DNA from: Clostridia bacterium
GTDB taxonomy: Bacteria; Bacillota; Clostridia; DUPQ01
Reading direction: 5' to 3'
Length of the DNA stretch: 34,681 nucleotides
NCBI GenBank assembly: GCA_016935835.1
Contig: JAFGQE010000121.1
Coordinates: 1 to 34,681 of the forward strand
In this document: positions 1 to 34,681 of the stretch, one piece after another
How the letters are laid out: each line of letters opens with the position of its first letter
How positions within the stretch are numbered: position 1 is the first letter of the stretch
The notes under the pieces: model-generated
Told to the model about the DNA's origin: nothing
What the model saw: the letters and a program-made list of their open reading frames with translations, nothing else
The model's database searches: none
Made by a program: the position numbers and the translations under genes

Positions 1-2
1 CA

Positions 3-353
3 GCGGCATTCGCAGGCTCCGTCGGATCAGCCCTCGCCGACATTGCATATCCCGGCGGAATAATTTTCGCGCCATTCACATTCATCGTGAAGGGCCTTGT
101 GGGGCTTATAGCGGGCCTGATATCAAAAAGGGATTCCATGGCATCGATTATTATCGCAGCCATCACAGGCGGACTCATAATGGTCGGAGGCTATTTCCTG
201 GCGGAATGGCTCGTGCTCCCGATGATAGATGAAACCTTCGGCAAGGCATTCGCCCTGACCGAACTGCCGTTCAACTTCATCCAGGCGGGGATAAACTCGA
301 CGCTGGCCATAGTGCTCTCGGCCGCCCTTCGAAAAAAAGTCAACCTCATATAA
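3..353 (+). CDS. ECF transporter S component-like membrane protein (5' end truncated by window edge)
   Basis: Frame is open from base 3 (AAFAGSVGSALADIAYPGGIIFAPFTFIVKGLVGLIAG...) to the stop at 353; hydrophobic, Gly/Ala-rich helices with the AD..YPGG..FAPFTF.VKGLVGLIAG pattern of ECF S components. Confidence 0.75.
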   Translation, partial: AAFAGSVGSALADIAYPGGIIFAPFTFIVKGLVGLIAGLISKRDSMASIIIAAITGGLIMVGGYFLAEWLVLPMIDETFGKAFALTELPFNFIQAGINSTLAIVLSAALRKKVNLI

Positions 354-395
354 AACCCCAAAGCTGCTTACGGCAGCCAGCGGCTCTTACACCTG

Positions 396-432
396 ATTTT
401 CAAACAGTTGCCCAAGGCAACTGTTTGAAAAT
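396..432. terminator. Long perfect hairpin in a convergent intergenic region, probable bidirectional terminator
   Basis: ATTTTCAAACAGTTGCC-CAA-GGCAACTGTTTGAAAAT: 17-bp perfect arms, 3-nt loop, A/T flanks on both sides; lies between convergent genes ending at 353 (+) and 490 (-). Confidence 0.65.
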
Positions 433-489
433 TGGCAAATGTATCATATGGTGGTGGAGTTGTGCAGTTTTTAGGAGATGCGGACCGGC

Positions 490-1395
490 CTAAAGATTGA
501 AGTAGTTGAGCTTGTTGAGTTCTTTTTTTACGCTGTAGCGGGAGCGGTTGGCGTAGCCGAAGCGTATTACTTCGGCTATTAAGGAATCCGCCCAGCCCTC
601 GGAGATGAGATGCTTGGCGAAGTTGACCGACAGATCGTCGACTTCGTCTTCCTCGACCGACAGCCGTATGAAGTTCCACATGAGCTCGTTTGTGAATATA
701 TGGCCCTTCAGCCTGTAGATCTCAATATTGTTGCGGGCGTTCTCAAGGTCGCGGCCGTACAGCATCGATAGAATGATGGTGTTTATATATTCATTGGAGG
801 CCACTTCCCCGGGAATCACCTTGAACAGGGCCGCCAGGGATTCGTCCTGAAGAAGCGAGCTGTCGTCGATGGCCGCCCGGTTGAGGAGCTTCCAGCGGAA
901 GGTGTCGTCGAGCGTGGGGAAATATAAGCATGCATCGGTAATCTTCTTTATGCTTTCAAATTCATGACCGGTGAAGATATACCAAAATGATATAAGTATT
1001 ATTGAAACTATATTCGAATTATCGGACCCGTACGCCCCGTGAACCCTGTTCATCGAACGCCCAAGTGCCACTGATGAAAAATATCCTTTCCTTTGCAGCC
1101 GGAGGGCCGATGTGTCTTCGGATAGGAAATAAGACAGGTCCTTGACGAGCTGATGCCTGAATTTCTTGTTGAAAATTATGGAATCCTTGTAGCGGTTGTA
1201 AACCTTAAGGGCTTTCATGTAGTTCCCAAGGCACGAATATGCGCAAACAAGACCTATTGCGGATTTCTCGGGCTCGATGCTCCTGCCCAGTGTGAAATTG
1301 AAACCGCTTATGGCCTTTCTGTAATTCTTTTGGCCCAGAGCCAGGTATGAATAGGCATAATATCCAAGCAATTCGTCGGTAATGGCTTCTGGCAT
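490..1395 (-). CDS. Helical-repeat (TPR-like) protein of unknown function, third gene of the MotA/MotB-like operon
   Basis: ORF 490..1425; start MPEAIT at 1395 preferred because GGGAGG lies just upstream (ggggaggaaacaATG). N-terminus ELLGYYAYSYLALGQKNYRKAISGFNFTLG... resembles degenerate TPR helices. Confidence 0.7.
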   Translation of the reverse strand: MPEAITDELLGYYAYSYLALGQKNYRKAISGFNFTLGRSIEPEKSAIGLVCAYSCLGNYMKALKVYNRYKDSIIFNKKFRHQLVKDLSYFLSEDTSALRLQRKGYFSSVALGRSMNRVHGAYGSDNSNIVSIILISFWYIFTGHEFESIKKITDACLYFPTLDDTFRWKLLNRAAIDDSSLLQDESLAALFKVIPGEVASNEYINTIILSMLYGRDLENARNNIEIYRLKGHIFTNELMWNFIRLSVEEDEVDDLSVNFAKHLISEGWADSLIAEVIRFGYANRSRYSVKKELNKLNYFNL

Positions 1396-1421
1396 TGTTT
1401 CCTCCCCGGTCGTATTCATGA

Positions 1422-2408
1422 TCAATTCGCAGGCGGCGCATTCTCAAGGTACTCGTTTATGATTTTCTGGACATTATCATCCTTGATCTTAATCGAGAAC
1501 TCGATCCTTCGGTTCTTTGCGCTGCCCTCCGCCGTAGCATTGTCTCCGATCGGCCGGAGCTCCGAAAAGCCCGCGGCCGCGAAATAACTGCCGTATTTTT
1601 CCTCGAGTGACGGGTTCGAGGCCATTATATAGTTGAGGACATTCGTCGATCGCTCTGTCGACAAAATGCGGTTGGTATCGGTGGATCCGACGCTGTCCGT
1701 ATGCCCCTCAACAGAAATTGAGTCTATGACGTCCCGCACCTCGGGGTCGTCGAGTATTTTTTCAAATGCGATTGCAAGCTCCCTCAGGAGCGATTTGCCT
1801 TCATCCTTAACATCAGCGGAAGCGAAGTCGAACACAAGGCTTTCCGTTATGTACAGGTTGGCATTGTCGCCGATGACCACCAGTTTTTCGCCTGCCTCAT
1901 TATATTCACCGAGTGTTTCCTCTATCGATGTCTGAACTTTTGCGAATATGTCCGCCCGAAGAACCGCAATGCTCTGGAGCTTGATCCGGAGGTCGTTGAG
2001 TTCCTTGGTATTGATAGCGATGATGTTGTCAAGCTCCTGCTTCTGATCGACGAGGAGAAGTATTATCTGCTGCTTGTCGCCCAGCTCTGCCTCGGCCTTT
2101 GAATACTGGTCCTCGAGGCTCTCAAGGTTTTCCTCGAGGAGGATTATCAGCTCCTGCCTGTTCTCAAGTTCCTTCTCGGTCATAATGAGGATGGCTTCCT
2201 GGTTCTCAAGTTCCATCTGAGTTGCATTCAGCTTGTCGCGCTGGTCGTCGAGGTCGATGGATATTATTATGTTCTTGATGAAGACAATCATTACAAGGAA
2301 CAGCATGACGAGTGCGATGGTCGACATGACGTCCGCGAACGACGGCCAGAAATTCTCCGAGTCTTTCTTAGTATAATAACGTCTGTTTTTACTCTTCAAT
2401 GGCTTCAC
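1422..2408 (-). CDS. MotB/OmpA-domain protein, ZorB-like (one N-terminal TM, coiled coil, C-terminal peptidoglycan-binding OmpA domain)
   Basis: N-term FWPSFADVMSTIALVMLFLVMIVF (Asp26 at the start of the TM helix), long Glu/Leu-rich coiled coil, C-term SVEGHTDSVGSTDTNRILSTERSTNVLNYI...NRRIEFSI typical of OmpA/MotB. Confidence 0.9.
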   Translation of the reverse strand: MKPLKSKNRRYYTKKDSENFWPSFADVMSTIALVMLFLVMIVFIKNIIISIDLDDQRDKLNATQMELENQEAILIMTEKELENRQELIILLEENLESLEDQYSKAEAELGDKQQIILLLVDQKQELDNIIAINTKELNDLRIKLQSIAVLRADIFAKVQTSIEETLGEYNEAGEKLVVIGDNANLYITESLVFDFASADVKDEGKSLLRELAIAFEKILDDPEVRDVIDSISVEGHTDSVGSTDTNRILSTERSTNVLNYIMASNPSLEEKYGSYFAAAGFSELRPIGDNATAEGSAKNRRIEFSIKIKDDNVQKIINEYLENAPPAN

Positions 2409-2417
2409 CCCGTAAAG

Positions 2418-3878
2418 TTATTTGGAAACTTCGTCCTTGATGGCATCGAGCTTGCGGTTTATCTGACCCGACACCGCCTTGTTGTATGCCATGGTCTGCT
2501 CGGGCAGCGCAGCGATCGTGGCCGCAAGGGTCCGCTGGTTTGAATCGAACTGCCTGACGGTCTTGTCAAGGCTGTCCATGGCCTCTGAAATGCTTGTTCC
2601 GAGCTTCTCTGAAATTTCATTCGTCCCGTCGAGCATTATACTCGTGAATACCTCGCCCGTCTTCTGCGCCATGGCGGCGATTTCTTCATTGACAGCCGTA
2701 AACGACTGGACGAAGGCCTTCTGCACATTGTCTATCGTGGCCGCGTTCATGTCCGCGCTTTCCTTCATTACAGCGGAAAGCTTATTGACGGAATAAACCG
2801 ACTTGTCAACCTGCTCGACGAGCGACTGCATGTCGTCGACGACCTTCTGGTTGAAAGCCGACATTTCCGAGGCGGCGGATTTCACATCCTCCGAGAATTT
2901 CTCGATTGCCTCGTAGTTGTTTTTGATAAGATTGGCGGATTCAGCCATGGACTCGGACATCTTGATGAAGCTGACATCCATGATCTCGATGTTGTTCCTT
3001 AGATTTGTATTGAACTCCGAGAAATCCTTTATGCTTCCTGCGAAATTGACAAGGCATGTGTCGAAGCGCTCAATGGTGTTATCGAGGGTCTGGGATGACA
3101 GCGATACGTCCATGACGACGTTCGTGAGTTTGTTGCCGAACTCGTTCACCGTATCCTTGAGCGATGTCTCGATCTTGTTGCCGAAGTCTATGAATGTATC
3201 CCTGAGGATTCTGTTGAGTATCGTATATTCGTTTTCCTTGTCCTTGGAAATGACGACGGCGATAACGTTGTCGAGGTATTCCTCGATGTTGACCATGAGC
3301 TTGTTTTTCTCATCCTCGCAGTCAAGCGCTATGAATATTATCGTCAGGATAATCGAAAGCGATATGCCGGCAAGGCTTGTAATGAACGCAGCGCCCATTC
3401 CCTCGGCGGCTCCGCCCAGCCTTTCCAGTATGAAATTCCAGTCGAGGCTGCCCGAGGTTCCCGTATTGGGAAGCAGCACATTGACAAGCTCGCTGACTGA
3501 TATTGTGAGGCCAATAAAGGTTCCGAGAAGCCCGAGGACGATCAGCATGCCGATGCTTTTCTTGACGAAACTCTCGCCCATCAGGTATATCCTGAGCTCG
3601 TCCATGAATGTCTTTTCAATGATGGCCTGCGTGTTGACATCGCTGTAAGGACTGCTCGAGGCCGCCTTGTAATCCTGGACGATTCTGTTAAGAAGCTCGT
3701 TCTTGAAAACGCCCGACCTTCTCTGCTGCCTGCTTTCAAGATGCTTTGCGATGGAACGGTATTTTATCTTTATCAGGATGTCAACTATCAGGGCAATGGC
3801 AAATATACAGACTATGATGAGAACGATAACCTTGCCCGATACATCGATAGTCTGAAATAATTCGAAAATTGTATTCAT
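2418..3878 (-). CDS. MotA/TolQ/ExbB proton-channel family protein with long C-terminal helical tail, ZorA-like
   Basis: SIGMLIVLGLLGTFIGLTISV and LGGAAEGMGAAFITSLAGISLSIILTI channel motifs, then about 270 residues of predicted coiled coil. Confidence 0.88.
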   Translation of the reverse strand: MNTIFELFQTIDVSGKVIVLIIVCIFAIALIVDILIKIKYRSIAKHLESRQQRRSGVFKNELLNRIVQDYKAASSSPYSDVNTQAIIEKTFMDELRIYLMGESFVKKSIGMLIVLGLLGTFIGLTISVSELVNVLLPNTGTSGSLDWNFILERLGGAAEGMGAAFITSLAGISLSIILTIIFIALDCEDEKNKLMVNIEEYLDNVIAVVISKDKENEYTILNRILRDTFIDFGNKIETSLKDTVNEFGNKLTNVVMDVSLSSQTLDNTIERFDTCLVNFAGSIKDFSEFNTNLRNNIEIMDVSFIKMSESMAESANLIKNNYEAIEKFSEDVKSAASEMSAFNQKVVDDMQSLVEQVDKSVYSVNKLSAVMKESADMNAATIDNVQKAFVQSFTAVNEEIAAMAQKTGEVFTSIMLDGTNEISEKLGTSISEAMDSLDKTVRQFDSNQRTLAATIAALPEQTMAYNKAVSGQINRKLDAIKDEVSK

Positions 3879-4070
3879 GTGTCATCTCCTTGAAAAATAT
3901 ATCATATCTATAATAACATAAATAAGCGCAAGGTAATATCCATTAGAGAAACCGGGTGCTGTATATGAGACGGTAAAACATAGCTGAGAGTTCCGCATAA
4001 GCCCGGAAATGAATGCCGCCGCCCGGTCATATATTTTATTTTTTGGGCCCGGAGTTCAAAAAAACTGTGA

Positions 4071-4099
4071 TATAATTTCTTCGATGGGAACGCCATCGA
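4071..4099 (+). promoter_or_regulatory. Promoter -10 with adjacent inverted repeat (candidate operator) upstream of GH38
   Basis: TATAAT at 4071-4076 followed by TCGATGG-gaacg-CCATCGA at 4081-4099; weak -35. Confidence 0.5.
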
Positions 4100-4126
4100 T
4101 AAAATATAGTCAACAAGGGGATTCCT

Positions 4127-6610
4127 ATGAAAAAGATACATCTGGTCTGCAACGCGCATCTTGACCCGGTCTGGCTCTGGCAGTGGGAGGAAGGTCTTGG
4201 GGAAGCGCTTTCGACATTCAGGATCGCAGCGGAATTCTGCGAAAAATACGACGGCTTCGTATTCAACCACAACGAGGCGCTGCTATATGAATGGATAGAG
4301 GAATACGACCCGCCGTTGTTCAAGAAAATACAAAAACTCGTCGGTGCGGGGAAGTGGCATATCATGGGAGGCTGGTATATCCAGCCCGACTGCAACATGC
4401 CAAGCGGGGAGTCCTTCATCCGCCAGATACTTTACGGAAAAAGATATTTCATTGAAAAATTCGGCGCCGAGCCTTCGACCGCCATCAACTTCGATCCGTT
4501 CGGGCATACGGCCGGGCTGGTGCAGATACTGCGCAAGTCGGGCTATGACTCATACTTGTTCTGCAGGCCCGACATATCTGTCAAGGAACTACCGGGCGAG
4601 GACTTCATTTGGGCCGGGCCCGATGGTTCCGAGGTAACCGCTCACAGGTCGTACAGGTTCTATCTTTCCCAAAAGGGCAAGGCCGCCGGCAAGATAAAGG
4701 AATTCATGGACAAGTACCCGGAAAAGACGCCAGGCATGGTACTCTGGGGAATCGGCAACCACGGCGGAGGACCCTCGGCGGAGGACCTCGAGGCAATAGA
4801 GGAACTGAGGAAATCATCGAAGGACATTGAATTCGTTCACTCAACACCCGGAGAATACTTCAGGGATTTAAGGGAAAGCGGGGTTTCGCTTAAAAGATTC
4901 GAAGGTTCGCTGAACCCGTTCGCTGTAGGATGCTACACATCGCAGATAAGGGTGAAGCAAAGGCACAGGAGGCTTGAGAACGAACTTTATTCAACCGAGA
5001 AAATGATGGCGGCGGCCAGTGCCAACGGACTCATGAAATACGACGGAAGCGCCCTGAGGGAGGCTCTGCGGGACCTCATGTTCTGTGAATTCCACGACAT
5101 ACTCCCGGGATCCAGCATACAGGCGGCCGAGGAGGATTCGCTCAGGACCATGGACCACGGGCTTGAAATAGTATCAAAACTCAAGGCGAAGGCTTTCTTC
5201 ATGATGATGAAAGGCCAAGAAAAGGCGGCGGACAGGGTTCTGCCGGTATTCGTATACAACCCGCATCCGTGGACCGTCGAAGGCGTGTTCGAATGCGAAT
5301 ACATGAATGAGTTCAATAGTACCAGGGATAAATTCTCCGTTCCGCACATGACATGCGGGGACGGAGGGGTCGCATGCCAGGATGAGCGCGAGGCCAGCGG
5401 GCTCAGCGTACTCGACTGGAGGAAAAGGGTTGTCTTCGAGGGAAGGCTTCTGCCGTCCTCCATGAACCGGTTCGACCTCACTCTTGAGGCCCTTGACAAA
5501 AAGCCGGATATGGCGGTATACGACAAGAATGGATTTATCAGCATAAAGACCGACAGGCTCAAGGTGAAGATAAATAAGGAAACAGGCCTGATGGACGGTT
5601 TGAAGGCCGACGGAATGAAGATCCTTGGCAAGGAAGCCTTCAAGCCGCTTGCCGTCGGGGACAACGCCGACGCCTGGGGGATGCTGGTCGACAGGTTTGA
5701 GGACAGGATAGAGGAATTCAGGCTGATGACGAGTGCGGAGGCAAGGGAGTTCGCCAATGTTAAAGCACATGATTTTGATCCGGTCAGGGTCGTCGAGGAC
5801 GGTCCCGTAAGAACCGTGGTCGACGCATATATGAAATACGGGAAATCATCCGTATGTCTGAGCTATGTCATTCCGCGCAAGGGCACGGACATCGGTGTAA
5901 GAGCGAGGGTTTACTGGAACGAACCCGACAGGATGCTGAAGCTGGAAATTCCCACTGCGTTCGGGAACTCCTCAAAATACCTCGGGCAGATCGCCTGCGG
6001 GGTTGAGGAGCTCAGGACAGACGGAGGGGAGGCCGTGGCGCAGAAATGGACGGCGGTAGTCGGCGAGGACGGCGGATGCGCGGCGGCTTTCCTGAATGAC
6101 TGCATATACGGAAGCAGTTTCAGGGATGGAAGGGCAAGGCTCACCCTGCTCAGGTCGCCCGCATACTCGGGGCATCCGATAGGCGACAACCCGATTCTGA
6201 TCGAGGACAGGTATACGCCCAGGATGGACCTGGGCGAGAGGATATTCAGCTTCAGGATTCTCACAGGTACGAAGAAAGACGTAATGAAGGGAATTGACAG
6301 AAAAGCACTTGAGTTCAATGAGAAACCCATGGTGCTGACGGCATATCCTCCGGGCGGGGGCAGCCTTCCGCGCAAACTTCTTGAAATATCCGGAAAGAAC
6401 ATAATTCTGCAGGCGTTTAAAAAAACAGAGGACGGCCCGGGATACATCATGAGACTTTTCAACGGAGCCCCGAAGAAGGGCAGGTCCTTGGTTTCCAGCG
6501 ATGCGCTCGGATTCGAAATGGACATAGAGCTTGGAGCCTTTGAAATAGCCACTTACAAAATTGAGGACGGCAGGGCGGAACCCGTGGATCTGATTGAGAG
6601 AAAGGTGTGA
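4127..6610 (+). CDS. Glycoside hydrolase family 38 alpha-mannosidase
   Basis: [19 protein letters not shown] zinc motif and [16 protein letters not shown] (nucleophile Asp region); RBS aagggg before ATG. Confidence 0.93.
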
Positions 6611-6614
6611 GACA

Positions 6615-8285
6615 ATGAAGTATTGCATAGGGGTTGATTTTGGTACGCAGTCGGGAAGGGCGGTGGTCGTGGAGACGGGAACCGGAGATATTGTCGCCCA
6701 GGCGGTCAGGAACTATCCCCATGGTGTAATGGATGAATTTCTTCCCGACGGCAAAACCAAGCTTGGGGCCGACTGGGCTCTTCAGCATCCCGCCGACTAT
6801 ATCGGGGTGCTGGAAACCGCGGTTCCCGAAGCCCTTGCCGCATCAGGGGCAAATCCCCGGGATATAATAGGGGTAGGCATAGATTTTACGGCTTGCACAC
6901 TGGTTGCAACCGACTCCGCCGGGGTGCCGCTTTGTTTTCATGATGAGCACAAGGGAAACCCGCACAGTTATATCAAGCTCTGGAAGCATCATGCCGCGCA
7001 GAAACAGGCCAACAGGCTGAATGCGACGGCAAAGGCCATGGGCGAGGATTTTCTCGCCCGGTACGGCGGCAAAATAAGTTCGGAATGGATGCTGCCCAAG
7101 ATAATGCAGATGCTGGAGGAAGACCCGGCTTTATTCAAAAGGACCGGACGTTTCATGGAAGCCGCGGACTGGGTCGTCATGTGGCTTACGGGAAATGAAA
7201 TGCGCAACAGCTGCACGGCCGGATACAAGGCGCTGTGGCACAAGAAAAAGGGATATCCGTCAAAGAAATTTCTAAAGGCCCTGTCGCCCGGCCTTGAGAA
7301 CCTTGTTGAGGAAAAGCTCTCGGACAAGATATATCCGCTCGGAACAAGGGCCGGCGGGCTGACGGCGGCCGCCGCGAAGGCGATGGGTCTTTTAGAGGGC
7401 ACCGCCGTGGCCGTTGCGAATGTGGACGCGCATGTTTCCGTTCCCGCCGTCGGAATAACAGGCGAAGGGCAGATGCTGATGATAATGGGTACATCCACAT
7501 GCCATATGGTGCTTGGTACGGAGGAGAGAATCGTGCCGGGGATGTGCGGGGTCGTCGAGGACGGTATAATGCCCGGATACCTCGGTTATGAGGCCGGGCA
7601 GTCCTGCGTGGGCGATCATTTTGAGTGGTTCGTTGAAAATTGTGTTCCCGGCGAATATTTCAGGGAGGCCGCGGACAGGGGATTGCCGATACACGACCTG
7701 CTGGTTGAAAAGGCCTCGGCCCAGAAACCCGGTGAAAGCGGTCTTCTGGCACTGGACTGGTGGAACGGAAACAGATCGGTGCTGGTTGACGCCGACCTTA
7801 CGGGGATGGTCATCGGATGCACTCTTTTGACCAGGCCCGAGGAAATATACAGGGCGCTGATAGAGGCGACGGCTTACGGGACAAGGATGATAGTGGAGGC
7901 CTTCAGGGATAACGGCGTTCCGGTTGACTCGTTGTTTGCGGCCGGGGGCATTGCCGAGAAAAACCCGTTCATGATGCAGATATATTCCGATGTTACCGGG
8001 ATGGAGATAAGGATTGCGAAAAGCAGCCAGTCGGCGGCGCTTGGCTCGGCAATGTTCGGCGCCGTTGCCGCCGGAGCCGAAAAAGGCGGATACAACACGA
8101 TATTTGAGGCTGCGAAGGAAATGGGAGGCGTCCGCGACTCCGTATACAGGCCTGATCCCGTGCGGGTGGAGGAATACAATCTTCTTTACGGGGAATACAG
8201 GATCCTGCACGACTATTTCGGCAGGGGCGGCAATGATGTGATGAAAAGGCTTAAGGAAATCAAAAGCAGGCAGGGGAGGAAATAA
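6615..8285 (+). CDS. araB: FGGY-family carbohydrate kinase, ribulokinase
   Basis: [24 protein letters not shown]; start moved from 6594 to 6615 (RBS gaaaggtg); [46 protein letters not shown] typical of AraB. Confidence 0.9.
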
Positions 8286-8286
8286 G

Positions 8287-8985
8287 ATGCCCATACTATA
8301 TACTTTGAAAAGCGAAGTGCTGGAAGCAAACAAAAGCCTCGAGAAGTTCGGTCTTGTGAATTTCACATGGGGAAATGTCAGCGGAATAGACCGCGATGAG
8401 GGCATAATAGTAATAAAACCGAGCGGAATCCCTTATTCGGAGCTTAAGGTGGACCAGATGGTGGTGATGGACCTTGAGGGAAATGTCATCGAGGGGGATT
8501 ACAAGCCTTCTAGCGACACTCCGTCTCATCTTGCCCTTTACAGGGAATTCAAGAATATAGGGGGCGTATGCCATTCCCATTCGCTGTGGGCCACGAGCTT
8601 TGCCCAGGCCAAAAGGGGCATACCGGTCCTTGGAACGACGCATTCGGACCATTTCAGGGGAGAGGTGCCTTGCAGCAGGCCTTTCCGGGATGAAGAGATA
8701 ACCGGCGACTATGAGGAAAACACCGGAAGGCTTATTCTTGAGACTTTTGCCGACAGGGATGAAAATGACATCCCGGCCGTGCTGGTCGCAGCCCACGGAC
8801 CCTTTACATGGGGGAAGGATGCGATGGATGCGGTCCAGAACGCGAGGGTGCTTGAGTTCGTGGCGGAGGCCGCATACCGCACTACGCTTCTAAACAGGGA
8901 TGTAAAGCAGATCAACCCGCTGCTGATTGAAAAGCATTTCCTGAGAAAGCATGGCAAGGATGCATATTACGGCCAGGTGAAATGA
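8287..8985 (+). CDS. araD: L-ribulose-5-phosphate 4-epimerase (class II aldolase family)
   Basis: FTWGNVSGIDRDEGIIVIKPSGIPYSEL, SSDTPSHLALYREFKNIGGVCHSHSLWATSFAQA, VLVAAHGPFTWG; immediately follows araB. Confidence 0.92.
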   Translation: MPILYTLKSEVLEANKSLEKFGLVNFTWGNVSGIDRDEGIIVIKPSGIPYSELKVDQMVVMDLEGNVIEGDYKPSSDTPSHLALYREFKNIGGVCHSHSLWATSFAQAKRGIPVLGTTHSDHFRGEVPCSRPFRDEEITGDYEENTGRLILETFADRDENDIPAVLVAAHGPFTWGKDAMDAVQNARVLEFVAEAAYRTTLLNRDVKQINPLLIEKHFLRKHGKDAYYGQVK

Positions 8986-9023
8986 AACGGCCCGCGGTCC
9001 TGAAGATATGATGCGGCGGGGAT

Positions 9024-9052
9024 TTGACAATATCCGCTTGTGAATATAGAAT
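9024..9052 (+). promoter_or_regulatory. Sigma-70-type promoter for the preQ1 leader
   Basis: TTGACA (9024-9029), 17-nt spacer, TAGAAT (9047-9052). Confidence 0.75.
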
Positions 9053-9067
9053 ATGCGTTGCAATAGC

Positions 9068-9110
9068 AGGGACAGTTCGCGACCATCCTGTCCGTAAAAA
9101 AAACTAGGGA
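9068..9110 (+). ncRNA. preQ1-I type riboswitch aptamer
   Basis: P1 GGACAG (9070-9075)/CTGTCC (9088-9093), loop TTCGCGACCATC, A-rich tail GTAAAAAAAACTAGGG; upstream of a QueT-like gene. Confidence 0.82.
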
Positions 9111-9128
9111 TATGTTTTATTGAACATA

Positions 9129-9154
9129 AACGGGTGGCGCACACCCGTTTTTTT
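9129..9154 (+). terminator. Rho-independent terminator of the preQ1 riboswitch expression platform
   Basis: AACGGGTG-gcgca-CACCCGTT then T-run (TTTTTTT 9148-9154). Confidence 0.9.
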
Positions 9155-9207
9155 ATGGATCCGGACTATAGCGGCCAAATCCCGGGGAATGCGGAGGGAA
9201 CTGAATC

Positions 9208-9723
9208 ATGAAAAAAATAGATGCGGCCTTCATTGCCCGGGCCGCCGTCATAGCGGCCCTGTATGCGGCGCTTACGATTGCCCTGGCGCCCATAAGCTTC
9301 GGACTTGTCCAGTTCCGTATAGCGGAGGCGCTTACAGTGCTCGCATATTTCACGCCGGCGGCGATACCGGGACTGTTCGCGGGATGCCTTATTGCGAATA
9401 TCATAGGTCCGTACGGCATGCTTGATATCATATTCGGCAGCATCGCCACACTGGCCGCGGCATTGCTGACTTATAGAATAAGGAACAAATATCTGGCGCC
9501 CCTTCCTCCTGTAATATTGAATTCCGTCATCGTAGGACCCCTGGTGGCGTATTTTGTCGATGTGCCCTTTTATCTGGGAATGCTTTATGTCGGGGCGGGA
9601 CAGCTGGCCGTATGCTATGCCCTGGGGCTGCCGCTTCTGCTGCTGCTGGAGCCCGGTGCCGGGAGGCTGTTCGGCGAAGCAAAAAACAAAGCTGCAAAAA
9701 CCACGGGCAAAAGACAGGGATGA
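9208..9723 (+). CDS. queT: QueT-family queuosine-precursor ECF transporter S component
   Basis: AALYAALTIALAPISFGLVQFRIAEALTVLAYFTPAAIPGLFAGCLIANI...G.LDIIFGSIATL; preceded by a preQ1 riboswitch. Confidence 0.92.
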   Translation: MKKIDAAFIARAAVIAALYAALTIALAPISFGLVQFRIAEALTVLAYFTPAAIPGLFAGCLIANIIGPYGMLDIIFGSIATLAAALLTYRIRNKYLAPLPPVILNSVIVGPLVAYFVDVPFYLGMLYVGAGQLAVCYALGLPLLLLLEPGAGRLFGEAKNKAAKTTGKRQG

Positions 9724-9756
9724 ACCGGCTTTGCCCATGATGTCCATATCGCCCGT

Positions 9757-10332
9757 TCAGGACAGGAGTTTGAGGCAATACTCATGGAAAAATGCCGACA
9801 GGTCGTCCCGGCTGCGGCCGCCCGCCTGCGCATTGTGCATGATCATGTTCGATATCGTAATAACAAGCGACTGTATGTAAAGCGGATTTTCCGGCTTTTT
9901 AACAATGCCCCCGGCCGCTCCCTTTGATATGATTCCATCGAGGATGTCCGTCATGGCTTCCATTATTCCCATCGCCGTCGCCCTCAGGCGTTTGATTGCA
10001 TTGCCCGTGAACGGCATATTGGATGAGTCGCCGATCATTGAGAGGAACGGGGCCTTCCCCGTAATCTCTATGATGCTGTCAATAAATGCCTGCAGGCTGT
10101 CATTAAATCCGCTTTTCCCTGAAACACTTTCTGATATATGGGCAACGCACATGTCAAGCCCGAACTCCACGGCCCCCAGGAAAAGATCCTCCTTGCTGGG
10201 GAAATATTCATAAACCGTGCCCTTGCCGATGTCCGCCCTTTTTGCTATATCGGATACCTTGAGGCCGTTGACGCCGTTTTCCATCATTATGTCCAGCACG
10301 GACTGCAGGATAAGCTCGCGTTTTCCTTTCAT
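9757..10332 (-). CDS. TetR/AcrR-family transcriptional regulator
   Basis: N-term RELILQSVLDIMMENGVNGLKVSDIAKRADIGKGTVYEYFPSKEDLF HTH; overlaps the RND gene by 4 nt (ATGA). Confidence 0.93.
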   Translation of the reverse strand: MKGKRELILQSVLDIMMENGVNGLKVSDIAKRADIGKGTVYEYFPSKEDLFLGAVEFGLDMCVAHISESVSGKSGFNDSLQAFIDSIIEITGKAPFLSMIGDSSNMPFTGNAIKRLRATAMGIMEAMTDILDGIISKGAAGGIVKKPENPLYIQSLVITISNMIMHNAQAGGRSRDDLSAFFHEYCLKLLS

Positions 10333-13300
10333 ACAGGAACCACATCCTTCCCGCCCTTGCTTTTCTTTTTCTTTTTCAACGGCTTGTCCCTGCCCGCAAT
10401 GAGCGAATACATAACAGGTATGACTATCAGGGTAAGGATTGTCGAGAAAATCAATCCTCCGATTACCGTTATGGCCAGCGGTGTGGTCATCTCCGTGCCT
10501 TCGCCCAATCCAATCGACATGGGCACCAGCGCCAGTATGGTCGTGACGACGGTCATGAGTATGGGCCTGAGCCTTACGGGACCGGCCTCGAGGATGGCGT
10601 CATCTTTCCTCCGGCCTTCCCTGCGCAGCCTGTTAATGTAATCCACAAGCACGATCCCGTTGTTTACGACTATTCCAGCCAGTACAATCATGCCGATGAA
10701 TGCGGGGACGCTGAGCGGGTTTCCCGTGGACAGAAGGCCAAGGAACGCCCCGGTGAATGCAAGCGGTATTGAGAACATGATTATGAAAGGATGTATCAGC
10801 GACTCGAACTGGGCCGCCATTATCATGTATACCAGGATAATGCCGATGGCAAGCGCGAACAGGAGGCTGTCGAATGCCTCGGCTATTTCCTCATTCGTTC
10901 CCGCCAGCTTTATTGTATAGGAGTCGTCATATTCATAATCATCGAGCCTGTCCTGGATTGCGCGGCCGACCGAGCCCGGGTCATATCCCTCGGACAGCTT
11001 GCCGGTGACGCTTGCGAGGCGCTGCTGGGATTCCCTTTGTATCGAAGTGACACCCTCGCGTATTTCCACGACCGCAACATCCTTCAGGGAAACCTCTGTC
11101 CCGAGGGCGGTGGGAATGCTTATGTCGCCGATGGTGTCAAGGACAAATTCGTCGGGACGCATTATCCTGACCGTTACATCGTTGTTGTCAAGGCGAACGG
11201 AAGTGACCCCAAGCCCTTGAAGGCTGTTGCTGACCGCATTGGCAATCTGATATGTCGTGATTCCTGCCATTGCCATCCTCGGTTCCACCGGAAGGATTGC
11301 TATCTCGGGGGCGCTTGAATCAAGGCTTGTCTCTGATTCGGATATCCCCTCGGTTTCATCGAATATCTTCTTTATATCCTCGGCAATGGCATCAAGTTCC
11401 ATAAGGTCGTCGCCCTGGATCTCAACGGTTACGCTGGAACCCCCGAGCATTGCCATCCCGGGGTTGTCTATTGCAGATACAAAGATATTCGCGCCTTCGA
11501 TTTCCTTGAGACGGTTCCTGAGGTCGTCGGCGAATTCCGCCGTCGACATGCTTCTGTCCGATTTTGGAACCAGAACGACTGTCAGCGTCCCGGTATCCGC
11601 GCCGCCGCCCGAGCCGCCGAATCCAAAGGCCCCGCCTTTGCTGAGCACGCTGGCGCTTGTTATCTTCACCTCTTCATATGATTGAAGGATTTCCTCGATT
11701 TCTGAGACAATGGCCACGGTTTCCGTGTATTCCGATCCCTTGGGAAGCTCAACCGAGACCGAAAGCTGTCCCTGGTCGGATTCCGGGAAATACTCCATGC
11801 CCATCCCAAGCACCCCGTAGACGCTTCCTCCGAAGAACAGCAGCGCGATGACCAGGACAAGGGCCCTCCTTTTAAGCGACCATCCCAATGCCCCCGAATA
11901 GAAGCGGGTGAGTGCAGAGATAACGTGGTGGTGCTTCGACTTATCGGCCCGAAGCGTCTTCGAGGCAATCATGGGGACAAGCGTCAGCGCGATGAAAAGG
12001 CTTGCAAGCAGCGATATCGATACGGTGAGGGCCATTTCCCTGAATATGTCCGCGGTGAAGCCCGAGATGAATACGACCGGAAGAAAAACGGATACGGTGG
12101 TAAGAGTGGAAGCCGTTATCGCCCCGGCGATCGTCGACGCGCCCTTGATGGCCGCTTTTTTCATCCCAAGGCCCTGTGTCCTCAGCCGGTAGATGTTCTC
12201 GATAACCACTATGGAGTTATCCACAAGCATCCCGATCCCGAGGGCGAGTCCTCCCATCGATACGATGTTGAGGGTGATGCCCGCGAAATATATGAGTATG
12301 AACGCCGCCAGGATGCTTATTGGGATCGCAACCCCGATTATGAAGGTGGCCCGTATATCCTTTAGGAAAACAAAAAGGATGATGACCGCCAGAATTGCGC
12401 CTATGAGTCCGTTGAGGCCGACATTGTTGACCATCATGCGTGTATACTGCGACTGGTCCAGGGTCAGCACAAGGGAGGCGCCTGCATATTCTTCCTCTAT
12501 CAGCGAGATCTCATCACGGACCCTTCCGGCTACCTCGACGGTATTGTAATCGCTTTGTTTTTGTAAACTGATCGTTATGCTGTCCCTGCCGTTTACCCTG
12601 GAATATGTCCTGGTGTTAATATTGTCGTAGGTTACTTCCGCGAAATCTTTCAATTCCACCGGCTTCATCAGGGTTTTGGAGAAGAAGGAAACAGCCTTCA
12701 GGTCGTCGAGCGACTGAAACGCACCCAGGGTCCTGACCGAATATTCCGTGGAACCATCGGTGATTTTCCCGCCCGGGAGATTCAGGTTGCCGGCTGTTAT
12801 CATCTGGCCCAGCATTTGTTCCGTTATGCCCAGGGATTCCATTTTTGCCTTGTCCGGGGTTATGCGTATTTCCTTTTCAATGCCGCCGGTTATCGAAACG
12901 CTGGCGACGCCGTCGATTTTTTCAAGTCTTGGTTTCAGGACGTCCTCCGCCCAGCGGGTGGTGGCCCACATGTCCGAGTCGTCGTATGATACGGAATATC
13001 CCATCATCGGTATGAGGTTCATATCGAATTTGATCAGCATCGGGGATGACACGTCGTCGGGCAGGTAAGGGGAGACCATGTCGAGCCTTTCACGCATCTC
13101 AAGCATAACTACATCCATGTCGGTGTCCTGGTTGAACTCCAGGATGACAAGGGAGCTTCCGTCGCCTGACGTGCTGCTTATTGTCTTGATGTTGCTTACG
13201 GTGGCCATTGCCGTTTCAATCGTCCTTGTGACGATGTTCTCGACCTCCTCGGGACCGGCCCCGCTGTATGAAGTCGATACTATCGCATAGGGCAGGTTGA

Positions 13301-13418
13301 TATCCGGGAACAAATCCATCTTAAGGTTTGTCAGGGCGACTACGCCGAGCAATATTATTACAAAGGTCATCATGAGGGCCGTTATGGGCCTGCGGACGCT
13401 GAATCGTGACAGGTTCAT
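10329..13418 (-). CDS. RND-family efflux transporter (HAE1/AcrB/SwrC-like)
   Basis: 1029 aa; SVRRPITALMMTFVIILLGVVAL, MGGLALGIGMLVDNSIVVIENIYR, GPVRLRPILMTVVTTILALVPMSIGLGEGTEM. Confidence 0.95.
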   Translation of the reverse strand: MNLSRFSVRRPITALMMTFVIILLGVVALTNLKMDLFPDINLPYAIVSTSYSGAGPEEVENIVTRTIETAMATVSNIKTISSTSGDGSSLVILEFNQDTDMDVVMLEMRERLDMVSPYLPDDVSSPMLIKFDMNLIPMMGYSVSYDDSDMWATTRWAEDVLKPRLEKIDGVASVSITGGIEKEIRITPDKAKMESLGITEQMLGQMITAGNLNLPGGKITDGSTEYSVRTLGAFQSLDDLKAVSFFSKTLMKPVELKDFAEVTYDNINTRTYSRVNGRDSITISLQKQSDYNTVEVAGRVRDEISLIEEEYAGASLVLTLDQSQYTRMMVNNVGLNGLIGAILAVIILFVFLKDIRATFIIGVAIPISILAAFILIYFAGITLNIVSMGGLALGIGMLVDNSIVVIENIYRLRTQGLGMKKAAIKGASTIAGAITASTLTTVSVFLPVVFISGFTADIFREMALTVSISLLASLFIALTLVPMIASKTLRADKSKHHHVISALTRFYSGALGWSLKRRALVLVIALLFFGGSVYGVLGMGMEYFPESDQGQLSVSVELPKGSEYTETVAIVSEIEEILQSYEEVKITSASVLSKGGAFGFGGSGGGADTGTLTVVLVPKSDRSMSTAEFADDLRNRLKEIEGANIFVSAIDNPGMAMLGGSSVTVEIQGDDLMELDAIAEDIKKIFDETEGISESETSLDSSAPEIAILPVEPRMAMAGITTYQIANAVSNSLQGLGVTSVRLDNNDVTVRIMRPDEFVLDTIGDISIPTALGTEVSLKDVAVVEIREGVTSIQRESQQRLASVTGKLSEGYDPGSVGRAIQDRLDDYEYDDSYTIKLAGTNEEIAEAFDSLLFALAIGIILVYMIMAAQFESLIHPFIIMFSIPLAFTGAFLGLLSTGNPLSVPAFIGMIVLAGIVVNNGIVLVDYINRLRREGRRKDDAILEAGPVRLRPILMTVVTTILALVPMSIGLGEGTEMTTPLAITVIGGLIFSTILTLIVIPVMYSLIAGRDKPLKKKKKSKGGKDVVPV

Positions 13419-13443
13419 CGCAAATACTTCCTTTTCAAAACTG

Positions 13444-13461
13444 ACCGACCGTTCGGTCGGT
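13444..13461. promoter_or_regulatory. Palindromic TetR-type operator
   Basis: ACCGACCG-TT-CGGTCGGT: 8-bp perfect arms just downstream of the minus-strand -10 and upstream of the RND start. Confidence 0.8.
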
Positions 13462-13467
13462 ATAAAT

Positions 13468-13495
13468 ATTCTATCACTTGGAATTCCAAAGTCAA
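13468..13495 (-). promoter_or_regulatory. Promoter of the RND-tetR operon
   Basis: Minus-strand TTGACT (13495-13490), 16-nt spacer that contains the perfect palindrome TTGGAATTCCAA (13478-13489), TAGAAT (13473-13468). Confidence 0.7.
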
Positions 13496-13530
13496 TAGGA
13501 ATTTACTTGCGCAACGTTTGAGGGCGGAAT

Positions 13531-13554
13531 AAAAAAACCGGCCGAAGCCGGTTT
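13531..13554 (-). terminator. Rho-independent terminator downstream of pfp (possibly bidirectional)
   Basis: Minus strand AAACCGGC-TTCG-GCCGGTTT followed by further T residues. Confidence 0.85.
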
Positions 13555-13557
13555 GTT

Positions 13558-14808
13558 TCATTTGTTTTTGCCTGCCTGGACCTTTCGCAGCTTTGCAAAG
13601 AGGGGAAGCCCGTCGACATAGGGGGGATGGGAGTCTCCCTGGATCAGTGGAATTGCGTATTCAATGAATTCGTCCTTCATGAAATTGCCTTCCTCGTTTA
13701 TCCACTCGCGTGGAACTGTTTTTTCCGTATTCGCCGAGAGGCTGAGATTAACCAGCTTCATCGAACAATTGTAGAGCCCGTCGACATAGGTCCTCTCGAA
13801 GGCGACCATATGGTCGGTTATTCCGCTGACGGCAGCCCTGACTGCCTCGCGGCCTGCGGCGAACGCTTCCATGACATCTGTCAATGAGCCAAGATGCGCC
13901 GCGCATCTTTGCATCAGGGAGAACTCGATCCCGCGGACCTTGCATCCGAATTCATCCCTGGCCCTCGCGGCCAGCACCGCGGCGGCCCCGCCAAGCTGGG
14001 CGTGCCCGAATGCGTCCTTGGAAAGACTGGCGCCCATCTCGGCTATGTACTTGCCGTCGGAATCCTTGCAGCCCTCTGAAAAAGCCACTATGACCTTACC
14101 GGTCTTTTCATAAACCTTGCGCACATCACTGAGGAACTTTTCCATCGTAAACGGGATTTCCGGCAGATATATCAAGTCGGGGCCGGCTCCCTTGTATGAG
14201 GCGAGGGCGCTTGCGGCCGTGAGCCAGCCTGCGTTCCTGCCCATTATCTCTACTACGGTTATCATCGGCGTATCGTAAACGCGCGCATCATGGTAAAGTT
14301 CCATCAGCGTGGTCGCGACATATCTTGCGGCGCTTCCATAACCGGGGCAGTGGTCCGTGCCGAACAGGTCGTTGTCTATGGTCTTCGGAACCCCGATCAC
14401 ATTGCAGTCGAAGCCGGATTTCTGAAGGAACTTGCTGATTTTATTGGTTGTGTCCATTGAGTCGTTGCCGCCGTTGTAGAAAAAATACCTGATGTCGTAC
14501 TTTTTGAATACCTCCAGAATACGCTTGTAATCGCTGTCGTCTACATCGGGATTTTTAAGTTTATAACGGACGGACCCAAGGGCTGAGGACGGGGTGGTCT
14601 TTAAAAGTTCCAGCTGTTCCGGATCCTCCCTGGACATATCGTAGAAATCCTCCTCGAGTATTCCCCTGATTCCATGTGCGGCGCCGTATACGGCAGTAAT
14701 GTTTTCTTCGCTGAGCGCCTGGATGAACACACCGGCAGCGCTGGCATTTATAACGGACGTTGGCCCGCCCGACTGGCCGAATATGCATGCGCCTTTTAAA
14801 TCCTTCAT
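13558..14808 (-). CDS. pfp: Diphosphate (PPi)-dependent 6-phosphofructokinase
   Basis: GQSGGPTSVINASAAGV, YNGGNDSMDTTNKIS, VPKTIDNDLFGTDHCPGYGSAARY, EIMGRNAGWL; Asp in GGND and PKTIDND Lys fit the PPi-type. Confidence 0.9.
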   Translation of the reverse strand: MKDLKGACIFGQSGGPTSVINASAAGVFIQALSEENITAVYGAAHGIRGILEEDFYDMSREDPEQLELLKTTPSSALGSVRYKLKNPDVDDSDYKRILEVFKKYDIRYFFYNGGNDSMDTTNKISKFLQKSGFDCNVIGVPKTIDNDLFGTDHCPGYGSAARYVATTLMELYHDARVYDTPMITVVEIMGRNAGWLTAASALASYKGAGPDLIYLPEIPFTMEKFLSDVRKVYEKTGKVIVAFSEGCKDSDGKYIAEMGASLSKDAFGHAQLGGAAAVLAARARDEFGCKVRGIEFSLMQRCAAHLGSLTDVMEAFAAGREAVRAAVSGITDHMVAFERTYVDGLYNCSMKLVNLSLSANTEKTVPREWINEEGNFMKDEFIEYAIPLIQGDSHPPYVDGLPLFAKLRKVQAGKNK

Positions 14809-14945
14809 TGAAAAACCTCCAAAAACGATAAAAATTCAGGTAAAAATATAACATAAGGGGTGGCAAAAAGCAAACGCGCGAAGAAACGGACAATATGCTG
14901 CATCCGTGACTTCATTCCGCGCCGCGTCTTCCTTCAGATAATGTC

Positions 14946-14975
14946 TTGCATTGGTTTTGCAAGGCAGAGTATAAT
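14946..14975 (+). promoter_or_regulatory. Promoter of the ABC exporter operon with overlapping inverted repeat
   Basis: TTGCAT (14946-14951), 18-nt spacer, TATAAT (14970-14975); CTTGCA (14945-14950) / TGCAAG (14958-14963) inverted repeat. Confidence 0.65.
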
Positions 14976-15133
14976 TTAGAAGTGCCGGGTGAAAAATTGT
15001 TTTCAAGTTGTCCGGCAAACCTGATTTACAGGTAAGGCTCCATGCCGCTGATAAGGGGATGAGGCCGGTATGAATCAGAATTTTGTCCCTTGCCGGATGA
15101 TTGGAAACCGGCGGGGGATTTGAGGGGTGTCAC

Positions 15134-16066
15134 ATGATAATTGAATGCAAGGGACTTAAGAAGTCTTACAAGGATGTGAAGGCCCTTGACGGCCTTGACC
15201 TGGTAATTCCCAAAGGTATGATATATGGTCTGCTGGGACCCAACGGGGCGGGCAAAAGCACATTCATAAACATTGTTGCCGGCCTGGTTGGCGCTGATTC
15301 GGGCAGTCTGTCCGTCGCGGGCAAAAGACTGCCGGCCGAAAGCGGGAAGGTCAAGAAGTTGATGGGGTTCGTTCCCCAGGACCTGGCGATCTACGACGAC
15401 CTGACGGCATATGAGAACCTGGCGTTCTTCGCCTCGCTTTACGGGTTGTCGGGCAAAGGGAAAAAAGAGAAGGTTCGAAACGCGCTTGAATTCGTCAGCC
15501 TGTCCGACAGGATGAAGGATTACCCAAAGAACTATTCGGGCGGCATGAAACGAAGGCTCAACCTGGCATGCGGCATAGTGCATGAGCCTGAGATAATATT
15601 TCTAGATGAGCCGACGGTCGGGATAGACCCGCAGTCGAGGAACCATATAATGGAGTCCATAAAGAAGCTGAATAAAATGGGCATGACTGTTGTTTATACT
15701 ACACATTACATGGAAGAGGCCGAGACGCTGTGCGACAGGATCGGGATCATCGACCACGGCAGGATAATCGCGGAAGGCACGCTGGCCGAACTTCAAAGGA
15801 CGGTATCGGAAAATGAACTCATTTTCATAGAGGTCCATGGCGACGCCGGCGCGCTGGCGGAGGACATCGGCGGGCTTCCGGGGGTCATCTCATCGGAGAA
15901 GGAGGACGGCGGGATCCTTGTCAACCATACGGGCGGAAGGGGGATCCTGGAGAAAATAGTCGCCGGGGCGTCAGCCCGCAGGCTGGACATACGGAAAATA
16001 GAGAACAGGATGCCAAACCTCGAGGATGTATTCCTGGCCATGACCGGAAGGACTTTGAGGGACTGA
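15134..16066 (+). CDS. ABC-2 type exporter, ATP-binding subunit
   Basis: LLGPNGAGKST Walker A, NYSGGMKRRLNLACGIVHEPEIIFLDEPTVGIDPQSR; start at MIIECKG preferred (RBS tgagggg). Confidence 0.95.
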   Translation: MIIECKGLKKSYKDVKALDGLDLVIPKGMIYGLLGPNGAGKSTFINIVAGLVGADSGSLSVAGKRLPAESGKVKKLMGFVPQDLAIYDDLTAYENLAFFASLYGLSGKGKKEKVRNALEFVSLSDRMKDYPKNYSGGMKRRLNLACGIVHEPEIIFLDEPTVGIDPQSRNHIMESIKKLNKMGMTVVYTTHYMEEAETLCDRIGIIDHGRIIAEGTLAELQRTVSENELIFIEVHGDAGALAEDIGGLPGVISSEKEDGGILVNHTGGRGILEKIVAGASARRLDIRKIENRMPNLEDVFLAMTGRTLRD

Positions 16067-16069
16067 GGG

Positions 16070-17200
16070 ATGAAATTTCTGAGCTTTTTCACAATATATG
16101 CGAAAAGGACGGTCAGGGACAGGATGTTCTTCATCATCATGCTGCTGTTTCCGGTACTGCTCATCTGGCTGCTCGGAAGCGCTTTTGCGGGAGTGATGGG
16201 GGACCAGGACACTGATTCAATTGTCTCGGCCCGGTTGATATACACGGTGGAGGAAAGCTCGCCGCTTTCCGAAGCCTTTGAAACGCATCTCGCCGGCGCT
16301 GAAAACAAATTCTTCACGCTGGAAAAGCTGGACGACAGGGACCTTGCGATGGAAAGCATCATAAGGAATAATTACGACGCCTTTATAATCATTGCCGCCG
16401 ATAAAATGACCATTTACAAGAACAGCTACTATAACTTCAATTCATCCATGGCCGAGCTCATACTGAAGACATTCACCGACGATTATAACCTCATGTACGA
16501 GATCGCATCCCGGAATCCCGCGGCTCTCGCAGGCGCGGTGGACGCCGTGGACGCCGGGCCGTTCACGAAGGAAGTGTCGTTCGACAGGCAGCGGACGCCC
16601 GGCTCGATGGATTATTACGGCGTGACCATCTCGACGATGTTCATTTTCTACGGGCTTATCTTCCTGGGTACATATTTCGCCGGAAACAAGGTAAACAAGA
16701 CTGCGGACAGGATAAGCACGTCGCCGGCGAGCATGACGCTTTACCAGTGGGGGACGGCTGCGGGCAGCGTCGCTCTGATATCAATGCAAAGCCTGCTGGT
16801 CGTAACGCTCGGGATACTTGTATTCAAAATCTACTGGGGGGGCGAGCTCGGGATAAGCCTGCTGGTGATCCTCGCCGAGATAATCATGGTTTCGGCCATC
16901 GGAACCATCCTGGGCATCATGCTGAAGAATGAAAACATGATCGCGGGCATATCGCAGATAGTGATACCCGCAATAGTATTCCTGGGCGACGGTTATGTGC
17001 AGCTCGGAGATTCCGGGGCGCTTTCGGTCATAAAGAAATTGTCGCCGATGTATTGGATAAACCATGGTATTTTCGATGCCGTTTACCTTCACGAATACAA
17101 GACGGCCGCCATATCAATATCCATATGCCTTGGCATAGCGCTGCTGTGCACTGCGGCGGTTGCCCTGTCGGGCAGGGGCGGGAGGACGGGGAATGCGTAA
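16070..17200 (+). CDS. ABC-2 type transporter permease
   Basis: N-terminal TM, extracytoplasmic domain, C-terminal five-TM block; directly after ATPase. Confidence 0.88.
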   Translation: MKFLSFFTIYAKRTVRDRMFFIIMLLFPVLLIWLLGSAFAGVMGDQDTDSIVSARLIYTVEESSPLSEAFETHLAGAENKFFTLEKLDDRDLAMESIIRNNYDAFIIIAADKMTIYKNSYYNFNSSMAELILKTFTDDYNLMYEIASRNPAALAGAVDAVDAGPFTKEVSFDRQRTPGSMDYYGVTISTMFIFYGLIFLGTYFAGNKVNKTADRISTSPASMTLYQWGTAAGSVALISMQSLLVVTLGILVFKIYWGGELGISLLVILAEIIMVSAIGTILGIMLKNENMIAGISQIVIPAIVFLGDGYVQLGDSGALSVIKKLSPMYWINHGIFDAVYLHEYKTAAISISICLGIALLCTAAVALSGRGGRTGNA

Positions 17201-18332
17201 CATACTTGGAATCGCCGGCAACAATATAAAAAGGATGCTTAAGAAAATATCGGGAATTCTGATATACCTGGTCCTTCCCCCGATGCTTGCAGTTGTGTTC
17301 ATGCTTATGGTTTCATCAGGCCAAAGCTCCGTCATACCCATTGGAATAACTGACGGCGACGGCAGCGTCTCAAGTGCGGAAATAACAAGATATATTGAAG
17401 AGAGCGACAAGTATACCGTCGTCATGTACGGGGAGGGCACCCTTGAGGCCGTGGTCGCGGGCAAGGAAGTCAGGGCGGGGATATTCATCTCGGCCGGCTT
17501 TGAGGAATACATGACCGGCGGGGGGGAGGCTGTCGTCGAGGTCATTTCCATCGAGGGGATGTCCGTCACAGGCTGGCTCAGGGGTTATCTGGAGCAGAAG
17601 ATCTCAATGCTGCACAAGGCGGGGGGAATGCTCGGGGATATGGCCGAATACAGGGATGTAATAGGCGAATACAGCGGGAAATACGTAAAAACGGAGTCGG
17701 TCGAGGTGCTTGACAAGTCCAACAAGATGTCCGGCACAAGGGCGGGATTCGGAATGTTCACGTTCGCGTCGATGTTCGGCATATGGTCGATCTGCGCGCT
17801 CGGGTTCAGGGAAAAGGTAAGGAGGACGTACCAGCGGATAATGTCCTGCCCGGTGACGCCATGGCAGTATGCGGCGGGCAATACGCTGGCATGCATGTTC
17901 TTTGCCCTGATGCACGCCGTCATATCGATTACAATCTCATATAATCTTTTCGACCTGGGCGGCATTCTTCCCATCGGTGGTTTCATAGTGCTGATATCCG
18001 TATTCTACATGGCGGTGATACCCATGGGTTTCCTGCTGATGTCCCTTGGCAGGAGCGAGGCCGCGGTAATGGCGGTCAACGTCGTGGTGCTTACCCTGAC
18101 ATGCATGCTCGGCGGCTGCTACTGGCAGGTAGAATGGATGCCCGAGGCCATGCAGAGGATGGCGAGGGGCACGATACAGTTCTGGTTTACCGACGGAATA
18201 GACACCCTGATGAAGCAGGGAAGCCTTTCTTCCATAAGCACGAACCTGATTGTCCTGGCGGCTTGCGGAGTCGCATTTTCATTGGCATATATATTTATAG
18301 AAAAATCGAAAAAAAACAAGATGGCGGTGTGA
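17193..18332 (+). CDS. ABC-2 type transporter permease (second)
   Basis: MRNILGIAGNNIKRMLKKISGILIYLVLPP start at 17193 overlapping the previous stop by 8 nt; same architecture as first permease. Confidence 0.88.
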   Translation: MRNILGIAGNNIKRMLKKISGILIYLVLPPMLAVVFMLMVSSGQSSVIPIGITDGDGSVSSAEITRYIEESDKYTVVMYGEGTLEAVVAGKEVRAGIFISAGFEEYMTGGGEAVVEVISIEGMSVTGWLRGYLEQKISMLHKAGGMLGDMAEYRDVIGEYSGKYVKTESVEVLDKSNKMSGTRAGFGMFTFASMFGIWSICALGFREKVRRTYQRIMSCPVTPWQYAAGNTLACMFFALMHAVISITISYNLFDLGGILPIGGFIVLISVFYMAVIPMGFLLMSLGRSEAAVMAVNVVVLTLTCMLGGCYWQVEWMPEAMQRMARGTIQFWFTDGIDTLMKQGSLSSISTNLIVLAACGVAFSLAYIFIEKSKKNKMAV

Positions 18333-18333
18333 T

Positions 18334-19434
18334 ATGAATTCAAGGGAAAGACTGCTGGCATGCGCGAGGCTGCAGCCCGTCGACAGGGTGCCTTTCTCGG
18401 GCTATGAGCTCGATGTGATCCAAAAGGATAATTTTTATAATATCCAGCCTTCTTACCGCGAGCTGATGGAATATATAAGGCTTCACGGCGATTGCCTTTG
18501 CATGACCTCCGAGGAGAGGCCTGTGCCGAAGATTATGGAGCACAGGCAGTGGAGGGGAGAGGGATGCATCTGGTCCGAGAAGATCATACACGCCCCCGGG
18601 AGGGACCTTCGGACGCTGCAGAAAAAGAACGACGATATTGAGACATGGTGGACTCTTGAGCATTATTGCAAGGATTCCGCGGATGTTGAGGCATATATAA
18701 AGGCCCTTCCCGACATGGCGGTAAAAGTCAGCATGGACAATGTAAAGCGGGAGGAGAAGGAACTGGGCGACAGGGGAATCATGATGCTATCGCCCTCAGA
18801 CCCGATATGCGAGGGCGCGGAAATAATTGAAATGGGGCAGTTCCTGGTATACGCCATAACCGAACCGGACATGATCGGAAGATTGCTTGATTCCATATTC
18901 GAAGTGCAGATGCACCACCTGCGGCAAATCCTCAGAAGCGGGGCGGAGGACATGATGTTTAGGATCTGCGGCCCCGAATATGCGACGCCTCCATATCTTC
19001 CGCCTTCGATGTTTTACGATCTGGTGACCAAGTATCTGGTTGTGATGTGCAGGGAAATAAGGGAAGCCGGCGCAATACCCCGTATACACTGCCATGGAAA
19101 GATAAGCAGGGTACTGGACGATTTCCTGATGACCGAATGCATGGCCCTTGATCCCTGCGAACCGCCACCCGACGGCGACTGCGACCTTGCCTACATAAAA
19201 TCCAAATGCGGCGGCAGGTTTTGCATAATGGGCGGGATGGAGCTTCATGAGCTTGAAAACTCGTCTCCTGAAAGAATAAGGGCGATTGTTAAAAAAGCCA
19301 TGGAGGACGCCAAGGGCGATACAGGCTATATAATGATGTCGACCGCCGCGCCGATCAACATCCCGCTGTCTGAGAAGACCCAGGGAAATTATTTCGAGAT
19401 GATTGACGCAACCCTCGAATACGGCCGCTATTGA
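18334..19434 (+). CDS. Uroporphyrinogen decarboxylase (URO-D) family protein
   Basis: NSRERLLACARLQPVDRVPFSGYE start, IPRIHCHGKISRVLDDFLMTECMALDP, GGRFCIMGGME; starts 1 nt after permease stop. Confidence 0.88.
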   Translation: MNSRERLLACARLQPVDRVPFSGYELDVIQKDNFYNIQPSYRELMEYIRLHGDCLCMTSEERPVPKIMEHRQWRGEGCIWSEKIIHAPGRDLRTLQKKNDDIETWWTLEHYCKDSADVEAYIKALPDMAVKVSMDNVKREEKELGDRGIMMLSPSDPICEGAEIIEMGQFLVYAITEPDMIGRLLDSIFEVQMHHLRQILRSGAEDMMFRICGPEYATPPYLPPSMFYDLVTKYLVVMCREIREAGAIPRIHCHGKISRVLDDFLMTECMALDPCEPPPDGDCDLAYIKSKCGGRFCIMGGMELHELENSSPERIRAIVKKAMEDAKGDTGYIMMSTAAPINIPLSEKTQGNYFEMIDATLEYGRY

Positions 19435-19522
19435 AGATCATGCAATGATCCATATCCAGACCCAAACAGTCCGCTGCAAACGGATAAATCCATATGACGT
19501 GGGATTGACAGCCCGGGAACAG

Positions 19523-19574
19523 AAAAAATCCCGGAACGGTTGGGCATCGTCCGGATGCCGGCCTGTCCCGGGAT
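19523..19574 (-). terminator. Branched terminator-like structure for the minus-strand ligase gene
   Basis: Minus strand ATCCCGG ... CCGGGAT followed by T-run; internal hairpin GGCATC/GATGCC (19543-19559). Confidence 0.55.
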
Positions 19575-19605
19575 AATATTTCCCGGCTGTATTGGAGGAA
19601 TTCCG

Positions 19606-21330
19606 CTATTCCTTGTTTTCGGGCACATAGCGCTTTATCTTGCCTGTAGTGGTCTTTACGAATTCAGTGCTCCTGACCTTTACGTCCCGTATCATCTTGT
19701 AGTTTACGAGACTCGAATTGACTCCCTTTATCAGCTCCCGCAATTTGGATTTGACGAATTCGGGGCTGCTGTTTCCGAATTCGGATTCAAAGACCTCGAG
19801 GTCAGGAAGTATGGAAGCGGTTATTAGCTCTTCCTTGCTGTCGGGATCGACGACCCCGAAAACCATGGATTCAGATACATAGGCGCTTTTATTTATCAGC
19901 TGCTCGATTTCCTCCGGATATATGTTCTTTCCGTTCTTGGTGACGATGACGCATTTCTTGCGGCCCGTTATGAAGATGAAGCCCTCGTCGTCCATGTATC
20001 CCATGTCGCCCGTGTGAAAATAACCGCCTTCGAAAATCTCCTCGTTGAGCCCGGGCTCATCAAGGTAGCCCTTCATGATGTTCGGACCCTTTGCGACTAT
20101 CTCGCCGATGCCTTCTTCGTTAGGCTCCCATATTTGTATATCAACACCTGGGATGGCCTTGCCGGCCGAGGCGTCTATAAAGTCAATGTCGCTGTTGAGA
20201 GCCAGGATGGGGGAGCATTCGGTAAGGCCGTATCCCTGGAAAAAGTCAAGCCCTATACCCCTGAAGAATTTCGCGACATCAGGTGATATTGCCGCGGCTC
20301 CGCTTATGAACATCCTTATGGTCCCGCCGAGTCCCTCGTAAATGGTATGGAAAAGTTTCTTTCTAAGGTCGATTCCAAGCTTCATCAGGAAATTCGATAT
20401 TTTCAGTGCCTTGCGAAGCTTGGGAGCCGAACCCGAGGCCTCGGCCTTCTTCCAGAGTTTCTTGTACATCCCTTCAAAAAGCAGGGGGACGCCGAGCATA
20501 ATCGTGGCCCCTGATTCCTTCATGTTGTCAACCAGGTGCTTGAGGCCCTCGCTGAACGCCACGGAGCATCCCATGAAAAGGGGACACAGGAAACCGCAGG
20601 TGCATTCATAGGTGTGGTGCAGCGGCAGGAACGAAAGGAACCTGTCCGATTGCTCGAGCTTGATCAATGTCACCATCGACATCAGGTTCGAGACTATATT
20701 GTAATGGGTAAGCTGTGCGGCCTTTGAGGTGGAAGTCGTGGCCGATGTGAACAAAAGTATGTTTACTGCCTGCGGGTCTATCTTCGCATCAATGTATGAT
20801 CTGTTCGCGGCCTCGATTTCCTTGCGGCCCATGGTTATAAGCCCGTCATAGGAAATGAACCTGCCGTCCTCATCACCGGGTTTTTTGTCCATACCGATGA
20901 AAAACCTTACTGAGTCCGCCCTTTTGGCCAGCTCGGCCATTTCCGCGGACTTTTTGCCCGAATAAATGATTGCCGAGGGGGAGCACCTTTCCACAATGTT
21001 CATTATCTCATGGACGGGGAGCTCCTTGTCCACGGGAACAATCGTCCCTACGCCGTTTACTACAGCCATGTAGGATGTAACCCAGCGGTATCTGTTCTCA
21101 CCGATGACGGCGATATGGGAACCGCCGAGCCCGAGGGAGAGAAGGGCTGTCCCAAGGCATTCAACCTCGGAGACATAATCCTTGTAGAGGATGGTTTCAT
21201 ATCTGCCGGTTTCCCCGCTTTTTTCAAGGAACAGGGGGTTTTCGGCGTATAGCTCCAGCCCGCTGTAAAGAAGGTCCTTGATATCGGTCACCTTCCTGCA
21301 TTCATAAATGGGTTCGAAACCTTTGCGCAT
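19606..21330 (-). CDS. AMP-binding acyl-CoA synthetase/ligase family protein (paralogue 1)
   Basis: GYGLTECSPILALNS, YFHTGDMGYMDDEGFIFITGRKKCVIVTKNGKNIYPEEIEQL, C-term TTTGKIKRYV. Confidence 0.9.
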   Translation of the reverse strand: MRKGFEPIYECRKVTDIKDLLYSGLELYAENPLFLEKSGETGRYETILYKDYVSEVECLGTALLSLGLGGSHIAVIGENRYRWVTSYMAVVNGVGTIVPVDKELPVHEIMNIVERCSPSAIIYSGKKSAEMAELAKRADSVRFFIGMDKKPGDEDGRFISYDGLITMGRKEIEAANRSYIDAKIDPQAVNILLFTSATTSTSKAAQLTHYNIVSNLMSMVTLIKLEQSDRFLSFLPLHHTYECTCGFLCPLFMGCSVAFSEGLKHLVDNMKESGATIMLGVPLLFEGMYKKLWKKAEASGSAPKLRKALKISNFLMKLGIDLRKKLFHTIYEGLGGTIRMFISGAAAISPDVAKFFRGIGLDFFQGYGLTECSPILALNSDIDFIDASAGKAIPGVDIQIWEPNEEGIGEIVAKGPNIMKGYLDEPGLNEEIFEGGYFHTGDMGYMDDEGFIFITGRKKCVIVTKNGKNIYPEEIEQLINKSAYVSESMVFGVVDPDSKEELITASILPDLEVFESEFGNSSPEFVKSKLRELIKGVNSSLVNYKMIRDVKVRSTEFVKTTTGKIKRYVPENKE

Positions 21331-21501
21331 ATAAGTACCTCCGGAAGAATTTGATTTTTATGCATTTGCATATGATATGGCTTTATTCTACCATACCTTT
21401 GCCAAATGGGAAATATTGCCTTGCCGCGGCCGCGGAGGGTAAAAAAAGCAGATTACCGGGGCAAAGCCTGCCATGGGACTTGCCTTCGGAATAAGCAGGA
21501 C

Positions 21502-21529
21502 AAAAAAAACGGAGCCGGGGCTCCGTTTT
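21502..21529 (-). terminator. Rho-independent terminator downstream of ligase paralogue 2
   Basis: ACGGAGCC-GG-GGCTCCGT with A-run/T-run on both sides. Confidence 0.85.
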
Positions 21530-21554
21530 ATAAAACTATATTTTTCAGCCGGCC

Positions 21555-23282
21555 TTATTCCTTGTTCCCATGGACATATCTCTTGATCTTGCCGGTTGTG
21601 GTTTTCTCGAATTCCGTATCCCTTATCTTTATGCTCTTGATTTTCTTGTAATCCACAAGCTTCGAGTTGACATCCTTTATAAGCTCCCTGATCTTCGCCT
21701 CGACGAATTCCGGGTCGGATTTCCCGAATTCGGCTTGAATTGACTCGATATTTGGATATATCGAAACGGAGATCAGCTCCTCCCGGGTTACGGGATCCAC
21801 CAGGCCGTAAACCATTGATTCGGTAACCAACGGGCTGACGTTTATCAGAAGCTCGATTTCCTCGGGGTAGATGTTCTTGCCGTTCTTGGTGACGATGACG
21901 CATTTCTTGCGGCCTGTTATAAAGACGAATCCCGCGTCATCCATGTAACCCATGTCGCCAGTATGGAAATATCCGCCTTCGAAGATTTCCTTGTTCAGTT
22001 CGGGTTCGTCAAGATATCCGTCGAAAACATTCGGTCCCTTGGCGACAATCTCCCCGATGCCTTCCTCGTTGGGTTCCCAGATCTGTATTTCCACGCCCGG
22101 AATCGCCTTGCCCGCGGAAGCGTCGATGAAATCGGTGTCGCTGTTTACCGACAGTATGGGCGAAGTTTCGGTAAGCCCGTACCCCTGGAAGAAATTAAGG
22201 CCTATGTTCCTGAAGAATTCGGCTATCTCCGGTGTCATCGCGGCGGCTCCGCTGATGAACATCCTGATTGTCCCCCCAAGGCCTTCATATATGGAATGGA
22301 ACAGTTTCTTCCTTACGTCGATTCCAAGTTTCATTAAAAAATTCGATATTTTGAGGGCCTTGCGCAGCTTCGGGGCCGAACCGGAGGCCTCCGCCTTGCT
22401 CCAGAGCTTCTTGTACATGCCCTCAAACAGAAGGGGAACGCCAAGCATTATCGTGGCGCCCGATTCCTTGAGGTTGTCCACGATATATTTGAGCCCCTCG
22501 CAGTAAGCTATCGATGCCCCCATGTATATCGGCAGGAGGAATCCGCAGGTTGCCTCGAACGTATGGTGCAGCGGCAGCAGCGAAAGGAAGCGGTCGTTCT
22601 CGTCCATGTATATGACCGTGACGGCCGACATCATGTTGGATACGGTATTGAAATGAGAGAGTCTCGCCGCCTTTGAAGTGGACGTGGTGGCGGAGGTAAA
22701 AAGAAGTATCCGCGTGGCCCTGGGGTCTATCTCCGCGTCAAGATATTCACGGTTGCCTTTTGCGAGCTCATCCCTGCCCATGGCTATCAATGCGTCGTAT
22801 GAGAGGAACCGTCCGCCGGCTTCATCAGGCTTAAGGTCCATTCCGATGAAGTACCTGACCGCGTCCGTTCTTTTTGCGACCTCATGCATTTCCTCGCTTT
22901 TCTTGCCCGAGTAAATGATCGCCGCGGGTCTTACCCGATCGACTATGTTCATTATCTCATGGATTGGAAGGAGCTTGTCAATCGGGACGACCGTCCCTAC
23001 GCCGTTGACTATGGCCATATAGCCGACCGACCACCTGTACCTGTTTTCACCGGTCACCGACAGGTTCCCGCCCTTGAGGCCCAGTGCCATAAGTGCGGTT
23101 CCAAGGCATTCGACATCGCTGACATAATCCCTGTAAATGACTGTTTCATACTTCCCGGTCTCCTTGCTTTTTTCGAGAAAGAGGGGACGGTCGCCGTATA
23201 AAGCGAGCCCGCTGTAGAGCATGTCCTTAAGATCGGTTATCTTCCTCGCCGAAGTGTATATTGGATCAAAGCCTTTTCTCAT
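21555..23282 (-). CDS. AMP-binding acyl-CoA synthetase/ligase family protein (paralogue 2)
   Basis: Highly similar to 19606..21330 across its length (MLGVPLLFEGMYKKLWSKAEASGSAPKLRKALKISNFLMKLGIDVRKKLFHSIYEGLGGTIRMFISGAAA). Confidence 0.9.
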   Translation of the reverse strand: MRKGFDPIYTSARKITDLKDMLYSGLALYGDRPLFLEKSKETGKYETVIYRDYVSDVECLGTALMALGLKGGNLSVTGENRYRWSVGYMAIVNGVGTVVPIDKLLPIHEIMNIVDRVRPAAIIYSGKKSEEMHEVAKRTDAVRYFIGMDLKPDEAGGRFLSYDALIAMGRDELAKGNREYLDAEIDPRATRILLFTSATTSTSKAARLSHFNTVSNMMSAVTVIYMDENDRFLSLLPLHHTFEATCGFLLPIYMGASIAYCEGLKYIVDNLKESGATIMLGVPLLFEGMYKKLWSKAEASGSAPKLRKALKISNFLMKLGIDVRKKLFHSIYEGLGGTIRMFISGAAAMTPEIAEFFRNIGLNFFQGYGLTETSPILSVNSDTDFIDASAGKAIPGVEIQIWEPNEEGIGEIVAKGPNVFDGYLDEPELNKEIFEGGYFHTGDMGYMDDAGFVFITGRKKCVIVTKNGKNIYPEEIELLINVSPLVTESMVYGLVDPVTREELISVSIYPNIESIQAEFGKSDPEFVEAKIRELIKDVNSKLVDYKKIKSIKIRDTEFEKTTTGKIKRYVHGNKE

Positions 23283-23392
23283 TATTTCCTCCGATTATAT
23301 GATTATTTCCCGTGCTCAAGATGTCCAGATATTTAGTGGATTCATTCTATCATATATTCGCAAGTAATAGTAGTATATTATATGACCAAGTA

Positions 23393-24685
23393 TTAAAAAT
23401 TTGGTTTTATGGCGTTGGTAATCCTGAAAATAACCGGATTCGGCCAGTCCCTGGAGGAATATGGCCTGTATGTGCGCATCGCATCAATGTGAAGACCGTT
23501 CTCATCCTGGTAAAACCGGGTTTTTGTATCAGCCTCGGGATGATGCTCGAGCACCTTCCCGGACTGGCCGACTATCTCTATTTCGGTCGCCGGGGTTATC
23601 CGCACGTTTTTAATGGTAAGACCGCGGCGCTCGCCGTGGCGCCACGGACTGTGCATGTTGAAGGCATAGACCGTATCGGTGCCGCGCTTTCTTGTGAAGA
23701 AGAAATTCTCCTCGCCGGCGATATGCCAGGGCCGGACGCCATAGATCGCCTCGTCACAGAAGAACATGAAAAGACCAAGCTCCTGGAGAAGCCTTTCCTG
23801 CTCGTGGGGAATCTCGCCGTAATGGTTGGGCGAGACATTGATGACCAGGTTGCCGCCTTTCGCCCTTGCTTCTATGAGAAGGTTTATTATCTCTGTGCCG
23901 GTCATGTAGGCCTGGTTTGTGGACTTGTAATTCCATGCATTCCCCATGAAGTAGCAGGCTTCCCAAGGCTCGGGCACTATATCGTCGGGAAGGCCGATCT
24001 CGGGGGTGGGCATCTCGCTCCTTGTGATGACCGCATCGGGGTTGAGCTCCCATACCACATTCTTGAGGTTGGCCGGGGGGCCGTCGAAGAAAACGGTGTC
24101 AATCCTGCCGTATTTGCCGAACAGCTCGCGTATCTGGGTTTCGTTGTATTCCATAAGGCCGGGGTTGTTGGCCGGGATGACTTCGGGTGTCATGAAGTGG
24201 AGCTCTTCTCCGGCGTTGAGGCACCAGTTGAAATCAAGCGGCGAGAAATAAATCCCGGTATTTATCCCGGCGGCCTGGAAAGCCGCCATTATTTCCTTGG
24301 TGGCATCCCTTGCAAAGGCGGTGTTCATTATATTAAACGGCGTGGTCTTTGTTTCGAACATACAGAATCCGCTGTGGTGCTTGGTTGTAAAAAGGGAATA
24401 CCGGATCCCCGCGGTCGCCGCAAGCCTCGCCCAGTCCGCGGGTCTGAACCTGACAGGGTCGAACAGCGGGGGCAGCACTTCATACATCTTCCGTATCTGC
24501 TCCTTATTGGCTCCGATCATCCAGTGGGATATGACGGAGCCAATTATGGAATCAAGGCTCCAATGTATGAAGAGCCCAAGGCCCTGGTCGAGGAACCATT
24601 CCTCGCGGTCCGGTTTGTTTCCCCTGCTTCGTTCAAGTTCCCCGATCGTATCATCCACAAAAATCCTGTTAAGCTTGTCTCCCAT
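23393..24685 (-). CDS. Glycoside hydrolase family 29 alpha-L-fucosidase-like
   Basis: LGLFIHWSLDSIIGSVISHWM, TKHHSGFCMFETKTTPFN, GKYGRIDTVFFDGPPANL (Asp nucleophile context); start MGDKLNR preferred (RBS aagggg); ORF track start 24706. Confidence 0.88.
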   Translation of the reverse strand: MGDKLNRIFVDDTIGELERSRGNKPDREEWFLDQGLGLFIHWSLDSIIGSVISHWMIGANKEQIRKMYEVLPPLFDPVRFRPADWARLAATAGIRYSLFTTKHHSGFCMFETKTTPFNIMNTAFARDATKEIMAAFQAAGINTGIYFSPLDFNWCLNAGEELHFMTPEVIPANNPGLMEYNETQIRELFGKYGRIDTVFFDGPPANLKNVVWELNPDAVITRSEMPTPEIGLPDDIVPEPWEACYFMGNAWNYKSTNQAYMTGTEIINLLIEARAKGGNLVINVSPNHYGEIPHEQERLLQELGLFMFFCDEAIYGVRPWHIAGEENFFFTRKRGTDTVYAFNMHSPWRHGERRGLTIKNVRITPATEIEIVGQSGKVLEHHPEADTKTRFYQDENGLHIDAMRTYRPYSSRDWPNPVIFRITNAIKPNF

Positions 24686-24720
24686 TACAATACCCCTTGT
24701 TTTCATAATCTGAGTTTTCC

Positions 24721-24747
24721 GAATAACTGGAAAATCCCATGTTATTC
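24721..24747. promoter_or_regulatory. Inverted repeat in the fucosidase leader, candidate operator
   Basis: GAATAAC-13 nt-GTTATTC; downstream of a minus-strand TATAAT at 24766-24761. Confidence 0.4.
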
Positions 24748-24838
24748 AGCAGTCCTCAAAATTATACAGCCTGGATGAAAGCCAAGTAAAGCGGGTATCC
24801 GGCCGGGCAGGGAATTTAAGTCATTGAATTTTAATTTG

Positions 24839-24868
24839 CAATAAAAGCACGCGCTTTTATTGTATAAT
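24839..24868 (+). promoter_or_regulatory. Operator-like palindrome abutting the -10 of the Gfo/Idh-PNP-AhcY-MtaD operon
   Basis: CAATAAAAGC-ACGC-GCTTTTATTG (24839-24862, 10-bp arms) directly followed by TATAAT (24863-24868). Confidence 0.65.
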
Positions 24869-24897
24869 TGATTTATCACTTCTTTTAGGGGGGCATA

Positions 24898-26193
24898 ATG
24901 GAAAGACCAATTGAAATTGCGATAGTCGGGTGCGGGAACAGGGGACGGGTATATGGACAATATGCCCTCGACGAGCCCGGCAGAATGAGAATAAAGGCCG
25001 TCGTCGAGCCGAATGTTTACAGAAGGGAACTTACCGGCGATAAGTTCGGCGTGCCAGCGGACATGCGTTTTGGAAGCCTGGACGCCTTCATATCCTCAGG
25101 CACGGAAGTGGACGCGGTCATCAACGCTACCATGGACAGGGAGCATTATGCAACGGCCAGGGCCATAATCGGCGCCGGGTATGACATGCTGATAGAAAAG
25201 CCTGTCTGCCTTGCAAAGGACGAGCTGATGGAGCTGTACGGCCTGGCGGTTGAAAAGGGAGTCAGGGTCATGGTATGCCATGTGCTGCGCTACGCGCCTT
25301 TCTATGTCGAAATAAAAAAGCGTATTCTTAGCGGAGAACTCGGGGACATACATTCCATGGTGACGGAGGAAAATGTCAGCTTCCATCATTACGCAACAGC
25401 ATTCGTAAGAGGCAAATGGGGCAACAGCGATGTGTGTGGTTCGCAGATATTGATGTCGAAATGCTGTCATGACCTTGATATCATAACCTGGCTCAAAAGC
25501 GGAACGGCCCCCTCATATGTGGCGAGCTTCGGCGGACTGTTCAATTACATCGACTCAAGGATGCCGGCCGGGGCGGGGGAGAGATGCACGGCCGGCTGCG
25601 GCATTTCGGAAAATTGCGAATACGACGCCGGGAAGATGTATGTAGGAAAGCGTCTTTGGAATTATTATGCGACCGAATACCTGGATTCATACGCGGACAG
25701 GGATTCCCAGGAAAGGCTCGGATGGAGCCTTGGCGAAAAGAATCCATACGGAAGATGCGTCTGGAAATGCGACAATAATGTGATGGACCATCAGACCGTG
25801 ATGATAGAGTTCGAGGATGGCTGCACGGTCAGCCACAACCTGCTGGGGGGAACCGCAAAACCCGACAGGACCATACACATAGCCGGTACGAAGGGCGAGA
25901 TCTACGGAAGCATGGAGTCCGGCAGTTTCTGCGTCAGGAAACCCGATCTTGAAAAACCGGAGCAGTACAATGAGGAAACGGTCGACATAAAGGCAGGAAT
26001 TGATGGACATGGCGGAGGTGACCTGCGCCTTGCGGCTGATTTCGTAAGCTATATAAAGGGCGAGGGCACATCGGTTTCCACAACGGAACTCGGGGATTCC
26101 ATTTACGGTCATTTGATCGGCTTTGGTGCGCATGAGGCGATGACAGGAAGGAAAGTAGTGGCAATCAGGAGGTTGAAGCATGGAAAATTATAA
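24898..26193 (+). CDS. Gfo/Idh/MocA-family NAD(P)-dependent oxidoreductase
   Basis: IEIAIVGCGNRGRVYGQYAL Rossmann motif, MLIEKPVCLAKDELMEL, C-terminal MocA-type domain with Cys cluster CTAGCGISENCEYDA. Confidence 0.92.
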   Translation: MERPIEIAIVGCGNRGRVYGQYALDEPGRMRIKAVVEPNVYRRELTGDKFGVPADMRFGSLDAFISSGTEVDAVINATMDREHYATARAIIGAGYDMLIEKPVCLAKDELMELYGLAVEKGVRVMVCHVLRYAPFYVEIKKRILSGELGDIHSMVTEENVSFHHYATAFVRGKWGNSDVCGSQILMSKCCHDLDIITWLKSGTAPSYVASFGGLFNYIDSRMPAGAGERCTAGCGISENCEYDAGKMYVGKRLWNYYATEYLDSYADRDSQERLGWSLGEKNPYGRCVWKCDNNVMDHQTVMIEFEDGCTVSHNLLGGTAKPDRTIHIAGTKGEIYGSMESGSFCVRKPDLEKPEQYNEETVDIKAGIDGHGGGDLRLAADFVSYIKGEGTSVSTTELGDSIYGHLIGFGAHEAMTGRKVVAIRRLKHGKL

Positions 26194-27004
26194 AAAGATA
26201 AAAACTGCGGCTGACTATGTCGGCGGGTTGCTGCCGGGCAAGCCGGTGATAGGAATGACACTGGGCTCGGGTCTTGGAATGCTTGCGGATACATTGGAGG
26301 ACCCCGTGGAAATAGGCTATGAAAGCATACCGGGATTCCCCGTATCCACGGTAAAGGGACATGAAGGGAAATTTGTTTACGGGGGCTTGTCGGGCAGGAA
26401 GGTCCTGGCCATGAAAGGGCGCTTCCATTATTTCGAGGGATATGAGATGAAGCAGGTCGTCATGGGCGTGCTTTTGATGAAGCTGCTGGGAATCAACGAT
26501 GTAATACTGACAAATGCCGCCGGAGGGATCAACGCCTCTTTTTCGGAAGGCTGCCTGATGCTTATAACCGACCACATCGGATTTATCGGTCCTTCCCCGC
26601 TGAGGGGTCTGAATATCGAAGAACTGGGCCCCAGGTTTCCGGACATGAGCGAGGTTTATTGCAGGAGGCATATCGCAAAGGCGGAGGAATGCGCGGCGGA
26701 AATGGGCATGGATATAGAGAGAGGGATTTACTGCTACGCACTGGGACCGCAATACGAGACGCCTGCGGAGATCAGGGCGATGAGGATTCTGGGTGCGGAT
26801 GCAGTCGGAATGTCGACGGTTCCCGAGGCGGTCGCAGCCAACCATGCAGGCATGAACGTGCTGGGGATATCATGCATCACGAACATGGCGGCGGGAATGG
26901 TGGACAAGCCGCTGTCGCATGCCGAGGTTATGGAAACGACCGAGCGCGTTCGCGGACAATTCATGGAATATATAAAAAGAATAGTCAAAAAGCTGGAGGT
27001 GTGA
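26180..27004 (+). CDS. Purine nucleoside phosphorylase, trimeric (class II, 6-oxopurine type)
   Basis: PGFPVSTVKGHEGKFVYGGLSGRKVLAMKGRFHYFEGY, ILTNAAGGIN, GPQYETPAEIRAMRILGADAVGMSTVPE, CITNMAAGM. Confidence 0.93.
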   Translation: MENYKKIKTAADYVGGLLPGKPVIGMTLGSGLGMLADTLEDPVEIGYESIPGFPVSTVKGHEGKFVYGGLSGRKVLAMKGRFHYFEGYEMKQVVMGVLLMKLLGINDVILTNAAGGINASFSEGCLMLITDHIGFIGPSPLRGLNIEELGPRFPDMSEVYCRRHIAKAEECAAEMGMDIERGIYCYALGPQYETPAEIRAMRILGADAVGMSTVPEAVAANHAGMNVLGISCITNMAAGMVDKPLSHAEVMETTERVRGQFMEYIKRIVKKLEV

Positions 27005-27005
27005 C

Positions 27006-28253
27006 ATGGAATATTTGATCAGGGACATATCGCTCGCGGAAGAGGGTGCTGGCAAAATTTCCTGGGTAAGGAGCAGGATGCCGGTGCTGGCCGGGCTTGA
27101 GGCGGAATTTGAGAAGGAAAAACCCTTCAAAGGTTTGAAAATAACTGTTTCGGTACATCTCGAGGCAAAGACGGCTTACCTTGCAAAGGTCCTGCACGCC
27201 GGCGGGGCAAGGGTAAGGGTCACCGGAAGCAATCCCTTGTCCACACAGGATGCCATCACGGCGGCGCTCGTAAAGGACGGGCTTGAGGTTTTCGCCTGGC
27301 ACGGGGCGACGCCCGAGGAATACAGGATGCACATAATGAAGGCCCTGGAATTCGGGCCGGACATAATAATCGACGACGGGGGGGACCTGGTGAATCTGCT
27401 GCACACGGAACTCGCCGAACTCAGCGGAAATGTCCTTGGAGGCTGCGAGGAAACCACGACCGGCGTATTAAGGCTAAGGGCCCTGGAAAAAGAGGGAATG
27501 CTGAGGTTCCCAATGTTCGCCGTCAATGATGCCGACTGCAAGCATCTGTTCGACAACAGGTACGGGACGGGACAATCAGCGTGGGACGGAATAATGAGGA
27601 CCACCAACCTCAGCATAGCCGGAAAGACGGCGGTGGTCGCGGGATACGGCTGGTGCGGAAAGGGAGTCGCCGCGAGGGCTGCCGGACTTGGAGCCAACGT
27701 CATTGTAACGGAAGTCAATCCGATCAGGGCGGTAGAGGCCGCAATGGATGGATTCAGGGTCATGCCGATGGACGAGGCTGCGCCGCTCGGGGACTTTTTC
27801 GTAACGGTCACCGGCTGCAGGGATGTCATCGGGGAAAGGCATTTCCCAAGGCTTAAAAACGGGGCCATACTTAGCAATGCCGGGCATTTCAATGTTGAGA
27901 TAGCGATGGAACGCCTCGAGCAGGAAGCGGTTTTAAAGTTTGAGCAGCGTAAAAATATAATGGGATATGAAATGCCGGACGGACGCATAATCAATGTGCT
28001 TGGCGAAGGCAGGCTTGTCAACCTGGCATGCGCCGACGGCCACCCCGCGGAAATAATGGACATGAGCTTCGCACTACAGGCGCTTTGCGCCAGGTTCATT
28101 GCGCAGGAAGCCGAGTATCTTGAGAAAGCCGTGCTTCCGGTACCTGCGCAGATTGATAATTTCGTTGCGCAAAAAGCGCTGCAATCAATGGGAATAACAA
28201 TAGACGAACTGACGGCCGGGCAGGAGGAATACCTCAGGAGCTGGCAGGCATGA
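27006..28253 (+). CDS. Adenosylhomocysteinase-family protein (possible S-inosylhomocysteine hydrolase)
   Basis: SNPLSTQDAITAAL, IIDDGGDLVNLLH, GCEETTTGVLRL, GYGWCGKGVAARAAGLGANVIVTEVNPIRAVEA, NAGHFNVEI; short form lacking the usual KPDHYRY tail. Confidence 0.93.
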   Translation: MEYLIRDISLAEEGAGKISWVRSRMPVLAGLEAEFEKEKPFKGLKITVSVHLEAKTAYLAKVLHAGGARVRVTGSNPLSTQDAITAALVKDGLEVFAWHGATPEEYRMHIMKALEFGPDIIIDDGGDLVNLLHTELAELSGNVLGGCEETTTGVLRLRALEKEGMLRFPMFAVNDADCKHLFDNRYGTGQSAWDGIMRTTNLSIAGKTAVVAGYGWCGKGVAARAAGLGANVIVTEVNPIRAVEAAMDGFRVMPMDEAAPLGDFFVTVTGCRDVIGERHFPRLKNGAILSNAGHFNVEIAMERLEQEAVLKFEQRKNIMGYEMPDGRIINVLGEGRLVNLACADGHPAEIMDMSFALQALCARFIAQEAEYLEKAVLPVPAQIDNFVAQKALQSMGITIDELTAGQEEYLRSWQA

Positions 28254-29554
28254 AGATGGATATCCTGATAGAAAACGCACGGATAATAACCGGATTTGCG
28301 GGGGCGATGTACGCCGGCAGGGGATTCATCGGCATAACCGGCGATGAAATAACCTATGTGGGCGAAACCGCTCCTGAAAAGACGGAGGTCAGGAAGCGGA
28401 TTGACGCAGGCAGGATGATAGCGATGCCCGGGTTGATGAATGCCCACACACACAGCCCGATGGTGCTGATGAGGAATTACGCAGCGGACCGCACGCTGGA
28501 TGACTGGCTATATAAAAGCATAATTCCAATCGAAAATAAACTCACGCGGGAGCATATCCGCAATGGTTCGATGCTGGCGATTGCGGAAATGATAAAAAGC
28601 GGGACCACAGCATTCCTCGACATGTATTTTGATGTGGACTGCACCGCGGAGGCCGCGCTTGAGGCGGGCATCCGCGCCAATGTCTCGCTGGGCCTGCTTA
28701 CATCCCACAATATGAACAATGGCCTCGAAGACGCGAAGGCTTTCTGCAGGAAATTCTACTCAAGGTACCATGGCGCCGGGAACGGCCTGCTCAGGACATC
28801 GCTGGAAGTGCATTCCGTTTATTTATATAACGAAGGAACGCTTCGTGATTCGGCTGAATTCGCCGCCGAGACGGGTATGACCGTCAACATACACCTCCAT
28901 GAGACAAAATCCGAGGTGGAACGCGCATATGGGGAATATGGAATGTCGCCCATCGGCATTTGCCGTGAAACAGGGCTGCTCGACGGCCCCGTCGCAGCAG
29001 CGCATACGGTTTGGCTGACAGACCAGGATATGGACATAATCAAGGAAAAGAAAGTGGTGCCGGTGCACAATCCTTCAAGCAACATGTATCTGGCCAGCGG
29101 ATTCGCCCCGGTTCCCGAAATGCTGGCCAAGGGCATCAGGGTGGCGCTTGGAACTGACGGCGCAGCAAGCAACAACGATCTGGACATGTTCGGGGAGATG
29201 CACATTGCCGGGTTGATCCATAAGGGGAGAACACTCGACCCCACCGCGGTCAGCGCGGAAAATGTAATTGAAATGGCCTGTGCAAACGGTGCGCAGGCCA
29301 TGGGATTCGGTGCATCCGGGACAATCCGGACCGGGAACAAGGCCGACATCATACTTGTTGACGCCGATGGACTGCACAATGTGCCGATGCTCAACCCCGT
29401 GAATGCAATGGTGTACAGCACAAGCGGCGCCGATGTTGATACGGTCATAATAAACGGCAGGACAGTCATGGAAAACCGCAGGCTCATGACAATGGACGAA
29501 GAGAAAATCAGGTACAACCTGAAAAAAAGTGCTTCGGAACTCTTCAATATTTGA
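28250..29554 (+). CDS. mtaD: 5-methylthioadenosine/S-adenosylhomocysteine deaminase-like amidohydrolase
   Basis: MPGLMNAHTHSPMVLMRNYAADRTLDDWL, VNIHLHETKSEVE, VPVHNPSSNMYLASG, LGTDGAASNNDLDMFGEM. Confidence 0.92.
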   Translation: MKMDILIENARIITGFAGAMYAGRGFIGITGDEITYVGETAPEKTEVRKRIDAGRMIAMPGLMNAHTHSPMVLMRNYAADRTLDDWLYKSIIPIENKLTREHIRNGSMLAIAEMIKSGTTAFLDMYFDVDCTAEAALEAGIRANVSLGLLTSHNMNNGLEDAKAFCRKFYSRYHGAGNGLLRTSLEVHSVYLYNEGTLRDSAEFAAETGMTVNIHLHETKSEVERAYGEYGMSPIGICRETGLLDGPVAAAHTVWLTDQDMDIIKEKKVVPVHNPSSNMYLASGFAPVPEMLAKGIRVALGTDGAASNNDLDMFGEMHIAGLIHKGRTLDPTAVSAENVIEMACANGAQAMGFGASGTIRTGNKADIILVDADGLHNVPMLNPVNAMVYSTSGADVDTVIINGRTVMENRRLMTMDEEKIRYNLKKSASELFNI

Positions 29555-29617
29555 AAAATCCAAAATCACAAACGACATAAATGCGGCCATATCTTTACCG
29601 GAAAATTATCCCGGGCA

Positions 29618-29642
29618 TGGAATCATCCCTGGGATGATTCCA
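29618..29642. repeat. Perfect inverted repeat in a convergent intergenic region
   Basis: TGGAATCATCC-CTG-GGATGATTCCA (11-bp arms); overlapping alternative pairing CCCTGGG/CCCAGGG with downstream ACCCCAGGGACAG; no T-run. Confidence 0.6.
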
Positions 29643-29781
29643 CACCCCAGGGACAGTTTACTGAATAATTTCAAATCCTTTGGAAAAAGAGCCGGGTTCT
29701 TTTCATCGACGGGGAAATGTTCATGAACGATCCCTTTTATAATTCCTGTGAAGCGGCTGAACCGGTAACCCGGAAGAAATG

Positions 29782-30213
29782 TCATTCATTGGCAGGGTCA
29801 AGCGTCTTGTTCCTGTAATGGAGGTCGGGTCTTTTCATGAAACCCATGTTGTCCCAGAACTTGTTTCCAAGTTCATTGCTGCAAAAGACGGTCAGTGCAA
29901 CCTTCGTAATGCCAATCCCGTCAAGTTTTTTCAAAACGGCGTCGACAAGGGACTTCCCGATGCCTTTTTGCCTATGGTCGGGTTGTACATAAGCGTGGTA
30001 TATATACGCCCTCCTGCCGTCCTGCCCGCAGAGTATGGCGCCGACTATCCTGCCATCCTCTTCCGCGACGAAATTGGTTTCCGGATTCCTGGCAAGGAAT
30101 CTTCCGATTCCATCGGGCGAATCGTCAATGTTTCTCAAACCCACATTGGCGTCTGAAGCCCAAAGCCCATATACCCGGTCATAGTCATTCAAGGTCATAG
30201 TTCTAATATGCAT
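29782..30213 (-). CDS. GNAT-family N-acetyltransferase
   Basis: MHIRTMTLNDYDRVYGLW; HAYVQPDHRQKGIGKSLVDAVLKKL acetyl-CoA motif; start moved from 30285 to 30213 (RBS aggaaaaagg). Confidence 0.88.
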   Translation of the reverse strand: MHIRTMTLNDYDRVYGLWASDANVGLRNIDDSPDGIGRFLARNPETNFVAEEDGRIVGAILCGQDGRRAYIYHAYVQPDHRQKGIGKSLVDAVLKKLDGIGITKVALTVFCSNELGNKFWDNMGFMKRPDLHYRNKTLDPANE

Positions 30214-30369
30214 GGTCAGCGCCTTTTTCCTATTCCTGTAAATCAGGGCTTGTTGAATAGCTTTAAAATGCTCTGTTGAATTCAAAACCCTTGTTATTTA
30301 TTATAACAAATAAACTTCCTGTTTGGATATGGTCGGCCGAATAAATATGTTAAATTATGTAAAATTATC

Positions 30370-30397
30370 TTGAAATATAGTAAAAATGGTATATAAT
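30370..30397 (+). promoter_or_regulatory. Promoter for the SEC-C gene
   Basis: TTGAAA (30370-30375), 16-nt spacer, TATAAT (30392-30397), AT-rich upstream. Confidence 0.65.
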
Positions 30398-30475
30398 GTC
30401 ATATGTCAATGGCCTTGGACATGCCGTCCGGGCTGTGGAACTATAATCAAGAAAGACTTCAAGGGGTGGCATTAT

Positions 30476-31621
30476 ATGATTTCCATGAATATCCATGAAA
30501 AAACAACGATCCGCACAGGCGAGGCGCTGCATAAGATCCTGATGTCGTACACCGATAAAAAACTTTACGAAGTCAGGCGGCAATTCGAAATATCAGGCGG
30601 GGGAATCCAGGGCAAGGCGAAGCTGGTAAGCTTGCTTGAGGGTGGGATCCGGGATATTTTCCAAAAGCGCATTTATTACCTCGATTATGAAAGATACTGT
30701 ATCCTGAGGCATATTTCCGACAACGGGGAAATAAACGAATCCTTCGCAGACAAAGACCTGTATGCATTCATGAATATCGGAATGGTATTTGAATACGGGG
30801 AGACGGGCAGTGAGATCATTGTTGTTCCAGGCGATCTCATCGATATTTTCAAGGAACACGATGGAAAGGCGCTTGAGGTCAATGCCCGGGAGAACAGTGA
30901 GCTTTTCGTCCTTATAAACGGCTGCCTCAACTCCTATGGCCTGATTGATTACGCCAGTCTTTTTAAAATAGTTGGAAGCCATTCGGATATTCGCATCGAT
31001 GACAATAGGTTCAGAAGGGCATTGAAGGAATGCGAGGCGCTCCACGGCATGATTCTGCCTGAGGATGATTTCGTTTACTCAAGAAGCTTTGACAATCCTT
31101 CATACTTTGTTGATGAACAGGCGAAATTCAAGGAATTGGGCTACAAGGAATTTACACGGGAACAGCTGGTCATCAATGCCGATTTACTGATAAAACCGTC
31201 CAGCCACTGCAGCCTGCGTCTTCTGAGGCTTCTCAGGAAGCATTTCAAGGCGAACGATGAAAAACTCGGGATGGCGGTATCTGTATTGATCTGGAATGCA
31301 AGATGCTGCAGGGAAGCAGAGGAATCCCTGGCATTCATCATCCATGAACTTGGTAAAATAACGGGCGGGTTCCTGAACGAATTCATGCCTTTGTATGCGG
31401 CATACAACAATGAAACCGGCAAATTTGCATTGAAAGGACATACACCGGGTGAAGTGATGAAAATCCAGTATCCGCAATTGCATGAGAACCTCGTTGACAT
31501 AAATGCCTATGGCAGCGGAAATGGGAAAGTAATCCCTTTTGAGCGGGGCATAAGGACGGGAAGGAACGAGCCCTGCCCGTGCGGCAGCGGGAAGAAACAT
31601 AAATTTTGCTGCGGAAAATAG
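30476..31621 (+). CDS. SEC-C metal-binding motif protein, otherwise unknown
   Basis: C-terminus RNEPCPCGSGKKHKFCCGK; start MISMNIHEK preferred (RBS aaggggtgg). Confidence 0.85.
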   Translation: MISMNIHEKTTIRTGEALHKILMSYTDKKLYEVRRQFEISGGGIQGKAKLVSLLEGGIRDIFQKRIYYLDYERYCILRHISDNGEINESFADKDLYAFMNIGMVFEYGETGSEIIVVPGDLIDIFKEHDGKALEVNARENSELFVLINGCLNSYGLIDYASLFKIVGSHSDIRIDDNRFRRALKECEALHGMILPEDDFVYSRSFDNPSYFVDEQAKFKELGYKEFTREQLVINADLLIKPSSHCSLRLLRLLRKHFKANDEKLGMAVSVLIWNARCCREAEESLAFIIHELGKITGGFLNEFMPLYAAYNNETGKFALKGHTPGEVMKIQYPQLHENLVDINAYGSGNGKVIPFERGIRTGRNEPCPCGSGKKHKFCCGK

Positions 31622-31654
31622 CGGGAGTTTTTGAAAATGCGGTTCAATAAACAA

Positions 31655-31683
31655 TTGACACGTGTAAATAATACGTATACAAT
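31655..31683 (+). promoter_or_regulatory. hicAB promoter with two short palindromes (candidate HicB operator)
   Basis: TTGACA (31655-31660), 17-nt spacer, TACAAT (31678-31683); ACACGTGT (31658-31665) and ATACGTAT (31671-31678). Confidence 0.75.
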
Positions 31684-31697
31684 GTATGAGGTCATTG

Positions 31698-31901
31698 ATG
31701 AAGATATACTCGTCAATGGATGTACTGAGAATTTTGTATAAAGACGGCTGGTACATTAAAAGACAACATGGTTCTCACCTGCAATTGGTCAATGAACTCA
31801 AAAAAGGGAAGGCGACCTTGCCTTATCCGCGAAAATCATTGGATCCAAAGACAGTTGGAAGCATCTTCATGCAGGCCGGAATTATTCATAAGGAGCCGTA
31901 G
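31698..31901 (+). CDS. hicA: HicA-family mRNA interferase toxin
   Basis: SSMDVLRILYKDGWYIKRQHGSHLQLVNELKKGKATLPYPRKSLDPKTVGSIFMQAGI: HicA fold with the conserved GSH motif. Confidence 0.9.
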   Translation: MKIYSSMDVLRILYKDGWYIKRQHGSHLQLVNELKKGKATLPYPRKSLDPKTVGSIFMQAGIIHKEP

Positions 31902-31902
31902 T

Positions 31903-32298
31903 ATGGATAGATATATTTTTCCTGCCATATTTGAAAAAGGGGATATCAAGGGTTATTCAATAGTTTTCCCGGATTTGCCCGGATGCATAACGGAAGGCGA
32001 TGATATTGCCGAATCATTCCAAATGGCACGCGAAGCGCTTGAACTCTTCATATTTGACATGGAAGAAGAAAAGGACTCCATACCGGTACCATCGGATCCG
32101 TTTCGGTTTGATGTGCCGGAAAATGCTTTCATAAGCATGGTCGAAGTATGGATGCCTGTTGTCAGGGATGAGATAAGGAACAGGGCGGTCAAAAAAACAC
32201 TTACAATCCCAAAGTGGCTGAATGACATTGCAACTGAAAGAAAAGTCAATTTTTCTCAGGTTTTACAGGCCGCGCTCAAGAAATATCTTGGCTTGTAA
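31903..32298 (+). CDS. hicB: HicB-family antitoxin with C-terminal ribbon-helix-helix
   Basis: MDRYIFPAIFEKGDIKGYSIVFPDLPGCITEGDDIAESFQMAREALEL and C-term KKTLTIPKWLNDIATERKVNFSQVLQAALKKYL; ATG at 31903 after RBS aagga. Confidence 0.92.
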   Translation: MDRYIFPAIFEKGDIKGYSIVFPDLPGCITEGDDIAESFQMAREALELFIFDMEEEKDSIPVPSDPFRFDVPENAFISMVEVWMPVVRDEIRNRAVKKTLTIPKWLNDIATERKVNFSQVLQAALKKYLGL

Positions 32299-32409
32299 GT
32301 TCAAGACATTAAAGAGATGTCAAGGAACGGTGATTACATCCCGTCAATAGAGTTTCTGCCGAAGATAGCCAAGGGCCTTGGCAAGGAGATCCGATTCATT
32401 ATTGAGTGA
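32299..32409 (+). pseudogene. C-terminal fragment of an XRE/HTH antitoxin-like protein, in frame with and directly behind hicB
   Basis: Translation VQDIKEMSRNGDYIPSIEFLPKIAKGLGKEIRFIIE* resembles the last HTH helices of XRE-family antitoxins (RxGxYxPSlexLxkIAkaLgk); no N-terminal part present. Confidence 0.55.
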
Positions 32410-32496
32410 TTGAACGTATTCGTTGGATGATATTAAATGACGGATAATCAGACCGGCTGAATAACAAGACATTTTCATTTTTTCCGCAAGTCCAGT

Positions 32497-34419
32497 TCAT
32501 GGCATGTCCAAAGCCAGGAGTATTCCGGCGGAATCCACTCCGATGAGCCGGATGTCATTCTTGAATATAATGGATGACTTTGTTTCCTCGAAAGTCTCCG
32601 CATCAAGGATTAGGATGGAATAATCGTCTGATGATTCGCAGTATTGCTTGATATAGAAAACATTCTGATATTTATTGTAGATGAATTCCTGGAAATAGGC
32701 TCCATCGTCCGGAACAAGAGTATGAATCAAATCACCCTCAAGGGAGAAGCAATCAACTTTGTGCTTTTCTTCAACAGTGTCATAGTTGCCGTAAAGCACA
32801 TATCCCGCCTCGGGATAACAATCTATCAGTGAATTGCCCTTTGCAAAGGGAGTCAACGAGCCGTCCTCAAGGTCCAGAAGATATGTGCTCAATATATTTT
32901 CCTCGCCCGGCTTCATTTCATAACCGCTCACGAAAAGCCTGTTGCCCCCCGCATCGGCTATATGGACCTTGTATTGGATCCAGCCTTCGCCCGTTTTCGT
33001 TATAAAGGGCAGATCGTACTCATTTCCCGAATAATCATTGTCTCCGATTATTGCAAGCCTGTCTATACTCCCGTCAGTATCCTGTCTGATGATCGCCATA
33101 TTGCCGTTGGCAAGATGAAACACAGGATAGGGAGGCCGGCTGGTTTCGTAATCAGAGAAATAAATCTCAGCGGATAAATCCACCGGGTCTATATTGAATA
33201 TGCTGTTGCCGAAGAAATAGTGGTAGTTATTATCATCGTTCCAGAATTCATTGATTACCATAGGATTGTAAAGTCCGGCGGCATAGGTGGTTATTTCGGC
33301 TTCCAGCGCCTTGGAAACCGAACTTGAAATACTGGTGTCGAGGGGGGTGAGCCCGCCGCTTTCCACCTCATATATCGCCTTTGCATAATGCCAGCCTTCC
33401 TGTTCGCTTGTTATGATGCCAAGGGACAAGTATTCAAGGTCCTTCGACGCATCCTCGAATACCACGCCATAGTCAAAGTCATCCAATATTTCCGTTGCAT
33501 TTGTTTCGGGGATTATGGAGTACAATTTCTGTCCGGATAAAACAGAGAAGCTGTAAATCAAATCGTACGGCATGGGGTCGAGGAGGCGGCCGCTGTACTT
33601 CATTTTATTTCCATATTCCGGAACCATTCCAAGAACGCATTCGATGCCGAGAATATACCCGCGCGGTTGAAGATCATATATGGTCAGAAGCATCTCGCTA
33701 TCGGAAACCCATGTTGTCTCAATATTGTAATCCTTCATGAAATCCGGAAAGAGAATCGTGCCGGCGTCGACAGGTTTATTGAATGCATAACGGAAGCTCT
33801 GAACAGGTGCCGAAAGGTAAAGAGGCGGTTCATGCAAGGAGGAAACCATCGGATCTGCAATGGATATATCACAGGTCAGGAGAGCGCCGTGCCTGAAATG
33901 GACCGTAAACTCCTTGCCGGAAGCATAGTCGTCGCTTTGGTCGGTGCCCTTGATTGTCAGGGAGTAGTTCTCCGGCTGGTTTTCATCCAGAAATATTGTT
34001 ATTGAGAACAAACCGACGTAAACATGGCCCGGGTCGATTGGGTTTGCATCAATATAAATATCATCTTTTATCCAATCCCCGGGCTTGTTGTCAAGATAAA
34101 GCGTCAGCCTGACATCGCCCGAATAGGCGGCTGTTTCATTGGAATTTATCGGCAGTCTTGATTCTTCAACCGGGGAGGTGAGGAAAGCATGGATAACCCT
34201 GGGTTTTTGAGCCTCAGCCGTCGGAGCCGGCCCGGAAGTTGATGAAGGAGCAGGGGTTTCTGAAGAGGCGGGTGTGCCGGGCAAGGTCGCAGAAGCGGAT
34301 GATGCCGGCAGGCCGGGAGAGGGGGAGCCGTTCGCGGAGTCAATGACCTCTGAAGAGCATGAACAAAGAAATATAATTGCCGTGAATACCGGCAGGGTCA
34401 ATTTTAGAAAATTTTTCAT
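32497..34419 (-). CDS. Secreted lipoprotein with Ser/Pro/Thr-rich linker, unknown function
   Basis: Signal peptide with lipobox MKNFLKLTLPVFTAIIFLCSC-S; linker SPSPGLPASSASATLPGTPASSETPAPSSTSGPAPT; Ig-like then repeat-rich C-terminal region. Confidence 0.85.
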   Translation of the reverse strand: MKNFLKLTLPVFTAIIFLCSCSSEVIDSANGSPSPGLPASSASATLPGTPASSETPAPSSTSGPAPTAEAQKPRVIHAFLTSPVEESRLPINSNETAAYSGDVRLTLYLDNKPGDWIKDDIYIDANPIDPGHVYVGLFSITIFLDENQPENYSLTIKGTDQSDDYASGKEFTVHFRHGALLTCDISIADPMVSSLHEPPLYLSAPVQSFRYAFNKPVDAGTILFPDFMKDYNIETTWVSDSEMLLTIYDLQPRGYILGIECVLGMVPEYGNKMKYSGRLLDPMPYDLIYSFSVLSGQKLYSIIPETNATEILDDFDYGVVFEDASKDLEYLSLGIITSEQEGWHYAKAIYEVESGGLTPLDTSISSSVSKALEAEITTYAAGLYNPMVINEFWNDDNNYHYFFGNSIFNIDPVDLSAEIYFSDYETSRPPYPVFHLANGNMAIIRQDTDGSIDRLAIIGDNDYSGNEYDLPFITKTGEGWIQYKVHIADAGGNRLFVSGYEMKPGEENILSTYLLDLEDGSLTPFAKGNSLIDCYPEAGYVLYGNYDTVEEKHKVDCFSLEGDLIHTLVPDDGAYFQEFIYNKYQNVFYIKQYCESSDDYSILILDAETFEETKSSIIFKNDIRLIGVDSAGILLALDMP

Positions 34420-34454
34420 AATGATTCACCTGTTTCAATCCGCCTGTCCTGCGA

Positions 34455-34681
34455 TTATTCAATCCGCTTGGAATGGGCGGCCGCCGCGGCCGCTCTAATC
34501 AGCCCGGGGTCCGAGCCGGGGGGGAGTACGCAGCCGGTGCCCAGTATGAATGCGCCGTTTCTGCCGGCGCCCGCGATGCAGGCATTCGCCTCGGCCGTTA
34601 TCTCATCCTGCGTCCTGTTGAGGAAGGACAGGGTGTCCATGCCCCCCATCAAAGGATAGCCTTCCGGAACAGCAGCCCTGG
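34455..34681 (-). CDS. URO-D family protein, C-terminal part (truncated by window edge)
   Basis: Open to the window edge: RAAVPEGYPLMGGMDTLSFLNRTQDEITAEANACIAGAGRNGAFILGTGCVLPPGSDPGLIRAAAAAAHSKRIE*; GGxD...GRNGAFILGTGCVLPPGS is typical. Confidence 0.82.
   Translation of the reverse strand, partial: RAAVPEGYPLMGGMDTLSFLNRTQDEITAEANACIAGAGRNGAFILGTGCVLPPGSDPGLIRAAAAAAHSKRIE

Follow-up and report, generated by a model that had tools for sequence, protein, structure and literature searches.

SAH is a toxic by-product of methylation, and its removal is needed for methylation to continue. One established pathway detoxifies it to homocysteine through a nucleosidase (MTAN, also Pfs/MtnN), which gives adenine and S-ribosylhomocysteine, followed by LuxS. 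Another begins with deamination of SAH to S-inosylhomocysteine (SIH). In Methanocaldococcus jannaschii, the deaminase DadD makes SIH, which an SIH-preferring homologue of AhcY, the SIH hydrolase (EC 3.13.1.9), then hydrolyzes. Thermotoga maritima likewise combines a bacterial MTA/SAH deaminase, TM0936, with an archaeal-type hydrolase (TmSAHH) that strongly prefers hypoxanthine derivatives (PMC10978960), and our control search showed that it also encodes MTAN. Koeppl et al. (2024) tested 18 AhcY enzymes and found that those with a nucleobase motif of the form HxExK prefer SIH while those with HxTxE(Q) prefer SAH; their crystal structures place the motif Lys where it is able to bond O6 of hypoxanthine, and the SIH-preferring enzymes still cleave SAH weakly (PMC10978960, Table 1). 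According to the same paper, the SIH route is confined to Euryarchaeota and related thermophilic bacteria (PMC10978960).

The DNA analyzed here (the window) is a 34,681-nucleotide stretch from the genome of a Clostridia bacterium. It contains contiguous genes for a purine nucleoside phosphorylase (PNP), an AhcY homologue, and an amidohydrolase (Table 1). Whereas M. jannaschii is an archaeal hyperthermophile, the window comes from a mesophilic-type bacterial lineage, with the predicted SIH enzymes in one operon and coupled to a PNP. The sequence-only reading had described the three genes as separated by 1 nt and overlapping by 4 nt, respectively, and the open reading frame coordinates agree: a single base (27005) lies between the PNP gene and ahcY, and ahcY shares ATGA (28250-28253) with the deaminase gene. 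Each start is preceded by a Shine-Dalgarno-like sequence (AGGAGG at 26167-26172, GGAGG at 26995-26999, and AGGAG at 28236-28240). The unit reaches further 5', as the upstream Gfo/Idh/MocA gene shares 14 nt with the start of the PNP gene and is probably cotranscribed with the other three. The same four-gene order is present in another member of the genus (locus L035) and in a member of the same family (locus L040). Profile matches bear out the three family assignments originally made, with the amidohydrolase scoring below the MtaD/DadD equivalog cut-offs. Riboswitch control of the operon was considered and dropped, since neither the surroundings of these genes in the window nor those of their counterparts at 18 related loci gave an Rfam match to a SAM or SAH riboswitch.

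Table 1. Coordinates of the operon features in the window
Feature	Position	Strand	Basis
Gfo/Idh/MocA oxidoreductase, 431 aa	24898-26193	+	family profile match
Trimeric purine nucleoside phosphorylase (PNP), 274 aa	26180-27004	+	TIGR01700, NF006054, active-site residues
AhcY homologue, archaeal type, predicted S-inosylhomocysteine (SIH) hydrolase, 415 aa	27006-28253	+	NF004005, HxExK, tree
HxExK codons of AhcY (H51-L52-E53-A54-K55)	27156-27170	+	SIH-preference fingerprint, PMC10978960
MtaD/DadD-type amidohydrolase, predicted SAH (MTA, 5'-deoxyadenosine) deaminase, 434 aa	28250-29554	+	Amidohydro_1, 4f0r, catalytic residues

We propose, with a probability of about 0.74, that this operon serves SAH salvage via SIH. 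The MtaD-type deaminase would convert SAH to SIH, the HxExK AhcY would split SIH into homocysteine and inosine, and the trimeric PNP would phosphorolyze inosine to hypoxanthine and ribose-1-phosphate; the homocysteine would then be recycled to methionine, and the hypoxanthine would reenter the purine pool. The comparisons support reading the locus as a known salvage route in a new, mesophilic lineage, where operon structure and the PNP would make it explicit.

The last step of this predicted chain is well supported by family membership and active-site residues. The PNP scored 322.9 bits against TIGR01700 ("inosine and guanosine-specific"; cut-off, 293) and 362.5 bits against NF006054, and the equivalents of human PNP residues S33, R84, H86, E201, S220, N243, and H257, which comprise the base, phosphate, and 5'-OH residues, are all conserved. 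These include the Glu (in YETPAE) and the Asn (in CITNMAAG) for 6-oxopurines that had been pointed out from the sequence, and the predicted reaction is phosphorolysis of inosine (and guanosine), which would give hypoxanthine and ribose-1-phosphate. His257 of human PNP interacts directly with the substrate and is important yet dispensable (PMC7338719), and its contact with the substrate 5'-OH has been discussed (PMC4308819). Because the window PNP keeps this His, inosine is a more fitting substrate for it than 5'-deoxyinosine or methylthioinosine.

The published fingerprint strongly suggests that the AhcY homologue is an SIH hydrolase. The protein reads V-H51-L-E53-A-K55-T, which is the HxExK motif, and scored above the cut-offs of NF004005 (659.8 bits) and TIGR00936. 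Its best match in the PDB was the S-inosyl-L-homocysteine hydrolase of M. maripaludis (MmaSAHH, 7r3a), followed by the enzymes of P. furiosus (7r37) and then T. maritima (3x2e). It aligned almost without gaps to 7r3a and 7r37 and has the archaeal-type length, lacking an insert of ~40 aa. When 96 AhcYs were placed in a tree, the HxExK sequences, including the window protein and the tested SIH-preferring enzymes of M. maripaludis and P. furiosus, fell together on one side of a branch supported at 100% SH-aLRT. The fingerprint, the tree, the co-occurrence with a deaminase described below, and the apparent absence of LuxS and MTAN together support a predicted preference of this enzyme for SIH over SAH.

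That absence was assessed in the window genome assembly (2.34 Mb in 180 contigs, 91% complete). The sequence-only reading had suggested a search for an SAH nucleosidase (Pfs/MtnN) and LuxS, and neither gene was found in this 91% complete assembly, unlike the genome of T. maritima with its MTAN. The missing genes could reflect an assembly gap; genomes of the same family also lack both. A second PNP_UDP_1 protein (locus L004) was rejected as a candidate MTAN, as its sequence is that of a DeoD-like PNP and its gene adjoins, and is divergent from, apt. Two nucleoside-hydrolase homologues are encoded elsewhere in the genome. Given the DeoD-like PNP and apt, salvage of adenosine and adenine is also possible in this organism. 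Thus, of the earlier proposal of a chain from SAH through SIH and inosine to hypoxanthine that avoids adenosine, the chain is supported by the motif, the tree, the co-occurrence, and the lack of detected LuxS and MTAN, but avoidance of adenosine is not forced.

The deaminase is the weakest link of the SIH reading. A single deaminase of this type was found in the window genome. It matched Amidohydro_1 with 213.5 bits, and its best PDB match was the MTA/SAH deaminase 4f0r. MtaD/DadD-like models were among its best matches, yet it remained under their curated cut-offs (245.7 of 779 bits for the MTA/SAH deaminase model NF012037 and 330.7 of 522 bits for the 5'-deoxyadenosine deaminase model NF005557). 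In TM0936 numbering, H55, H57, E84, H173, H200, E203, H228, D279, and S283 are conserved, among them the metal-binding and catalytic residues H55, H57, H200, E203, H228, and D279. Arg136 and Arg148 of TM0936, which we take to be ligands of the homocysteine carboxylate of SAH, are kept in most deaminases of genomes with an HxExK AhcY. In contrast, the deaminases of the window and of its congener L035 have Leu at position 136 and no Arg at position 148. Since the crystallized MTA/SAH deaminase 4f0r also lacks R136, these arginines do not define the family and the window enzyme may still act on SAH; they were accordingly no longer used to judge SAH specificity across such enzymes. With the TM0936-type Arg136, and probably Arg148, missing, SAH is the predicted substrate by inference, and homology does not explain how the window enzyme would bind homocysteine.

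The missing Thermotoga-type arginines are one reason to consider the classical order of reactions, in which AhcY splits SAH into adenosine and homocysteine, the amidohydrolase converts adenosine to inosine, and the PNP splits inosine. TM0936, a deaminase of this type, accepts adenosine as well (PMC4372640), and some SAH activity is left in SIH-preferring AhcYs (PMC10978960). Because of this adenosine activity, a path from SAH through adenosine to inosine would use the same genes, and the gene order cannot serve, as it did in the earlier argument, to show that AhcY does not release adenosine. We nevertheless consider the classical order unlikely, since HxExK marks a preference for hypoxanthine, and the distribution of the deaminase across genomes, given below, also speaks against it. 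A different use of the deaminase is that it acts mainly on MTA and 5'-deoxyadenosine, by-products of polyamine and radical-SAM metabolism, with AhcY taking SAH directly and the cluster merely gathering the salvage of SAM by-products. The hydrophobic residue at position 136 fits this view, and both compounds need another exit from a genome in which no MTAN was found; for the latter reason, the enzyme probably clears MTA and 5'-deoxyadenosine too. As the main role of the deaminase, however, this is improbable, somewhat more so than the classical order, given the HxExK motif of the AhcY and the 5'-OH-contacting His of the PNP.

The case for salvage via SIH is carried by HxExK and the co-occurrence of the putative SIH hydrolase with the deaminase. 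We surveyed 148 genomes spread evenly across the class of the window, with a deaminase threshold of E <= 1e-60. AhcY was present in 71 genomes, and its motif was readable as HxExK in 64 of these; every one of the 64 also encoded a deaminase, although Fisher values for the class co-occurrences overstate independence, the species being related. Five AhcY genomes lacked a deaminase: two with only a fragment of AhcY (G002 and G067) and three with HxTxE (G012, G015, and G028), so that 0/3 HxTxE genomes reached the threshold. In G028 (locus L101), AhcY adjoins an amidohydrolase that is truncated where the contig stops, and we do not claim a strict rule that HxTxE means no deaminase. The exact co-occurrence, and the lack of a deaminase in two of the three HxTxE genomes, argue against the classical order. 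AhcY was found together with LuxS in 1 and with MTAN in 9 of the 71 AhcY genomes, and LuxS and MTAN occurred together in 35/43. SIH-type AhcY plus deaminase, on the one hand, and the MTAN-LuxS pathway, on the other, are alternatives within the class.

The gene order gave a similar picture. A deaminase gene lay within 400 nt of the HxExK AhcY on the same strand in 31/64 loci, from about 16 families, and a PNP gene did so in 22/64. The order PNP-AhcY-MtaD was present in ten HxExK loci of the class, including the window, and in two loci from named genomes (L102, Clostridiaceae bacterium DTU079, and L179). Because the same AhcY neighbors recur in many families of the class, the order is not due to chance. 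It could still be that the genes form a loose purine-salvage cluster with no joint pathway: the three are dispersed in many relatives, and related clusters sit in purine biosynthesis operons beside purL. The overlapping and 1-nt junctions, the adjacency repeated across about 16 families, and the exact co-occurrence at the genome level make this very improbable. In a scan of named genomes, the best 80 loci all had HxExK and came from Clostridia, Paenibacillus, Brevibacillus, and Bacteroidales, largely mesophiles; the named loci nest among the class genomes in the AhcY tree, which points to Clostridia as the class. HxExK AhcYs were thus seen in Paenibacillus and gut Bacteroidales as well.

The more novel content lies in relatives outside the window in which LuxS takes the place of AhcY. 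In four genomes of one family, f17 (G016, G051, G078, and G106), the deaminase gene adjoins luxS, and neither AhcY nor MTAN was found. The operon reads purL-PNP-LuxS-MtaD, with LuxS in the slot of AhcY, and is followed on the 3' side by purE-purM, immediately in G078 and with other genes in between in G016. Pairing of the deaminase with LuxS, whose pathway releases no adenosine, is a further point against the classical order. Among 38 f17 genomes examined, this arrangement recurred in genera g19 and g68, whereas genus g115 has purL-PNP-LuxS-MTAN-purE, with MTAN at the position held elsewhere by MtaD. MtaD was found in 18 of the 38 genomes and MTAN in another 18, with no overlap and with neither in two. 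In most f17 genomes with MtaD, the PNP of the cassette is the sole PF01048 (PNP-superfamily) protein; G159 has a second one with a weak DeoD match. Nucleoside hydrolases were rejected as the enzyme that cleaves SIH in LuxS-MtaD genomes because they were absent from several, including G152, a single-contig genome in which none were found.

The PNPs of these cassettes differ at one substrate-contacting position. The equivalent of His257 is Arg, Lys, Gln, Glu, or Thr in 14/15 LuxS-MtaD cassettes but His in 13/13 PNP-AhcY-MtaD cassettes and in 4/4 LuxS cassettes without MtaD. It is Lys in G162, which has a PNP-MtaD pair and no detectable LuxS, and has also been lost in some PNPs beside AhcY without an adjacent deaminase. 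Since the PNPs from LuxS-MtaD cassettes group in a single clade (99% support), the loss counts as one event with continued variation, and a Fisher P value for it was discarded as a probability. Their phosphate site is kept at Arg84, His86, and Ser220, with Ser33 mostly replaced by Thr. Erosion of His257 would fit a substrate that lacks the 5'-OH. Read most simply, these sequences suggest that the PNP of the LuxS-MtaD cassettes cleaves SIH and that MtaD and PNP together replace MTAN. LuxS needs free S-ribosylhomocysteine. We give an even chance to an MTAN-independent AI-2 route in g19 and g68, in which MtaD would convert SAH to SIH, the PNP would release hypoxanthine and S-ribosylhomocysteine or its 1-phosphate, and LuxS would yield homocysteine and DPD/AI-2; the core of the cassette would then be a deaminase and a 6-oxopurine phosphorylase. 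The logic resembles that of Pseudomonas aeruginosa, in which, as cited in PMC6302742 from Guan et al. (2011, 2012), MTA is deaminated and then phosphorolyzed by an MTA deaminase and a methylthioinosine phosphorylase: deamination comes first, followed by cleavage of the 6-oxopurine nucleoside. As far as that citation goes, the substrate there is MTA rather than SAH, and the cassette has neither AhcY nor LuxS. Within the open-access literature (subscription journals were outside the scope), PMC10978960 was the only paper found to connect LuxS with deamination of SAH.

The SIH route, until now demonstrated chiefly in thermophilic archaea and Thermotoga, is apparently standard in many ordinary clostridia, and the SIH-type gene set is the norm across much of a mostly mesophilic clostridial class. 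Annotations of "adenosylhomocysteinase" in gut bacteria would have to be read differently. The PNP-LuxS-MtaD operons bear on the fate of SIH in organisms that have no SIH hydrolase and on the source of the LuxS substrate in bacteria without MTAN; if the reading of these operons is true, AI-2 would be made there by a new route that bypasses MTAN, and cleavage of SIH would be a new activity for the PNP family.

Beyond the two purL-PNP-LuxS-MtaD operons in the table, in which LuxS takes the place of AhcY, five further loci of this related family (L231, L232, L235, L241 and L243) carry the same operon, likewise in genomes without the SAH nucleosidase MTAN and with the PNP equivalent of His257 (human numbering; contacts the substrate 5'-OH) replaced. 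At L233 and L242, the MtaD slot is occupied by MTAN. The PNP of L246, a purL-PNP-MtaD locus, has Lys at the His257 position. This His is also lost in some AhcY-adjoining PNPs without an adjacent deaminase, being replaced by Q (L074), G (L084), E (L087 and L090) or N (L143).

Features and their coordinates
Feature	Location	Strand	Remarks
alpha-L-Fucosidase-like gene	window 23393-24706	-	divergent, upstream of oxidoreductase gene
Gfo/Idh/MocA oxidoreductase gene	window 24898-26193		14-nt overlap with PNP gene
HicB-type antitoxin-like ORF	window 31768-32298		judged by eye
apt divergent from DeoD-like PNP	L004:784-2157		window's own genome
HxTxE (SAH-type) AhcY	L101:2774-4024	+	flanked by PNP and amidohydrolase, the latter cut off by contig end
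purL-PNP-LuxS-MtaD operon	L182:8203-11365	-	genome without MTAN; PNP His257 equivalent replaced
purL-PNP-LuxS-MtaD operon	L185:6978-9495	-	genome without MTAN; PNP His257 equivalent replaced
purL-PNP-MtaD-purE-purM	L246:1473-3558	+	no LuxS detectable in genome

L101 is an exception to the rule that links the AhcY motif to the presence of a deaminase. Within the window's family (L035 and L040), the order of oxidoreductase and PNP genes is kept. Through the apt and DeoD-like PNP genes, adenosine and adenine could be salvaged independently of the window's cassette.

At L043, L046, L086, L096 and L097, genes of ~1,230 to 1,280 aa adjoin the AhcY cassette or stand one gene away. These neighbors, putative purL genes by their size only, suggest that the AhcY cassette is tied to purine biosynthesis operons outside the LuxS variant as well.
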